From: Leptospiraceae bacterium | GTDB taxonomy: Bacteria > Spirochaetota > Leptospiria > Turneriellales > Turneriellaceae | Direction: 5' to 3' | NCBI GenBank assembly: GCA_025055765.1 | Contig: JANWWS010000018.1 | Span: 1-64,000 of the forward strand | DNA: 64,000 nucleotides | Shown here: positions 1 through 64,000 of the stretch, in pieces | Layout of the letters: every line of letters starts with the position of its first letter | Position numbering within the stretch: position 1 is the stretch's first letter | Made by a program: the position numbers and the translations under genes | The notes under the pieces: generated by a model | The model's input: the letters and a program-made list of their open reading frames with translations, nothing else | Told to the model about the DNA's origin: nothing | Database searches by the model: none

Positions 1-1850
1 CGTGCCCGAATTATTGTAACTACCCATCCACATGATTTCGTTGATGACGACATCACCCACTGCCGGATCGACGGGAGGCGTAGAGTTGGCAGCACCGGGT
101 GTGGCGATTGTCCGCTGGTTATGGCCTGCCGCAACTCCGCTCCCCACAGCAAAACAGCTCTGCCAACTTGCGGCCAATGTGCCATCCACAGCACCACTTT
201 TGCGTTCCATCGAACGGGCAAACGGGTGGTCGGTGTTTTGCACACCGGCATGTGGAGCTCCACCATTATTTGCCTTATCGACCTCGAAGTCAAGGCTTGT
301 CAAAAGCTTTATTTCGAAGGCGCTGTTGCTAATGCCTAGGCTTGTTCCCCGATAGTAGTTTGCTGAGGGGAAGGCATGGAGATTATTGCGTGCTATGACA
401 TAATATCCGTTGGGAGGGATTGTCTCTCCCACAGGAATAGTAATGGTGCTTACCCCACTACCAGAAATCCGCCAGAGACCAATATGGATGGAGTTTGTTG
501 TTTTATTGTGGAGTTCTATAAATTCATCGTCACTTTCGCCAGGCCCGCTATTGGGATAACTACCCATCCACATGATTTCGTTAATGACTACATCGCCTGG
601 CAAGACAGGGGGTGGGGGGGTGGCAGGCAACCCCGGCGTCGCAAAAGTGCGCTGGCGGAAATTTATGTCAACCTGGTTGTTATTTGCGGGAATATTTAGG
701 TTTGTCATCCAGTTACTATTACTTGTACCCAGGGCAGCTAAGTTCAGTCTCTCCATGGATCGACGGTTCGTGGTCTCGTTAAGCCCTCTATTCCAATTTG
801 CAGAATCAAAGCCATGAGTATCATTACCAATGATATCAATGGATTGACCAAAGCCTGCTAATCCATAAACCGCGGTGGAATTGGAGGCGTCGCCAAGACG
901 ACATTCGCGCGAACTATTTGTGATTTTAAGATCCTCGTTAATTATATGGGCGACGGCCCCAAAAGCACCCGTAGTCTTCGTCGCTATCACAAGATAACTG
1001 TGTGGCAAGATTATGGTTCCCGGGGGAAGGAAAATAGAGGCATTTGCGGATGTCCCATTCGTGGTACAGGCAAATCGCCAACCGCTAATGTTAATGGGAT
1101 TTCCTGTTGTATTATAGAGCTCAATAAACTCGTCGTCGCTATCAGAAGTGCCTGTATTCGTGTAGCTTCCCATCCAATGCACCTCACTTATGACCACACT
1201 TCCCGGGACCCCCACATCACCCCCTGAGTTAGGGGCACCAGGGGTGGCAAAGGTTTGCTGACGAAATTCTGGCGAAACTTGGAGGTTGTCAGAGGGGGTA
1301 CTGAGGTTCGTTCTCCAGTCACCATTCGACGTACCCACACTTGTATGTAAGGCAATACGCTCCATAGAGCGCCTTACCTTGTTTGTGGTGTCGTTAAGCC
1401 CCCGATTCCAAGATGCGGAGTCAAAAGGGCTGGTGTTGTTACCAATAGTGTCAATTACCGTTCCAAAGTTTGCTAGACCATAACTTGCAGCGGAAGTTCG
1501 TCCATTGCCAAGTCGGCATTCACGCGAGGAATTGGTAATCTTTAGTTTAGGTTCAAAAAGATTGGCAGCCTCAGCAAAGGCCCCTGTTTCGCTGGTTGCG
1601 ATCACAAAATAGCTCTTGGGACCAATCACAAGCCCTGCTGGCAAGACTATTGCCGCATTGTTGCTTGTCCCATCGGTCGTGCAGGCAAAGCGCCAACCAC
1701 TTACGTTAATGATTTGGTCTGTAGTGTTATAAAGCTCAATAAATTCATCCGAGCTATAGGCCACATAGTTATTGTCATAGCTGCCCATCCACATAACTTC
1801 ACTAATCTTAACAGCCCCTGGGCTTGACTCATCTCCAATGTGGCTTACAT
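1..1850 (-). repeat. Tandem LTD-coding repeats inside the lipoprotein gene
   Basis: Repeat units start (reading leftward) near 1810, 1200, 594 and 54. Spacings between matching WMGSY codons are about 615, 606 and 540 bases, so the first two units are about 25 codons longer than the third. At DNA level 17-54 and 557-594 match over 38 bases with 2 differences. Each full unit also carries an (R)RSMER block followed by an RQxxFATPG-like block. This looks like in-gene duplication. Confidence 0.8.
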
Positions 1851-2946
1851 ATTGAGAGGTTTCGGAAATTTTGTCAAGATAACGGCCTATTTTTTCGGCA
1901 ATATAGCGACCCCGTAGTTCTAATAAAATACCATCGTCGGAAGAATTGGCTCGGCTACGCAGGGACCCAATATAAATAAACGTGGTAGGATGCTCTAAGT
2001 GGCGATCCAAAAGAAAGATATTGGTTCCCACTACCACCTTTGGATTTTGGTACTGAAGGGGATTGGGAAGAGTGAACACCTTGTTGTTTTTTTCCCAATA
2101 AGCCGACATACCAAAGTACTTTTTTACCATTTTGCCCTTAAGGTTCTCTAAGCCACCCAATATGGTCGGCACATCGTATAAAAGCCTTTTCTGAGTGTTA
2201 TTTGTAGTTTGAAAAGAAGTGGCATAAAGCTCAACACTGGCTTGTACTTGAGTGAGCTCTTGGCCTAAAACATCCATGGGGTTTTCTTGTGGGGCCCAAT
2301 AAATAGCCATCACTTGATCTAAGACAGAGTATTTTGTCTGAAAATCCAGTTTTCCCTTGCGAAAGCCAAAAAGACCCTGACTTAGCATATTCATTTCTTT
2401 ATGTAGTTCTCTTGCGAGGCCATATTCATCGCTATGGGCAAGTACCGCCACAACCGGAACTTGGGTTAAGAGGGTAGGATGGATCCCCTGGCTGGCAAGA
2501 AAGTTATACCTTTCATCGACAGAGCAAAAGGTATAAAACATCCGGCCGTCCCCTTTGTTGCCAAAAAGCAACTTATCGGTAGGCGCTAAATCAAACTCTG
2601 TGGAAAAAAGACCAGACTCCAAAAGCTTTTGAGCTCCTGGGTCAGACATCTTAACATCAGCATCAAAAGCCACGCGAACCCTGATGTTGGGATGCGCTGC
2701 TTTTTCTAAAAGCAGAGATATAATTTTCTCGGAGTGGAGGGAGGCAAAGGCGCAATCGATAGCATAAGTCGCTCTCTTGAGTGTATCCGCAAGGGTTTCT
2801 TCAATATGCCCATCATGCCCCTGCCAAGGCTCACTGAGAAGCAGCCGGATATGCTCATGACTCGGAGGTGGCTCTTCGATATAGCCCGGCCCTGCACAGC
2901 TTATTCCAACCGCAACCCAGATGAGAATGAACCAGGGGGTGCGCAT
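1..2946 (-). CDS. Lipoprotein with PLD-like N-terminal region and tandem lamin-tail (LTD) domains, 3' end beyond window
   Basis: The frame is open from an ATG at 2946 to base 1, giving 982 residues with no stop, so the C-terminus is missing. The first 17 residues form a lipoprotein signal ending in the lipobox VGISC (Cys17). Residues about 30-370 resemble a phospholipase-D-like fold by their similarity to the protein at 13489-16392, but I find no HxKxxxxD motif. Four LTD repeats follow, each opening with a (V/I)IxE(I/V)xWMGSY block and, where complete, a DEFIELxN block; the fourth is cut by the window edge. LTDs are known from extracellular nucleases, 5'-nucleotidases and surface proteins. 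The gene starts 10 bases after the stop of the phosphatase at 2957-5656 and is probably cotranscribed with it. It is likely anchored in the outer membrane; function unknown. Confidence 0.85.
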   Translation of the reverse strand, partial: MRTPWFILIWVAVGISCAGPGYIEEPPPSHEHIRLLLSEPWQGHDGHIEETLADTLKRATYAIDCAFASLHSEKIISLLLEKAAHPNIRVRVAFDADVKMSDPGAQKLLESGLFSTEFDLAPTDKLLFGNKGDGRMFYTFCSVDERYNFLASQGIHPTLLTQVPVVAVLAHSDEYGLARELHKEMNMLSQGLFGFRKGKLDFQTKYSVLDQVMAIYWAPQENPMDVLGQELTQVQASVELYATSFQTTNNTQKRLLYDVPTILGGLENLKGKMVKKYFGMSAYWEKNNKVFTLPNPLQYQNPKVVVGTNIFLLDRHLEHPTTFIYIGSLRSRANSSDDGILLELRGRYIAEKIGRYLDKISETSQYVSHIGDESSPGAVKISEVMWMGSYDNNYVAYSSDEFIELYNTTDQIINVSGWRFACTTDGTSNNAAIVLPAGLVIGPKSYFVIATSETGAFAEAANLFEPKLKITNSSRECRLGNGRTSAASYGLANFGTVIDTIGNNTSPFDSASWNRGLNDTTNKVRRSMERIALHTSVGTSNGDWRTNLSTPSDNLQVSPEFRQQTFATPGAPNSGGDVGVPGSVVISEVHWMGSYTNTGTSDSDDEFIELYNTTGNPINISGWRFACTTNGTSANASIFLPPGTIILPHSYLVIATKTTGAFGAVAHIINEDLKITNSSRECRLGDASNSTAVYGLAGFGQSIDIIGNDTHGFDSANWNRGLNETTNRRSMERLNLAALGTSNSNWMTNLNIPANNNQVDINFRQRTFATPGLPATPPPPVLPGDVVINEIMWMGSYPNSGPGESDDEFIELHNKTTNSIHIGLWRISGSGVSTITIPVGETIPPNGYYVIARNNLHAFPSANYYRGTSLGISNSAFEIKLLTSLDFEVDKANNGGAPHAGVQNTDHPFARSMERKSGAVDGTLAASWQSCFAVGSGVAAGHNQRTIATPGAANSTPPVDPAVGDVVINEIMWMGSYNNSGT

Positions 2947-2956
2947 ACTAATTTAT

Positions 2957-5656
2957 CTACGAGAAAGAAGTGTTTTTGGCAACTCTTTTTTGGTATATGT
3001 GTTCTAGCCGGCGCACCTTCTCGTTTTCGGGATCTCTTTCTTTAGCCTCGGCAATGTATTTTTCTGCCAAGTGGGGCCTTTGTGTGGCTAAGTATAGATC
3101 GGCAAGGTTGATGAGATTACGCACTTCTGTGGGGTTGCGCAAATAAAGCAATTGAGCAAGCTGGATAGCACGATCAAAATCCCCCAATAACTTTCTGGCA
3201 AAGGAGGCAAGATATATAAATTGATTGTTTTGGGGATCATAAAGTAAGCCAGCTTCCGCAAGTGCCACCGCTTGGCGCCACTTTTTTTGCCGCAGATAAC
3301 TTCGGCAAAGCCTTTCGCAGTCCTCGATGTAAGCTCGCTCATGAGAAAAGCCAGCCGCTATGATATCCTCAATTAATCCTAAATCTTTTTCAGCTGCCTG
3401 ACGCAACGCGGCAAGAAACTCTTCTCTATTCGCATAGGAGATGTCAGGTAGAGGTCCTTGTTCCTTATACTCAATCCTGAGGAGAGAAAGATCATCTGTG
3501 ATTTCGCCACTTTCCTCCAAAATTTTTTTGAGCTCCTTAAGATCTCCCTTGGCTTTTTCCACATGTCTCAAAAAGAGTTCGTAATTTTCGTTTATGATGC
3601 GGTTTCCCTCTTTATCTATGCCAATGGCAAGGTCATCGCGCCCATCCGATCCGCAAATGATTATGTCCCGGGGGTAGAGCTTTAGAGTTACAATCTTCAA
3701 CTGACCTCGTATTCCCACTGTTCCAATCTTACGTAGCATCATTTCTTCTTCAATGAAACTCGCCACACCATCGCGGTAGAGAACGGTAAATGGGTGTTCG
3801 GCATTCATAAGAAAGAGATTTCCCGTGCGGTCATCAATTACCCCGATAACCGCCGATACCATCATGGAACCATTAAAACTTTCAAATATACGCTGCAGCT
3901 CTGCAAAGGCATCCCGCAGCCACTCCTCCGGATAAAGAGCCGATTTTTCCGGTGAATGGCGTGTTGACTCAAAAATGGCTGCTAACACAGAGCCTAAAAC
4001 CAAAACCCCACCGGCCCCCTGCATAGATTTGCCCATCGCATCGGCATTGACAAAAACGGTGACAGGTCGGCCCCTTAGGGTAAGAGAGTCGGCTACGCAA
4101 AAATCCCCCCCAATGCGCTTGGTCCACTTCTTAAAGGTAAACTCCTTTTTTTGATAAATTAAGCTTTCGATCCTCAGGTTTTCGCTTTTTGCTTTATTGT
4201 ACATTAAGGCATCAATTAAAAGTGAGGTTAAGAAATAATCCCCATCCTGCTGTTCCTTAAGTTCCTTGATGCGCTGCAAGGATTCATGAAGTTCCCGTGT
4301 GCGTTCTTCTACCTTCTTTTCTAGGTTTTTGTTTAAATCTTCCACCTGCTTGTGCAGCCGCACAAAATTATTGGCTAAAATAAAAGCTAAGGTTGTGATG
4401 AAGAGAAAAAAGGCATAACCAGCTACTCTTGGTATGTTGATAATCTGCCGGTTCGAGAGAATATCCAAGATGGCTGCCGCAATCATGACAAGCACCCCTG
4501 CCAGCATAATCCAAGCATCTAGATTTTTACGGTATAGCTGGTAGCTAATTTGTATAACACTCGTTAAAATGACCCACGGGAAACCTAAATTCAAGGTTAG
4601 CTGGTCGTTGATTTGGTTCCAAAGCCGCACATCTTGGGTAAAAAGCACCGTGACAAAGACAGTGGCAAAAGCCAGCAGAGGGATGGCTATAGAGTAATCA
4701 AGAATCCGAAAAAACAAGTTGCGGGGTGGGGGAAAATAAAACCGTACAAAGGCATAAAAAAGAGGTACCACCCACTGCAAGACCAGATATTCTGTTTTTT
4801 TCATAGGATAGAAGGGTAGGCCAAGCTCGTATTTCAGCTGGGTACGCAAAAACTGATAAAGAACGAGTGAGAGGGCAAAGAGGCCAAAGGCAAGATTTGC
4901 TTTCTCCTGAGGTCGCCGCACATACAAAAAAAGAAAATAAAGGCCGACAATCACATAGCCCGCCAAAAGCAAAAGTTGGTTGAGCATAGTGAGCCATTTT
5001 TGGCGCACCATGAGTTCAGCCGGTCCAATTTCTATAGTGTCGGAGACAGGCCCAATTTCATGGTCAAAATAAGCTTCGCAATGTACTAAGAGCACATTTA
5101 GCTGGCCTTGACGTAAAAGACGAGATGGTAGCTCATACAAACGCAATTTGTCGTAACTTTGAGGTAGTTCTTCGCCAAAGTTTCCACTTTCCCCAATAAG
5201 TACACCATTGAGATAGACTTTATCTCGGTCACTAATGACACCTAGGCGTACCATAGCTGATTTTTCGCTATACTCGTTCCAATAAAAACTCCGTAAAAAC
5301 CATCCCCTTTTTAAATTCCACGGCAGGATTCCCGCTTTCGTTAGATTAGCAGGTATGGAGACTGGGATCCAGCCAGGAGGTGGTTCATCGATGCCTGTGG
5401 GCTTTTTGGCTTTTATTTTTGCTTTTTCTTTTTCAATAAGTTCTTGGGAAAAGACCAATGGGTCAATTTCCTGTGCGGTGAACCACCAGGTGTGCTTCGT
5501 ACTGCTCTCCCATTTGCGGATTTTACCCCCGAGTTCAATTTCTTCAATCGCAAAACTATTCCTTTGAGCAAGTAAGGAACTTACGAGAAAGATATGTGAA
5601 ATTACAGCAACATAAAGGGAATGGTACATAAATAATGTGGTTGGTTTCTTATACAT
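2957..5656 (-). CDS. 7TMR-DISM sensor with SpoIIE-type PP2C phosphatase and C-terminal TPRs
   Basis: An 899-residue membrane signalling protein. Residues 1-30 are a signal peptide; 35-215 form a periplasmic jelly-roll-like sensor region; about 220-430 contain seven hydrophobic helices (7TMR-DISM layout). A coiled coil (435-470) leads into a PP2C/SpoIIE domain (about 500-735) with the metal-binding signatures GGDFC (516-520), NADAMGK (537-543), GSDGRDD (669-675) and TDDLSLL (720-726), so it should be an active serine/threonine phosphatase. Residues 770-890 hold TPR-like helices. Such phosphatases usually act on anti-anti-sigma-type proteins; none is encoded next to it. Met10 is an alternative start; neither has a clear Shine-Dalgarno. 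It diverges from the phosphatase gene at 5757 and precedes the LTD lipoprotein by 10 bases. Confidence 0.9.
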   Translation of the reverse strand: MYKKPTTLFMYHSLYVAVISHIFLVSSLLAQRNSFAIEEIELGGKIRKWESSTKHTWWFTAQEIDPLVFSQELIEKEKAKIKAKKPTGIDEPPPGWIPVSIPANLTKAGILPWNLKRGWFLRSFYWNEYSEKSAMVRLGVISDRDKVYLNGVLIGESGNFGEELPQSYDKLRLYELPSRLLRQGQLNVLLVHCEAYFDHEIGPVSDTIEIGPAELMVRQKWLTMLNQLLLLAGYVIVGLYFLFLYVRRPQEKANLAFGLFALSLVLYQFLRTQLKYELGLPFYPMKKTEYLVLQWVVPLFYAFVRFYFPPPRNLFFRILDYSIAIPLLAFATVFVTVLFTQDVRLWNQINDQLTLNLGFPWVILTSVIQISYQLYRKNLDAWIMLAGVLVMIAAAILDILSNRQIINIPRVAGYAFFLFITTLAFILANNFVRLHKQVEDLNKNLEKKVEERTRELHESLQRIKELKEQQDGDYFLTSLLIDALMYNKAKSENLRIESLIYQKKEFTFKKWTKRIGGDFCVADSLTLRGRPVTVFVNADAMGKSMQGAGGVLVLGSVLAAIFESTRHSPEKSALYPEEWLRDAFAELQRIFESFNGSMMVSAVIGVIDDRTGNLFLMNAEHPFTVLYRDGVASFIEEEMMLRKIGTVGIRGQLKIVTLKLYPRDIIICGSDGRDDLAIGIDKEGNRIINENYELFLRHVEKAKGDLKELKKILEESGEITDDLSLLRIEYKEQGPLPDISYANREEFLAALRQAAEKDLGLIEDIIAAGFSHERAYIEDCERLCRSYLRQKKWRQAVALAEAGLLYDPQNNQFIYLASFARKLLGDFDRAIQLAQLLYLRNPTEVRNLINLADLYLATQRPHLAEKYIAEAKERDPENEKVRRLEHIYQKRVAKNTSFS

Positions 5657-5756
5657 GGATTTGGGGGGTAAAGAATTTTTCTAGCAAAATTTCATTAAAA
5701 ATACTTGACGAACCAGTGAAGGCAACCCAGTCATGAAGGCAGGCAAAGGGGGGACG
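5657..5756. promoter_or_regulatory. Divergent promoter region between the two phosphatase operons
   Basis: A 100-base spacer that must hold promoters for both operons. A TTGACG at 5705-5710 could be a -35 for the rightward operon, but I see no convincing -10 at the right distance. Leftward, A/T-rich stretches (TTTAAT, TATTTT) could be -10 elements. A purine run at 5747-5754 is the Shine-Dalgarno for the start at 5757. Confidence 0.4.
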
Positions 5757-8228
5757 ATGAACATCAAATTAAAGATGATGCTCATCATCTCTGGGGTGGT
5801 TGCCCTCGCTATCTTACCATTATCTTTAATTGTACTTTATCGTAACGAAGCCATTATAACGGAAAAAACCTTCGAGGTTTGCCGCAATATCTCCCAAAAC
5901 ATAGCCAAGGCCTCTACCGAAGAGCTACTCATGGATGTTACTTTTGACAGTACTCGCTCGGTGATTGAGGGGCTGAAGGAAGCAGAAATTGGAGGTCTTT
6001 TATCAGCGTATGTGCTAAACCATGAGGGCAAGATAGTCTCAGCTATTGGGCGAGAAGTTGGCCAATTTTTGCCAAAAGATGAAATGGCGGATCTTGGTAG
6101 ACTACAAGACCTCACAATGGATGAAATCCGTCGTGACAAAAATCTTTTGCGGTTTATTTATCCTATTTTTATCCGCTATAAAAATAGCGACCTGAGAGTG
6201 GGTACGGCGGTTTTTGAGTTTGAGCGGGAAAAGGTCTATGAGCCCATTGCTCAGACAAGACAGACTATCATTTGGGTAAGTGGGATTGTTTTTACCATTG
6301 CCCTTGCGGTGGCAATCCTAAGTGCGGTGCTTATCACAAGACCTATTTTATCACTCTCCGAAGGGGTCAAAATTTTTGGCAGTGGTAATCTCGCTCATCG
6401 AATTGAAATTCAAAGTAAAGACGAGATAGGCCATCTAGCACGTTCCTTCAATGACATGGCTGCTAAACTGCATGATTTTACGCAAAACCTGGAAGAGAAA
6501 GTGCGTCAACGCACAAAAGAACTTAATGAAACATTGCAACAGGTACAGGCACTTAAGGAACAGCAAGATGGAGATTATTTTTTGACATCTTTGTTAACAA
6601 AACCCCTCCAAAGTAATAATAATCCCCCATCTCACATCATCACCGACTTTATTGTTGAGCAAAAGAAAAAGTTTAGTTTTCGCCACCGCCAAAGTGAGAT
6701 TGGGGGTGATCTCTGCACAACGGATGTCATAACCATTAACCGTCGGCCCTATACGGTAGTTATCAATGCAGATGCTATGGGCAAATCCATCCAGGGGGCA
6801 GGGGGAACTCTGGTTTTAGGAGCCGCCTTTAAAGCGCATATCATCCAAGCGAAATTAGGTAAAAGCCGTGCCCGTAAACCTGAAATTTGGCTTAGAGATA
6901 CCTATCGGGATTTGCAAAACATTTTTGAGTCCTTTGATGGTTCCATGTACATTTCGATTCTCCTGGGTCTCGTTGATCAGCAAAATGGCTTTTTTTACTT
7001 TATAAACGCAGAGCATCCTGCAACCATCCTATATCGAGATGGTGTGGCCAGCTTCCTTGATGACTCTCAAGCCCTGCGTAAGCTGGGCACACCTGGGGAG
7101 GCAGAGAAACTAGTCATCCGTACTTTTCAATTAATGCCAGGTGACATTATCATCACGGGATCCGATGGTAGGGATGACATTATTTTAACCAAAGAAGACG
7201 GCACGGAATATATTAATGAAGACGAGACTCTTATTTTACGCCTCGTGGAGAAAGCCAAAGGGGACATCCACACCTTAGCCAAGTTAATTAAGGAGACAGG
7301 CAAGCTCATGGATGACCTCTCCCTTTTGTCCATAAAGATGAGCGAGGATGCACCTACCGTACCTATGACCACCCCTGAAGAAGTAGAAGAGGTAGTGAGG
7401 CTTGGAGAAAGTGAACTCGAGGCTGGCCACATTGAGGAGGCCATGAAAGCCATTGAGCCCTTCGTTCAGAAAGGGCAAAAATTCCCTGAACTCTTATATC
7501 TTCTGGGGAGAATATACTACAAAAACAAGCAATACGAAGAGGCTGCCAACTGTTTTGAACAACTTACGGTTTTGCAGCCCGACAACAACGAGGTCCTTTA
7601 TTTGCTCTCTTACATAAGGGGGCTCCAGGGCAACTTAGAAGCTGCAGCTGATTACGGGGAATGCCTTTACCTGCGCGAAAAAGAAAACAAACTCAATCTT
7701 CTTCACCTCGCGCGCATTTATTTTGAAATGGGTATTTTGCCACGGGCAAGTTACCTCTTAAATCGGCTTTTAAGTTTAGACCCAAATTTTCCTGAGGCAC
7801 GCAAGCTCTTGAAAGAAGTGCAAGAGGCTAAAGCACAAAAGGTCGATGAATATACTCTCGAACAAATAAAAAGCTTCTTAAAAGAAGCCGAACGCGAGTA
7901 TCGCAAGAAAAATTGGCATCGGGCATATGAGGCTTTTGCCCGGGTGGTTGTGCTTGACACAAACCATGAATTAGCCTGGTATAAAATGGGGGTGTGTGCT
8001 TTTCATACACGTAATTTCAAAAGTGCTGCCGAAGATTTCCGTAAAGTGCTTTTAATTAACCCAGAAAATAAAACGGCACGCAATAATTTAGCGGTTGCTC
8101 TTTTTTATCTTGGCAATAAAGATGAGGCAAGAGAGGAGCTGCGTAAGGTTCTTGAGCGCTATCCAGATTATGAAACAGCTCGCGAAAATTTGGAGCAGCT
8201 AGAACAATTCCCGCAGCAAGTGGCATGA
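5757..8228 (+). CDS. HAMP-SpoIIE phosphatase with C-terminal TPR array
   Basis: The ATG at 5757 was chosen because a G-rich Shine-Dalgarno lies 5-8 bases before it; the upstream in-frame ATG at 5733 has none. The 823-residue product has a TM helix (4-27), a periplasmic sensor region (30-170), a second TM helix (172-194), a HAMP domain (195-245), a coiled coil, a PP2C/SpoIIE domain (about 290-530; GGDLC, NADAMGK, GSDGRDD, MDDLSLL all present) and TPR repeats to the end (about 540-815). The linker LKEQQDGDYFLTSLL (266-280) is identical to one in the divergent phosphatase, so the two are paralogues with swapped sensors. It is the first gene of a five-gene operon; its stop overlaps the next start by 4 bases (ATGA). 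Confidence 0.9.
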   Translation: MNIKLKMMLIISGVVALAILPLSLIVLYRNEAIITEKTFEVCRNISQNIAKASTEELLMDVTFDSTRSVIEGLKEAEIGGLLSAYVLNHEGKIVSAIGREVGQFLPKDEMADLGRLQDLTMDEIRRDKNLLRFIYPIFIRYKNSDLRVGTAVFEFEREKVYEPIAQTRQTIIWVSGIVFTIALAVAILSAVLITRPILSLSEGVKIFGSGNLAHRIEIQSKDEIGHLARSFNDMAAKLHDFTQNLEEKVRQRTKELNETLQQVQALKEQQDGDYFLTSLLTKPLQSNNNPPSHIITDFIVEQKKKFSFRHRQSEIGGDLCTTDVITINRRPYTVVINADAMGKSIQGAGGTLVLGAAFKAHIIQAKLGKSRARKPEIWLRDTYRDLQNIFESFDGSMYISILLGLVDQQNGFFYFINAEHPATILYRDGVASFLDDSQALRKLGTPGEAEKLVIRTFQLMPGDIIITGSDGRDDIILTKEDGTEYINEDETLILRLVEKAKGDIHTLAKLIKETGKLMDDLSLLSIKMSEDAPTVPMTTPEEVEEVVRLGESELEAGHIEEAMKAIEPFVQKGQKFPELLYLLGRIYYKNKQYEEAANCFEQLTVLQPDNNEVLYLLSYIRGLQGNLEAAADYGECLYLREKENKLNLLHLARIYFEMGILPRASYLLNRLLSLDPNFPEARKLLKEVQEAKAQKVDEYTLEQIKSFLKEAEREYRKKNWHRAYEAFARVVVLDTNHELAWYKMGVCAFHTRNFKSAAEDFRKVLLINPENKTARNNLAVALFYLGNKDEAREELRKVLERYPDYETARENLEQLEQFPQQVA

Positions 8229-9751
8229 TGCTACCTTTTGTATTTTTTTTTCTCCTTAGCTATCCGCTTGTTGCCAAAATTAATATCTTTGTGTCCTCAG
8301 ATAGTAGTATTTACGAAGAAGCCCTTACTGGTTTTCAAGCTGCAGTGGAGGAGCCTACCCAAATCTACTACTTAGATCTTATTGAAGAACAACAGGGAAA
8401 TGTGAGTGATTTTTTGAAAAATCTCTCTTTTGCAGAGGGCGAAGTGGTGGTAACCCTAGGCTTTCGTGCCACTCGGGAGCTTAAACCTCTTGTGCAAAAG
8501 GGTATCTTACTCTTTTCCATGGTCTCCTCGCCGAAAAACCTGGGTCTTGAAGGTGGCAGGATATGTGGTGTCTCTATGGATTTACCTATAGGGGAATTTT
8601 TTTCGCTTCTTAGAGAGATAAATCCACGCTACCGTCAAGTGGTTTCTTTTTATACAACCGCTGGGGAAGCCCAAGTCATGGAGGGGGCATATTTAGATCT
8701 TCCCTATAAATTGCTCTACAAACCTGTGAAGGTTAACGATCCTAGGGAGTTTGGTCGGATCTTAGAAAAGGAAGCGGCACAGGCACACGCTATCTTAATG
8801 TTAGCAGACCCTCTTTATACAGAAGAAAATTTTCGCCTGCTATCGAATTACGCTTTGCAAAACCAAAAGGTACTTATGACCTCTTTCCGATCCTTGGTGG
8901 ATTTAGGAGCTACTCTTGCCCTGACACCTAATTATAACCGGTTGGGCATGTTAACGGGAGAGCTTTATCGACGTATTAAGGCTAACCCCGCTGCCTGCGA
9001 GGAAGAACTCGTTATCTTGCCTGATGAGTATGCCCTTTACTTAAACGAAAACTATGCGAAATTACAGGGGATTGAATTGCCCCAAAGTCTAATTTTAAGA
9101 GGCCGAAATACAAGATTATTTCAGGCAGCACTTCAGCTTTTTCGCCAAGAAAAATATCCCCAGGCTCGCAAGGTTTTTGAGATGATTCTTGAAAAAGATC
9201 CCCAAAATAAGCCAGCCCTATTTTATCTCGAGGTGGTTATCGAGCGTCTCACAGGAAACCGTACTCGCCAGTTATTAGCCCAAGCCCGGCAATACATGGA
9301 CGAAAAAAAATACGCCCTTGCTCGCCTAAAATACCAAGAGGCCCTACAATTGAACCCCAAAAACCAAGAAGCCCGTGAGGGACTTAAAGAGGCAACTTTA
9401 GCTCATAGTGAAGAATTTCGCCTTCAAGCAATAGAAAAGTCTCGGCAGGGAAAGGTTTTTGATGCCATACGAGCTTATCTCGAGTCCCTTAAGGTTTTGC
9501 CGACAAACCAAAAGGCGCGTCAAGAGTTAAGCCAGCTGCGTAGCTTAGAAGCAAGGAAAATCCCAGCCTATCTGGCAGATGCTAACGAGGCTTACAACGA
9601 AAGGGATTATGAGAAGGCCATGGAACTATATGACAATATTTTATTGATTGACCCAAACCACAAAGAAGCAGGAGAGTATTTGCGTCTTTCTCGCCAAAAA
9701 TACGAAGCCGCCGAGAGGCTTTTACGCAAACAAAAAGCAGGGGGGATGTAG
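8225..9751 (+). CDS. ABC-type periplasmic binding protein fused to TPR repeats
   Basis: 508 residues with a signal peptide (1-17). Residues about 18-295 resemble the ABC_sub_bind family (TrpX/YtfQ-like two-lobe binding proteins), including the phrases VVTLGFRAT, FSMVSSP and DLGATLALTPNYNRLG. Residues about 300-508 are TPR-like helical repeats, an unusual fusion. No permease or ATPase for an importer lies nearby, so it probably acts as a periplasmic sensor or scaffold rather than as an importer component. It is translationally coupled to the phosphatase upstream (ATGA) and to the TonB receptor downstream (1-base overlap). The fold assignment is from pattern recognition and needs a profile search. 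Confidence 0.7.
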   Translation: MMLPFVFFFLLSYPLVAKINIFVSSDSSIYEEALTGFQAAVEEPTQIYYLDLIEEQQGNVSDFLKNLSFAEGEVVVTLGFRATRELKPLVQKGILLFSMVSSPKNLGLEGGRICGVSMDLPIGEFFSLLREINPRYRQVVSFYTTAGEAQVMEGAYLDLPYKLLYKPVKVNDPREFGRILEKEAAQAHAILMLADPLYTEENFRLLSNYALQNQKVLMTSFRSLVDLGATLALTPNYNRLGMLTGELYRRIKANPAACEEELVILPDEYALYLNENYAKLQGIELPQSLILRGRNTRLFQAALQLFRQEKYPQARKVFEMILEKDPQNKPALFYLEVVIERLTGNRTRQLLAQARQYMDEKKYALARLKYQEALQLNPKNQEAREGLKEATLAHSEEFRLQAIEKSRQGKVFDAIRAYLESLKVLPTNQKARQELSQLRSLEARKIPAYLADANEAYNERDYEKAMELYDNILLIDPNHKEAGEYLRLSRQKYEAAERLLRKQKAGGM

Positions 9752-12459
9752 TGCCACGCGCTAAGCTCTACCTTATGGTGCTTCTGGGGCTGCTTTTTGT
9801 CATACCCCTGGCCGGACAAGGAGAGCTCTCTTCCCAGAAGGTGCTTGTGCGACCCTTTTCGCCTTTGCCTGGAACGAACCGAGAGAGTAGTACAGAGGAA
9901 AAAATTACCCAAAGGTTAGGCCAAGAGCTGGGGCAACAAGGTTTTGTGGTTGAAGTACTTTCTCATGAGCTTAGCTTGCCTGTGGCGCTCAAGGAAGCCC
10001 AAGAGAAAAAGGCCCATGCTGTGATTTCGGGTTACTACGCGCGGAACAATCGAGGTGAATTACGTCTTTACGGCCAGATCTATTCGGTACCGCACCAAAG
10101 CGTCATCGATGCCTTTCGTGTCGAATCCTTAGGGGAGGTCTTGGGAAAAGCCGGCATTGTCATGGAAGAGGTGAGAACTCAAGACGAAGAAAGTGTAACG
10201 GAAATTACCCGCCGGCTTGCGCTATCGCTGAAGGCAAACCCACTTTTGAGGGAGAGAAATGAAAGATTACAGGAAAACCTCTTTTCGGTGGCAGAATTGC
10301 CTAAGGATGAGATCCCCTATGGGCGTAAAGAGAAAGATCAAAAGGTTGCCTTAGATGTTTTTAAGCTCATGGCAGAAAAAGAAGAGACCATAACCATCGT
10401 TTCCCGTAGGGTAGGTGTGGAGGAAACAGCCTCAAAAGCAGCAGCTATCGTTACTGTATTTAACCGCAGGCAAATTGAGCAGGCTGGGGCCCGTAACCTA
10501 GCTGATATGCTAAAACTAGTGCCAGGGGTGGAGGTATTTTATGACCAGATGGGCTTCTACAAAGTAGCCTTTAGAGGAATCCGCTCGCGCTCAGGGGTGC
10601 TCTTACTCTTAGATGGCCAACGAATCAACAATTTCTATGACGGCTCTACCTTCCTGGATATCCGCGCTGATGTTATTGAAAAAATTGAGATCATTCGTGG
10701 CCCAGGCTCTTCGGTGCACGGTACGAATGCCTTTGTGGGGGTGATCAATGTCGTCACAAGAAACCCACAGCCTGACAAAAAGCTCTACGCCGATCTCAGC
10801 CAAAGGGTGGGGCTCTACGAGACTTTCGAGACCTCCCCATTTATTTCCTCGACTATGGGCGACTTTCAGATGGCTTTTCATGGCCATGTGTATAACTCCG
10901 AACGACAGAAATTTCGGATTAACCACGATGCCACCTGCCCGAAAACCACATGGGACGCGACGCAGTCTTGTCCTCTTCTCACGATACCTCTTCCCAAAAA
11001 CCCTGATTTGTATACAAATGACCGCAAACTACAAGTTAATGTCCTAAGTGACTTCAAGTATCAAAATAACTATTACTTAAAGGTAAATTTTTTGCACGAA
11101 AACCGCGGTCCTCATGTGGGAGAATTGAATACCTTCACCCCTGATTCCGAACTAAAGATGTATTTTGTCATGGCCTCCCTGGGCATTGAACAACTCAGTT
11201 TTGGTAAATTTAGCTTATCAAGCCGGCTTTATAGTGACTTTCTGCGCAGAGATGATTCGATTCAAGTCGGTCGAAGTGACCGCACCACCCATGCTGGTCG
11301 CTCCCCCCGTAAGATTATTACCTACGATGCCCTTACGCTAGGAAGTGAAGTGCTTTTGCAATACGACCCTATAGCAGAGTTATCCCTTTTGTTAGGCACA
11401 CAGTACGAAAGACTAGGGATTTTGGATTACCGGCAGGTACAAAACTACCGGGCTACCTTCCTAGACAATATCTTTGCCGATTTTGCCGATTACGACGCTG
11501 TACCCAAGGAACAAGTAAAAAACCGAGACATTATTGGTCTATTCCTTCAGGCTATTTATTCTCCCTTTAGCTGGCTAAGTCTTACCACAGGCGTGCGCTA
11601 CGATCGCTACAGTGATTTTGGCCACACTATAAACCCCAAGGGTGGGATGGTATTAGAACCGTTAAAGTCAAACCGCTGGGGGGATGTCACTTTGAAACTA
11701 CTCTATGGCCAGGCCTTTCGTGCACCCACTTTTCAAGAGCTTTACGATAAAACCCAACTTTTTCTCAATAACGGCGTGTATGGAAATCCCAACTTGAAGC
11801 CAGAGACTATTCGCACAGCAGAAGCTGGGCTTGAATATACCACCCCCTACCGCCCCCTTCGTTTTCTCATCAATGGCTTTTATAACCGCATTTACGATAA
11901 TATCGAGGGATTCAATACATCAAGTACCCTACCGACAGCAGAAGATAAATACCGTAACCTAAGAGGTGTTGAGACGGTGGGAGGTGAGAGTATTGTGAGA
12001 TTACAGTGGGATGCCCGCAACTACGGTTATGCCAATGTATCTTTGGCTCGCTCCCGAGATTTTGGCGGTTTTCCTCCCTACCAAGACAAAGATGTTGTAA
12101 CATACCGGCTGGATGTTCCCCAACTAAGAGCCAATATAGCCGTTAACTTGGGCATGCTACCCTTCATGGATATATTTACATCCGTTCAGTATTCATCGTT
12201 TCGCGCTGCCAATTATCGTTATGCCTTCGAAACCATGCCAGATCGCCGCTTTCGCTTTAAAGAATATTGGTTGTGGAACATGAGTATAGCTTCCGCGCCG
12301 CAATTTTTTGGCACCACAACGCTACGCATAACCGTATATAATGTGCTAAATGAGCCAGTTTTCGATGATTTGAATTCCGCTATGTCGGGGTTTGAAAACC
12401 GAGCCTTTCCAAAGGAGGGTCGTTATGTCGAGTTTAGGGCATCACTCCAGCTTCTTTAA
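9751..12459 (+). CDS. TonB-dependent outer-membrane receptor with TolB/CsgG-like N-terminal domain
   Basis: 902 residues from a GTG that overlaps the preceding TAG by one base. Residues 1-23 are a signal peptide. Residues about 27-200 form an extra alpha/beta domain (VLVRPFSPLPG, AHAVISGYYAR) that looks like a TolB-N/CsgG fold rather than an STN domain. The plug follows at about 215-340 (LADMLKLVPGVEV, GVLLLLDGQRINN, IEIIRGPGSSVHGTNAFVGVINVVTR split over the region). The rest is a 22-strand-type barrel with FRAPTFQELY and NPNLKPE blocks. The last residues are SLQLL, not the usual aromatic end. The substrate cannot be read from sequence; the neighbours suggest a nucleotide-related or other surface-processed ligand. 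Confidence 0.9.
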   Translation: MPRAKLYLMVLLGLLFVIPLAGQGELSSQKVLVRPFSPLPGTNRESSTEEKITQRLGQELGQQGFVVEVLSHELSLPVALKEAQEKKAHAVISGYYARNNRGELRLYGQIYSVPHQSVIDAFRVESLGEVLGKAGIVMEEVRTQDEESVTEITRRLALSLKANPLLRERNERLQENLFSVAELPKDEIPYGRKEKDQKVALDVFKLMAEKEETITIVSRRVGVEETASKAAAIVTVFNRRQIEQAGARNLADMLKLVPGVEVFYDQMGFYKVAFRGIRSRSGVLLLLDGQRINNFYDGSTFLDIRADVIEKIEIIRGPGSSVHGTNAFVGVINVVTRNPQPDKKLYADLSQRVGLYETFETSPFISSTMGDFQMAFHGHVYNSERQKFRINHDATCPKTTWDATQSCPLLTIPLPKNPDLYTNDRKLQVNVLSDFKYQNNYYLKVNFLHENRGPHVGELNTFTPDSELKMYFVMASLGIEQLSFGKFSLSSRLYSDFLRRDDSIQVGRSDRTTHAGRSPRKIITYDALTLGSEVLLQYDPIAELSLLLGTQYERLGILDYRQVQNYRATFLDNIFADFADYDAVPKEQVKNRDIIGLFLQAIYSPFSWLSLTTGVRYDRYSDFGHTINPKGGMVLEPLKSNRWGDVTLKLLYGQAFRAPTFQELYDKTQLFLNNGVYGNPNLKPETIRTAEAGLEYTTPYRPLRFLINGFYNRIYDNIEGFNTSSTLPTAEDKYRNLRGVETVGGESIVRLQWDARNYGYANVSLARSRDFGGFPPYQDKDVVTYRLDVPQLRANIAVNLGMLPFMDIFTSVQYSSFRAANYRYAFETMPDRRFRFKEYWLWNMSIASAPQFFGTTTLRITVYNVLNEPVFDDLNSAMSGFENRAFPKEGRYVEFRASLQLL

Positions 12460-13459
12460 ATTATTGCCCATTATTTTGTCGATTTTCTTCTTCACCGGGT
12501 GTCCCCAACTTATCGAGCCAGAACCCGAAAACCCAGCTCTTGCCCTGCAAAAAGCGCAAGGTAGGGAGGTAAGTGGCAAGATCAACATTGATACTGCCAT
12601 TCATGCGTTTAACAATTGGAACCGCCGTTGTGAAACGCGATTAGGTAACCTCATTGCGGATGCGATGAAGGAAATAGGGGGAGCTCAAATAGGCATTATG
12701 AATGGAGGGGGCATTCGACCTCTCGTCAGTAGCCAGCCAAACAATTTGCCTCTCAATACGGTACCAAAAGGTGAGCTTACCCGGGAACAGGTGAATACTA
12801 TCTTCCCATTTCAAAACAAACTCACGGTTATCCGACTAAGAGGTTATCGCCTTAAGCAAATGTTGGAACATTCGGCAGCGGCTGTTACAAACACAGTATT
12901 TGCCACGCAAGATCAAGATCATGATGCCGATGGCGCTGTGCATGGGGATTGCCGTACTAATGGTTCAGGATCAGGGTTTACGGCCTCGGGGGGGTTCTTG
13001 CAAGTGTCTTCCGGATTTAAAGTGCATTACAAGACAGCTAATGCCATGAGGGTCACGAATGGAGCAACAGGGCTCAGTACGCAGATCAACACACAGGGTT
13101 CTCGGGTGGTTAAGATGGTTTTAAATGGGATAACGATATACGAGAATCCCAGTGGTGATTTTTCCACGGGGTGGGCCCAGGGGCCATCTAGTTGCACCTA
13201 TAAGACGACAAATTTTACCAATAGTGCCGCCTGCAGCTTCTTTTCGCTCGCGGTGAGTGATTTTTATGTTGACCAGGGGGGAGACAATTACTCCATGATT
13301 GCCCCTGCCTCAGCCGAGGTAGCAAGTGACGGTTCGGTGGTGGTAGAAAGACGGACAAACTTGGTCACAGCCGATGTGTTGTGGGATTACCTGCTTCAAA
13401 GGGTGGAAATCCTTTTGCCTATTAAGCCTGTGATTGAGGGACGTATTATTTACGAGTAA
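12425..13459 (+). CDS. Lipoprotein consisting of a 5'-nucleotidase C-terminal domain only
   Basis: The ATG at 12425 is preceded by AAAGGAGGG at good spacing, inside the end of the receptor gene (35-base overlap); an in-frame ATG at 12392 lacks this. The 344-residue product has a lipobox FFFTGC. The rest matches the 5_nucleotid_C domain: ETRLGNLIADAM, IGIMNGGGIR, GELTREQVNTIFPFQNKL, LKQMLEHSAAA, then FYVDQGGDNYSM. The N-terminal metallophosphatase domain that does catalysis in UshA-type enzymes is absent here and in the neighbours, so by itself it should bind a nucleoside-like ligand but not hydrolyse it. It could partner the downstream PLD-type protein. Confidence 0.85.
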   Translation: MSSLGHHSSFFKLLPIILSIFFFTGCPQLIEPEPENPALALQKAQGREVSGKINIDTAIHAFNNWNRRCETRLGNLIADAMKEIGGAQIGIMNGGGIRPLVSSQPNNLPLNTVPKGELTREQVNTIFPFQNKLTVIRLRGYRLKQMLEHSAAAVTNTVFATQDQDHDADGAVHGDCRTNGSGSGFTASGGFLQVSSGFKVHYKTANAMRVTNGATGLSTQINTQGSRVVKMVLNGITIYENPSGDFSTGWAQGPSSCTYKTTNFTNSAACSFFSLAVSDFYVDQGGDNYSMIAPASAEVASDGSVVVERRTNLVTADVLWDYLLQRVEILLPIKPVIEGRIIYE

Positions 13460-13488
13460 ACCTTGACGGCTTTTTCTTCGCCTAAAGA

Positions 13489-16392
13489 ATGAGCCAGGTA
13501 GTGATTGTTAGGTGTGTATTATTCCTAAAGCTTTTTTTCTTATTAATGCATTGTAGCACCCGGATTGGGGATCCCGGCATAGGGGAGGGGGATGCCCGCT
13601 TTTCCGTTTATTTTAACGACCCGGGCAAAGATGAATTTACCATGGTCAATAAGTTCATAGACCTGGAGCTGGTACGCTTAATTGATGAAGCAAATGAGTC
13701 GGTGCTTCTTGCTGTGTACAATTTCAACAAACAGTCAATTATTGATGCTGTTATCCGAGCACGGCTACGCAATATTGAGGTTAAGGTGGTTGGGGATATC
13801 GACGAATTTTTTACCCTAGGCTATCAAGAAATGGCTCGGCACAATATTGATATGTCCTTAGGTAATTCAAGTGGCATCCAACATAACAAGTTTGCTGTTG
13901 TCGACAACCGATTTGTCTTTACCGGCACCGGAAACCTCTCCGATACTGACATGGATCGCAACAACAACAACTGGTACATTATTGAAAGTGAAGAACTTGC
14001 CCAACACTACAAGAGCGAATTCATGCAGATGTATTATGGCCTGTTTGCCGTAAAAAAAAGACCGCGTAGTCTCAAGCGTACCTTTGTTATTAATAATTTT
14101 CCCCTTGAGGTTTATTTCTCCCCCTATGAGGGGCAAGAGGCAATGGATAGGCTCATAGAACTTGTCAACAGTGCTCAAAAGTCGGTTCACTATATGATTT
14201 TTGCCCATACCCATGACGAGCTGGCTTCCGCCATGATCCATGCCGCCAGACAGCGCCAAATACCTGTCTATGGTATTCACGACAACACCTTTGTAGTGGG
14301 AGTAAGTGAAGAAGCTCCCCGGATCTATGCCGCGGCCTACAACAACGATGGCAGCCAGCACCCAACGGGTCCCTTCCCTCGCTGGGATGGCAATGAGAAT
14401 ACAAAAATAAGGGGAAATCCTGCTCACGGGGGCAAGATGCACTGCAAAACCCTAATTATCGATGCCCTGACACCCCAGGCAAAAATGGCCACAGGTTCTT
14501 TTAATTGGTCTAACAATGCTATTCAAAATAATGACGAGAATATGATTGTTGTGCACAATCCCAAAGTTGCCAATGCTATATTTGAACAATGGCAGCAAGC
14601 GTGGGCCATATCTAATGATCTTTCCTTGCGGGTGGCAAAACGTGGTCATGTTGCTAGCCCAAGACGTATTGTTATTAGCGAAGTAGGGTGGGCTGGCTCT
14701 GCGACGCTCCTATCTCATCGACAAAATGACGACTTTATTGAAATCTACAACCCAGGTCCTACCCCTGTAGATCTTTCCCACTGGGCAATCCAATGGGGAC
14801 CAAAAGATTGGCGAAATATTTACCCTGTGCCTGATCGGCATAACTGGTATTACGAAAACAAGCAAAGTTGTGCAGGCTTTCCAGAATATTTCACTCCACA
14901 AGACAATATCATATGTCCGGGAATGTACCGCGTTTTTTATGCAGATGGACAGACGGCGTATGCACCCCCCTCGGAAGATGAAGATATTGTCTATAATGAA
15001 GAAGGAGCGGCCCTCTATACGCGCACAACGGGACTTGAACATTTCCGTATATCTGGGGTAAAAAACTTTCGGTTAAATCCCTCTGGCTTTCGGGTGCGAC
15101 TCTTCGACAAGGCCATGAATCTCATTGACGAAGCAGGCACAGGTGACTACCCCCCTGCAGGACTGATGGACCTCGCAGCAAAAATTGCCAAAAGCATGGA
15201 GCGAAGGGCCCACCAAAATCCAAACTTAATCCTGCCTGGAAATCAAAGCATAGCCTGGTTTACTGCCGTGCAAAAATATACCTGTAGCCACTGGTCCGAG
15301 AGTTTTGACAGCTGTGTGGCAGCAGCGGACGGGGAAACCTATGCCTCCGCCGGCCGAAATTATCCCCAGCTCGAACCACCACGAATAAAACAAATAAAAC
15401 TTAATTCCTCCACTGAACTACTCCTTTACTTTACAAGTAAAATGGATAACTGCTTGTCGGCTTCGCCCCTTAGTTTCGCTAAACTTTCGGGTTCAGGAAG
15501 TCTGCCAGCCTCCCTCTCTTTTTCCTTACTGGGGCAGGGCGGGGTGCGTGTTGTTGCGACAAGCGGCAGTTTTTCTCCCCAGGACACACTTTATTCCGTG
15601 GCGGCCCAAGCTTCCTGCAAGGATTATCTGGGCGAGCAAGCCACTAACACCACCTATGTCTTTAACGGCTACAGCCCAAATCTTGCCGAGGTACGTATAA
15701 GCAAAGTCAATGTCGATACCAACTGGGTAGAGATCAGGGCCATTACAGCGGGCTCGGTCGCCGATCTCAAACTATACTACTATGATGCCCAGGGCATGCT
15801 TCTTTTACATGAATTTGGTGAACTTCATTTAAATAGTGGAGAGGTGGCTGTTATCTCTACCCGGCGCAAGGCAACCAACTTAGAAAAAAACGAAGACAGG
15901 TATAACGCAAATGGCTGTGATGCTGGCTTTACAAGCCCAGCATGCACACCAGGCCCGCGTAACGGGAGCCCTTATCATATTAATTCTCTTGCCGACGGTC
16001 TCACTGCTACCGATGGGGTACTCATCTTGACCTATTGTGGCACAAATCCCGCAAATAGTGGCTCATGTGGTCTTACCCACTATGGGGTACAGGATGTGGT
16101 CTACTACTCGGATCGTGACGGTAGCTGGGACTCCGGGTTTGCGGAAGGGGCCTTAACCGAACTTTACGAACATTTAAAGCCTTTCTGGCCATTGTCAAAA
16201 AAACCTCTGCGAGGATATAACGATCTCGAAATTCAACGTGAGGGGATTTGTGTTAGAGCAGACACTCTTGCCAGTGAAAACGCATTGTACATGTGCTCTA
16301 ATGCCTGTAAGGGAGTAGAGAGGATAAACAACCAATACGGGGGGAAAAATTCCTGGGTGTGCAAAACATCCTTACCGCGCCCGGGCTATTAA
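13489..16392 (+). CDS. Exported phospholipase-D/nuclease-family protein with LTD domain
   Basis: 967 residues with a hydrophobic leader ending LLMHC (Cys22), a weak lipobox. Two intact HKD motifs, HNKFAVVD (132-139) and HCKTLIID (318-325), each followed by a GT/S-G-x-x-N-type segment, make an active PLD-superfamily enzyme likely (phosphodiesterase: nuclease or phospholipase). An LTD follows from about 393 (IVISEVGWAG, DDFIEIYNPG). The C-terminal 370 residues have Ig-like/LTD-like beta segments with many paired cysteines, fitting an extracellular protein. It is the last gene of the rightward operon, 29 bases after the 5'-nucleotidase-type gene, and is a full-function relative of the lipoprotein at 1-2946. 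Confidence 0.88.
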   Translation: MSQVVIVRCVLFLKLFFLLMHCSTRIGDPGIGEGDARFSVYFNDPGKDEFTMVNKFIDLELVRLIDEANESVLLAVYNFNKQSIIDAVIRARLRNIEVKVVGDIDEFFTLGYQEMARHNIDMSLGNSSGIQHNKFAVVDNRFVFTGTGNLSDTDMDRNNNNWYIIESEELAQHYKSEFMQMYYGLFAVKKRPRSLKRTFVINNFPLEVYFSPYEGQEAMDRLIELVNSAQKSVHYMIFAHTHDELASAMIHAARQRQIPVYGIHDNTFVVGVSEEAPRIYAAAYNNDGSQHPTGPFPRWDGNENTKIRGNPAHGGKMHCKTLIIDALTPQAKMATGSFNWSNNAIQNNDENMIVVHNPKVANAIFEQWQQAWAISNDLSLRVAKRGHVASPRRIVISEVGWAGSATLLSHRQNDDFIEIYNPGPTPVDLSHWAIQWGPKDWRNIYPVPDRHNWYYENKQSCAGFPEYFTPQDNIICPGMYRVFYADGQTAYAPPSEDEDIVYNEEGAALYTRTTGLEHFRISGVKNFRLNPSGFRVRLFDKAMNLIDEAGTGDYPPAGLMDLAAKIAKSMERRAHQNPNLILPGNQSIAWFTAVQKYTCSHWSESFDSCVAAADGETYASAGRNYPQLEPPRIKQIKLNSSTELLLYFTSKMDNCLSASPLSFAKLSGSGSLPASLSFSLLGQGGVRVVATSGSFSPQDTLYSVAAQASCKDYLGEQATNTTYVFNGYSPNLAEVRISKVNVDTNWVEIRAITAGSVADLKLYYYDAQGMLLLHEFGELHLNSGEVAVISTRRKATNLEKNEDRYNANGCDAGFTSPACTPGPRNGSPYHINSLADGLTATDGVLILTYCGTNPANSGSCGLTHYGVQDVVYYSDRDGSWDSGFAEGALTELYEHLKPFWPLSKKPLRGYNDLEIQREGICVRADTLASENALYMCSNACKGVERINNQYGGKNSWVCKTSLPRPGY

Positions 16393-17135
16393 AAGCCCAC
16401 GATGGGGCCAAAGGTGTCTATTTTAAGGCTTGCTCCCCCTACCAATACCCCATCTACATCAGGCATGGCCATAAGCTCCTTTATATTTTCAGGCTTCACG
16501 GAGCCTCCATAGAGGATAGGGGTATCCTTTTGCCCCTGGGAAAGCTCGGCAAGCCTATGCCGGATAGCCTCGTGTACCTTTTGGGCATCTTGGGGTGTCG
16601 CGTTTTTGCCTGTACCAATAGCCCACACAGGCTCATAGGCAATGGCTAAACTCTGAAAATCAGAGCTTGATAAACCTCGTAGACCTTCTTCGAGCTGGGA
16701 GAGCACGACCTTCTCTGTGAGGTTTTCTTCGCGTTGTTCCAAGGTTTCCCCTACACAGTACATCACCATAAGCCCATCCTGCAGGGCCCTTTTTATTTTT
16801 AAATTGGCCGTTTGGTTTGATTCATGAAAATACTGCCTACGTTCGGAATGGGCTACAAGTACCCAGCTACATCCTACTTCTCGTAACATAAAGCCAGCCA
16901 CCTCACCTGTGTAAGCACCCTGATTTTCGTAAAAGAGATTTTGTGCGCCAAGTTGTACCTGGGAGTTCTTAAGTACCTCATGCAGAGGATAGAGATAAAC
17001 ATAGGGGGCAAAAATAATGACGTTGCGCTCACTATATTTTTGTGCCACTGAAGCAATAGCTTGTGCCAATTCAAGAGCTTCTTTTAATGTAAGATGCATC
17101 TTCCAGTTGGCAGCTAAAAGAGGCTTCTTCATCAT
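16389..17135 (-). CDS. tpiA: Triosephosphate isomerase
   Basis: Interconverts dihydroxyacetone phosphate and glyceraldehyde 3-phosphate in glycolysis. Visible catalytic elements are the N-terminal NWKM lysine, the histidine of AHSERR, the glutamate of AYEPVWAIGTG (loop 6) and the phosphate-binding YGGSV and GVLVGGASL segments. The ATG at 17135 gives 248 residues, the family norm; an upstream frame to 17174 would add 13 residues without homology. Its stop shares 4 bases (TTAA) with the stop of the PLD-family gene. Confidence 0.95.
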   Translation of the reverse strand: MMKKPLLAANWKMHLTLKEALELAQAIASVAQKYSERNVIIFAPYVYLYPLHEVLKNSQVQLGAQNLFYENQGAYTGEVAGFMLREVGCSWVLVAHSERRQYFHESNQTANLKIKRALQDGLMVMYCVGETLEQREENLTEKVVLSQLEEGLRGLSSSDFQSLAIAYEPVWAIGTGKNATPQDAQKVHEAIRHRLAELSQGQKDTPILYGGSVKPENIKELMAMPDVDGVLVGGASLKIDTFGPIVGF

Positions 17136-17214
17136 ATGGCTTTGTACTATTTTATGGCTCAATGTAAAGCGCAATTCTAGTTGCCCTGCTAGACACCCTT
17201 ACCCTTATAGGTAT

Positions 17215-17466
17215 ATGAAGGAACGTGAGCTTGTTCATCGATTAAACCGAATTATCGGGCAAGTTGAAGCTATCAAGAAAAACCTAGAGAAGGATGGAGG
17301 GGACTGCTTGGAGACAGTCCTCCTCACCAAAGCGGCCATACAAGCCCTAAAAAAATTTGCCCAGGCCTACCTCGAGGAATCTGTACGCCGCTGCTCTTCT
17401 GAGGGACAAAAAGAGGAGTTCACCCAAAAAATGCAGGAGATTATTAAATCTCTTTTTGCCTTCTAG
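17215..17466 (+). CDS. CsoR/FrmR-family metal or persulfide-sensing repressor
   Basis: 83 residues, all-helical DUF156 family. The start at 17215 (MKERELVHRLNRIIGQVEAI) matches the family N-terminus; the frame extends upstream but only as antisense to tpiA. The sensing positions hold Cys31, Ser56 and Cys60. Copper-sensing CsoR uses Cys-His-Cys at these places; losing the His while keeping both Cys, at these numbers, matches the persulfide sensor CstR. It lies divergent from tpiA with an 80-base spacer and has no obvious target gene beside it. Its TAG overlaps the thiolase stop by 4 bases (CTAG). Confidence 0.85.
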   Translation: MKERELVHRLNRIIGQVEAIKKNLEKDGGDCLETVLLTKAAIQALKKFAQAYLEESVRRCSSEGQKEEFTQKMQEIIKSLFAF

Positions 17467-18815
17467 GGTTTTTCAATTACAAGAGCTCCTCCCACTCCAC
17501 CACCAGCGCAAATCCCTCCTAAAGAGTATTTTGCCCCCTCATCGAGGTTCATAAGTTGATTAATTAAGATGCGTACGCCAGTTGCCCCTAGAGGATGGCC
17601 AATGGCCAGAGTACCACCATTGGGGTTAACATCCCCTTTTTCAAGACGAGAGAGTAAATCATAGCCAAACTCATCGCGAACGACCATGATGGAGCCAAGA
17701 GCTGTCGCCGCGAAGGCTTCGTGGATTTCAAATTTATCAATGTCGCTCCAGGAGAGGCCTGTGTTTTCTAAGGCCTTGTTCATGGCATAGGCTATACCGA
17801 GTCCCATTATTGAGGGGTCCACCCCGTAATAACCCCACCCCCGTATAATTGCTTTTATTGGGAGCCCTAATTCCTGAGCCCTGCTTTTTGTGGTTAAAAT
17901 TAAGGCACCTGCTCCATCAGATTGAGGGCAGGAGTTAAATAGGGTGACAACAGGTACTCGGCTTTTGTCGTAAGGGCGTCCGATAAATTTTTCGAATTTC
18001 TTGTATAAAGCCTCAAGACCCCCAGGCATTTTTTCATAAATGGCAAAGGTTTTCTCAAAGCGTTCTGGCTTTTCGACAAAACCCACTTTTGACATGATGT
18101 ATTCATCTTTTTCTAAGGTTTCCCCATCAGGGTTAGTCACAGCCAGTAGGTATTTGTCATATTTGCCTTGGGTAAGCGCCTCATAGGCTTTTTTATACGA
18201 GCCATAGGCATATTTGTCTAATTGAGCCCGCTTTAAATCCAGTTTTTGAGCGACAATTTCCGCAGTAGTGAACATCATGGCATCGCGGATGGGGTCGTTT
18301 AAACCCTCCTCTACACCATCTACGGGTTTTATACCAAGCTCTAGGGCCTGGGCCCAATTGGCTTTCAGTTTATCTACAGTTGCTGTTTTACTATTGAGCT
18401 TGGCCCCATCCAAATAGATCGGCATATTGCTCATGGATTCTTCTCCCACAACCACAATTAGTTCATTTTCACCCGTTATAAGCCTTCTTGCCCCTTCAAA
18501 GATGGCTTCATAACCCGAAACACAGTTATTAGCAATGGTTACGGCGTTGGCTGATAGAGGAAGATTTGCCTTCACAGACAGCACTCTTGCGACATTGGGA
18601 GCTTTGGAGGATTGGGAGATTTCTCCAGCTACTACTCCGTCAATAAGCTGCTTGTCTAGATTGGTTCGCCGGATAACTTCTTCAAGAACCAGATAACCTA
18701 GCTCAAACGAATGCATTTTTTGGAATGCCTTGCCTACCTGACCTACGGGTGTGCGAACCGCATCCACCACCACTACGGGATCACCATTTCGGGTAAACTG
18801 GATTTTTTTAGCCAT
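17463..18815 (-). CDS. Acetyl-CoA acyltransferase (thiolase)
   Basis: 450-residue thiolase, forming or cleaving 3-ketoacyl-CoA. The nucleophile is Cys98 in NNCVSG; the distal catalytic elements are EIHEAFAAT, the GHPLGATG histidine and the CAGGGVGGA cysteine. Its length is closer to beta-oxidation FadI/FadA types than to short biosynthetic thiolases. It is the last gene of the etfB-etfA-thiolase run, 11 bases after etfA and preceded by AAGGAGG-type Shine-Dalgarno, which suggests fatty acid oxidation. Confidence 0.93.
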   Translation of the reverse strand: MAKKIQFTRNGDPVVVVDAVRTPVGQVGKAFQKMHSFELGYLVLEEVIRRTNLDKQLIDGVVAGEISQSSKAPNVARVLSVKANLPLSANAVTIANNCVSGYEAIFEGARRLITGENELIVVVGEESMSNMPIYLDGAKLNSKTATVDKLKANWAQALELGIKPVDGVEEGLNDPIRDAMMFTTAEIVAQKLDLKRAQLDKYAYGSYKKAYEALTQGKYDKYLLAVTNPDGETLEKDEYIMSKVGFVEKPERFEKTFAIYEKMPGGLEALYKKFEKFIGRPYDKSRVPVVTLFNSCPQSDGAGALILTTKSRAQELGLPIKAIIRGWGYYGVDPSIMGLGIAYAMNKALENTGLSWSDIDKFEIHEAFAATALGSIMVVRDEFGYDLLSRLEKGDVNPNGGTLAIGHPLGATGVRILINQLMNLDEGAKYSLGGICAGGGVGGALVIEKP

Positions 18816-18826
18816 ATCTTTCCTCC

Positions 18827-19774
18827 TTACTTACCAAGCATTTGCTTAAATTCTTCTGTAAGAGGGGGGACTACCTGAAAGAGGTCATCTACCACTCCAT
18901 AGGTAGCCACTTTAAAGATGGGGGCATCTGGATCCTTATTGATAGCGACAATATACTTAGAGCTACCCATACCTGCCAGGTGTTGGATAGCTCCTGAGAT
19001 GCCCACCGCTATGTATAGCGTGGGGGATACGGTTACTCCCGTTTGCCCCACCTGAAGGGTATGGTCACACCACCCTGCATCCACCACGGCCCGGGTAGCA
19101 CCCATACCAGCCCCCAAGACATCAGCTAGATTTTCGATTAGATATAGATTTTCTGGTCCTTTTATACCCCGGCCGGCAGAAACCACAATGTCAGCTTCTG
19201 TTAAAGAAACGCGAGTGGATTTTTGAGGGATAAAACTAATTTGTCTGGCCTTGACTTTTGACAGATCAAGCTGGCGTTTTTCAAGCTTGCCAGCACCAGG
19301 GTTTTCTTCAATCTTTTGGGAGTTTGGCCTTACCGTAACGACCTGTATGGCTGCTGTGCTCTTTAGCCATACAAAGGCTTTTCCAGAATAAACCGGCTTT
19401 TTAATCTTAATTCTCCCGCCTTCGTTATGGATTTCCACAGCATCGCTTATCACCGCACTATCAAGGAGAGTAGCAAGACGTGCAGAGACATCCCGGCCTG
19501 CCCAGCTGTGGGGTATAAGCACTATCTCATAACCTCCCTCCCGTACGATTTGGGCTGCCATTTGGGACCAGGCCTCTCCGTTGTAATCGGAACTTTCCAC
19601 AGCGTAGATAACCTCAGCCCCATGGCGGGCTACCTCACTTGCCGCAGCCTCCGCTTGGGTGCCCAAGACAAGGGTATGTACTTCACCTAACGATCTACCA
19701 ACACTGGTAATTTCCCGTGTGGCTTTCTTAGGTATGCCGTTTGCAACCTCACCGATGGCTAGGATTTTGGCCAT
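18827..19774 (-). CDS. etfA: Electron transfer flavoprotein alpha subunit
   Basis: 315 residues. The C-terminal FAD-binding domain is clear ([49 protein letters not shown] region, [11 protein letters not shown]). Together with EtfB it carries electrons from acyl-CoA dehydrogenases, one of which is encoded at 43396-44580, to the quinone pool. A strong Shine-Dalgarno (AGGAGG) precedes the ATG; the spacer from etfB is 22 bases. Confidence 0.95.
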
Positions 19775-19796
19775 ATCTCCTCCTGTATAACAATCG

Positions 19797-20561
19797 TTAT
19801 ATTACCTTGATTTCTTCCCGCAATGCTCTGGCAAGCTCTTTTGCCTTGGCGGCTGGGTCGGCACCATCTATGAAGCGCCCCTGCGGCCTTGGTGGGGGAG
19901 GTTCAAAGCCTAAAATCTCAATGCGAGAAACTGTGCCAAGGCCGAGATCGGCAAAATTTATGACTTCTATGGGTTTTTTCTTCGAGGCCATGATTCCCTT
20001 TAAGGAGGGGTAGCGAGGTTCATTGAGACCTGCATTTGCGGTTATAATAACGGGAAGTGTAGATTCGTATATGGCTTCACCGCCCTCTGCCTCTACATGG
20101 ACGGTGGCCTTTTGCGAGTCTATTTCTACCTTTTTGGCAAAGCTCACCACACCCCAGCCCTTGAGGGTACCCAAAATGAGGGGTACCTGCCCATTGTCCG
20201 AGTCGGAGCCTTGCCTGCCTGCAAGTACCACCTGAAAGTCACGACCCTCAATAGCCTTCGCAATTGCCGAGGCAATGGCAAAAGCATCCAACATTTGGTA
20301 TTGGTCATGTTTAATGTGAATCCCATGGTCGGCTCCCATGGCATAGGCGGTTCGGATGGATTGCTGTACTAGGTCATCGCCAACCGATATGGCGGTTACC
20401 GTACCCCCTGTCTTTTCTTTTATACGGATTGCCTCTTCAAGGGCAATCTCATCGTAGGGGGAGATGATCCACTTTATCCCGGCTTCCTGAACTTTGCCAC
20501 CCGAGACGACTATCTTAGCCTCCGTGTCTGGCACCTGTTTAATTAACACAAGTATATTCAT
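19797..20561 (-). CDS. etfB: Electron transfer flavoprotein beta subunit
   Basis: 254 residues with the AMP-binding segment (VLAGRQGSDSDNGQVP) and the EtfB signature around NEPRYPSLKGIMASKKKP. The ATG at 20561 has AAGGAGG upstream. It follows the ArsR-family gene by 42 bases on the same strand, so it may be in that transcript and under its control. Confidence 0.95.
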   Translation of the reverse strand: MNILVLIKQVPDTEAKIVVSGGKVQEAGIKWIISPYDEIALEEAIRIKEKTGGTVTAISVGDDLVQQSIRTAYAMGADHGIHIKHDQYQMLDAFAIASAIAKAIEGRDFQVVLAGRQGSDSDNGQVPLILGTLKGWGVVSFAKKVEIDSQKATVHVEAEGGEAIYESTLPVIITANAGLNEPRYPSLKGIMASKKKPIEVINFADLGLGTVSRIEILGFEPPPPRPQGRFIDGADPAAKAKELARALREEIKVI

Positions 20562-20603
20562 GAAACCTCCTTCTATCTATCGTAAACACAACAGGCAAAT
20601 AGT

Positions 20604-20990
20604 TTATTCTTTTTCTTTAGGTTCAATACTTTCCACCAGCCGTAAGAGATTTTTGATACTGCGCAGCAAAAAGCGCTGGTTTAAAGAGTAGTAAATTTCT
20701 TTGCCGCGCTTTTCGGCGCGCACTATGCGAGCCTCTCGAAGTACGCGCAGGTGGTGTGAAACGGTGGGGCGGCTTACATTAAAGTAAGCGGCGATGTCAT
20801 TGACAAATAGGGCTCCTTGCCGGCCCAATAAAATGATAATACCCTGGCGTGTCTCATCAGAGAGCGCTCGTAAAACTTGTGTACGGAATAGGTGGATGTC
20901 CTGCCTGTCAACGGTCTTTCTTACCGGCCTCTGCCGGTCTTTCCTCTCAGGTTGGGGTTTATCCGCCCTTGGTAAGTCACGCTCTGCCAT
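20604..20990 (-). CDS. ArsR-family winged-helix repressor
   Basis: The helix-turn-helix core is plain: ALSDETRQGIIILL, FNVSRPTVSHHLRVLREARIV, then the wing KRGKEIYYSLNQ. No ArsR-type CxC metal site is present, so the signal is unknown. The frame opens as far as a GTG at 21101; I chose the ATG at 20990 (128 residues) because the extra part has no family match and overlaps the likely peroxiredoxin promoter. Being first in line before etfB-etfA-thiolase, it may regulate fatty acid oxidation or its divergent neighbour, the peroxiredoxin gene. Confidence 0.8.
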   Translation of the reverse strand: MAERDLPRADKPQPERKDRQRPVRKTVDRQDIHLFRTQVLRALSDETRQGIIILLGRQGALFVNDIAAYFNVSRPTVSHHLRVLREARIVRAEKRGKEIYYSLNQRFLLRSIKNLLRLVESIEPKEKE

Positions 20991-21088
20991 AAGTTTATGG
21001 ACCGGCGGATCTGCCAACCCGTCGATGCGTTTCAACGCGTCTCCATATTGGGAAAGCGGAAAAAGCTGTAAAGCATTTTCGGCGACTA

Positions 21089-21118
21089 TTGACAAAAACA
21101 CTATCTTTGAAATAGAAA
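21089..21118 (+). promoter_or_regulatory. Candidate sigma-70 promoter of the peroxiredoxin gene
   Basis: TTGACA at 21089-21094 and TAGAAA at 21113-21118 are 18 bases apart and face the peroxiredoxin gene. The predicted leader is about 100 bases. Confidence 0.45.
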
Positions 21119-21177
21119 TTTATCCAATATAGCAGAAATTGTGGGAGATTATCGCAATCCAATATATTATACAAATA

Positions 21178-21198
21178 TCCGCCATATTTGGTGGCGGA
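21178..21198 (+). promoter_or_regulatory. Leader hairpin before the peroxiredoxin ribosome site
   Basis: TCCGCCA (21178-21184) pairs perfectly with TGGCGGA (21192-21198) around a 7-base loop, ending about a dozen bases before the GAGGAGGT ribosome site. It could be an operator for the divergent ArsR-type repressor or a 5' stabilising hairpin. Confidence 0.45.
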
Positions 21199-21222
21199 AA
21201 TCCACAGAGTGAGGAGGTAAGT

Positions 21223-21882
21223 ATGTCACTGCAAATTAATGAGGTAGCCCCTGACTTTGAAGCAGAAACAACCCAGGGTAAGATCCGCTTTTACGAATGG
21301 GCGGGGGATAGCTGGGTAATTCTCTTTTCCCATCCCAAGGATTTTACCCCGGTATGCACTACGGAGTTAGGCTACCTAGCCAAACTGGAGGGGGAATTTC
21401 AAAAGCGCAACACAAAGATCTTGGGCCTCTCCGTAGATAAAGTCTCGGATCATGAAAAATGGATCCTGGACATTGAGGAGACCCAGGGCGCAAGACCTCA
21501 CTATCCTATCATAGGGGATTTTGATTTGAAAGTAGCTAAACTCTACCGAATGCTTCCGGCGGATACCCCCGGCACGGCCGAGGGTCGAACCAGTGCCGAC
21601 AATGCGACGGTGCGCACGGTTTATGTAATTGGGCCTGATAAAAAAATCAAGGCCACGATTGCCTATCCCATGAGCTCGGGGCGCAACTTTGATGAGATTT
21701 TGAGGCTCCTAGACAGCTTACAGCTCACTGCTAAGCATAATGTGGCAACCCCCGTAAATTGGCGGCCTGGTGAGGATGTGATTATCCCTCCCTCGGTTAG
21801 TGATGAGGAAGCACGCAAAAAATACCCTCAGGGGTGGCGAACCCTCAAAAGCTACCTGCGAGTGATAAGCCAACCAAGCTAA
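21223..21882 (+). CDS. 1-Cys peroxiredoxin (Prx6 class)
   Basis: 219 residues, reducing hydrogen peroxide and alkyl hydroperoxides. The peroxidatic cysteine is in FTPVCTTE and is the only cysteine in the protein, so no resolving Cys exists: Prx6/1-Cys mechanism. The long C-terminal arm (NWRPGEDVIIPPSV, YPQGWRTLKSYLR) is typical of that class. The ATG at 21223 follows GAGGAGGT by 4 bases; the open frame upstream to 21139 is leader. A rho-independent terminator follows directly. Confidence 0.93.
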   Translation: MSLQINEVAPDFEAETTQGKIRFYEWAGDSWVILFSHPKDFTPVCTTELGYLAKLEGEFQKRNTKILGLSVDKVSDHEKWILDIEETQGARPHYPIIGDFDLKVAKLYRMLPADTPGTAEGRTSADNATVRTVYVIGPDKKIKATIAYPMSSGRNFDEILRLLDSLQLTAKHNVATPVNWRPGEDVIIPPSVSDEEARKKYPQGWRTLKSYLRVISQPS

Positions 21883-21886
21883 GAAA

Positions 21887-21911
21887 CCCCGGGCATTGGC
21901 CCGGGTTTTTT
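21887..21911 (+). terminator. Rho-independent terminator after the peroxiredoxin gene
   Basis: CCCGGGC (21888-21894) pairs with GCCCGGG (21899-21905) around ATTG, followed by six T. Confidence 0.9.
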
Positions 21912-21947
21912 ATTGACCTCTTAGCAAGTTTTCCAAAAATTTAAACT

Positions 21948-22754
21948 GTGACGCAAGGGGCAAAAAGCTTCGCCTATAGGGGATTTCTTTTCTGGCGAGG
22001 CTTCTATACCACGGTAGCCGCCCTGGGAGAATTGAGTTCATTTACTTTCCGCACGTTCTCTTCGCTATTTCGCATGAAGTTATCCCATTTGAGTGCTTTT
22101 AGTCGCGTAGTCATTAACCAAATACGCTTTACGGGCTCTCAGGCCCTTCCTTTAATTTCCCTTATTGCCTTGCTTTTGGGAGGTGGAACCATCATACAAG
22201 CAGTTACTTTTCTACCAAGAGTTGGAAGAGAAGATTTTCTAGGAAATCTCTTGAAACTTGTCATTGTCAGGGAACTGGGACCCTTAATTACAGCCATTAT
22301 TGTCCTGACCCGCTCGGGCTCAGCCATTGCCTCTGAGCTGGCCACACAAAAACTACACCGTGAAATCGAAGCTTTAGAACTCATGGGCATCAACACGCAT
22401 ATGCTTATGGTCCTACCCCGAGTTATTGCTGGTTTTGTGGCAGTTAATATTCTAGTGGTGTATTTTGACTTTATTGCTTTCGTGGGTGGGTATGCGATAG
22501 CCTACATGGTATCTGCCTTTCCCTTTGAAAGTTTTTTAGAAAACCTTATACGCTCCCTTTCTATGGAAGATTTGTTATCTTCGTTAAGTAAGGCCACTAT
22601 CTTAGGTATAAGTATACCCCTCTTGTGCAGCTTTTATGGGCTTAAGCCTGAGACACTTTTCGAGATACCCATTTTTGTCTCGCGAGCGGTGGTGCGTAGC
22701 CTAATTGTGGTCTTCTCGGCTAACGCCCTATTATCGGTAATTTTTTATCTTTAA
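21948..22754 (+). CDS. MlaE/YrbE-like ABC transporter permease
   Basis: 268 residues from a GTG start, with five or six hydrophobic helices. The MlaE-family core is clear: VRELGPLITAIIVLTRSGSAIASELATQ, then IEALELMGI and LPRVIAGF. These permeases move phospholipids between membranes with an MlaF-type ATPase and an MCE protein; neither is adjacent here. TTGACC at 21913 could be a -35 just after the upstream terminator. It is 6 bases ahead of the E2 gene and may be cotranscribed with it. Confidence 0.85.
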   Translation: MTQGAKSFAYRGFLFWRGFYTTVAALGELSSFTFRTFSSLFRMKLSHLSAFSRVVINQIRFTGSQALPLISLIALLLGGGTIIQAVTFLPRVGREDFLGNLLKLVIVRELGPLITAIIVLTRSGSAIASELATQKLHREIEALELMGINTHMLMVLPRVIAGFVAVNILVVYFDFIAFVGGYAIAYMVSAFPFESFLENLIRSLSMEDLLSSLSKATILGISIPLLCSFYGLKPETLFEIPIFVSRAVVRSLIVVFSANALLSVIFYL

Positions 22755-22760
22755 GGTCTT

Positions 22761-24032
22761 ATGGCAGAGATCATTGAAATGACACAGCTTTCCCCAACTA
22801 TGACAGAGGGGATTTTAGTGGAATGGCTAAAAAAAGAGGGGGACCTTGTAAAACCAGGTGATCCTCTGGCCTCTGTGGAAACCGACAAGGCGGTCATGGA
22901 GCTTGAGAGCTTTGAGGAGGGAATTCTCCTAGCTCATCTTGCTAAGAAAGGGGATCACCTACCCGTAGGAGCTCCTGTGGCCATCGTCGGCAGAGCCGGC
23001 GACGATATAACCCCCTTGCTAGAAAGAGCAAAAAATTTCAGGCCAGATCTTAAAAAAGCAGAGTCTAAGCCAGAGCAGCCACGAGAAGAGCCAGCTCCCA
23101 GTCCGGTTCCCACGGTTGTAGAAGCTCCCGAAAGCGTGACAGATGGCGTCTTGCGAGGGCGTGTGAAAATTTCGCCTCTGGCACGGCAAATGGCTCAAAA
23201 ATATGGTTTAGATATTACCACTCTTAAGGGTACAGGTCCTGGTGGTCGCATAATACGGCGCGACATCGAAAAAGCTCTGCAAGAAAGACCCCAGCAAGTT
23301 ATTGGGGCTTTTTCTCGCAAGGCTGATGTTGTAAAGCCGCTATCTATGATGCGGCAAGTGATTGCCAAAAGACTGTCTGATAGCAAAAGCCAGGTGCCGC
23401 ATTTTTACTTAACTCGAAAGGTTGTCGTATCCAAACTAGTACAACTGAGGGAGGAAACCAATAAGACCCTGCAACTTCTAAAAGACCGGGGGGAACTTTT
23501 ACCCTATTACCCAGAAAAAGTGAGCTTAAATGACTATATCATAAGAGCCTGTGCCTTAGCTTTGAAGATCCATCCAGAGGTAAATGCGCAATGGGGGGGT
23601 GATAAACTTATCCTGAAGGGCAATATCGATATAGGGGTAGCGGTAGCCATGGAAGATGGACTTTTAACCCCCATCGTGCGCAATGCAGATGAAAAAAGTC
23701 TTTTTGCCATATCAATTGAGGTAAAAAATCTAGCCGAAAAGGCTCGTAAACGTAAGCTTCAAAGCGAAGAGTATACCGGTGGCAGCTTTACCATCTCGAA
23801 CTTAGGTATGTATGGTATCGATTACTTTCAGGCCATTATCAATGCACCTGAAGCAGCTCTTCTAGCGGTAGGCAAAACGAAAACTGAGCCTGTCTTTAAC
23901 GGCACAAATTTTATCCCACAAGAGATTCTCACCGTAACTTTGAGCTGTGACCACAGAGTGGTTGACGGGGCAAAGGGTGCGGAATTTTTGCAAACTCTTA
24001 GTTTTCTTCTGGAAAATCCTCAATTACTGTAG
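22761..24032 (+). CDS. 2-oxoacid dehydrogenase E2 (dihydrolipoamide acyltransferase, likely pyruvate)
   Basis: 423 residues. The N-terminal lipoyl domain has the lipoylated Lys43 in ETDKAVME; a Pro/Glu-rich linker follows; the E1/E3-binding domain is at about 134-170 (ISPLARQMAQKYGLD, GTGPGGRIIRRDI); the catalytic domain ends with DHRVVDG (397-403). The layout and the MTQLSPTMTEG opening favour pyruvate dehydrogenase E2. E1 and E3 are not in the window. Confidence 0.9.
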   Translation: MAEIIEMTQLSPTMTEGILVEWLKKEGDLVKPGDPLASVETDKAVMELESFEEGILLAHLAKKGDHLPVGAPVAIVGRAGDDITPLLERAKNFRPDLKKAESKPEQPREEPAPSPVPTVVEAPESVTDGVLRGRVKISPLARQMAQKYGLDITTLKGTGPGGRIIRRDIEKALQERPQQVIGAFSRKADVVKPLSMMRQVIAKRLSDSKSQVPHFYLTRKVVVSKLVQLREETNKTLQLLKDRGELLPYYPEKVSLNDYIIRACALALKIHPEVNAQWGGDKLILKGNIDIGVAVAMEDGLLTPIVRNADEKSLFAISIEVKNLAEKARKRKLQSEEYTGGSFTISNLGMYGIDYFQAIINAPEAALLAVGKTKTEPVFNGTNFIPQEILTVTLSCDHRVVDGAKGAEFLQTLSFLLENPQLL

Positions 24033-24040
24033 AGGTAATT

Positions 24041-24724
24041 ATGCGCTTCATTGTTTTCCGTCATGCGCCCGCGGAGGGGCTAGGTAGTATCGCACATTGG
24101 CTAGACTTAAAAGGACATACTTATTTTTACGTCGATTTGTTTCGCCAGCAAAACCCCCCTCCTGCACTTGTGTTAAACTATGACGGCTTAATTTTAATGG
24201 GGGGGCCACAATCCGTCAATGACACGAAGACCTATCCAGAAGTAGCGCACACCCTACGCGCGGCTCAACTTTTTCTCTCTGCCAGAAAACCCATTTTGGG
24301 GATTTGTCTTGGAGCCCAAGCTATAGCAAAAGCCCTTGGGGCAAAAGTGTACCAATCGGCCTTTGAATTTGGCTTTCAAAAGGTGAAGGTCCATCCACAC
24401 GAAATGACGGAAGGACTTGGTGAGGTCCTGGAATGTTTTCAATGGCATGGCGAAAATTTTGAGCTCCCCCAAGGTGCCACGAAACTTTTTAGTGGTGATG
24501 TGGTGGCAAACCAAGGCTTTGCCTGGGAAAAAGCTCTTGCCATGCAATTCCACATGGAACTAAATGAGGGACTTTACGAAGCTTGGCGCGAGGAGTTAAA
24601 GCGGGAAAAGCGAGATGACCTCCTGACACGAATGCCTCCTCGAGAAGATGCTCTGCGCCGTTTGAAATCAATGGAGTCGATGCTTGTAAAACTTTTAGAC
24701 AACTGGTTGGCTTGCGCGACGTAG
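24041..24724 (+). CDS. Class I glutamine amidotransferase
   Basis: 227 residues, a stand-alone GATase1 like GMP-synthase-related amidotransferases. It has the nucleophile Cys89 in GICLGAQ, the oxyanion region LMGGPQSV, and the FHMEL histidine/glutamate. No synthetase domain is attached. The start is 8 bases after the E2 gene. Its last 30 bases overlap the convergent HATPase gene. Acceptor substrate unknown. Confidence 0.85.
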   Translation: MRFIVFRHAPAEGLGSIAHWLDLKGHTYFYVDLFRQQNPPPALVLNYDGLILMGGPQSVNDTKTYPEVAHTLRAAQLFLSARKPILGICLGAQAIAKALGAKVYQSAFEFGFQKVKVHPHEMTEGLGEVLECFQWHGENFELPQGATKLFSGDVVANQGFAWEKALAMQFHMELNEGLYEAWREELKREKRDDLLTRMPPREDALRRLKSMESMLVKLLDNWLACAT

Positions 24725-25387
24725 ACGTTCGGGAATATATTTGTCATGGAGCGGAAATTCAACCTTGGCAATGGTGCTATCCCGGTAATTGGAACGGATG
24801 GTGAAGAGGTGGGGATCAATGCCCTGTGCCTTTAATAGCATAGTAACAAGTACAATACCCATCCCTGCCCCCTCGGAGCTGTCTCCCCCCTCTAGGAAAA
24901 ACTGAGCAATATCATCATATTTCATTGATTTGGCAAATTTAGCTCGAATACGTACATCCTCTTTGGGAGAAATAGGCCGGTTGTTAATTACCTCTACAAT
25001 AAGTCTATCTGGATTATAGTCAAAGACGATATCTACATAGAGTTTTTTATCACGGGCTTTCAGAGCATATTCTAATACCCATGATTCGCTAAGGTTTTCC
25101 TTGAAAACAGCCATGCCTTTTTCGTATTCCTGATCGTCATCCATATTGAGACCCAATTCCCAAAAAAGGATGTGTTTAATGTTGGCCTTTGCTCCATTAA
25201 TAGCCAATTCCTTAACAGCAGTATAAACAGGTCCTTGTAAATCAGGCCGATTATATTTATTTAAAATGGTGGAGGTGATGAAGTTTAAAGCCTCTTCGGT
25301 CGCAGGTAATATTGCATATGCTCTTATCTTTATTGGTCTAAGCTGCTCTATGGCCTTCTCTAACTGCCTATATATATCTTGGGACAT
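24695..25387 (-). CDS. HATPase (GHKL) domain protein, possible anti-sigma/serine kinase
   Basis: 230 soluble residues. The N-box is VKELAINGAKAN (about 57-68) and the G-box is EGAGMGIVLVTMLL (about 171-184); no histidine phospho-acceptor, receiver or transmembrane domain is present. That fits an RsbW/SpoIIAB-like kinase or a free-standing ATP-binding partner. The SpoIIE phosphatases at 2957-8228 would be natural opposites in such a switch, but that link is inference. Confidence 0.75.
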   Translation of the reverse strand: MSQDIYRQLEKAIEQLRPIKIRAYAILPATEEALNFITSTILNKYNRPDLQGPVYTAVKELAINGAKANIKHILFWELGLNMDDDQEYEKGMAVFKENLSESWVLEYALKARDKKLYVDIVFDYNPDRLIVEVINNRPISPKEDVRIRAKFAKSMKYDDIAQFFLEGGDSSEGAGMGIVLVTMLLKAQGIDPHLFTIRSNYRDSTIAKVEFPLHDKYIPERLRRASQPVV

Positions 25388-25489
25388 TGAAGTTTAGCCT
25401 TTTTCGGAATTATTTAAAATATGTCAAGGGATTTTTTGCCAACATGAATTTCGCGCTCTCCTTTTACGAAAACTCCTGGGGCATTTCAC

Positions 25490-25520
25490 TTGACAATTCG
25501 CTTGGCCCTACCATTCTAAT
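25490..25520 (+). promoter_or_regulatory. Candidate promoter of the UbiB-type gene
   Basis: TTGACA at 25490-25495, then ATTCTA/TCTAAT 17-19 bases later (25513-25520), only 3 bases before the ATG. If used, the transcript would be almost leaderless. Confidence 0.4.
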
Positions 25521-25522
25521 CT

Positions 25523-27226
25523 ATGCCTTTACGTTTCTATAATGAGCTGCGCCGGGCCTGGGCCGTAAATAATGCTATTGTTGACCTTGCCTTAGATGTC
25601 TTTATATCGCGGCTATACCAACAGAAGGGTCTTGGCCACAGAAGCTTAATAAAAAGAATTGCTGCGGGGCTTATCCGCCGGATGTTGCGGCGGCAAAAAA
25701 CGAGGGCTCCCTTTCCTGTCCAATTTCGCCGAACCTTAGAGAATCTGGGACCGACTTATGTAAAATTAGGCCAGATTTTGTCACTTCGGGAAGATATGCT
25801 CCCAGAGAGAATTTGCCGCGAGTTGCGTAAATTGCAAAACCAGGTGCCGCCTATCTCGTTTCGTGAGGTAAAACAAGTTATTGAGACAGAATTCCAATTA
25901 CCATTATCCATGATTTTTGCCGAGTTTGAACCAGAACCCATTGCTGCTGCTTCTTTGGCGCAGGCCCATTTTGCACGCCTAAAAAGTGGGGAGCGGGTTG
26001 TGGTAAAGGTACAACGTCCTGGAATCCAGCGACTAATCATAGATGATATCAATATCATGAGGCGACTCGCAGCTATTATGGAAAAAATCCCTGGCCTAAG
26101 AGATTACCGACCGGCTCACTTTGTAGAGGAATTTGCAAGCTATACCATGAGGGAGCTTGACTTCACCCAAGAAGGTAAACACGCAGATACCTTTAGACAA
26201 AATTTTGCCGACTGGCCTAATGTGGTCTTCCCAAAAATTTTCTGGAAGTATACCTCGCGGCGTGTGCTCACTATGGAGTACATAGAAGGAATAAAACCCG
26301 ATGATGAGCAAAAAATAAAATCACTTGGAATTGATGGAAAAAAAATAGCAGAGCTAGGCGCACGTGCTATTATTAAAATGCTATTTGTTGATGGTTTTTT
26401 TCATGGGGATCCCCACCCAGGCAATATGATGATCATAGGCAAAGACAAGATAGGCTTTATCGATTTGGGGATGATAGGCTCTTTTTCTCCGGAAACACGC
26501 CGAAACATGTTTTTGTACTACTATTTCATGGTCATTAGGGAATTCGAACATGCGACGCGCTTTTTGGTAAACCTAACTGAACCCGGTCCACAAGCAGATG
26601 AAGAAGGGTTTCGTCGCGAGCTTGCTGAGGCTATAAAACAGTGGTCTTCAGCTGCAAATTTCAAACAATATTCTATGGGAAGGCTTATTTTTGACACCAT
26701 GAATATCGGTGCCCGCTACCAACTTTATTTCCATGGGGATTTAGTACTGTCCTCAAAAGCCATCATTACTATTGAAGCGGTGGGGGCCATACTTTATCCC
26801 GAAATGGACCTTTCCGAAATCTCGCGACCCATGATGGAAGAAATCTTCCGCAGCCAGCTCTCCCCGAGCCGTTTTACCCAATCTTTGCTTAAAGCCTTAC
26901 CTGATTACCTCGAGTTTCTTGAAAATCTACCCAAGACCATATTGAAAGCCACAGAAATTGTCTCCGAAGGAAAGCTACAGATCAACTATCTGCCAGATAA
27001 TACAGTAAAAGATAAGAAACCACAGCGCCGTGACCAATATATCCCTGTTTTGTCTTTGGCAGCAATACTTGCCGGTGCTATTCTTGCTGTGCATCCACAA
27101 AGTCCCGGTCCCGTTGTGGGTGATTTTTTCATATTCACTGGGATGCCCCTTTTGGCACTTTTGTTTTTAGGAGGGGGATTTCTAATAGGACTTTTGGGGC
27201 TTTTCAAGAGCAAGAATCCATCTTAA
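25523..27226 (+). CDS. ABC1/UbiB-family atypical kinase
   Basis: 567 residues. It has the family KxGQ motif (YVKLGQILSLR), the alanine-rich loop AAASLAQAH in place of a glycine loop, the lysine of VVVKVQRPG, ELDFTQEG, HGDPHPGN and IDLGMIG. The C-terminus has two membrane helices. UbiB-type proteins support quinone synthesis or lipid homeostasis. No Shine-Dalgarno precedes the ATG at 25523. Confidence 0.9.
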   Translation: MPLRFYNELRRAWAVNNAIVDLALDVFISRLYQQKGLGHRSLIKRIAAGLIRRMLRRQKTRAPFPVQFRRTLENLGPTYVKLGQILSLREDMLPERICRELRKLQNQVPPISFREVKQVIETEFQLPLSMIFAEFEPEPIAAASLAQAHFARLKSGERVVVKVQRPGIQRLIIDDINIMRRLAAIMEKIPGLRDYRPAHFVEEFASYTMRELDFTQEGKHADTFRQNFADWPNVVFPKIFWKYTSRRVLTMEYIEGIKPDDEQKIKSLGIDGKKIAELGARAIIKMLFVDGFFHGDPHPGNMMIIGKDKIGFIDLGMIGSFSPETRRNMFLYYYFMVIREFEHATRFLVNLTEPGPQADEEGFRRELAEAIKQWSSAANFKQYSMGRLIFDTMNIGARYQLYFHGDLVLSSKAIITIEAVGAILYPEMDLSEISRPMMEEIFRSQLSPSRFTQSLLKALPDYLEFLENLPKTILKATEIVSEGKLQINYLPDNTVKDKKPQRRDQYIPVLSLAAILAGAILAVHPQSPGPVVGDFFIFTGMPLLALLFLGGGFLIGLLGLFKSKNPS

Positions 27227-27921
27227 AGTACAAATGGGAAATTTCCTAACACTCAAGCATGCTGGGGAGATTTACCACCCTACAAAATTTTTTGTGTGGG
27301 GCCTTCGCTTGTGGGATTAGTTTTCGCATTATGCCAATACGATAATGATTTTTTCTCGCCTCATGTAATCACGCTGATGGCGTCCTAGCTTTCCTTTTCA
27401 GAGCTTAGAATGTATACTCGGCTTTTGCCCCCGTGGGATAAGGTAATTTTGCTTTTCTCTCAAGCTCCAAAACAAAAGCACCACAGCGTGGTTTTTTGAG
27501 GTGCTTGGGATTAAATTTAAAGAAGTATTTTTGGATAAAATTGCTGCCACCTGAAGTTTCGTGCACTAGCGTCGCACCTTGTTACTCCACAAATCGTTCA
27601 AAGCAAGCTAGTAAATCCCAAATCCTCTTCCTGCCTGTTATGTGCCTTTTCTCTATTTGGGATTTGTCACCCTTATGGCGACGCAATAAACAGCCTGGCC
27701 TTGTTGTTAATTTCGACTGCTGCTGATTTGATTTTATTGGAATTCTCGCAATTTAGAGTTTCGTTTTCGAGGGAATTTTAATTTCCCTACTTTTTTGATT
27801 ATAGTGCTCTTAAGTCAAAATTCGCAGCTAATCTTAATGCGTCTTTGGGTATGTCTACGAGGTTTCGAGAAATTGGCCAGTTAAGTTCTTGACAGTATGG
27901 TTTTCGAGTTCACATCAAACC
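27227..27921. other. 695-base gap without a credible gene, rich in inverted repeats
   Basis: The longest non-coding stretch in this compact window. Open frames inside (for example 27496-27726) are short, cysteine-rich in an unnatural way and match nothing I recognise. Structures seen are ACCAC-AGC-GTGGT followed by six T (27479-27497), GCGTCGC/GCGACGC (27569-27575 with 27678-27684), ACTAGC/GCTAGT (27565-27570 with 27607-27612), and an 11-base perfect inverted repeat (27613-27623 with 27655-27665). I see no tmRNA, RNase P, SRP or known riboswitch core. A structured RNA or a decayed gene is possible. Confidence 0.5.
27613..27665 (+). repeat. 11-base perfect inverted repeat in the non-coding gap
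   Basis: AAATCCCAAAT at 27613-27623 pairs with ATTTGGGATTT at 27655-27665 around 31 bases. It nests inside the GCGTCGC/GCGACGC pairing (27569-27575 with 27678-27684), so a multi-stem RNA fold is plausible. Confidence 0.7.
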
Positions 27922-28212
27922 ATGCTGGTTGATCAAGAAGAAGTTCGCCGAATTGCCAAGCTGGCGCGGCTAAATTTAGAGGGGGAGGAATTAGAAAAAC
28001 TTACAAAAGACTTTAATAAGATTTTGGAATTTGTGGACCAACTACGGGAACTTGAGACATCGCAAGTAATGCCGCTTCAACATGTGCTCGAACTGGAAAA
28101 TGTCTATCGAGATGATAAAGTGATTAATGAGCTTTCGCTTGAAGATATTCGCCGTTTTGCCGTCCACTTTGAAGCTGGTTATTTTGTCGTACCTCGGGTT
28201 ATTGATACTTAA
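27922..28212 (+). CDS. gatC: Asp-tRNA(Asn)/Glu-tRNA(Gln) amidotransferase subunit C
   Basis: 96 residues from the ATG at 27922 (MLVDQEEVRRIAKLARLNL). GatC wraps GatA and GatB in the transamidation complex; the FNKILEFVDQLRELE and FEAGYFVVPRVI segments are typical. GatA and GatB are not here. The in-frame TTG at 27889 is part of a TTGACA and is not a start. The stop is 2 bases before the methyltransferase gene. Confidence 0.88.
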   Translation: MLVDQEEVRRIAKLARLNLEGEELEKLTKDFNKILEFVDQLRELETSQVMPLQHVLELENVYRDDKVINELSLEDIRRFAVHFEAGYFVVPRVIDT

Positions 28213-28214
28213 TC

Positions 28215-28838
28215 ATGGTAGAAAAACCCCATGAGGTTTTACGTTATCAGGAATTCCTTGTTTCGGAGATTCGTGAATCTTTGGTACCCAAAGAAACATA
28301 CTTAAAATTTTTAAGCGATGAAAAAGAACTGCCAGTAAACTATCTTGATTTTGGTTGTGGTTTAGGTTATGTAGCTTTGCTGCTTGGAGAAGCAAGCCGG
28401 GATAGGAAAAACATCCACATCTATGCCTGTGATTACCAAGAAGATTTGCTAGATCTTTTATGGAAAAAAATTGTGCAAAGAAAGTTGACCAATATTACCC
28501 CATTTTACTTGCCTGACCGATCTTTGATTTTTTTCCCGAAGTGGTTGCCGTTAATAGACCATATTATTTTTTCTTTTAGTTTATCTTGTGTTGATGATGG
28601 CTATAAGGTTTTTCAGAGTATAAAAAAGGGGCTTCGCGAAGAGGCCTATGTGCATATTGTGGATTGGGAAAATCACAGTGAAAACCAGCTCTTAAAAGAA
28701 CTTTTTCCTCCCGAATATCGCCTCACAGCCCTTATCTTGCAACAATGGCTCGAGCTAACGGGTTACGTTGTGGAAGCCTTAGAAAGTGGGGCTCACGATT
28801 ATTTTTATATTAGAGCTCAGCTTGTAAGGCCTGATTAA
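28215..28838 (+). CDS. Class I SAM-dependent methyltransferase
   Basis: 207 residues with motif I YLDFGCGLGYVALLLGEA (about 43-60), the acidic motif II region IYACDYQEDLL and a motif IV-like FSFSLSCVDD. The substrate cannot be told; small-molecule or ubiquinone-type methylation is possible. It sits 2 bases after gatC and shares a 4-base stop (TTAA) with the convergent membrane protein. Confidence 0.8.
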   Translation: MVEKPHEVLRYQEFLVSEIRESLVPKETYLKFLSDEKELPVNYLDFGCGLGYVALLLGEASRDRKNIHIYACDYQEDLLDLLWKKIVQRKLTNITPFYLPDRSLIFFPKWLPLIDHIIFSFSLSCVDDGYKVFQSIKKGLREEAYVHIVDWENHSENQLLKELFPPEYRLTALILQQWLELTGYVVEALESGAHDYFYIRAQLVRPD

Positions 28839-29068
28839 TTACCTTTAGGAGGTTTTATCTTTAGGTATAATTCGGGGAAATAAGCGCCAAGCAAAATCAA
28901 TAAGAGACCAATTAAGCTGATAGGATGGTACATTACGGTAGAGATATTCTCCATGGGTTTTAGTCGGGCCATGATCGCAGCAAAATTTACCGATAGAAGC
29001 CAACCCAGCGCAAGAAAAAGAAGCCCTATTAAGTGGGCCAACGAAATTTTCTTTAAATTGGAAAGCAT
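28835..29068 (-). CDS. Small two-helix membrane protein
   Basis: 77 residues with two hydrophobic helices (about 11-32 and 47-66) and a lysine-rich C-terminal tail. I do not recognise a family. It is divergent from the SSS symporter. No Shine-Dalgarno is obvious. Confidence 0.6.
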   Translation of the reverse strand: MLSNLKKISLAHLIGLLFLALGWLLSVNFAAIMARLKPMENISTVMYHPISLIGLLLILLGAYFPELYLKIKPPKGN

Positions 29069-29095
29069 AGCCTGCTAAAAGGAGATTATTTTACT

Positions 29096-29125
29096 ATGTC
29101 AAGATATAAAAGGGCAATCCCATGA
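29096..29125 (+). CDS. Candidate 9-codon leader peptide coupled to the symporter gene
   Basis: ATG at 29096 follows AAAGGAG (29078-29084) and reads MSRYKRAIP, then TGA at 29123-29125, which overlaps the symporter ATG at 29122 (ATGA). The symporter itself has only a weak AAAAGGG. The arrangement fits translational coupling through a tiny leader ORF, but the 11-base spacing is long and nine codons can arise by chance. Confidence 0.35.
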   Translation: MSRYKRAIP

Positions 29126-30720
29126 GCCTTTATGATTATCTCATAATTATTGGGTACCTTCTTGGCACGATAGGCATAGGGATATACCTTTGGCAGCAAA
29201 GTGCAAACCTCAAGGATTATTTTTTGGCCGGTCGAAAACTTCCCTTTTATCTATCAGGAATTTCAATGGTAGCAACAACTTTTGCGGCAGATACCCCTCT
29301 TGCCGTGACGGGAATTGTTGCTAAAGATGGCATTGCCGGTAATTGGCTGTGGTGGTCGCTAGCATTTTCGGGGCTTTTGACAACTTTCTTTTTTGCCGAT
29401 CTTTGGCGGCGCAGCGAGGTGATGACAGATGCAGAATTCTGTCTTTTGCGCTATGGGGAAAGGCATGGCAGGTTACTGCAGAAATTGCGTGCTTTTTACC
29501 AAGGAATTATCGTAAACACGCTTATTATGGCCTGGGTTACCACAGGCATGCATAAAGTACTTTCGATAGCCTTTGGGCTAGAAAAACCCATCTACCTATT
29601 CTTTCTCTATGTTATCACTGTCTTTTACATTCTTTTCTCAGGGCTCAGAGCCGTGGTTCTTTTGGACTTTGTACAATTTTGGGTGGCCATGGCTGGTTCT
29701 ATTTTGCTAGCCTATATGGCAGTGGAAGCCTGTGGCGGTCTTAACCTATTACGGGAAAAATTACTCGAAGCAAACTTGAGCTCCAAACTTGTTTTCTTCC
29801 CGGGGCCACAAGATGAGCTTTTTCTGGTGGTTCTCTTTTATCTTGGGGTTCCGTGGTGGGCCTCTTCTTATCCAGGCGCAGAACCAGGGGGAGGAAGCTA
29901 TGTGGCCCAAAGACTTTTCTCATCAAAAGATGAAAAGCACGCTTTATGGGCAGCCCTCTTATTTAACTATAGCCATTATGTCTTGCGTGCCTGGCCTTGG
30001 ATTCTCACGGCTCTGGCAGGACTTATTTTACTACCCCCCTTAAAAGATGGGGAAGAGATATATCCTCTTCTGATGAAAAAGCTTATGCCACCTGGACTTT
30101 TAGGGGTCATGGCCTTAGTCTTTATATCAGCTTTTATGTCGACCATTTCGACTCATTTGAATTTGGGTAGCTCCTATCTTGTAAACGACCTTATTTTGCC
30201 TCTTTGGGCGCCAAGATCGCAACACCACCAACTTATCCTGGGTGCCTTAAGCACTATTATTCTAGCGACAATTGCCTTTCTCCTGTCTTTGTATTTTTCT
30301 ACGGTGAGGGAGGTCTGGGAGTTTGTTCTACTCCTAGGGGCAGGCTCAGGACCAGTATTCATATTGCGTTGGTTTTGGTGGCGTATACATGCCTATTGTG
30401 AAATAGTGGCGATGCTTTGCTCATTTTTGGTGGGCCTTTCGCTGAAACTTTGGGGTGGGGTTAACTTTATGAGCTCAATGCTCATTAATGTGACGTTAAC
30501 CACCCTTTGCTGGTTTATCATTACCCTTGTTGTTCGGCCTTGCGATTGCCTAAGTGTGGAGCATTTTTTCAAGAAAGTTCAACCGGGTGGTTTATGGGGA
30601 CCTTTTGAACAGTATCGCAAAATACCTTATCAAGCGAGAAAAAGATTCCTCGCTTACCTGCTTTCTCTAGCAGGACTTTTGGGCCTACAAGTTTTTCTCC
30701 ATTGGCTCTTTGTAAAATAA
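29122..30720 (+). CDS. Sodium:solute symporter (SSS family)
   Basis: 532 residues with 13 or so membrane helices. The N-terminus (DYFLAGRKLPFYLSGISMVATTFAADTP split over TM1-TM2) and the later SGLRAVVLLDFVQFWVA and ISAFMSTISTHLNLGSSYLVND segments are typical of SSS carriers for amino acids, sugars or carboxylates. The solute is not evident. Confidence 0.88.
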   Translation: MSLYDYLIIIGYLLGTIGIGIYLWQQSANLKDYFLAGRKLPFYLSGISMVATTFAADTPLAVTGIVAKDGIAGNWLWWSLAFSGLLTTFFFADLWRRSEVMTDAEFCLLRYGERHGRLLQKLRAFYQGIIVNTLIMAWVTTGMHKVLSIAFGLEKPIYLFFLYVITVFYILFSGLRAVVLLDFVQFWVAMAGSILLAYMAVEACGGLNLLREKLLEANLSSKLVFFPGPQDELFLVVLFYLGVPWWASSYPGAEPGGGSYVAQRLFSSKDEKHALWAALLFNYSHYVLRAWPWILTALAGLILLPPLKDGEEIYPLLMKKLMPPGLLGVMALVFISAFMSTISTHLNLGSSYLVNDLILPLWAPRSQHHQLILGALSTIILATIAFLLSLYFSTVREVWEFVLLLGAGSGPVFILRWFWWRIHAYCEIVAMLCSFLVGLSLKLWGGVNFMSSMLINVTLTTLCWFIITLVVRPCDCLSVEHFFKKVQPGGLWGPFEQYRKIPYQARKRFLAYLLSLAGLLGLQVFLHWLFVK

Positions 30721-30743
30721 AAAAAGCTGCCATACGGCAGCTT
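30719..30743 (-). terminator. Rho-independent terminator of the leftward acyltransferase gene
   Basis: AAGCTGCC/GGCAGCTT (30724-30731 with 30736-30743, loop ATAC) is a perfect 8-base stem. On the minus strand it runs into a T tract; on the plus strand it does not. Confidence 0.85.
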
Positions 30744-30769
30744 AGTCTGATGTGAGAATTAGAGGGAAA

Positions 30770-32536
30770 TTAAGGCGCTTTAGCGATAGCTTTGTCTTTT
30801 GCTGCGAGCTTTGAGGTTACGTAGCGGTCGTATTTCGCTTTTTTTACTTTAGCAACATCGACCAAGATTAACCCATCCACGCAATAGCCAAAGTTTTCAT
30901 CTATGCCAAAGTCAAGGAAACGCACCCCTCCTTCTTCACAGAGCTCACTATACTGCTTATAGAGGGTGGGTACGCTGTAACCATAGTGTTTGAGATTTGC
31001 TTTTAGGGTCTTAAAATCTTCCTTATAGTCTTGTGAGCGGAAGAGTTGTCTTAGTTCATCCCTTCTTCGATCTGGGATAATAAAGCGGTTTTTATGGCTT
31101 GCGAGATTATCATAATCCGGGAACCACTTACTGTAAAAAAACACAAGCATTTCTATGGCTTCTTTGGAGTAGTTCTTGCTGATGCTAACAGGGCCAAACA
31201 TATAGCGAATGTGGCGGTTCGTTGCCAAATAAGCCCCAATTCCATGCCAAAGATAGTCTAAAGCAGCACTGTTCCAATACTTCTGTTGGACAAAGCTGCG
31301 CCCCAGTTCAATGGCCTCGCCTAATAAGTTAACAAATTTTGGATCAAACTGAAACAAGCTACTGGAGTAGAGACCCTCTATTCCTCTTTGTTCTATTATT
31401 TTCTTGGCATTGCCGATGCGGTAGGCCCCTACCACTTCCAGAGCTCGTTCATCCCATAAGATAAGATGCTCGTAATAGGAGTCATAGTAGTCCATATCTA
31501 ATTTATTTCCTGTGCCTTCACCGACCTTGCGGAAGGTTAACTCACGCAGGCGAGCCACCTCTCTTAAGGTTGTTGGTGCTTCGTCTTTTGTCACAAGAAA
31601 AATCTTCATGCCATCCTCGGTTTCACCCAAAAGGGGGGCATTTAGGAGTTCGGCCTTAATAAACCGGCGATCCACAGGGTGTATGACATTCTTTTCTGTC
31701 TTAAAAAATCCCTTTTTGTCTTTGCCAATAGCTAAGAGATGGCGGTAAAGAAGTTTGGCCGCACTCCTGGCTCGAATTGCCACAAAGGCATGGGATGGTA
31801 TCTGATGACCTATCTTTAAATAAATGGTCTTGCTTTTTTGACGCAGGATTTCCTGAGGCAAAGAAAGAGCTGCCCATCTACGGCTTATGAGTCCCTTTAA
31901 ATAAAACCAAATCGAGTTACGAGCACGCACATAAACAGGCAGTATAGGCGTAGAAAGTCGCCGTGCTAACAGCACAACACCATGGCGCCATTGCGGATCT
32001 CGGATTCCTTTTAGGCCCAGGCGGGAAACAGTCCTGGAGGGAAAGACGATAACAGCCTCTTCATTTGAAAGAGCCTCTGCTATGGGTTTTAGATCTGTTT
32101 TTTCGTTATCAAGGGATTCATCGATGGGTAGTAGGTGATCTCTAAGTTCCTCGAGTCCAGCTAAAAACCCCGCAACTACAATACGAACATCTGGCCTAAC
32201 TTCGAGAAGTGCGTGAAGTATGGCCAGGCCATCTAGGGCCCCTAGAGGGTGGTTAGCCACAACCAAAAGTCTTCCTTCAGAAGGGATGCGATCGCGGTCC
32301 TTCTGGGAGAGGTTATAGCTAAAATCTAGTTTTTCAAAAAAATCTGCTATGAATTCTCTGCCCTGGCGCTCTCGTAAAGGTGAGGCTAGTTCAAATAGTT
32401 CTGCTAATCCCGACCACCAAGCCAGAAATCTTAGATAAAGCTCCTTTCCCCAAAAATGACGCTTTTGTAAACAAGGCGGCAAGACATCTTCTATGAGTTT
32501 CTCCGGTGTTTCTTTGAGGATTTCCCGAAACTGCAT
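30770..32536 (-). CDS. OlsF-like bifunctional acyltransferase (PlsC-type plus OlsB-type domains)
   Basis: 588 residues. The N-terminal half (about 60-290) is a lysophospholipid acyltransferase with the catalytic NHPLGALDG (H-x4-D) and VFPSRTVSR. The C-terminal half (about 300-560) matches the OlsB/hemolysin N-acyltransferase family (LRELTFRKVGEGTG, YYDSYYEHLILWD, ELGRSFV, MFGPVSIS). This domain order is that of OlsF, which makes ornithine lipids from ornithine and two acyl-ACPs. The ATG at 32536 follows GGAGGTGGTT; the longer frame starts at a TTG that belongs to the -35 box. Confidence 0.82.
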   Translation of the reverse strand: MQFREILKETPEKLIEDVLPPCLQKRHFWGKELYLRFLAWWSGLAELFELASPLRERQGREFIADFFEKLDFSYNLSQKDRDRIPSEGRLLVVANHPLGALDGLAILHALLEVRPDVRIVVAGFLAGLEELRDHLLPIDESLDNEKTDLKPIAEALSNEEAVIVFPSRTVSRLGLKGIRDPQWRHGVVLLARRLSTPILPVYVRARNSIWFYLKGLISRRWAALSLPQEILRQKSKTIYLKIGHQIPSHAFVAIRARSAAKLLYRHLLAIGKDKKGFFKTEKNVIHPVDRRFIKAELLNAPLLGETEDGMKIFLVTKDEAPTTLREVARLRELTFRKVGEGTGNKLDMDYYDSYYEHLILWDERALEVVGAYRIGNAKKIIEQRGIEGLYSSSLFQFDPKFVNLLGEAIELGRSFVQQKYWNSAALDYLWHGIGAYLATNRHIRYMFGPVSISKNYSKEAIEMLVFFYSKWFPDYDNLASHKNRFIIPDRRRDELRQLFRSQDYKEDFKTLKANLKHYGYSVPTLYKQYSELCEEGGVRFLDFGIDENFGYCVDGLILVDVAKVKKAKYDRYVTSKLAAKDKAIAKAP

Positions 32537-32565
32537 AACCACCTCCAAGGCTATCGATAATTTCG

Positions 32566-32593
32566 AAAATAACGAAGTATTGTCGGCTGTCAA
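32566..32593 (-). promoter_or_regulatory. Sigma-70-type promoter of the OlsF-like gene
   Basis: On the minus strand TTGACA (32593-32588) and TATTTT (32571-32566) are 16 bases apart. Transcription should start near 32559, leaving the ribosome site GGAGGT in a leader of about 23 bases. Confidence 0.6.
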
Positions 32594-32643
32594 CTCTTTT
32601 TTAGAAATCTCTTGTCAAACAGGGGGTTAGGTCACCCTTGGCT

Positions 32644-33744
32644 ATGGGCTCACAACTTGGGCGGTACTTTCGGGTAACGACCTTTGGAGAATCCCATGGT
32701 CCAGGTCTTGGCTGTGTAGTGGAGAATTGTCCTGCAGGTCTACTTTTGTGCGAGGAAGATATCCAAAAGGAGCTCGATCGGCGCCGCCCTGGACAAAGCC
32801 GTATCACCACCCCCAGGCAAGAAAGGGATCGAGTAGAAATCCTCTCTGGTGTTTTTGAGGGCAAGACACTGGGTACCCCGATTGCGCTCCTTGTGCGTAA
32901 CGAAAATGCCCGTGCGAAGGACTATGAAGATTTCCGGCATATTTATCGGCCAAGCCATGCAGACTATACCTATGACATGCGTTATGGCCACAGGGCTCAT
33001 TTAGGTGGTGGCCGCGCCTCGGCAAGAACCACAATTGGGGTGGTTGCTGCAGGAGCCATTGCCAAAAAAATTTTGCGGGAAAAATTTGGGGTAGAAATAT
33101 GCGCTTATGTGGCCCAAATTAAGGATTTAGCTCTTGCTAAGGACTTTAAGCTCCCCGATATTCGCACCTTACAACAAATAATCGAACAAAATGAGGTCCG
33201 CTGTCCTGACAATGAACTTGCCCAGGCCATGTATCGCCTTATTCAAGATACAAGGCAGGATGGGGATTCCCTTGGCGGGGTTATTGAGGCTGTAGCGGAG
33301 AACGTACCCCCCGGTTGGGGTGACCCCGTTTTTGACCGTCTTGATGCTATGATTGCGAGAGCAATACTAGCCATACCAGCTACCAAAGGAGTGGAAATTG
33401 GTAGTGGATTTCGTTCCACTACGATGACAGGAAGCGAACATAATGATCTCTTTTATGTGGAAAATGGGAAAATTCGAACCCGTACTAACCACTCGGGGGG
33501 AATTCAGGGGGGGATTTCCAATGGAGAGAGAATCTTCGTAAGGGTAGCGTTTAAGCCTACTGCCACTATTGCGCGCATGCAGACTACGGTCACCGATCAA
33601 AAAGAAGAGGTAGTTTTAAAAGTAAAAGGCCGTCATGATCCCTGTGTCTTGCCAAGGGCTGTACCTATAGTGGAGGCAATGCTCGCCCTTGTGCTTGTGG
33701 ACGCTGCTATGGGGGCTAAACTTGCTCGGCTAGACTCATGGTAA
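32644..33744 (+). CDS. aroC: Chorismate synthase
   Basis: 366 residues; last step of the shikimate pathway (EPSP to chorismate, FMN-dependent). Signatures are [55 protein letters not shown] and [13 protein letters not shown]. The ATG at 32644 fits the conserved MGS start; a TTG two codons upstream is possible. It diverges from the OlsF-like gene. Confidence 0.97.
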
Positions 33745-34377
33745 GAGGTATTTCTCTCGTACTTGAGCCGTTAAGTGGTCTATAAAAAACACCTGATTTT
33801 TCTTTACGCGATGAGGCGGGCCGGGCCGGTAGATGAGCTGTACAATTCTTACAGCAAGCGGCTCCCCTGGGGTGAGATCTTCTTGAACGACAGAGGCGCT
33901 TACCTCTGCTTTGAGTTTCCGCCAGCCACGAAAGTTTAGTTTGCCAAAGGACAAATTGTGCAAGCTGCCTCGAGTATCTTCTAATACAAGAAGTAAATCG
34001 CCAGGTAGGTTGGTGCCATGCACCCAAAGAAAAAAAGCTCGCACATATTTGCGGATTTCTCGGGGAGGACGAAACGATATCTGCAGGGCATCACTTCCCA
34101 CAGATTCGATTTCAAGCTTGAGATAGCGCCCGGCCCGATAAAAAGGAGCAGGGTATAGCTCTGATAAAGATAGATGGCCTTTTATCCCTTCTCTCTTAAG
34201 TATATCCTCATCTTGAAAAGGCATGTAGCTAAAGTCTTCGATGGTAATTTCACTATAAATGCCTTTGGCTATTTCTTTTTCGTATTGTGCTTTAAGTTTT
34301 AATTCAGCCTGGCCAAATAAAAGAGCTGGTATAGAGAATAAAAAGAAATTAAGGGCGACATTTTTAACATAACCCAT
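33736..34377 (-). CDS. FlaA-family flagellar filament outer-layer (sheath) protein
   Basis: 213 residues with a signal peptide (1-22). The middle and C-terminus follow the FlaA pattern: a [15 protein letters not shown] block, [21 protein letters not shown], then FFIDHLTA. FlaA proteins coat the periplasmic flagellar filament of spirochaetes and are exported by Sec, in keeping with the signal. The gene is alone, overlapping the end of aroC by 9 bases. Its size is close to FlaA2-type proteins of Leptospira. Confidence 0.75.
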
Positions 34378-34417
34378 CTCAAAAAGTCACATTTTAGCCG
34401 ACTTGTATTGTCAAATT

Positions 34418-35533
34418 TTAAGAAAAGTCTATATTTGCCGCAATAGCCATAGCCATCTCCTGGGTAGAAACTTTTCTTGTGTTGTCGAGTGCTGCATAAA
34501 TATCCAGAGTGCGATATCCTTGGGAGATAGTTCGGCGAACAGCTTCTTCTATCATAGTTGCTTCTTTCTCCAAGTAGAAAGAATAGCGCAACATAAGTGC
34601 TGCTGAGAGAATCTGAGCGATAGGATTTGCGACCCCTTTCCCAGCAATATCGGGGGCTGTGCCACCTGCCGGCTCATAGAGGCCAAAACGGTAGCCATTT
34701 TTGTCCCAGAGAGCTGGTACGCCTAGGGAAGCCGAGGGGAGCATACCCAGAGAACCACTTAACTGGCTTGCTTCATCTGATAAGATGTCCCCAAACATAT
34801 TGGGGCATAAGATCACATCAAATTGGCGGGGATTGCGAATTAGTTGCATGGCGGCATTGTCGACATACATGTGGTGTAGTTCTACATCAGGGTAGTTTTT
34901 ATGAATTTCTGAGATTACCTCACGCCAAAAGACCATTGAGGTAAGGACATTTGCTTTATCAATACTGTGCACTTTTTTTTTGCGAGCGCGCCCTAGCTCA
35001 AAAGCAAGATGCCCTATTCGTTCGATTTCATAGCGTCGATAAAGCATGGTATCAAACGCCTCTTCTTCATCACCCAATTTCCTGCGACCCTTTGGTTCTC
35101 CAAAATAAACATCCCCAGTAAGCTCGCGCAAAATAACAATATCAACGCCAGAGCCTATAATCTCACTTTTAAGGGGTGAAACATGCTGTAATTCCGGATA
35201 TAATACTACAGGTCTAATATTGGCATATAAAGAAAAGTGTCGGCGCAACGGCAGTAGAGCAGCTCTCTCAGGCTGAAGTTCGGGTGGTAAGCTTTCCCAT
35301 TTTGGACCTCCTACAGAACCAAAGAGAATGGCATGGCTTTCCTCGCACAGTTGCAAGGTTTGAGCCGGTAGAGCGTGGCCTACCGCATCAATGGCAGAGC
35401 CTCCTACCAAAGCTTTTTTAAACTTAAAAAAAAGGGGGGATTTTCTTAGGACTTTTTCTAATACCTCTAAGGTGGCCTCCATAACCTCGGGGCCAATTCC
35501 ATCACCGGGTAAGACAGCAACCTGGACCTCCAT
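34418..35533 (-). CDS. leuB: 3-isopropylmalate dehydrogenase
   Basis: 371 residues; oxidises and decarboxylates 3-isopropylmalate in leucine synthesis. Visible are [22 protein letters not shown], the catalytic lysine in SIDKANVL, the metal-binding [18 protein letters not shown] and the NAD-binding [13 protein letters not shown]. No other leu genes adjoin it. Confidence 0.96.
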
Positions 35534-35667
35534 GAACCTATTCTGCGTATAGCGACGTCCTGTAAATGGCTCTTTAGTATATTTTTGCTAACCCATACTT
35601 TTCCTCGCACTTTTGGGAAAATTAGGGTAACGTCTCAAGCGAAAGATCTAGCGTGTTCAATAAAGCT

Positions 35668-36786
35668 TTAAAACTTCAGGGCTAGTCCAAGATCAAAGAA
35701 GGTATTTTGTCCTACGCTATCTTGGAAAAAAAAGATATGGTAAAGAAAGCCACTTTCAATGGACAGTGAGCGTGTGAGAAAGTAGCCTACACGTAGATGG
35801 AGGGCGACCAACGGTGAGCTGACCGTGTAGGTTTTCTGGCTCTGGGGCAATCCTGAGGGGGAATTTGCCTCTATGGTTTGACTCGTATAATCAAAGGTAA
35901 GCGCATCATAACTCAAGCCCCCTCCCAAGGAGGGCTCTATATAAAAATTTTGCACTAGCCACTGGCGCCAGACTATGCCCGCCGTACCAGTAACGCCTAC
36001 TAGATTTGCCTTAATGGGTGAATCATTAAGTTCATGGGGGAAGGAAACCCCTGCTTGGCGAAACATACCTTGAACGGTCACACCAAGTTGTTCCCATAGT
36101 ATTCCAAAGAAGTGGTAACCCAGAGAAAACCCATACTGAGCCGGGAAGTCGATAGCAGCAAAGCGCTTTGTGCTACCAACCTCTTTTGTCTGGGGAAAGC
36201 TTATCGCAGAATAATGGCCTCTTAGGCTCAGCTGATGAAAAGAAGGAATTTCTACCTTTACCTTACCTTTGGCAAAATCCTCTTTGCTTGGGAGTACCGA
36301 GCGGGCTTCTTCTACTATGCGTGCGGCAATTTTTTCGACAGAGTCAAATACAGTATTGTCGATAGGGTTTTGGGTCACAAAATCGGCAATTTGCTTTTTC
36401 TTTCCAACATCTAGGATACGAACCCGGGTTTTCATTTCCGGTACTTCCATGCCTTTGCCAGGTTCAACAAGAAAGCCTCCAAAAATTATGACATCTTGCT
36501 TGGCAGCTAAACCAAGATTCATGGCCGCCGTGTAGGTGTGATAGTCTTCTTGCGCGATATGGTTTTCCTTTGCTATGGCCTCCCACTCAGAACGACGTGT
36601 TTCGCGGTAGACAAATCTTTGGCGCAAATTGGACACAATAGCATCCGTGAGACTTTGCTCTAGATAATCGTATTCTGCCTTTTGGGTAATATTGCGAAAA
36701 TCTAAGACCAAAACTTTTTTAAGCTGTTGAGCATGGATCGGCAATATAAGTAATCCTACTATTAAGTATTTATATTTGAGAGGCAC
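35668..36786 (-). CDS. Exported protein: TolB/CsgG-like domain plus small outer-membrane barrel
   Basis: 372 residues. A short signal peptide ends at IHAQQ (about 20). Residues 22-165 form an alpha/beta domain (KVLVLDFRNITQ, QDVIIFGGFL, ILDVGKKKQIADF) like TolB-N/FlgO/CsgG proteins. From about 185 the chain alternates in beta fashion and ends LGLALKF, an aromatic C-terminus typical of outer-membrane barrels. Similar design to the N-terminus of the TonB receptor at 9751. Function unknown. Confidence 0.65.
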   Translation of the reverse strand: MPLKYKYLIVGLLILPIHAQQLKKVLVLDFRNITQKAEYDYLEQSLTDAIVSNLRQRFVYRETRRSEWEAIAKENHIAQEDYHTYTAAMNLGLAAKQDVIIFGGFLVEPGKGMEVPEMKTRVRILDVGKKKQIADFVTQNPIDNTVFDSVEKIAARIVEEARSVLPSKEDFAKGKVKVEIPSFHQLSLRGHYSAISFPQTKEVGSTKRFAAIDFPAQYGFSLGYHFFGILWEQLGVTVQGMFRQAGVSFPHELNDSPIKANLVGVTGTAGIVWRQWLVQNFYIEPSLGGGLSYDALTFDYTSQTIEANSPSGLPQSQKTYTVSSPLVALHLRVGYFLTRSLSIESGFLYHIFFFQDSVGQNTFFDLGLALKF

Positions 36787-36894
36787 AAAAATACCCTGTT
36801 CTTCATTTCGACAGATAATTTTTGCTGTGTCAACCTTTTTGTGATCTCTATGAAAAGGATTTCCAAGGTATCATATGTTTTTGATGATTATGCC

Positions 36895-38295
36895 ATGCAG
36901 GGTTTTCTAAAAACCAAAATCATCGCAACCTTGGGACCTGCCTCGGCACAGGAGGAGACGATTCGGGCCATGATTCAGGCAGGAGCAAGCGGTTTTCGCA
37001 TTAATTTTTCCCACGGCAATGCGCAAAGTCTACAACCTCTCATTGAGACAGCACGCCGTGCTATTCTTGCCGAAAACAAGCCAGTGCCTCTGTTAGCGGA
37101 TATCCAAGGACCAAAATTACGCATTGGTAAACTACCCAAAGAGGGAGTGACGCTGGTGGAAAACCAGATATTTATTATCACAGGACGTAAGGTTGAGGGT
37201 TCTGCTATGGAGGTTCATTCCCCCTACGAGTATTTGGCTCGCGATGTACGACCTGGAACCCGCATTTTGCTCGCAGATGGCACCCTGGAGCTTGTGGTTG
37301 AGGAAGTGAGGGGTGGGGATGTCTACACACGAGTGGTTGTGGGGGGTCGGCTATACTCTAATAAGGGGATGAACATTCCCAATACCAGGCTTTCTGTAGA
37401 GACCCTGACCGAAAAAGATAAGGCGGATCTGGCCTTTGTAGGTACCGGTGATATAGACCTCGCGGCCATTTCCTTTGTGCGCAGTGCCAACGACATCCGC
37501 CTAGCTCGTAAGTATTTAAAAAACGACAAAAAACCAGTTCTAGCAAAACTAGAAGTTAGCGAGGCTTTAGAAAATCTCAATGAGATTATAGAAGAGGCTG
37601 ATGGCATCCTTATTGCACGAGGAGACCTGGGGGTTGAACTTCCCTTTGAAAAAGTGCCCATTTTGCAAAAACAAATACTAGAGAAAGCCGCTGTGCGGGG
37701 AAAATGGGCTATGGTGGCTACGCAAATGCTGGGTTCTATGGTTTTAAATAGTAGGCCTAGCCGAGCTGAGGTTTCCGACGTGGCCAACGCTGTCTTAGAT
37801 GGTGCCGATGCCCTTATGCTCTCGGAAGAAACTGCCATTGGGGATCACCCCGTAAAGGCCGTTGAGGCTATGGCCCGCATTATTCGAGAAATGGAAACCC
37901 TGCCTAACCTTACCCGTTGGCATTTTGCGGAAGACATTACAAGCTTTGCCGCAGGCTCCGCAGGTGCTGCTGTAAGTGCTGCGGAGCGCATGAAAGCCAA
38001 GGCCATAGTAACCTTAGCTGGATCGGGTCTTGCCACTCTATTACTTTCCAAATGGCGTCCCAAGTGTCCTATTCTCGCTTTAAATTCAGATGCCGGGGTT
38101 TTGAGGCGGATGAATATACTTCATGGAACCATCCCTCTAGCTATTAAGCCAAATTGTGATACAGAAACGCAGATACACCACGCTGCTACTTATGTAAGCC
38201 AATACCTGCATGGTGAGCCTGGCGATATTTTAGTGGTTGTGGGCTCAAGCAGCCGCAAAAAAAACCCCGACCTTATACGGCTCGTACGTATTTAG
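36895..38295 (+). CDS. pyk: Pyruvate kinase
   Basis: Final glycolytic step, PEP + ADP to pyruvate + ATP. It has TKIIATLGPAS, RINFSHG, the catalytic lysine region VLAKLEVSEAL, the metal-binding ADGILIARGDLGVELPFEKVP stretch and PSRAEVSDVANAVLDGADALMLSEET. The MLESM block reads MLGSM here. The start is uncertain: 36895 (466 residues) fits the family, while 36850 and a GTG at 36841 are also in frame and none has a Shine-Dalgarno. It overlaps the convergent M20 gene by 23 bases. Confidence 0.95.
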   Translation: MQGFLKTKIIATLGPASAQEETIRAMIQAGASGFRINFSHGNAQSLQPLIETARRAILAENKPVPLLADIQGPKLRIGKLPKEGVTLVENQIFIITGRKVEGSAMEVHSPYEYLARDVRPGTRILLADGTLELVVEEVRGGDVYTRVVVGGRLYSNKGMNIPNTRLSVETLTEKDKADLAFVGTGDIDLAAISFVRSANDIRLARKYLKNDKKPVLAKLEVSEALENLNEIIEEADGILIARGDLGVELPFEKVPILQKQILEKAAVRGKWAMVATQMLGSMVLNSRPSRAEVSDVANAVLDGADALMLSEETAIGDHPVKAVEAMARIIREMETLPNLTRWHFAEDITSFAAGSAGAAVSAAERMKAKAIVTLAGSGLATLLLSKWRPKCPILALNSDAGVLRRMNILHGTIPLAIKPNCDTETQIHHAATYVSQYLHGEPGDILVVVGSSSRKKNPDLIRLVRI

Positions 38296-39436
38296 GAAAA
38301 TTAAGGACGATTTTTTCCCAGAGTGCTATACCATAGGCGAGGAGTTCATCATTAAAGTCATAGTTAGGGCTATGTAGGGGGGATGTACTTCCGTTACCTA
38401 ACCAAAAATAGGCGCCAGGCAATTTCTCTAAAAAGAAAGAAAAATCTTCGGCACCAAAGCTTGGCAAAAAGTCTTGTAAAACATTTTCCTTACCAAAAAG
38501 CTCCGTGGCACATTGAGCAACATAACTGGCCCATTCTGGGTCATTAATAGTGGGAGGGTAATATCGCGTGTAGGAAACTTCGGCCCTGATTTGTTGGGCT
38601 CGGGCAAAGTCGAGAGTTTGTCGCTTTATTTCCTTCTCCAGAAATTCTCGTGTTTTTGCCGAAAACGCCCGGCAGGTACCTTTAAGCGTTACTCTTTGTG
38701 GCAAGACATTATACGCATCAGAGGAAGTAGAAAGCGAGCAAATAGAAATAAGCGCGGGTTCACCTGGTGTAAGTTTTCTCAATACTAAGGTCTCCAAGGC
38801 TAAAATAAGCTGGCTGGCCATCAACACGAGGTCATCGCCTAAATGGGGCATGGCAGCATGTGTGCCTCGACCTTCGAGATTTATGGTAAAAACATCACTT
38901 GAGGCCATCATGGCACCACGTTTAACGGCCACTTTGCCAACCTCAAGGCCAGGCCAATTATGCAAGGCAAAAATAGCCTCACAGGGGTATTTTTCAAGAA
39001 GGCCGTCGGCGAGCATGGCCAACGCTCCACTTTCCTTTTCCTCCGCTGGCTGAAAAATAAAGAGCACATTAACGGCTAAATCCTTTATTTGACTTAAATG
39101 CTTAGCCGCCGCCAGTAGGATTGCGGTATGTCCATCATGACCACAGGCATGCATTTTGCCCTCCACTTGACTTTTATAGGGTAATTTGTTTTCTTCTTGT
39201 ACCGGCAAGGCATCCATATCGCAGCGCAGGGCTATGGTTTTACTCCCGCGTTCTAAAAAACCCACCACACCAGTTTTGCCAATGCCCGTCTCTACCTTAA
39301 GGCCAAAGGATGAGAGTTTTTGAGAGATAAATTCTGCCGTGCGAAACTCTTCAAAGGCAAGTTCCGGGTGGCGATGTATCTCATGGCGCCACCTTTGAGC
39401 TTCTTCTACAAGCTTAGGTGCTATGGCTGGACACAT
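38273..39436 (-). CDS. M20-family amidohydrolase (N-acyl-amino acid/hippurate hydrolase type)
   Basis: 387 residues, a metal-dependent amidohydrolase. Motifs are RHEIHRHPELAFEE, ALRCDMDALPV, the metal site MHACGHDGHTA, QPAEE and, near the end, FGAEDFSFF. The dimerisation domain is at about 180-290. Exact substrate not readable; N-acetyl or N-acyl amino acids are usual. The membrane protein gene upstream starts 3 bases away. Confidence 0.92.
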   Translation of the reverse strand: MCPAIAPKLVEEAQRWRHEIHRHPELAFEEFRTAEFISQKLSSFGLKVETGIGKTGVVGFLERGSKTIALRCDMDALPVQEENKLPYKSQVEGKMHACGHDGHTAILLAAAKHLSQIKDLAVNVLFIFQPAEEKESGALAMLADGLLEKYPCEAIFALHNWPGLEVGKVAVKRGAMMASSDVFTINLEGRGTHAAMPHLGDDLVLMASQLILALETLVLRKLTPGEPALISICSLSTSSDAYNVLPQRVTLKGTCRAFSAKTREFLEKEIKRQTLDFARAQQIRAEVSYTRYYPPTINDPEWASYVAQCATELFGKENVLQDFLPSFGAEDFSFFLEKLPGAYFWLGNGSTSPLHSPNYDFNDELLAYGIALWEKIVLNFPKYVRAV

Positions 39437-39439
39437 CCC

Positions 39440-40249
39440 CTAAGTAACTTCCTGGCTAAAATCCCTCAACATGAGAAAAACCATGAGAAAATAAAAAAAA
39501 GTAATACCAAAGAGGGAAAGCCCATAGCCGAGATAAAGCCAATTTCGCTCACCTACCAAGCTGGGCAGGAGAAAATAGGCTGAGATAGCTGCTACGATGA
39601 CGTAAACCAATATGGGTAGATGGTAAAGCCAGCGCATCCTGAGTTTCTCCCCGCGAAAGCTAAGATAAGTGAGAAATTGGCCCACATAATAAATGAGGAC
39701 AGAAAAAAAGAGAGAGATACCAAAGGCTATCCCTAAAAAAAGCACGCTGTCTTTGCCGAGTGGAATTAAAACAAGGGATAAGGGGATGGCAGCTAAGAGA
39801 AAAAGAATAAGGGGTAGAAAGTGGGTAAATCGCATTTTGGGAAAGCGAGGAGAGAGTGTTTTCGTTACCATATCAATTCCTAGGTAAAAGAAAAATAACA
39901 TGACAACCAGTCCTACTAGCAAAAGGCTGCCTAATAGCCATGTTTCATGTAAAAAGACCCGTATAACCCCAAAACCTACCACGGCAGCAAATACTAAGTA
40001 GAAAAAATAGGGGAAATGAAACATAATACGAAAATAAATTTGACCATGGCTTATGCTATCGGTTGCCCAGCGCAGAGCAATAAAATAGACAATATACCCA
40101 CCGATAAGGGTTAAGGCATAGAGGGGATAGAGAAAATAGAATTTCCCTGTTATCTCAGGCAAAAGCAAAAAAGCCAAAACTACGATAAAGAAAAAATACA
40201 CAAAGAAAGGAGTGAGGTATAGCAGGATCTTCCCCTTTTGATTGGCCAT
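39440..40249 (-). CDS. Polytopic membrane protein, unknown
   Basis: 269 residues with about eight hydrophobic helices and short charged loops. Two halves look alike (a GxLxxYLxPFFVY-type helix opening and later a YHLPILVYVIVAA helix), hinting at internal duplication. I do not recognise the family. It is divergent from the LolC/E gene by 21 bases and 3 bases ahead of the M20 gene. Confidence 0.65.
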   Translation of the reverse strand: MANQKGKILLYLTPFFVYFFFIVVLAFLLLPEITGKFYFLYPLYALTLIGGYIVYFIALRWATDSISHGQIYFRIMFHFPYFFYLVFAAVVGFGVIRVFLHETWLLGSLLLVGLVVMLFFFYLGIDMVTKTLSPRFPKMRFTHFLPLILFLLAAIPLSLVLIPLGKDSVLFLGIAFGISLFFSVLIYYVGQFLTYLSFRGEKLRMRWLYHLPILVYVIVAAISAYFLLPSLVGERNWLYLGYGLSLFGITFFYFLMVFLMLRDFSQEVT

Positions 40250-40270
40250 GGGCTGCCAGTTCCCACTTAA

Positions 40271-41653
40271 TTGGGTGAGGCAAGCAATTTTTGGTTTCTT
40301 TTTTATCTCTTTTTGAGAGCGGGGCTTGTGTCGCTATTACCCGTTTTTATAGCCTGGCGCTATTTGAGAGGTAAGGGTAGTACCATACTCTCCTTGAATG
40401 CCAGACTATCTTTTACAGGAATTTTTGTCGGCACCTCGCTCCTTGTCGTGGTTCTTTCTATATTTAATGGTTTCCAAGTACAGCTCAAAAACAGCATTTT
40501 TCGTTTCGATCCTCATATCACCCTCACCCAAGAAACTACCTCGGGTCCTGAAAAAATCTTTTCTTGGAGGGAATATAAAGCCAAAATTGAGACAAGATTA
40601 GAACCCAAACTTCTTCTGGTGGAAGGGGCCATAAGTTCTCCAGCCATTGTGCGTCGAAAAAATCTTTTAGAGCACGTATATTTGCGAGCTGTTGAGCTCC
40701 AAAGAGACCCTGTTCGAAATCAATACCTTTTACCTGCTTATTTTCCAAAAATAGAAGAGCCGGCAAATCTTAAAACTTTTCCTCGGGGCTCGTATTGTCT
40801 CGTTGGGCGGGAAATGGCATGGCAACTTGGGCTTTATGTGGGAGATGAGATAGAGGTAATTGTTCCGCGTGGGGAATTTGCAGCCCGAGTTGGCCTCAGG
40901 CCTAGTCTTAAATCATATCGTATTGCTGGATTTTTTAAAACAGGTCACTACCAATACGACAGCCGGGTAGTGGTTATGGCCTTAGAGGAAGCTCAAAAAC
41001 TTTTTGCAATTGGGGATAGCGTGCAACAGATATTTATCCGGCTCAAGGATCTCAATGAGCTGCGCCAAGTAAAAGGAGAGGTTATGAAAATTTGGCCCTT
41101 CTCCGTACGTACTTTAGAAGAGGAGCAGCGTAATTTTTTCCATGCTCTCCAACTTGAAAAAACCATCATGACAGTTATTGTGTTTCTCTTTGTCATTGCC
41201 GCCATTGTGGGTATTGTAGTTGCCACCTATAACCTGGTTCACTCCCATCGGCGGGATATAGGTATCCTAAAGGCTATTGGTATGTCCAATCTTTCCATTA
41301 TGGCCATATTTGTATTGAGTGGCTTTACTATGGGCTATCTTGGTACTCTCTTGGGTATTATGACCGGCATTTTTCTCTCTGTACATTTAGAGAGTATCTT
41401 AGGGGTAGTAGAGAAAGCTCTGAACTTTCTAGCCCGGCTATATACGGAAAAGATTAGCGGGGGTATTTATTTTCCCATTAATCTTATCCCCCGTGATGTG
41501 TATTATTTTGACAGTCTGCCTATCCATATTGACCCTGGAGTCTTGCATCAGGTGGGCTCCCTAGCTATAGTGCTCTCGGCCCTAGCCGCACTTTTGCCGG
41601 CGATTGTGGCAAGCCGCTTGGAGCCCGTGAAAATAATCCGCAGCACCGAATAA
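40271..41653 (+). CDS. Lipoprotein-releasing ABC permease (LolC/LolE type)
   Basis: 460 residues with four membrane helices: one near 35-60 and three at about 300-445, separated by a large periplasmic MacB-type domain. IAWRYLRGKG and NGFQVQLKNSIFRFDPHI open the protein as in LolC/E, and the end ASRLEPVKIIR is typical. With LolD it extracts lipoproteins from the inner membrane for transfer to the outer membrane, fitting the many lipoproteins here. The start is a TTG at 40271; the GTG at 40328 is an alternative. Confidence 0.87.
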   Translation: MGEASNFWFLFYLFLRAGLVSLLPVFIAWRYLRGKGSTILSLNARLSFTGIFVGTSLLVVVLSIFNGFQVQLKNSIFRFDPHITLTQETTSGPEKIFSWREYKAKIETRLEPKLLLVEGAISSPAIVRRKNLLEHVYLRAVELQRDPVRNQYLLPAYFPKIEEPANLKTFPRGSYCLVGREMAWQLGLYVGDEIEVIVPRGEFAARVGLRPSLKSYRIAGFFKTGHYQYDSRVVVMALEEAQKLFAIGDSVQQIFIRLKDLNELRQVKGEVMKIWPFSVRTLEEEQRNFFHALQLEKTIMTVIVFLFVIAAIVGIVVATYNLVHSHRRDIGILKAIGMSNLSIMAIFVLSGFTMGYLGTLLGIMTGIFLSVHLESILGVVEKALNFLARLYTEKISGGIYFPINLIPRDVYYFDSLPIHIDPGVLHQVGSLAIVLSALAALLPAIVASRLEPVKIIRSTE

Positions 41654-41654
41654 T

Positions 41655-42335
41655 ATGCTACTTGTTGTAAAAAACCTCAGCAAGACTTACCGAGAGGGGG
41701 AAACAGAGCTTCCCGTAATTAAATCCCTTTCCTTTTCTATGGCCAAGGGAGATTTCGTATCCATTAGGGGTGCTTCTGGTGCAGGTAAAAGTACTTTTTT
41801 AAATCTCATAGGGGCCCTTGATAGCTTTGATGAGGGCGATATCATCATAGACGGCATCTCTCTCAAAAATTATGCGCATAAGGAAGAATTAACTCTTTTT
41901 CGCCGAGATAAAATAGGTTTTGTTTTTCAAAATCACTATCTTATGGCTGAATTTACGGTTTTGGAAAATGTCATGTTTCCGCTTTTGTTGCAAAAAGTTC
42001 CCCGTAGACAAGCTAGGGAGAGGGCGGAGTTGATGCTTGAGCGGGTTGGCTTAAAAGATAGAAGAAATCACTATCCCTCACAGATTTCCGGTGGCGAAAG
42101 CCAAAGAGCGGCGGTGGCGCGTGCTTTAGTTCACAAGCCAGTTCTCGTTTTGGCCGATGAGCCAACCGGAAATTTAGATGCCACAAATCGCAAGAAATTT
42201 ATAGAGCTTTTGCAAAACCTGCAGCTGCAGGAAAACCTCAGCATCTTAGTAGTAACTCACGAAGAAGACTTGGCTCGCTGTGCGAAGAGGCAGTATCTTA
42301 TGGTGGATGGCAAACTTGAGCTTTTATCAGGTTAA
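41655..42335 (+). CDS. lolD: Lipoprotein-releasing ABC ATPase (LolD type)
   Basis: 226 residues, 1 base after the permease gene. Walker A GASGAGKST, Q-loop FVFQNHYLMAEFT, signature ISGGESQRAAVARAL, Walker B VLVLADEPTGNLD and H-loop VVTHEEDLA are all present. It drives the LolC/E-type permease. Confidence 0.92.
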   Translation: MLLVVKNLSKTYREGETELPVIKSLSFSMAKGDFVSIRGASGAGKSTFLNLIGALDSFDEGDIIIDGISLKNYAHKEELTLFRRDKIGFVFQNHYLMAEFTVLENVMFPLLLQKVPRRQARERAELMLERVGLKDRRNHYPSQISGGESQRAAVARALVHKPVLVLADEPTGNLDATNRKKFIELLQNLQLQENLSILVVTHEEDLARCAKRQYLMVDGKLELLSG

Positions 42336-42376
42336 TTTTTTGCCAAAGTTAGAGCTTTGCCTCTATTTTTAAAAAA

Positions 42377-43429
42377 ATGAAAACTCACATCTATGATTTC
42401 GATTTAGCTCAGTGGCAGGAATACCTGCGTACCAAGGGGTATCCAGCATATCGTGCCCGTCAAATTTTTGAGTGGCTACATCGCCATATGGTATCTTCGC
42501 CCCAAGAATGCCATAATTTGCCTACGGAGCTTCGCCAACTTTTAGAGGAGGAATTTCATTGGCCTGGTGGTGAAGAAATACGCAGTTTGCAAAGTAGCGA
42601 TGGCACGGTTAAATTTCTCATTGCTTTTAGCCAACGCAAGGTAATAGAAACAGTCTGGCTTCCCTATCCAAACCGGCAAAGCCTTTGTGTTTCTGTGCAA
42701 GCAGGTTGTAGTTTAAATTGTCGTTTTTGTGCAACGGGTAAAATTCCCTTTGGCGGCAATTTAACAACAGGAGAGATTTTAACCCAATTCTACCTTACCC
42801 AGAGAACAATGCAAAAAAAAGTGACAAATGTAGTTTTTATGGGAATGGGGGAGCCTTTTTATAACTATGAGGCCACAATCAAGGCGGCATTCCTCATGCA
42901 TTCTACCTTGGGTCAGTCAGTAGGAGCAAGACATATTACCATAAGTACGGCAGGAGTTTTACCAGCTGTAGAGCGCTTTTATCAAGAAAAAAATCCTTTT
43001 GGCCTTGCCCTGTCAGTGCATGCGGTATTTCCTGAAAAAAGAAGGGAGATCATGGACATTGAGAAAAAATATCCCCTACAGGATTTGCTCAAGGTTCTAC
43101 GGCAATATAGGGATCGCATAAGGAAAAACCGCTTTACTTTCGAATATATTATGATCCGTAAATTCAACATGTACCGTGAGGATGCTCAAAAATTGGCTGA
43201 GCTTGCGCGGGAGTTTCGAGCCAAGATTAACCTCATACCTCTGCACACGCGCTTTTACGGTATGGAGCCCCCCAGCGAAGAAGAACAAAATCTTTTTTTT
43301 AAATGGCTTTACGAGGAGGGGGTACTGGCACGTAACCGCCGCTCCCCTGGCAAGGATATCGAAGCTGCCTGTGGTATGCTTGCCGCCGGCAAGCTTCAGA
43401 CTAATTTACTAGCCTCTTTGATACAATAA
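42377..43429 (+). CDS. rlmN: Dual-specificity rRNA/tRNA adenine C2 methyltransferase RlmN
   Basis: 350 residues. A radical SAM enzyme methylating A2503 of 23S rRNA (and A37 of some tRNAs). The cluster motif is CSLNCRFCATG, with GMGEPFYNYE and ISTAGVLPA following; the C-terminal methyl-carrying cysteine is in EAACGMLAAG. The end overlaps the convergent acyl-CoA dehydrogenase gene by 34 bases. Confidence 0.95.
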   Translation: MKTHIYDFDLAQWQEYLRTKGYPAYRARQIFEWLHRHMVSSPQECHNLPTELRQLLEEEFHWPGGEEIRSLQSSDGTVKFLIAFSQRKVIETVWLPYPNRQSLCVSVQAGCSLNCRFCATGKIPFGGNLTTGEILTQFYLTQRTMQKKVTNVVFMGMGEPFYNYEATIKAAFLMHSTLGQSVGARHITISTAGVLPAVERFYQEKNPFGLALSVHAVFPEKRREIMDIEKKYPLQDLLKVLRQYRDRIRKNRFTFEYIMIRKFNMYREDAQKLAELAREFRAKINLIPLHTRFYGMEPPSEEEQNLFFKWLYEEGVLARNRRSPGKDIEAACGMLAAGKLQTNLLASLIQ

Positions 43430-44580
43430 GCTCCAATCTCATTTTTTTGAATTTGGCTTGTACCTTCGTAAATGGTGAGGATTTTTGAATCCCTGTACAT
43501 TTTCTCTACTGGGTAGTCTTTTGTAAAACCATAGCCACCATGTAGCTGTAAAGCATCGTTACAGACCTGCACCGCTATTTCTGAGGCATAATATTTAGCA
43601 ATAGCCGAATATTTAGCTGTTTCCGGGTGGTTTTCCATGGAGTATTTGGCCGCGCGGTAAGCTAAAAGACGGGCAGCCTCAATTTTAACTACCATGTCCG
43701 CTAGCATGTGCTGTACTACCTGAAAATTTATGATATTGCGCCCAAATTGTTCCCGTTGTCTCGTGTATTTTAATGCCTCACGGTAGGCACCCTGGGCAAG
43801 GCCTACAGCCATAGCTGCAATAAAAGGCCTTGAGCTATTTAGAGTCTTTAAGGCATGGATAAACCCTTGATTTGGCTTAAGCCCTACTAGGTTTTCTTCA
43901 GGAACCTCACAGTCTTCTAAAATCACCTGCCTTGTATGAGAGCAGCGTATACCCATTTTATCTTCTAGTTTACCAAAAGAAAGACCCTTTGTGCCTTTTT
44001 CCACAATAAAGCAAGACATCCCCCTGGGTCCCTTGGTCTTATCGGTTAAGGCAAAGATAGTATAGACATCTGCTTGTCCGGCGTTGGTGATCCATTGCTT
44101 TGTGCCATTTAAGATATAGCGGTCTCCTTTTTTAACAGCAACGGTAGAGAGGTTAGGCACATCTGAACCTGCATTGGGTTCGGTTAAGGCAAAGGCAGCA
44201 ATCTTTTCACCAGCAGCAAATTTGGGCAACCATTGCATTTTTTGTTCTTCTGTTCCCCCATGCTCAATGGGTAAGGCACCCAACTTTACTGCCCCTAGAG
44301 AAGTGGCTACTCCCAAGCAGTACTCACTTACAATCTCGATCCCGAGAACAGTAAGCATCCCTCCCAAATCATAGCCTCCGTACTTTTCCGAAAACATAAA
44401 AGCAAAAAGTCCAGCTTGGGCGAATTTTTGAAAAATTTCCGTGGGAAAAATCTCCTTAGCATCCATTTCAGCTCGGCGAGGGACTATTTCTTTTTCACAG
44501 ACCTCTCGTAAAAGCCCAAGCATTTCATAAGCCTCATCCGGTATGCGGAAGTCTAGTAAAGCAGTCGGATTTTCTTTCAT
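43396..44580 (-). CDS. Acyl-CoA dehydrogenase
   Basis: 394 residues, FAD-dependent. Substrate/FAD segments AFALTEPNAGSDV and QWITNAGQADVY, REQFGRNIINFQVVQHMLADM, LQLHGGYGFTKDYPVEKMYRD and the catalytic glutamate in IYEGTSQIQ are all present. It would pass electrons to the EtfAB encoded at 18827-20561. Confidence 0.95.
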   Translation of the reverse strand: MKENPTALLDFRIPDEAYEMLGLLREVCEKEIVPRRAEMDAKEIFPTEIFQKFAQAGLFAFMFSEKYGGYDLGGMLTVLGIEIVSEYCLGVATSLGAVKLGALPIEHGGTEEQKMQWLPKFAAGEKIAAFALTEPNAGSDVPNLSTVAVKKGDRYILNGTKQWITNAGQADVYTIFALTDKTKGPRGMSCFIVEKGTKGLSFGKLEDKMGIRCSHTRQVILEDCEVPEENLVGLKPNQGFIHALKTLNSSRPFIAAMAVGLAQGAYREALKYTRQREQFGRNIINFQVVQHMLADMVVKIEAARLLAYRAAKYSMENHPETAKYSAIAKYYASEIAVQVCNDALQLHGGYGFTKDYPVEKMYRDSKILTIYEGTSQIQKNEIGAYCIKEASKLV

Positions 44581-44620
44581 AGGAACTCCTTTTATGTTAG
44601 AATTTTCCTATAGCCAAAGA

Positions 44621-44649
44621 TTGACTCGCCTATTTATCGGCAATAAAAA
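44621..44649 (+). promoter_or_regulatory. Sigma-70-type promoter before the glycosyltransferase gene
   Basis: TTGACT (44621-44626), 17 bases, TAAAAA (44644-44649). The start would be near 44656, giving a leader of about 12 bases before the GTG at 44668. Confidence 0.5.
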
Positions 44650-44667
44650 AGCTGTCCTGTACCAGCC

Positions 44668-45651
44668 GTGAAGATCGTGTTATCACGTACCGACAGTATT
44701 GGCGATGTGGTCTTAAGTCTTCCTGTTGCAGGATACTTGAAAAAGCATTTTGCAGCCGAAATTATCTTTCTATGTCGAGAATACACCCGGGCGGTAGTGG
44801 AGGCATGCGAGCATGTCGACATGGTCCTTGTTCGTGAAGAAGTTACAAAAAACCCCTATTTATTAGAACAGCAAAAAGCAAAGGCTATTATCTTTCTCTT
44901 TCCCGATCGTGAGCTTGCTTCCCTAGCGTACAAGCTTAAGATACCACTACGCTTAGGAACAGCCCACCGTCTACACCATTGGCTTTACCTAAATAAAAGG
45001 GTTTTTTTTAGTCGCCGAAGATCCCCCCTACATGAAAGCCAATTGAACTTTTTTTTATTAAAGCCATGGGGTATTTCCCACATCCCCTCATTGCAGGAAA
45101 TTAGCATGTACTATGGTCTGACTAAGATAGCCAAAATAAAACTTAAGTTAGCCTATCGCAAACGAAAATACCAGATTATTTTGCACCCCAAATCGAAACT
45201 CTCAGGAAGAGAATGGCCTCTTTACAAATATTACGAACTTGCCAGGGCTCTGCCAGAATTCGACTTTTGGCTCACCGGCACAAGTCAAGAAGGGGAGGCG
45301 ATGCGCAAAGAGCTCAAGGAACTCTTTGCGCTTCCTCATGTCCACGATTTTACAGGTAAGCTCAAGTTAAGTGAGCTTTTGGGGCTTATCCATGAAAGCC
45401 ATGCTCTGGTGGCCGCTAGCACAGGACCTTTGCATTTAGCAGCAGCCCTTGGAAAATTAGCCATTGGGCTTTTTCCGCCGCTAAGGCCCATACACCCAGG
45501 ACGATGGGCCCCTGTGGGCAAAAATGCCGTAGCCCTTCAAGCAAGGGATTTTTGCTTTCGCTGCCCAGGGCCTAGCACTTGTCGATGCATGGACGAGATA
45601 AAGGTGGAAGTTGTCCGCCATAAGCTACAAGAAAGGCTTTTGCCATCCTAG
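44668..45651 (+). CDS. Glycosyltransferase family 9 (heptosyltransferase-like)
   Basis: 327 residues from a GTG. The GT9 pattern is clear: LSRTDSIGDVVLSLPVAGYL at the N-terminus, ILHPKSKLSGREWPLYKYYEL, then ASTGPLHLAAALGKLAIGLFPP. GT9 enzymes add ADP-heptose to the lipopolysaccharide core. The C-terminal CFRCPGPSTCRC cysteine group is notable. It agrees with the presence of kdsA. Confidence 0.87.
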   Translation: MKIVLSRTDSIGDVVLSLPVAGYLKKHFAAEIIFLCREYTRAVVEACEHVDMVLVREEVTKNPYLLEQQKAKAIIFLFPDRELASLAYKLKIPLRLGTAHRLHHWLYLNKRVFFSRRRSPLHESQLNFFLLKPWGISHIPSLQEISMYYGLTKIAKIKLKLAYRKRKYQIILHPKSKLSGREWPLYKYYELARALPEFDFWLTGTSQEGEAMRKELKELFALPHVHDFTGKLKLSELLGLIHESHALVAASTGPLHLAAALGKLAIGLFPPLRPIHPGRWAPVGKNAVALQARDFCFRCPGPSTCRCMDEIKVEVVRHKLQERLLPS

Positions 45652-45698
45652 GCTTACTTTCACTGGCGCTTTCACTCAAATGGCCGGGTTTTGTGATA

Positions 45699-45736
45699 TG
45701 CTCTCCTAAAATTTGGCTCTGCCTGAGGGGAGAGCA
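45699..45736. repeat. 8-base inverted repeat between the glycosyltransferase and tRNA-Asn
   Basis: TGCTCTCC (45699-45706) pairs with GGAGAGCA (45729-45736) around 22 bases. There is no T tract on either side, so it is not a clear terminator; it could help end either convergent transcript. Confidence 0.45.
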
Positions 45737-45770
45737 CCTCATGCTATCAGCCGAGAGCTTTTGTTCTATA

Positions 45771-45843
<73 letters not shown>

Positions 45844-46064
45844 AGATACTTAACTCTGTCATACGAAGACTTAGTACGTCAAGCTTTTCTTAATGCGAGA
45901 ACCCTCTATTTGCCCATGGTTTGGCAAGGTTATGTCATGCCTCTGATACCTACGGGAAATTAACGATATTTTCGTAAATGATCACGCTGCCTATTTTCTA
46001 AGGGCATGAAAGAAAGAGAGCCAAAAACAATAGACAGTCTGTAGTATCCCTTTCTTATGTCTCT
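45844..46064 (+). promoter_or_regulatory. gyrA upstream region with candidate promoter
   Basis: Non-coding spacer of 221 bases. The best promoter match facing gyrA is TTGGCA (45921-45926), 17 bases, TGATAC (45944-45949), leaving a leader of about 110 bases. No ribosome site stands out before the ATG. Confidence 0.4.
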
Positions 46065-48548
46065 ATGTCGAAGACAACCCAAAGAGATTTGCCACAGGTA
46101 AGCGCCAAAGAGGTTATTCCCGTTGAAATTGAAGATCAGATGAAGAAGTCTTACCTGGCCTATGCCATGAGTGTCATCATAGGCCGCGCCCTGCCTGATG
46201 TTCGGGATGGTCTGAAACCCGTCCACAGGCGGATCCTCCATGCCATGAACGAAAGGGGATGGCGTCATGACAAACCTTACGTAAAATCAGCCAAAATTGT
46301 GGGGGAGGTAATTGGTAACTATCATCCTCATGGGGATGCAGCTGTTTATGAAACCATGGTACGCATGGCCCAAGACTTTGCTATGCGTGTTCCCCTCATC
46401 GATGGGCAGGGGAACTTTGGCTCCATTGATGGGGACCCTCCTGCAGCATATCGTTACACCGAGGCTAGACTCAGTGAAATGGCTGAGGCTCTTTTAGAAG
46501 ATATCGATAAAGAAACTGTTGATTTTGTTTCGAATTTTGATGATACACGCAAGGAACCAACGGTTTTACCGGCCGCTTTTCCTAATCTCTTAGTTAATGG
46601 CTCAAGTGGCATTGCTGTTGGGATGGCCACCAAAATACCACCGCATAATTTAAATGAAGTAATAGCTGCTTTGGATCTTTTAATTGAAAAGCCGGATGCC
46701 ACTATTAAGGAGTTAATGAAAAAACTACCTGGGCCTGATTTTCCTACGGGCGGTATCATTCTTGGCCGCGAGGGTTTAAAACAAGCCTACACGACAGGCA
46801 AAGGCACAATAAAAATTAGGGCGGTCGCTAATATCGAGGAAATTGGGCGAGGTCGACAGGCAATTGTTGTGACCCAAATCCCCTATGAAGTAAAGAAAAA
46901 CGAACTCATTACTCGAGTAGCAGAGCTTGTCAATGAAAAGAAAATTGAGGGCATAACTGACATTAGAGATGAATCGGATCGCTCAGGTATGCGCATTGTT
47001 TTTGAACTAAAAAAAGAAGCTCAGGCACAGGTTGTCTTAAACCAACTCTACCAGCACACGCAAATGCAGGTTAATTATGGCATTATATTTTTGGCTCTTG
47101 TAGATCAAGAGCCAAAATTACTTAACCTAAAAGAGCTTTTACAACATTATTTAAACCATCGCCGTCAGGTGGTGGTGCGCAGAACACAATACGACTTGCG
47201 CAAGGCACAAGAAAGGGCCCATATCTTGGAGGGCCTCAAAATTGCCCTAGACTTTATAGATGAAGTTATACGCATAATACGCGCCAGCCTTGATACAGAA
47301 AAAGCCCGACATGATCTTATGGAGCGCTTTAAATTAACAGAAATTCAAGCCAATGCTATTTTAGATATGCGCCTACAAAAGCTTACCTCCCTTGAGTCTA
47401 AAAAAATCTTGGAAGAGTTAGCTGAGACCAAAAACCTCATTGTGTCATTAGAGGACCTTCTGTCGAGTGAGGCAAAAATTCTGGGCCAAATTCGCAAAGA
47501 ATTAAATGCTCTAGCAGAAAAGGCTGCCACGAAGCGCCAAACGGAAATATCCGATCAAGATAGCCAGAGCTTTAGCTTTGCTACAGAAGACCTAATTGCC
47601 GATACGGAAGAGGTTATTACTCTTACCGAGGGTGGCTATATCCGTAGGGTAGCCCTTGACACTTTCCGTCGCCAGCATCGAGGGGGAAAGGGAATCCAAG
47701 CCTCAGGAAAAAAAGAGGATGCGATGAGGCATATTCTCTTTTGCCGAAGCCATGACTATGTCATGTTTTTTTCTACAAAGGGGAAGGTATTTTTTATAAA
47801 GGCATATGAAATCCCAGAAGCAACAAAAGATGCAAGGGGGAAATCCATCCGCTCTTTCTTATCGCTAACACAAGAAGAGAATATTACCTGCCTAAGAGCT
47901 ATCCGTGAATTTAAAGAAAACCTCTATCTCTTTTTGCTGACACACAGGGGCATTATCAAGAAACTAAGTCTTCTAGAGGTAGCCCATGCCAAAAAGGGTG
48001 GCCTCATGGCCATGCAATTTAAGGCATCTGAGAAAGATTATCTTGTGGATGTGGCTGTTGTAGAGGGAGAGGAGGAGGTATTTTTAGCTACTCGCTTTGG
48101 ACTTGGTCTACGTACAGGACTTGCCAAAATGCGCGCTCAGGGAAGATCGGCAGGGGGGATTTTAGGTATGAGCCTTGAAGAGAACGACGCTATGATAGGC
48201 TTTGCCGTCATTGGCAAGTCGACCCCCTATTTAATTTGTGTTAGTGAGAATGGCTATGCTAAACGCGTGTCGTTTAGCGAATTTGCGACGAAGGGTAGGG
48301 GAGGTAAGGGAATGCAGTATTTTAAAGTAAGTGAGAAATCCGGTCCTCTAGCCTGTGTACATGCGGTGGGTGAGAAAGAAGAGATTATTGTGACAACAGA
48401 ACAAGGTATGGTTTTGCGAAGTGAAGTAAGCGCTGTTCCTGTGCAAAGCCGTGTGGCTGGTGGTGTTAGATTAGTAGAGCTTTCGCAGAACGACAAGGTA
48501 GTTGACACAACAGTGTTTGTTGCCGATAATAGTAAAAATACGACATGA
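46065..48548 (+). CDS. gyrA: DNA gyrase subunit A
   Basis: 827 residues; breakage-reunion subunit of gyrase. The catalytic tyrosine is in [11 protein letters not shown]; the QRDR reads [11 protein letters not shown], so the places of E. coli Ser83 and Asp87 hold Ala and Glu. The C-terminal beta-pinwheel begins with the GyrA box QHRGGKG (consensus QRRGGKG), which favours GyrA over ParC, and several GxxxR blades follow. gyrB is not in the window. Its TGA overlaps the next start (ATGA). Confidence 0.95.
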
Positions 48549-48877
48549 AAGTTAATTTTGATCAAATTGGGAGCAACCTGCTTTTGTTAATTTTCATGGC
48601 CTTTGTCATAGAAGCAGTGATTTCCGCGATCTTTAGCTTGCGTGTCGTGGAAGAGCTTTTGCGCTCGAATTGGCTGCAGACTGTTCGATCAGCCTTTGTA
48701 ATTTTAGTAGCCTTTGGCCTATGTGGGCGGATAGATGAAATGCGCTTATTTTTAAAAAGTGGTCTCAAAGTACCTGGAGCCATCGATTATGTGGTGACAT
48801 CCCTTTTTTTAGTAAGGTTAACAACCCTTCTCCATGATTTTTTTGCTTATCTAAGAAAGAGATCTCTCGAAAGTTAG
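48545..48877 (+). CDS. Small membrane protein coupled to gyrA
   Basis: 110 residues with three hydrophobic helices (about 11-33, 46-62, 80-98) and a basic tail. No family recognised. The 4-base ATGA overlap with gyrA implies coupled translation. Its TAG lies in a shared 4-base stop (TTAG) with the convergent gene. Confidence 0.65.
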
Positions 48878-49887
48878 ACAGCAAAGGTACCTGCGTCTTG
48901 AGTTGCTTCTTTCGTTTTGCCAGTCCCCAAAAGGGAACTCTCAAAAAAGCGAATAGCCAATTGTCGGATTTTTTTCTCGGTAGCTAGGGACGTCTCGTTT
49001 TGTTCGTCTAAAAAAAGATGCATCTCTTTGTCCCCTTGTAAGAGATGAAAGACAGCAAAACCACCATGAGGAACATTTTCTTTATCGAAGAGGCGAATGG
49101 CCATGGTAGTGGGAATCGCTAAATTCAGAGCATGGACCACTGCATCACTATAAGCTAAGTTTTGTTTTACTAGGTTCTTATATTTCTTAAGATTTTTTGC
49201 TGCTTCATTGATTTCCCGCGCATAATCAGCTTGGGAGAGGTTTTGAGTGAGTTCTAGAAAGGCAAAGGCTGGATTCTCTAGGAAAAGACTTGTCGTGCGC
49301 TGCATAAAGCGGCTCACAAATAAGGCCATGGCGGCCCCAATGCCAATCCCCCAAATGCCAATACGAGAAGTATCGACTTCTTTGCGCAGCCTAATTACCT
49401 CCAGTGCGCGGTAGGCATCAAGTAAAAGCTGCACCATATAGTATTTCTCGACAGCCAACAGATTTTCTCCAAAATAACCTGGGGAGCGTTTGGCAGCTGG
49501 GGATTTTTCATTACTTTCTCCCTTGTATAATTCAAACTCCTTTTGCCCTCTTAAATAGAGAACAAATTGAGCAAGACCCGCTTGAAAAAGGCCTCGGTAA
49601 GCTACGGGGGATTTATTATAGTCAGGAAAGATTACTACTACAGGTGGTTTGCCCATGAATTTGCGAGGGGACCAAAAGAAGCCATGTAAACGAAATTTAC
49701 CAGCACTTTGAAAACTTAAAGAGAAACTATTTTCACTAAGAAATTTCTTTGAAGCTTTTCTTTCGAGAGATACTTCCTGAGGTATACGGCGTAATTCTTC
49801 TAAACGTTTTTGCCAAAATAACTCATAATCTCCGGGTATCTGGCTTAAGTCTGGTATGGCGGCAAAACATTCATCAAACAATGACAT
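48874..49887 (-). CDS. Acetyl-xylan-esterase-like alpha/beta hydrolase lacking its nucleophile
   Basis: 337 residues from the ATG at 49887, preceded by GAGGGTGG. It has the AXE1-family outline: FDECFAAIPDLSQIPGDYELFW at the N-terminus, the FSFQSAGKFRLHGFFWSP and PPVVVIFPDY strands, and VDTSRIGIWGIGIGAAMALF where family members have RIGVxGxSQGG. The serine place of G-x-S-x-G is glycine, so classical esterase activity is unlikely. A binding or scaffold role is possible. Confidence 0.65.
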   Translation of the reverse strand: MSLFDECFAAIPDLSQIPGDYELFWQKRLEELRRIPQEVSLERKASKKFLSENSFSLSFQSAGKFRLHGFFWSPRKFMGKPPVVVIFPDYNKSPVAYRGLFQAGLAQFVLYLRGQKEFELYKGESNEKSPAAKRSPGYFGENLLAVEKYYMVQLLLDAYRALEVIRLRKEVDTSRIGIWGIGIGAAMALFVSRFMQRTTSLFLENPAFAFLELTQNLSQADYAREINEAAKNLKKYKNLVKQNLAYSDAVVHALNLAIPTTMAIRLFDKENVPHGGFAVFHLLQGDKEMHLFLDEQNETSLATEKKIRQLAIRFFESSLLGTGKTKEATQDAGTFAV

Positions 49888-49988
49888 AAAGCCACCCTCT
49901 TTCAAATGACCTATCTGTAAAGTTTTGGCAGCTGCTTTGGCTATCTTCGGCCATTGTCATGAGCTAAATTAGTATTTTTCGGCAAAAC

Positions 49989-52745
49989 CTAAACGGTCAT
50001 TGTTTTTTCCTTTTTTATTTCTACACTTAAAATACGGGAGACACCTGGCTCTTCCATGGTTACACCAAAAATAGCATCAGCATGGGCCATGGTTTTCTTA
50101 TGGTGGGTGATAAGTAAAAACTGGGTTTTTCCGCGAAATTCATCCAGGAGCTCTAAGAAGCGGGATACATTGTGGTCATCTAGAGGGGCGTCAATTTCAT
50201 CTAAAACACATAAGGGAGAAGAGCGCACCATATAAATGGCAAACATGAGAGCAATGGCCGTAAGGGCTTTTTCGCCACCCGAAAGAAGCCGCAGAGATTT
50301 AGGACGCTTTCCCGGAGGCTGAGCCTGAATTTCAATACCACTATAAAGGGGCCGATCTTTTTCCGTTAGAGTAAGACTCACATCTCCCCCATAAAATAGC
50401 CTGCGAAAGACATAGCGAAAATTTTCTTCTACTTGATAAAAGCAATTTAAAAAGAGTTCTTCTGACTTCTTGTCAATATCACGGAGAATTTGCAAAAGGT
50501 CTTCTTTTGCTTTTCGGATATCTCTTAATTGGTTTTCATGGTGATCATAAAGTTCTCGGATGGCCTTGAGCTCTTCTAAGGCTAACGGGTTTATGGGACC
50601 AAGCGCTTCTAATTCTCTGCGAATTTCAACTAACTTTTCCTTTTCGGAAGCTAAAGATATGCGTGCCTGCCCAAGTTTTTCTCGCAGTTCTTCGCTCGTC
50701 AAATTGTAATCGTTATAGATGTCTTGGAGCATCACCTCCCTGCTTCCCAAGAGTGTTCCTATTTGAACCTCAAGTTCATTAATTTCTCCAGCAATATATG
50801 TACTTTTTTCATTTTCTGCGCGGATGGCCTCGTTTAGCTCGGCCTTTTTCTCTGCCGATTTGCTTAGGTTTTTTTCTAACTCATCCATGCGCGCAAGCTC
50901 ATTTTCAATCTCACCCTTTAGCTTTGTGATTTCACTTTGTGTATTTTTGTAGTCTTGGTCAAGCTGTTGTAGGAGTTTTTCATGGTTTTGAAATTGCTCT
51001 TTGAGGTAACGATAGCCCATCTCTTCATGTTCGATTTGCGTTTTTAAATCCTTTTCTCTTTCTGCCGAGCCTAAGTGCTGGGCTTCAAAAGCTTTTAGAT
51101 TTCCTCGAACCACCTCCTCTTCTCTTCGATTTTTCTCCCAATCCTGCTTTAAAGATGCTAGTTTTTGTTGTTCGCTAATTTCATATGCTTCAAGTTCTGC
51201 TATTTCTTTTTCTATATCGTGGATGTCTTGACTTAGGCTTTCTTTTTGAGCAAAAATTCCTTCTTTATCAAAGAGAAGATGGCGCAGACTTTCGGGTAGA
51301 TAATTGAGACTTTCTATCTCCTGTTGAATATCCTGAAGCGGATACTCTTGTAATGTTTTCTCTAGCATTTCATGCATTTTTTCTGTTTCTTTTTCCAAAA
51401 GGCAGGCTCTTAAGCCCCTAGCGAGGCTTTCTAATTTGTGCACTATCTTATTTTTTTTGTTTTGAAATTCCATTTCTTTTTGCAGCCACTGGCTCTTTTC
51501 TCGGTGTAGCGAAAGAAGTAACTCTTGTATAACAAAAGTGATTTCTTCGCTTTTTGCTTTTAATTTTTCTCTACGTTGCCGTAATTTTTGTCTTATTGTT
51601 TGGATTTCTTTTTCACTATTATGAATTTTTTCTTGCAGGTCTTTTTCTTTTTGGCTTAGGTCATGAAGCGATTTTGTATGATCTTCAATGCTAATTTGAA
51701 GCTCCAAGGTAAGTTGGCTTTGTTTTAGGTATGCTTTTTTGAGATCTTCGAGATGGTGCTCTATACGCAACAAGTGGGAACGTAGTGCTTGCATCTCATT
51801 TTGCTTCTCTTTTTTTTCGAGAGTTATTTTCTCAAGGCGACGCTCGAGCTGAAAGATCCGCTCGCGGTTCACTTGATTTTGTAAATCTTTTGTGTGAAGT
51901 TGTTTTATCCTAGCCGAGTCTTCTTGTTCTATTTGCCCAATTTTTTGCTGATAAAGTAGAATTTTTTGGCGTATTTTCTCTACTTCGGCTTGCTTTCTTT
52001 CTAACTTTTTTTGTTTTTCTTCTAATTTTTCATCGATTTCTCTTAAAGTAAAGTAGCGAATTCTTAAATCATGTTCGCGCAATTTTTCCCTTAAACTATT
52101 ATATTTTCTTGTTTTTTCTGCCTGGGATTCCTTAATCTTTAATTCTCTTTCTAATTCATGGAGAATATCTTGAAGGCGAGTAATGTTAAATTGAGTACTT
52201 TCTAAATTCTTTTCTGCTTCTTCTTTTTGTGCTTTATAGCGAGATATGCCAGCTGCTTCTTCAAAAATATATCGTCGGTCTTCTGGTTTACTTGATAAGA
52301 TCATGTCCATCCGCCCTTGTTCCATAAAGGAGTAAGCTGATTTACCAAGACCTGTATCGAGCAAGAGATGCTCAATATCCTTACGGCTTACCCTTTTGTC
52401 ATTTATAAAGTAATGGCTTTGCCCATCTCGGTAAAGTCGACGTCCAATTTTTACAATATCATGTTCTAAATTTAGGAACTTTTTTTTATTGTTAATGGTA
52501 ATAATTACTTCCGCAAAGTTTGCTGCTTTCTTAGTCTCTGTCCCAGAAAATATGACATCTTCCATTTTTTCGCCCCGCATCGAGCGCACAGATTTTTCAC
52601 CAAGGACCCATTTAATGGCATCGAGGATGTTACTTTTCCCGCACCCATTAGGTCCTACAATAGCTGTTAACTCGTGCATGAGTTTAATTTTGGTTCGATT
52701 TGCAAATGACTTAAAGCCAAAAATCTCAATTTCCTCTATTACCAT
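49989..52745 (-). CDS. smc: Chromosome segregation protein SMC (short form)
   Basis: 918 residues with Walker A GPNGCGKSN (31-39), the ABC signature LLSGGEKALTAIALMFAIY and Walker B VLDEIDAPLDDHN near the end. Between them lie two long coiled coils (about 165-475 and 500-750). Typical SMCs have about 1180 residues and a globular hinge with conserved glycines; I see only a short break near 475-500. It should organise and condense the chromosome. It diverges from the Maf-type gene by 20 bases. Confidence 0.93.
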   Translation of the reverse strand: MVIEEIEIFGFKSFANRTKIKLMHELTAIVGPNGCGKSNILDAIKWVLGEKSVRSMRGEKMEDVIFSGTETKKAANFAEVIITINNKKKFLNLEHDIVKIGRRLYRDGQSHYFINDKRVSRKDIEHLLLDTGLGKSAYSFMEQGRMDMILSSKPEDRRYIFEEAAGISRYKAQKEEAEKNLESTQFNITRLQDILHELERELKIKESQAEKTRKYNSLREKLREHDLRIRYFTLREIDEKLEEKQKKLERKQAEVEKIRQKILLYQQKIGQIEQEDSARIKQLHTKDLQNQVNRERIFQLERRLEKITLEKKEKQNEMQALRSHLLRIEHHLEDLKKAYLKQSQLTLELQISIEDHTKSLHDLSQKEKDLQEKIHNSEKEIQTIRQKLRQRREKLKAKSEEITFVIQELLLSLHREKSQWLQKEMEFQNKKNKIVHKLESLARGLRACLLEKETEKMHEMLEKTLQEYPLQDIQQEIESLNYLPESLRHLLFDKEGIFAQKESLSQDIHDIEKEIAELEAYEISEQQKLASLKQDWEKNRREEEVVRGNLKAFEAQHLGSAEREKDLKTQIEHEEMGYRYLKEQFQNHEKLLQQLDQDYKNTQSEITKLKGEIENELARMDELEKNLSKSAEKKAELNEAIRAENEKSTYIAGEINELEVQIGTLLGSREVMLQDIYNDYNLTSEELREKLGQARISLASEKEKLVEIRRELEALGPINPLALEELKAIRELYDHHENQLRDIRKAKEDLLQILRDIDKKSEELFLNCFYQVEENFRYVFRRLFYGGDVSLTLTEKDRPLYSGIEIQAQPPGKRPKSLRLLSGGEKALTAIALMFAIYMVRSSPLCVLDEIDAPLDDHNVSRFLELLDEFRGKTQFLLITHHKKTMAHADAIFGVTMEEPGVSRILSVEIKKEKTMTV

Positions 52746-52765
52746 GATTTTGCTTTGCTCGTCAG

Positions 52766-54469
52766 ATGATTATTTCTTATTTGCCTTCCATGCCGGCCGG
52801 CACTATCCAGGGAAACCTGGGACATTATTACTGGCAGGAAAGCGAAGGTCATATTCACATTTGGTTTTGGGATGAAAACACGAAAAAGCGGCCTCTTGTA
52901 AGCGAGCGCGACCCAGATAGGGAAGCCCTGCGTATTCTGGGGACCTTTTCGCTTAAAAAGGGAATCGTGGCTATAGTATTAGGAGCAGCATCTCTTGCTT
53001 TAATAAGGCAACTAAAAAAGCAAAAGGAGCATTATGGTGGTGACATCCTTTTGGTAGAAAAAGATGAGCTTTTTTTGCACCAATGGGAGAGACTTTTTCC
53101 AGATATCTTTGCAGATCTTGTTGTTTACACAGGTCATAACCCAGAAGAATTAGAGCGCTTTATTGAAAACCTATCTATGGAACAACTCATGGGTTACCGA
53201 ATCATCTCCGTACCAGGAAGTGTAGCTATAGATAGCTTCTTTTACCGCAATACCGAAAAAAAAATCAAAGAATTATTTGCTGCACGACTTTCTGATCTTT
53301 TTACCCGCCTTGAATTTGAAGAGCGCTGGATATGGAATATCTTGTACAACATTCCCCATATGGCAAGGGCCAAAGCGGTGCGCTCTCTTTTTCAAACCAT
53401 GGCAGGGAAAGATGCCCTTCTTGTTGCCACTGGTCCCAGCCTACGCTACTCGCTCAATTGGCTTGCTAAAATGCAAACACGCGTTTTTTTAGCATGTGCG
53501 GATTCCGCATATCGTGTTCTTCACTGCGCAGGCATAACACCTCACCTCGTATACACCCTCGATGCGCAAAGTTACACACTTCGCCACTTTCTGGGTCTGC
53601 CACGTGGCAAGATGGGTCAATTCCCCATCCTTGTAGCAGATATTGTGGCAAACCCCCAGGTTCTACGTCGCTGGGAGGGGGAACTATTTCTTTCCACCAC
53701 GGTACATTTTTCCGAAACCAAGAGGTCCACAACCCCCGGCTATGAGATTGTAGAAGAGTACTTCTTAAAGGACTCTCACTTAGGTGATATTCAATCAGGG
53801 GGTTCTGTGGCTACGAGTTTATTTGACCTTCTTCGCCAAATGAATTTTGCCCGCATCATTTTAGTAGGTCAGGATTTGGCTTACACCTATAGACAAATCC
53901 ATACTATAGGCACTCATCACAGCCGTGAGTGGCTTTCGGGTCGAGTGAATCGCTTTTGGCCATTAGAGAACATTGAAGAAGCTATTTTGCACCGCCGCCA
54001 CACGTGGTCTGAAGTTTCGTTAGAGGGTCGAAAAATCCCAGCAGACTATGTGCTCTCACTTTACCGAAAATGGTTTGCTGAAGCAGCAAAGAGCATACCA
54101 CAGAAGGTTATTCAAGCAAGTTTCGATGGCCTTTCTATAGAGCATAGCTGGCGCATAAAGGCCACAGACTCTTTTATTGCAGGCGAGGACAATTTTGCCC
54201 CTGAGAGGATTATGCTTTATATAAAAAAATGCCCACCTATTTTGGCAAGAGAGAGTTTTTATGAGAAATGGGTTTATTTCTTAAGAGAGTTAGATCATAA
54301 ACTAAAGGATGCCTTAATGAACTATGCGGGTCGCCGTTACGAGATATTAGCCCAAAGAGTCCAAGAAAACAGCAAAAAAGATCTTTTGTTAAAGAAAAAA
54401 ATAGCGCGCGAGCAATGGTTCTTGAAGCTTATTGAGCGATACCGCCATTTATATGAGCGTCATATTTAA
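52766..54469 (+). CDS. DUF115/Maf-type motility-associated glycosyltransferase-like protein
   Basis: 567 residues. The central domain (about 195-400) matches the DUF115/MptE-like family: ALLVATGPSLRYSLNWL, FLACADSAYRVLHCAGITPHLVYTLD, and GGSVATSLFDLLRQMNFARIILVGQDLAYT in consecutive pieces. Members with this layout (Maf) transfer nonulosonic acids to flagellins in several bacteria and are common in flagellated spirochaetes. The C-terminus is helical. The start may be 52766 or 52790. Confidence 0.78.
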   Translation: MIISYLPSMPAGTIQGNLGHYYWQESEGHIHIWFWDENTKKRPLVSERDPDREALRILGTFSLKKGIVAIVLGAASLALIRQLKKQKEHYGGDILLVEKDELFLHQWERLFPDIFADLVVYTGHNPEELERFIENLSMEQLMGYRIISVPGSVAIDSFFYRNTEKKIKELFAARLSDLFTRLEFEERWIWNILYNIPHMARAKAVRSLFQTMAGKDALLVATGPSLRYSLNWLAKMQTRVFLACADSAYRVLHCAGITPHLVYTLDAQSYTLRHFLGLPRGKMGQFPILVADIVANPQVLRRWEGELFLSTTVHFSETKRSTTPGYEIVEEYFLKDSHLGDIQSGGSVATSLFDLLRQMNFARIILVGQDLAYTYRQIHTIGTHHSREWLSGRVNRFWPLENIEEAILHRRHTWSEVSLEGRKIPADYVLSLYRKWFAEAAKSIPQKVIQASFDGLSIEHSWRIKATDSFIAGEDNFAPERIMLYIKKCPPILARESFYEKWVYFLRELDHKLKDALMNYAGRRYEILAQRVQENSKKDLLLKKKIAREQWFLKLIERYRHLYERHI

Positions 54470-54882
54470 GTGTGTTTGCGTCCGTAAAAAATAGCTTGTT
54501 CTTGCTCAATATAGTAGCTTGAACCCTCATGGTAGTATGGCCGGCCTTTTTCTGGCATTGGTTTTCTTATATCAATATCAAAGATTTCTCCTGTGTCTAT
54601 ATCAATGAGATGGTTATGCGGCTCTGTGTTGCTATCATAAATAGTAAGGGATGGGTTGATGTGCAAAGTTCGTAGCAACCCAACTCTTACAAACAAATGA
54701 AGATTGTTGTATACACTGGCACGAGAGATTTTGTATCCCTGCATTTGGAGCTGGCGGTAAAGCTCTTCTGCTGTGAAGTGTTGATGTTTGGCGAGTAAGA
54801 TTTTTGCTAATATAAGCCGCGCTCGTGTGGGTATTATCTCATGAGAGCGCAACTTTTGCGCCAACTCCTCTTCCCCGCCCAT
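54466..54882 (-). CDS. Fur-superfamily regulator, Irr-like, without zinc cysteines
   Basis: 138 residues from the ATG at 54882. The winged helix (TRARLILAKILL, HFTAEELYRQLQ, SRASVYNNLHLFVRVGLL) is Fur-like. The segment IYDSNTEPHNHLIDIDTGEIFDID holds the HxH metal/heme region but has no CxxC pair, and the protein contains no cysteine. That resembles Irr of alphaproteobacteria more than Fur or PerR. It is the last gene of the leftward operon, 9 bases after tsaD. Signal unknown; iron or peroxide is likely. Confidence 0.82.
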   Translation of the reverse strand: MGGEEELAQKLRSHEIIPTRARLILAKILLAKHQHFTAEELYRQLQMQGYKISRASVYNNLHLFVRVGLLRTLHINPSLTIYDSNTEPHNHLIDIDTGEIFDIDIRKPMPEKGRPYYHEGSSYYIEQEQAIFYGRKHT

Positions 54883-54891
54883 AAGCAAAAT

Positions 54892-55965
54892 TTATGCAGA
54901 GCTTACCTCTTTGGCAACATAAATTCCTTCAGGCTCGCTCAAACCACTGTCTGGGAATACCCGTGAAGAAGAGGGCTTCAGCCCTCTTTGATAGTAGAGA
55001 TATCCTAGGGCAGCTACCATAGCCGCGTTGTCGGTGCAAAAAGCTGGCGGCGGCACAATAAGCTCTATTTTTTTTAATTTACAAAGTTTTTGCAGATGAT
55101 AACGTAAGTAGCTATTAGCAGCAACCCCACCTGCAAAGACCAGTGTACCTAGTGGATAAATTTGGGTATAATAATCCACCACACGCAAAACATGCTCTGT
55201 TACTCTTTGTAGAAAAAAATACGCAAGAGCTTCTATATCAGGATTTGGGTTTTTTTGTAGGTAGTAGTAGAGAGAGGTTTTAAGTCCGCTAAAAGAAAAG
55301 ATAGGTTTTTTCTTTGATTTTACAAGAATTTCACTGAGAGGATTTTGCCTACAAAGATGCTCTTCTTCTCCCATAGCCGTTTTGTTCTTTTCCATAAAAG
55401 AAAGAGCTTTTTTTTCCATCTGGGGACCACCGGGATAAGGCAGGCCAAGTAAACTTGCTGCCTTATCTAACGCCTCGCCACAGGCATCATCTTGGGTATC
55501 AGCGATGACACTAAGCTGACCTAAATCTTTAACATAGTAGAGAGCCGTGTTTCCCCCGGAAAGTAAGAGTCCTAAAAATGGATAGGAAGGCTTCTGCCCA
55601 GAAAGAAGAGGAGCGTAAAGATGAGCCTCGAGATGATTTATCGTAATGATATCAATGCCCAAGTACCAGGAAAGGGCAAGAGCCGTATTATAGCCCACAA
55701 GAAGAGAGCCTGTTAAACCCGGTCTGTGAGTTACCGCTACATAAGATATCTTTTGTGCTTCTTTTTGGGAAAAAGCATCTTGCAGCAGATAAGGGAGTTT
55801 CTCTAAGTGTGCTCTTGATGCTTTTTCGGGAATAACCCCCCCATATGGTTCATGGATGGCAACTTGCCGGAAGATGGGGTTTGCTAAGAGGCGCATCCCA
55901 TTTGCGACTAAAGCCACCGCTGTTTCGTCGCATGAGGTTTCAATTCCCAGTCCAATGATTTCCAT
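54892..55965 (-). CDS. tsaD: tRNA N6-adenosine threonylcarbamoyltransferase
   Basis: 357 residues. Transfers the threonylcarbamoyl group to A37 of ANN-decoding tRNAs. Signatures: GIETSCDETAVA, GGVIPEKASRAHLE, HRPGLTGSLLVGYNTA, the metal-binding NHLEAHLYA, FLGLLLSGGNTALYYV, FSGLKTS and FAGGVAANSYLR. It overlaps the upstream lipoprotein gene by one base. Confidence 0.96.
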   Translation of the reverse strand: MEIIGLGIETSCDETAVALVANGMRLLANPIFRQVAIHEPYGGVIPEKASRAHLEKLPYLLQDAFSQKEAQKISYVAVTHRPGLTGSLLVGYNTALALSWYLGIDIITINHLEAHLYAPLLSGQKPSYPFLGLLLSGGNTALYYVKDLGQLSVIADTQDDACGEALDKAASLLGLPYPGGPQMEKKALSFMEKNKTAMGEEEHLCRQNPLSEILVKSKKKPIFSFSGLKTSLYYYLQKNPNPDIEALAYFFLQRVTEHVLRVVDYYTQIYPLGTLVFAGGVAANSYLRYHLQKLCKLKKIELIVPPPAFCTDNAAMVAALGYLYYQRGLKPSSSRVFPDSGLSEPEGIYVAKEVSSA

Positions 55966-56402
55966 TAGGATTGCTCTTCTTGAAGTTTTTTCTTTAAATT
56001 TTCCGCTTGGATTTTAAATAGGATTTCACAGGCATCATTTTCATCACATCTTTGGCGCACAATTTGCCCTCCCTTGAGGTAGTAGAGGAACTTTTCGCTA
56101 ATCCTTCTCTTTTTGGCTTCCTCAGGGTGAATAATAATGCGTTTTTTGTTTTCTAATATAAGTTCTGAGGCACTAGCTTGAGCACACAGCAACGCATTTT
56201 CTTGCGAAAGAGTGCGACGCTTAACTGTGCCCCCTTTTTGGCCAGTTTGTCCCAAACTACGCAGTTGGTAGCTGTGGTCATCAAGCCAGCCAGGGTCTGC
56301 ACTGACCACGCAGGCTTCCTCTGGTATATCCTCGGGGGTGGTGCGACAGTAAACCAAGTAAAAGAGGGCCAAACAAGACAACCCAAGCTTAAGAATTTGC
56401 AT
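55965..56402 (-). CDS. Small lipoprotein, unknown (paralogue of 57237-57605)
   Basis: 145 residues with a leader ending LVYC (Cys19), a loose spirochaete-type lipobox. The rest is polar with cysteine pairs (C119/C124). The C-terminal part (FLYYLKGG, ACEILFKIQAENLKKKLQE) resembles the end of the lipoprotein at 57237-57605, so the two look like diverged copies on both sides of kdsA. Overlaps kdsA by 14 bases. Confidence 0.65.
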   Translation of the reverse strand: MQILKLGLSCLALFYLVYCRTTPEDIPEEACVVSADPGWLDDHSYQLRSLGQTGQKGGTVKRRTLSQENALLCAQASASELILENKKRIIIHPEEAKKRRISEKFLYYLKGGQIVRQRCDENDACEILFKIQAENLKKKLQEEQS

Positions 56403-57240
56403 GTATGCGCTCCTTCACAAGAGCATCAATAGAAAGCAGTTTTTCTATTATCCCTTCTAACCAAGAAAGATAGATTTGGTTTGTGGCATCACTCTTGGCT
56501 TCTGGCGGATTTGGGTGTACCTCAAAAAATAAACCATCCACCCCAGCTGCACATGCCGCTCGGGCGAGGGGAAAGGCCATCTCTCTTTGCCCACCCGATA
56601 CTTCACCTCCACCCGGTAGTTGGGTCGAATGGGTGGCATCAAAGACCATGTGTACCTTATGCCGGCGTAATAGCTCAAAATTCCTCATGTCGACAATGAG
56701 GTTATTGTAGCCAAAACTATAGCCACGCTCACAAAGAAAAACTTTGTCCGTGCCGACTTGGTAAAACTTATCTAAGATTTGCAAGGCGTCAAGTGGGGCT
56801 ATAAATTGGCCCTTCTTTACATTTGTCCAGCGCCCACTTCTTGCAGCCTCAATGAGCAAATCTGTCTGGCGGCAAAGAAAGGCAGGGATTTGCAAGACAT
56901 CAACCACCTCGGCAGCTTTTTCTACTTCATGAGGCCAATGAACATCCGTTAAAAGAGGTAAGCCGTATTTTTTTTTGACTTGGGCTAGAAGCTTGAGACC
57001 TTCCTCTAAACCAGGTCCACGGTAAGAGCGGATACTGCTACGATTAGCCTTATCATAAGAAGATTTAAAAACAATAAGTAGACCCCATTTTTGAGAGAGC
57101 TCTTTTAGTTTCTGGGCTACGACATCGAGCAACTCTTCATTTTCAATAACACAAGGCCCTGCAATAAGGAAGAAGGGGTTTTTCCCTCCAATTTTGGTGC
57201 CTAGAAATTCTCTCTCTGGGGTCAAAGTAAGGCCACTCAT
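56389..57240 (-). CDS. kdsA: 3-deoxy-8-phosphooctulonate (Kdo-8-P) synthase
   Basis: 283 residues; condenses PEP with arabinose 5-phosphate for lipopolysaccharide Kdo. FLIAGPCVIENEE, FKSSYDKANRSSIRSYRGPGLEEGL (in pieces), TDVHWPHEVEKAAEVVDVLQIPAFLCRQTDLL and MVFDATHSTQLPGG fit the family. Its start overlaps the upstream lipoprotein gene by 4 bases. Confidence 0.96.
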   Translation of the reverse strand: MSGLTLTPEREFLGTKIGGKNPFFLIAGPCVIENEELLDVVAQKLKELSQKWGLLIVFKSSYDKANRSSIRSYRGPGLEEGLKLLAQVKKKYGLPLLTDVHWPHEVEKAAEVVDVLQIPAFLCRQTDLLIEAARSGRWTNVKKGQFIAPLDALQILDKFYQVGTDKVFLCERGYSFGYNNLIVDMRNFELLRRHKVHMVFDATHSTQLPGGGEVSGGQREMAFPLARAACAAGVDGLFFEVHPNPPEAKSDATNQIYLSWLEGIIEKLLSIDALVKERIHANS

Positions 57241-57605
57241 TCAAGTTCCTTTTTCAGGCCAGGGGCGGAAAAGCGCACAATAAGCATGCACCCGCCTTGC
57301 TCTGTGTACAATTTATAGAGGATTTCCATATTTGGCATGATCTTTTTTGCCTTAGGGTAATCCTCGTAGAGCTTTTGTTGTGCTTTTTTTTCGGCCTCTT
57401 GGCACAGTCTCTCTCGCTTATAAACCAGAGGCTCAAGCTTACCATCGTTTTCCACGACAACTCTTAGCTGCAAGCTATCTTCATTTAAAAAGTGGTTTTC
57501 AAAAAGATCCTTTTCTCGCACCACCAATATGTCATGCCCCCTCCTTGAACATTGCCAAGAGAGTAAGCTAACCCAGGCCAGAGCCCCCAAAATTTTAAGC
57601 GGCAA
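57237..57605 (-). CDS. Small lipoprotein, unknown
   Basis: 122 residues; the leader ends SLLSWQC (Cys19). The mature part has few hydrophobics and ends GGCMLIVRFSAPGLKKELE. It is similar in its second half to the lipoprotein at 55965-56402. Overlaps the ABC ATPase gene by 11 bases and kdsA by 4, so it belongs to the same operon. Confidence 0.65.
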   Translation of the reverse strand: MPLKILGALAWVSLLSWQCSRRGHDILVVREKDLFENHFLNEDSLQLRVVVENDGKLEPLVYKRERLCQEAEKKAQQKLYEDYPKAKKIMPNMEILYKLYTEQGGCMLIVRFSAPGLKKELE

Positions 57606-58503
57606 TTTTCAGAAAAATTTCCTCAAGTTCGAGCTCTAATTTGCGCATTTCCACAGCGATGATTTTTTTCTCCCACAAAAGCTCCCCCAGTTTTGTTAAA
57701 TCAAGTTTTCCTTTTTCAAAAACGAGGAGATAAGTGTGTTGGTCTTCCCTTTCGCATTGCACGAATCCGGGATATTGGCGCAAAAGGGTTTCCAGGTCAT
57801 AGTTATGCGCAAGCCGTAGTCTTAATTTCTCAAGATCCTCGTAGCGCCCAAGACTTTGCCGATCCTCTTCCGCCACAAGATGCCCCTGCCGCAAAAACAA
57901 AAAGCGATCGGCGATCTGAGAGACTTCCCGCAAGATGTGAGAGGATAGTAAAATAGTGTGTTCTTTTTTTAATTCTAAGATGAGTTGGCGCATTTGTGCT
58001 ATTTGCTGTGGGTCCAGGTCTGAGACGGGTTCATCTAAGATAAGAAGGGGAGGTTGGTGTACAATGGCCTGTGCTAGAGCCAGACGTTTGCGCAGGCCAG
58101 CAGAGAGTGTGCGGATCTTGTCTTTTTCTCTGCCCTCAAGATGAGTACGCATAAGAGCGTAACGAACACGGTCTTCTTCCTCCGCCGTTTTGCCCAAGCG
58201 CATTCGATAGACATAGCGCAAAAAACTCTCCACTGTCATTTCCCGGTAAAGACGTGGATTTTCGGGTAGGTAGCCTATCCTTTGCCTTGCCTTTTGCAAA
58301 TCCGCAAAGAGATCCTCACCCATGATTCTCACGGTACCAGAAGAGGGGAAAAGGTAACCAGTTAGGATCCGGAGGGTTGTCGTCTTGCCAGCTCCGTTTA
58401 GTCCTAAAAGAGCCACCACCTCATGGGGCCTTAAGGTAAAACTCAGGTTTTCAATAGCAGCTTTTTTCCCATAGAAGCGGGTAAGTTTCTCTACCTCAAG
58501 CAT
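57595..58503 (-). CDS. ABC transporter ATPase (GldA/NatA-like)
   Basis: 302 residues with Walker A GLNGAGKTT, Q-loop IGYLPENPRLYREMTV, signature LSAGLRKRLALAQAI (S-A-G in place of S-G-G), Walker B LLILDEPVSDLDP and H-loop LLSSHILREVSQIA. The C-terminal extension of about 80 residues is usual for exporters with separate permeases; no permease gene adjoins it. First gene of the leftward operon. Confidence 0.88.
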   Translation of the reverse strand: MLEVEKLTRFYGKKAAIENLSFTLRPHEVVALLGLNGAGKTTTLRILTGYLFPSSGTVRIMGEDLFADLQKARQRIGYLPENPRLYREMTVESFLRYVYRMRLGKTAEEEDRVRYALMRTHLEGREKDKIRTLSAGLRKRLALAQAIVHQPPLLILDEPVSDLDPQQIAQMRQLILELKKEHTILLSSHILREVSQIADRFLFLRQGHLVAEEDRQSLGRYEDLEKLRLRLAHNYDLETLLRQYPGFVQCEREDQHTYLLVFEKGKLDLTKLGELLWEKKIIAVEMRKLELELEEIFLKIAA

Positions 58504-58539
58504 AACCGATTTTTTTCCTCGTAAACGAATGTCAAGTTC

Positions 58540-58767
58540 TTAATACCGTCTAATATGCCAGAAGTCTTCTTCGGAGAAGGAAAAGCCACAGTGTTTGCAA
58601 GTCATTACAGTACAGCCATTGCCACATTTGGGGCAAAATTTCTTAGAGAAAAATCCTCTTTGTCGCTCATTAGGCTCCATTTTCCATTTCATGAGTTTGC
58701 CGTATTCACAACCGCAGTCAAACTTTTTCTCTTTGCCGCAATACGGACAAAATTTCAGTCCGCGCAT
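58540..58767 (-). CDS. Small double zinc-ribbon protein
   Basis: 75 residues with CPYCG (7-11), CGC (18-20), CPKCG (45-49) and CKHCG (57-61), enough for two zinc ribbons. No other domain. Possibly an RNA/protein-binding or regulatory factor; not recognised further. Sits between the ABC operon and rpsT. Confidence 0.65.
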   Translation of the reverse strand: MRGLKFCPYCGKEKKFDCGCEYGKLMKWKMEPNERQRGFFSKKFCPKCGNGCTVMTCKHCGFSFSEEDFWHIRRY

Positions 58768-58914
58768 AAGCTAGCCACCGTGTTGAGCGCTCTGTGTCAA
58801 GGTTTTTAAGAAAACACAAGACCAATCTATCTCCCCCAATATGGGGAAGCTGGCTTTTTGCATTAGGGTTGACAGGGCATCTGCTATCTACGCATTGTCT
58901 GTAGGGGGGTAAAA

Positions 58915-59196
58915 TTGGCCCATACACTTTCCGCAAAAAAACGTATCCGGCAAAACATAAAAAGACGGCTGCGTAACCAGGCCAAAAGGTCGAGGGTACG
59001 CACACTGGAAAAGAAAATTAGAAAACTTTTAGTGGAAAACAAAATAGACGAGGCAAAAGCAGTCTATCGGGAGTTTATGAGTGCGGTTGACAAGGCAGCC
59101 AAAACACGGGTTTTTCATAAAAACAAGGCTGCCCGTAAAAAATCAAGGCTTGCTCTTTTAATCAAGAAAAGTGAGAAAAACCCACCGGGTGATTAG
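58915..59196 (+). CDS. rpsT: Ribosomal protein S20
   Basis: 93 residues, Lys/Arg-rich helical protein of the 30S subunit; AHTLSAKKRIRQN and KTRVFHKNKAARKKSRLA are typical. The start codon is TTG, with AGGGGGG 5 bases before it; TTG often limits S20 expression through autoregulation in other bacteria. A TTGACA at 58869 is a possible -35. The last two codons and TAG lie inside the tRNA-Val gene. Confidence 0.96.
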   Translation: MAHTLSAKKRIRQNIKRRLRNQAKRSRVRTLEKKIRKLLVENKIDEAKAVYREFMSAVDKAAKTRVFHKNKAARKKSRLALLIKKSEKNPPGD

Positions 59197-59260
59197 CTCA
59201 GCTGGTTAGAGCACCTGCCTTACAAGCAGGGGGTCTGAGGTTCGAATCCTCAATCACCCA
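59187..59260 (+). tRNA. tRNA-Val (anticodon TAC)
   Basis: A 74-base cloverleaf: GGGTGAT acceptor pairs with ATCACCC (59253-59259), discriminator A, anticodon loop CTTACAA, T arm GGTTCGAATCC. CCA is not encoded. It shares its first ten bases with the end of rpsT. Confidence 0.97.
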
Positions 59261-59261
59261 A

Positions 59262-59292
59262 GTTTCCACAATTTTCCACAGGCTTTTCCACA
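59262..59292. other. Three DnaA-box-like 9-mers
   Basis: GTTTCCACA (59262-59270), TTTTCCACA (59272-59280) and TTTTCCACA (59284-59292) lie in the same orientation, one mismatch or two from TTATCCACA. They fill most of the 54-base gap between tRNA-Val and the mrp stop. Confidence 0.5.
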
Positions 59293-59314
59293 AGAAAAGC
59301 GAGAAAAATTAGCA

Positions 59315-60376
59315 TTATGTCCCATCTTGCTTCAACACCGATACGAGTTTTTGCGCTATTTGTTCATAGGCAGAAAAAACCGCACCTTTTTTTTCTTTAA
59401 GTACAATAGGAATACCTTTTTCGCCTGATTCCATTACCTCTATGGTGAGGGGGATCTGCCCGAGAAGAGGCACTCCCGCTTTCTTAGCTAGCTTCGCCCC
59501 TCCTCCCTCACCAAAGATATGTGTGGATTTCCTACAGTGGGGGCATAAAAACTCACTCATATTTTCAATAACACCCAACACAGGTATGTTTACCTCAGAA
59601 AACATAGTGAGGGCGCGTCCGGCATCGAGAAGAGAGACCGACTGGGGAGTGGTTACCAAGATCGCCCCATCTGAGTGGACCTGCTGGGCCAGCGAAAGTT
59701 GAGCATCTCCTGTACCAGGGGGAAGGTCAACAATAAGAAAGTCTAAGGGCTGCCAAGCTACATCATAAAGAAATTGCTGGATAGCCCTAGCTAGCATAGG
59801 ACCCCGCCAAATCACGGCTTGTTCTGGTTCCAAAAGAAAAGAAAAACTCATGATTTTAAGACCGTGCTTGCTTAGAGGGATGATCATATTTTCTTGTACG
59901 GGAACGTTTTGCTTCCCTTCAAGGCCTAACATTTTACCCACAGAGGGACCGTAAATGTCGGCATCGAGAATTCCTGTCTTTTTCCCCATGAGGGAGAGCA
60001 TAGAGGCGAGATTAACCGCAACTGTTGATTTTCCTACTCCCCCTTTGCCTGAACCAATAGCTACTATGTATTGAACCCCACGTATCTTTTGTTCTAGTGG
60101 GGTAGGGCCCTGGGTTTTGGGTTGTCTTTCGTTAGTTACAAATTTCAGATGTACGCCCGATGCTTTAAAATTGGCCCGGCTTAAAGCCAAACGGATTTGA
60201 GAATCAAGGGTTAGCTGCAACCGCCTGTCACGAGGCAAGGCTAGGGTAAGCTCATAACTGCCATCTTCACGGCAGGCAGTGCTCACCAAGGTTCCATCAC
60301 TTACAATATCTTTCTTCGTAAGTGGGTTTTCTACGCTACGCAAAATTTTTTCTAACTCCTCTTGGCTTGGGCTCAT
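59315..60376 (-). CDS. Mrp/ApbC-type iron-sulfur carrier ATPase
   Basis: 353 residues. An N-terminal DUF59/MIP18 domain (1-90) precedes the deviant Walker A GSGKGGVGKST, then DADIYGPSVGKMLG, VDLPPGTGDAQLSL and the cluster-binding CPHC motif. It loads Fe-S clusters onto apoproteins. Confidence 0.95.
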   Translation of the reverse strand: MSPSQEELEKILRSVENPLTKKDIVSDGTLVSTACREDGSYELTLALPRDRRLQLTLDSQIRLALSRANFKASGVHLKFVTNERQPKTQGPTPLEQKIRGVQYIVAIGSGKGGVGKSTVAVNLASMLSLMGKKTGILDADIYGPSVGKMLGLEGKQNVPVQENMIIPLSKHGLKIMSFSFLLEPEQAVIWRGPMLARAIQQFLYDVAWQPLDFLIVDLPPGTGDAQLSLAQQVHSDGAILVTTPQSVSLLDAGRALTMFSEVNIPVLGVIENMSEFLCPHCRKSTHIFGEGGGAKLAKKAGVPLLGQIPLTIEVMESGEKGIPIVLKEKKGAVFSAYEQIAQKLVSVLKQDGT

Positions 60377-60385
60377 GAAAGCTCC

Positions 60386-60850
60386 TTAGAGAGGTTCTAA
60401 TTTAGAGAGAAAAATCCGTAAAAAGCATTTCCCTATTACCAAAAGCCAAAGCGGCACATAGAAAAAATATAGCCAATTTTTTTCATCTGAGGTTACGGCA
60501 TAGCGTATCATTAGATAAAATACCAAGACGAGTATAAGAAGACTTACCAGGTAATGCGCCTTATTAATTTTCTCTTTTATGCTGGCGGGCAAGAGATAGT
60601 TTAATATCTCCATGCGAAAGACCTCGCCTCGGCTAAACCCTAAGGAAGCACCCAAAAGTCCCAAACCGAAAACCAAATGGGGAGCGTTTTGGGCAACCCA
60701 TTCATTTATCTCAAATGCCCAACTTTCGTGAAAGAAATTACGCAAAATAAGAGCTAAGACTTCCATGATTAATAAAAAAAAGAAGAGAGCAAAAAGCAGA
60801 AGGCGCTCGCCCACTACTAGATAGTCTTCCACTTTTGCCAATTTACCCAT
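60386..60850 (-). CDS. Membrane protein resembling TRAP transporter small subunit (DctQ)
   Basis: 154 residues with four hydrophobic helices (about 16-38, 58-72, 100-116, 127-147). The GLLGASLGFSRGEVFRMEILNYLLP stretch resembles the DctQ pattern of a helix followed by a charged H/R-x-x-I/L segment. No DctM or DctP is adjacent. It is 9 bases ahead of mrp. Confidence 0.5.
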   Translation of the reverse strand: MGKLAKVEDYLVVGERLLLFALFFFLLIMEVLALILRNFFHESWAFEINEWVAQNAPHLVFGLGLLGASLGFSRGEVFRMEILNYLLPASIKEKINKAHYLVSLLILVLVFYLMIRYAVTSDEKNWLYFFYVPLWLLVIGKCFLRIFLSKLEPL

Positions 60851-60959
60851 ATGTTGTTCCCTATAATCTTACCAAATATTCGCTATTGCTCTATAATACA
60901 CCCCTCGTACTTTTTTGTAAAAGCACTGTCTCTTGGGTGAAGTACTCTCTCGTAAAATC

Positions 60960-61787
60960 CTAGACTTCACCTGTTAGGCGCTTGTCATGCTCTATGCGGG
61001 CATAGGCAGAGTGGTTATGGATGGATTCAAAGTTTTCAGCTTCTACCGTATAGGCTAGGACCCTCTCATCTTCATTGAGACGCTTGGCAGCATCGCGCAC
61101 AATGTCTTCCACAAATTTAGGATTTTCGTAGGCCTTTTCGGTAACATACTTTTCATCAGGTCTTTTTAAAAGACCGTAAAGCTCACAGGAACCGGAGCTT
61201 TCCGCTATGTCAATGAGATCTTCAATATAAAGAATGTCGCCCGAGGAAGCCACGGTAGCTGTTATAGTGATATGAGAGCGCTGGTTGTGGGCTCCATATT
61301 TCGATATCTCTTTGGAACAGGGGCATAAACTTGTTACGGGCACCACCACTTTAATAGCAAGTTCACTAGTACGGTGCTCCATGTGGCCAATAAACTGAAC
61401 CTCATAATCCATTAGGCTTTTTACCTTTGTTACCGGAGCTTCTTTGCTTACAAAGTAAGGAAATTTCATTTCAATAGTTCCTGCATGCGAGCCAAGTCGA
61501 CGCAGCATCAGAGGCAGCATATCTTGAAATGATTTTACGGTAATTTCTTTTTCTTTTGACTCTAAGATCTCAACAAAGCGGGACATGTGGGTTCCCTTAA
61601 AGTTATGTGGCAAAAAAACATACATATTGAATTCAGCGACGGTATGTTGTTCCTCTCCACTGCGATCTCGAATACGCAGGGGATGGCGGATACCTTTAAT
61701 CCCAACCTTATTAATGTTTAGTTTGCGGTGATCGCGAGATTGTTGCACATCGGCAAGCTTCGGTTCATGGAAAATAGCGGTGTTCAT
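60960..61787 (-). CDS. folE2: GTP cyclohydrolase FolE2
   Basis: 275 residues; metal-flexible GTP cyclohydrolase IB, first step to folate and related pterins or deazaguanines. The zinc/catalytic cysteine segment is [20 protein letters not shown], with the [16 protein letters not shown] active-site stretch. The N-terminus [20 protein letters not shown] is typical. Confidence 0.95.
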
Positions 61788-61886
61788 GAATTTTTCCTAA
61801 ATACTGTCATCATTATAGTAAAAAGGGGGCTTAAAGGCAAAAGTTTTTTCTTGCTATCGAATACAGGAAATCCAGCTAGTCTTGCC

Positions 61887-63038
61887 ATGCCCAAAGTTGT
61901 GCTTATTTTAGGCCTCGTATCTTTATTTACCGACATGGCCACAGAGATGGTCTATCCTATCTTACCTTTATACGTCACCACCTTGGGTTATGGTGGGCTT
62001 TCCCTCGGGCTTTTAGAAGGATCAAGCGAAGCCCTCTTGTCTCTTGTGCGCTTTTATTCAGGAGCTTTCTCAGACCGAAAGGGTCGCCGAGTAGTATTTG
62101 TGAGACTTGGTTATTTTATAAGCGCCGTGACAAAGATTTTTTACCTTGGCGCAAGCCTTTTTTGGGTATTTGTAGCTCGTCTGGGCGATCGCTTTGGCAA
62201 AGGGATACGCACAGCCCCTCGCGATGCTCTTTTAGCAGAGAGCCGAAATAGCCGAGATTTGGGAAAAATCTTTGGTTTCCATAGAGCCATGGATACCTTG
62301 GGAGCCGTACTTGGCCCACTCCTTTCTATAATCTACCTAAGTTTTGAGGGTTTTCAACTAAGCTATATCTTTCTTTTGGCTCTAATACCAGGCCTTATTG
62401 CGGTGGCCTTAACCTTTGCTCTACCCAAAGAAAAAGAAAAAAAGAAGCAAGATAGGAGAATAACTCTACTTGCCTTTGCCCAAAAAGCAAGAGCGGACTA
62501 TTGGCTTTTAAGTGCCAATCTATGGTTTTTGGCCATGATTCACCTAAGTCCTGCATTTCCTCTCCTTTGGTTTAACGTTCAAGGTTTACACGACCAAGAA
62601 ACCGTAATCTTTTATCTCATTTATAACTTATCTTACAGTCTCTTGGCTTTTCCCATGGGTTGGCTAAGTGACCTCTATGGAAAAAGACGGGTTCTTCTCT
62701 CGGGTATATTCTTTTTCTTTGTGGCCTATGTTATCTGGTATAAGTTCCATTCTTACATGGCCTACCTAGTCGGATGGCTTCTCTATGGCCTTTTTTCCGC
62801 TATGACGGAGGCAATAAAAAAGGCATGGCTCTCTTCTTTCATTCCTCAAGAGGAAAAGGCAACTGGATTTGGGTTATTCTCCATGGGGGAAGCGCTCTTT
62901 TTACTTTTAGGCCAGGGCACTGTTGGCTTTTTGTGGGACTATCTTGGCGCACAAAAGGCCTTGCTTTGGCCACTTGTAGGTTCGGTTATGGCCTTTTGCT
63001 CCATTTGGTTTTTTACACGAAAATTAGCCCATAATTAA
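61887..63038 (+). CDS. Major facilitator superfamily transporter
   Basis: 383 residues, about 11-12 membrane helices. The ATG at 61887 starts just before TM1 (LGLVSLFTDMATEMVYPILPLYV); the frame is open upstream but would overlap folE2. GAFSDRKGRRVVFVRLGY (loop 2-3) and DRFGKGIRTAPRDALLAES are hallmarks of a common MFS subgroup. Substrate unknown. Confidence 0.87.
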   Translation: MPKVVLILGLVSLFTDMATEMVYPILPLYVTTLGYGGLSLGLLEGSSEALLSLVRFYSGAFSDRKGRRVVFVRLGYFISAVTKIFYLGASLFWVFVARLGDRFGKGIRTAPRDALLAESRNSRDLGKIFGFHRAMDTLGAVLGPLLSIIYLSFEGFQLSYIFLLALIPGLIAVALTFALPKEKEKKKQDRRITLLAFAQKARADYWLLSANLWFLAMIHLSPAFPLLWFNVQGLHDQETVIFYLIYNLSYSLLAFPMGWLSDLYGKRRVLLSGIFFFFVAYVIWYKFHSYMAYLVGWLLYGLFSAMTEAIKKAWLSSFIPQEEKATGFGLFSMGEALFLLLGQGTVGFLWDYLGAQKALLWPLVGSVMAFCSIWFFTRKLAHN

Positions 63039-63073
63039 ACTTGCACGTCTTGTATGGTATTGTATTATGTCGC

Positions 63074-63676
63074 ATGCAGGGACGACTTGTTCTGCTGGTG
63101 TTATCGATGACTTGGGGTAGCACTCATGCCATACGCTATCCCGTAACCCCCTCGGAGCCAAGTATACCGCAAGAGGAGTCCAAAAAGAGAAAAGAGGGCC
63201 AAGTGAGCTTACTCAAAGTTAAGGTCAAACTAGGCAGTGGGGATGAGCTTTTTGGGGAAATATCACTTCCCAGTAGCATAACTTTTTCTCACTATAAAAA
63301 CGGACTCTTGTTTCGTAAGACACTACGTCCTGAAGAAATAAAAAAGATTCGCATTTTGAGCTACCGGGAAAGTAGGGCAAGTGCCTCTCTATTTGAATAT
63401 GAACCAGAGCGCACTCAAATTCTAACAAAAGACCTGCAAGAGTTTTATATCTCGGGCATTTTTACTTTTCTGCGCAAAATTGAAATTGAAACAGTAGATG
63501 GCAAAACAACGCTTTTTACGATATTTGCGGACAGCTGGGACGAAAAATCAGGTTGGCGAGAGGTGGCTTCACGGGATCGCCATTATCACCAAAAACATCC
63601 CCATCCCAAGGCAGTTTATGAAATAGAAATTGAGGGAGAGGTGGCCCGCGCGGAAGAAAAAGCTGGCTCTCCTTGA
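63074..63676 (+). CDS. Exported hypothetical protein
   Basis: 200 residues from the ATG at 63074 with a signal peptide (1-20). The mature part has a lysine-rich stretch followed by a beta-rich region (KVKVKLGSGDELFGEI, LRPEEIKKIRIL, KIEIETVDGKTTLFTIFADSW). I do not recognise the family. Its 3' end overlaps mtnA by 61 bases on the other strand. Confidence 0.6.
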   Translation: MQGRLVLLVLSMTWGSTHAIRYPVTPSEPSIPQEESKKRKEGQVSLLKVKVKLGSGDELFGEISLPSSITFSHYKNGLLFRKTLRPEEIKKIRILSYRESRASASLFEYEPERTQILTKDLQEFYISGIFTFLRKIEIETVDGKTTLFTIFADSWDEKSGWREVASRDRHYHQKHPHPKAVYEIEIEGEVARAEEKAGSP

Positions 63677-64000
63677 AAGAGGCCTTTTTCTGTGATAATG
63701 GCCGTGATATTCTCGCGGGGCGTAATATCAAAACTGTAGTTTTTGACTTTTACAGGGGGGGAAACCTTCAACCCATGGAAGGAGAGTACCTCATGGGCAT
63801 CTCTTTCCTCAATGGGTATTTCATGGCCAAAGGTAAGCCTACCATCATAGGTGGATTCTGGAGCCAACACAAGAAATGGTATTTGATGGTGTTTGGCCAG
63901 TACCGAAAGGGAGTATGTACCTATTTTGTTAGCGACATCCCCTCGGCGGGTAATTCGGTCGGCTCCCACAACGACGACATCCACCTCTGCCTTTTGCATG
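63616..64000 (-). CDS. mtnA: Methylthioribose-1-phosphate isomerase, C-terminal part (5' end outside)
   Basis: The frame is open to the window edge; the visible 128 codons are the C-terminal third. VVVVGADRITRRGDVANKIGTYSLSVLAKHH (split across the eIF2B-like core), then FLVLAPESTYD and NITAIITEKGL, are MtnA features. It acts in methionine salvage. The last dozen residues (SSARATSPSISIS) look like a tail created by overlap with the antisense gene. Confidence 0.88.
   Translation of the reverse strand, partial: MQKAEVDVVVVGADRITRRGDVANKIGTYSLSVLAKHHQIPFLVLAPESTYDGRLTFGHEIPIEERDAHEVLSFHGLKVSPPVKVKNYSFDITPRENITAIITEKGLFQGEPAFSSARATSPSISIS

Follow-up and report, generated by a model that had tools for sequence, protein, structure and literature searches.

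A ribosomal protein S20 gene that ends inside a tRNA-Val gene in a Leptospiraceae bacterium

The rpsT gene of a Leptospiraceae bacterium, which encodes ribosomal protein S20, runs into a tRNA-Val gene on the same strand, and this raises the question whether maturation of the tRNA and synthesis of the protein compete for one transcript. We analysed the locus in a window of 64,000 nucleotides, i.e. the whole stretch of DNA that was studied (GenBank assembly GCA_025055765.1, contig JANWWS010000018.1, positions 1 to 64,000 of the forward strand). A preliminary description of this DNA had placed the S20 stop codon inside the tRNA and had argued that cleavage by RNase P would leave an S20 message lacking a stop codon, so that the two products compete and ribosome rescue would be needed.

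The overlap of a genuine protein gene with a genuine tRNA gene on the same strand is real. The rpsT gene (58915..59196, + strand) encodes 93 amino acids from a TTG start, preceded by a probable ribosome-binding site that was read from the sequence (AGGGGGG, 58903..58909, + strand), and its product matches the Pfam model Ribosomal_S20p at model positions 1-82 of 83 (E=1.4e-24). The tRNA-Val with anticodon UAC lies at 59187..59260 (+ strand, CCA not encoded), and these ends are the same in the Rfam tRNA model (74 bits) and in ARAGORN (TAC). The two genes share the 10 nt at 59187..59196 (+ strand). The junction reads AAG AAA AGT GAG AAA AAC CCA CC[G GGT GAT TAG CTC AG, where the bracket marks 59187, and tRNA bases 1-10 consist of the last base of CCG followed by GGT, GAT and TAG. 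According to the sequence and the ARAGORN coordinates, the S20 stop TAG (59194-59196) is T8-A9-G10 of the tRNA. With both gene calls secured by Pfam, Rfam and ARAGORN, the earlier claims that the stop lies inside the tRNA and coincides with its conserved T8-A9-G10 were borne out. One detail needed correction: GGT GAT TAG had been equated with tRNA bases 1-10, but these are nine bases, 2-10, and G1 is supplied by CCG. The conserved core of S20 ends at 59163, and the tail beyond it (59164..59186, + strand), which codes for KKSEKNP and extends two bases into the following Pro codon, would form the 3' end of a message cut by RNase P. The S20 gene is single-copy, and the tRNA gene at 59187..59260 is the sole UAC tRNA-Val of the genome, the other tRNA-Val being GAC. 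Hence, no second copy of rpsT or tRNA-Val(UAC) that might ease the conflict was found in the genome.

All three frames that enter tRNA-Val(UAC) hit a stop, at bases 4-6, 8-10 or 21-23. Once the last 23 bases before this tRNA contain no stop, a reading frame is therefore bound to end inside it, and this holds for any upstream gene deprived of its stop, whatever its frame. tRNAs very commonly carry U8-A9-G10, and TAG at bases 8-10 is present in many tRNAs of the genome. The conserved U8-A9-G10 can thus serve as a stop once an upstream gene has lost its own, and only the missing stop in the 23 bases between the S20 core and the tRNA needs explaining.

We gathered S20 loci throughout the whole class, where 39 of 48 genomes had S20, and also sampled the wider phylum. 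Enough downstream sequence was available in 37 class relatives, and in 36 of them tRNA-Val(TAC) was the next same-strand tRNA after rpsT. These pairs agree with the pair studied here in genes, order and strand, and almost fully in the 5' sequence of the tRNA, but differ in that the S20 stop always precedes the tRNA. The spacing between rpsT and the tRNA varied between 1 nt, the value in G026 (L008), and 305 nt, and it was 1-15 nt in 22 cases. L031, which seems to be the same contig as G004, is the nearest relative as judged by S20 (63% identity); in it a TGA stands 8 nt ahead of GGGTGATTAG, which is identical in this genome. The overlap itself occurred in 0 of the 36 relatives with the gene pair. 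Conservation in relatives, by which a functional overlap would be recognized, was thus not found, and the preliminary description had itself named relatives of this kind as evidence against its proposal. Outside the class, tight linkage of rpsT and the tRNA was not seen in the phylum loci that were read; in a few members the tRNA lies ~300 nt downstream of rpsT. We judge the rpsT–tRNA-Val(UAC) pair, which is class-wide, to be old. The overlap, observed in this genome only, is the lineage-specific extreme of a continuum of tight spacings rather than a conserved device.

A single sequencing or assembly error could produce the same picture: if 59164-59172 lacked one base, the true S20 would end ahead of the tRNA, like those of the relatives, at a TGA with a gap of 12 nt. 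Insertion of one base in this segment, by duplication of any base, indeed restores a TGA at a gap of 12 nt, which is the typical spacing of the family, and the overlap is known from one assembly, a second not being found among the relatives or viral contigs searched. We nevertheless consider an error unlikely. The frame as given reads LIKKS. At this place 9 of 9 relatives of the same family have K and then A, G or S, which backs the given frame up to 59172; with one more A in the A4 run the reading would be KKK instead. Moreover, the genes in the window are long and unbroken, and the genome has a completeness of 99.4% and a contamination of 0.7%. The stop would remain within the tRNA after duplication of any base in 59173-59186, and likewise after any single deletion in 59164-59186.

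The simplest reading of the gene spacing is that rpsT and tRNA-Val(UAC) are probably co-transcribed. The pair may be a dicistron that is processed by RNase P: the order is conserved, the gaps are mostly short, and no intervening terminator or promoter turned up in a weak scan that covers the sigma-70-type consensus. Upstream of rpsT, the promoter-match scan returned a weak candidate, TTGACA-18-CATTGT (58869..58898, + strand; 9/12), which we regard as doubtful because its start point would land in the ribosome-binding site. Under the stricter rule no promoter reached the threshold at the locus, in a scan that is weak and covers the sigma-70-type consensus only. The tRNA might instead be made from its own promoter inside rpsT, with the rpsT message ended or processed separately and no competition between the two products. 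A TTGACA inside rpsT near 59087 would fit such an arrangement, but it sits in the VDKA codons and is not followed by a good -10. The internal promoter-like matches shift in place and score among the relatives and have no conserved position, no match at the locus attained the threshold, and no terminator-like site was found on the + strand between rpsT and tRNA-Val. We rejected an internal tRNA promoter, as this sigma-70-type scan gave no consistent candidate, and separate production of the tRNA and the message seems improbable.

In a co-transcribed pair, RNase P cleavage at 59187 would likely yield a non-stop S20 message that is cleared by trans-translation, although the exact cut could shift by one base. 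The genome contains RNase P RNA, a tmRNA (tag ADNTSFALAA) and SmpB. ArfB is probably absent, as a search of the genome yielded only two proteins with a release-factor domain, of the sizes expected for RF1 and RF2, and RqcH gave no match above the cut-off in the genome, only a sub-threshold fragment. Given the presence of tmRNA and SmpB, the probable absence of ArfB and the sub-threshold RqcH, trans-translation is the likely rescue route. On a message that ends in ...AAC CCA CC, the last ribosome would hold a Pro codon in its P site and two bases in its A site, which is the standard tmRNA situation. The competition between the tRNA and S20 that had been proposed earlier is thus partly supported. 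Its mechanical part is plausible, in that the predicted cut would remove the stop, no terminator-like site was found between the genes and the rescue parts are present; a conserved or regulatory arrangement is not supported, as the stop precedes the tRNA in all 36 relatives with the gene pair.

The further claim that S20 synthesis would need ribosome rescue appears too strong. Termination is normal for every ribosome that completes S20 ahead of RNase P. Bacteria have about ten tRNAs per ribosome, of which tRNA-Val(UAC) makes up a few per cent, so that with textbook values from other bacteria the need per generation is estimated at roughly 0.5 tRNA-Val(UAC) and one S20 per ribosome. Because each transcript yields one tRNA, about one or two S20 translations per transcript would be enough by these ratios. 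Ribosomes that trail the polymerase could supply the needed S20 before RNase P acts. Of 37 rpsT genes, 28 begin with TTG or GTG when start codons are assigned by position only, which suggests modest translation per message. The conflict between tRNA maturation and S20 synthesis may be mild, and rescue is probably less essential than had been proposed.

The best explanation overall, which we hold to be probable, is an old co-transcribed pair in which the upstream stop was lost in this lineage and the overlap is tolerated at some cost in rescue, rather than an evolved switch. Most relatives have the stop a few bases ahead of the tRNA, so that a single RNase P cut would free the tRNA and leave the S20 message intact. 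In this lineage, whose genome is compact, the stop just upstream would have been lost, possibly through a small insertion or deletion; near 59172 a change of 1 nt would suffice. The S20 frame extends 10 nt into the tRNA, up to the conserved UAG of bases 8-10. S20 would come mainly from ribosomes that reach this UAG ahead of the RNase P cut, while later ribosomes would run to the 3' end ...CCA CC and be cleared by tmRNA-SmpB. Such a state could be tolerated if the yield of one tRNA per transcript makes transcription frequent relative to the need for S20, so that few translations per transcript suffice.

The overlap could also be regulatory, the balance between translation and RNase P coupling S20 output to tRNA-Val maturation in such a way that fast RNase P leads to non-stop S20 that is tmRNA-tagged and degraded. 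The geometry lends itself to this, since RNase P and a ribosome that terminates at bases 8-10 of the tRNA would presumably exclude each other on one molecule, and tmRNA and SmpB are available. However, the overlap is missing from all 36 relatives with the gene pair, and no special fold between leader and tRNA was predicted (about -1 kcal/mol, with more in several relatives without overlap). We therefore give a regulatory role little credence. A misfolding switch between leader and tRNA was rejected on the same grounds, its predicted gain being about 1 kcal/mol and larger in several relatives that lack the overlap. Least probable of all is a bacterial tRNA punctuation with regulatory output, in which S20 and tRNA-Val(UAC) are alternatives from one RNA and tmRNA tagging trims S20 to tRNA maturation.

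Tolerated loss of the stop, as preferred here, can be compared with several known systems. E. coli arfA has a programmed non-stop message that is cut by RNase III in a regulatory circuit, with tmRNA handling the stalled ribosome. The likeness to rpsT is that a nuclease, here a predicted one, removes the stop and tmRNA deals with the stalled ribosome; the regulatory circuit with RNase III, in contrast, is that of arfA. In E. coli secG leuU the coding stop precedes the tRNA, unlike in rpsT, where it lies within the tRNA. According to PMC3985628, which cites Mohanty and Kushner (2008), the secG leuU mRNA-tRNA transcript is cut by RNase P. Both cases combine a protein gene with a downstream tRNA, at rpsT probably as one transcript that is predicted to be split by RNase P. 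In animal mitochondria, tRNAs punctuate transcripts with incomplete stop codons (Ojala et al. 1981, reviewed in PMC4493943), and polyadenylation completes U or UA to UAA. The present locus resembles the punctuation described there in that a reading frame meets a tRNA and the 5' cut of the tRNA would take all or part of the stop (PMC4493943). It is unlike the mitochondrial case in that a full stop exists before the cut and in that the cut S20 message would end in ...CCA CC, where an added A makes no stop; no U or UA would be left at rpsT for completion to UAA. A literature search for rpsT/tRNA overlaps found no report, in a search that left most subscription papers outside its reach.

Among the 37 tRNA genes, which were checked locus by locus, one besides tRNA-Val is touched by a real protein gene. 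The gene of an M3-family peptidase (Pfam PF01432, E=2.6e-33) overlaps tRNA-Ser(GGA) by 1 base (G000:C49 near 341298; L138:2-1501 and 1501-1588), the final G of its TAG being base 1 of the tRNA. RNase P cleavage at this tRNA would leave UA on the peptidase message, and this predicted end has the same geometry as mitochondrial punctuation (PMC4493943). Relatives carry the peptidase without an adjoining tRNA, and a conserved overlap at this gene was rejected for that reason. The second overlap, the coding density of about 92% in the window and the many overlapping gene ends point to general compaction.

At the rpsT locus the same ten bases serve both the maturation of a tRNA and the translation of an abundant protein, and each of the two genes is single-copy. 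This clean natural case opens the question how frequently non-stop messages arise naturally through RNase P and what tmRNA load results.

Some further sequence features were noted around tRNA-Val. At 59180-59190 of the window, ACCCACC in the S20 tail can form 4 pairs with GGGT in the 5' strand of the tRNA, and it resembles the tRNA 3' end plus CCA; both the pairing and the likeness are probably due to chance. Just past tRNA-Val, at 59262-59292, the window contains GTTTCCACA, TTTTCCACA and TTTTCCACA, which are close to DnaA-box sequences. L031, the nearest relative, retains these sites in part (TTTTCCAC, TTTTCCACA, TTTTCCCC), and the other relatives do not. The dnaA gene is on a different contig, and TTWTCCACA occurs 6 times in the window versus 1.5 times expected.
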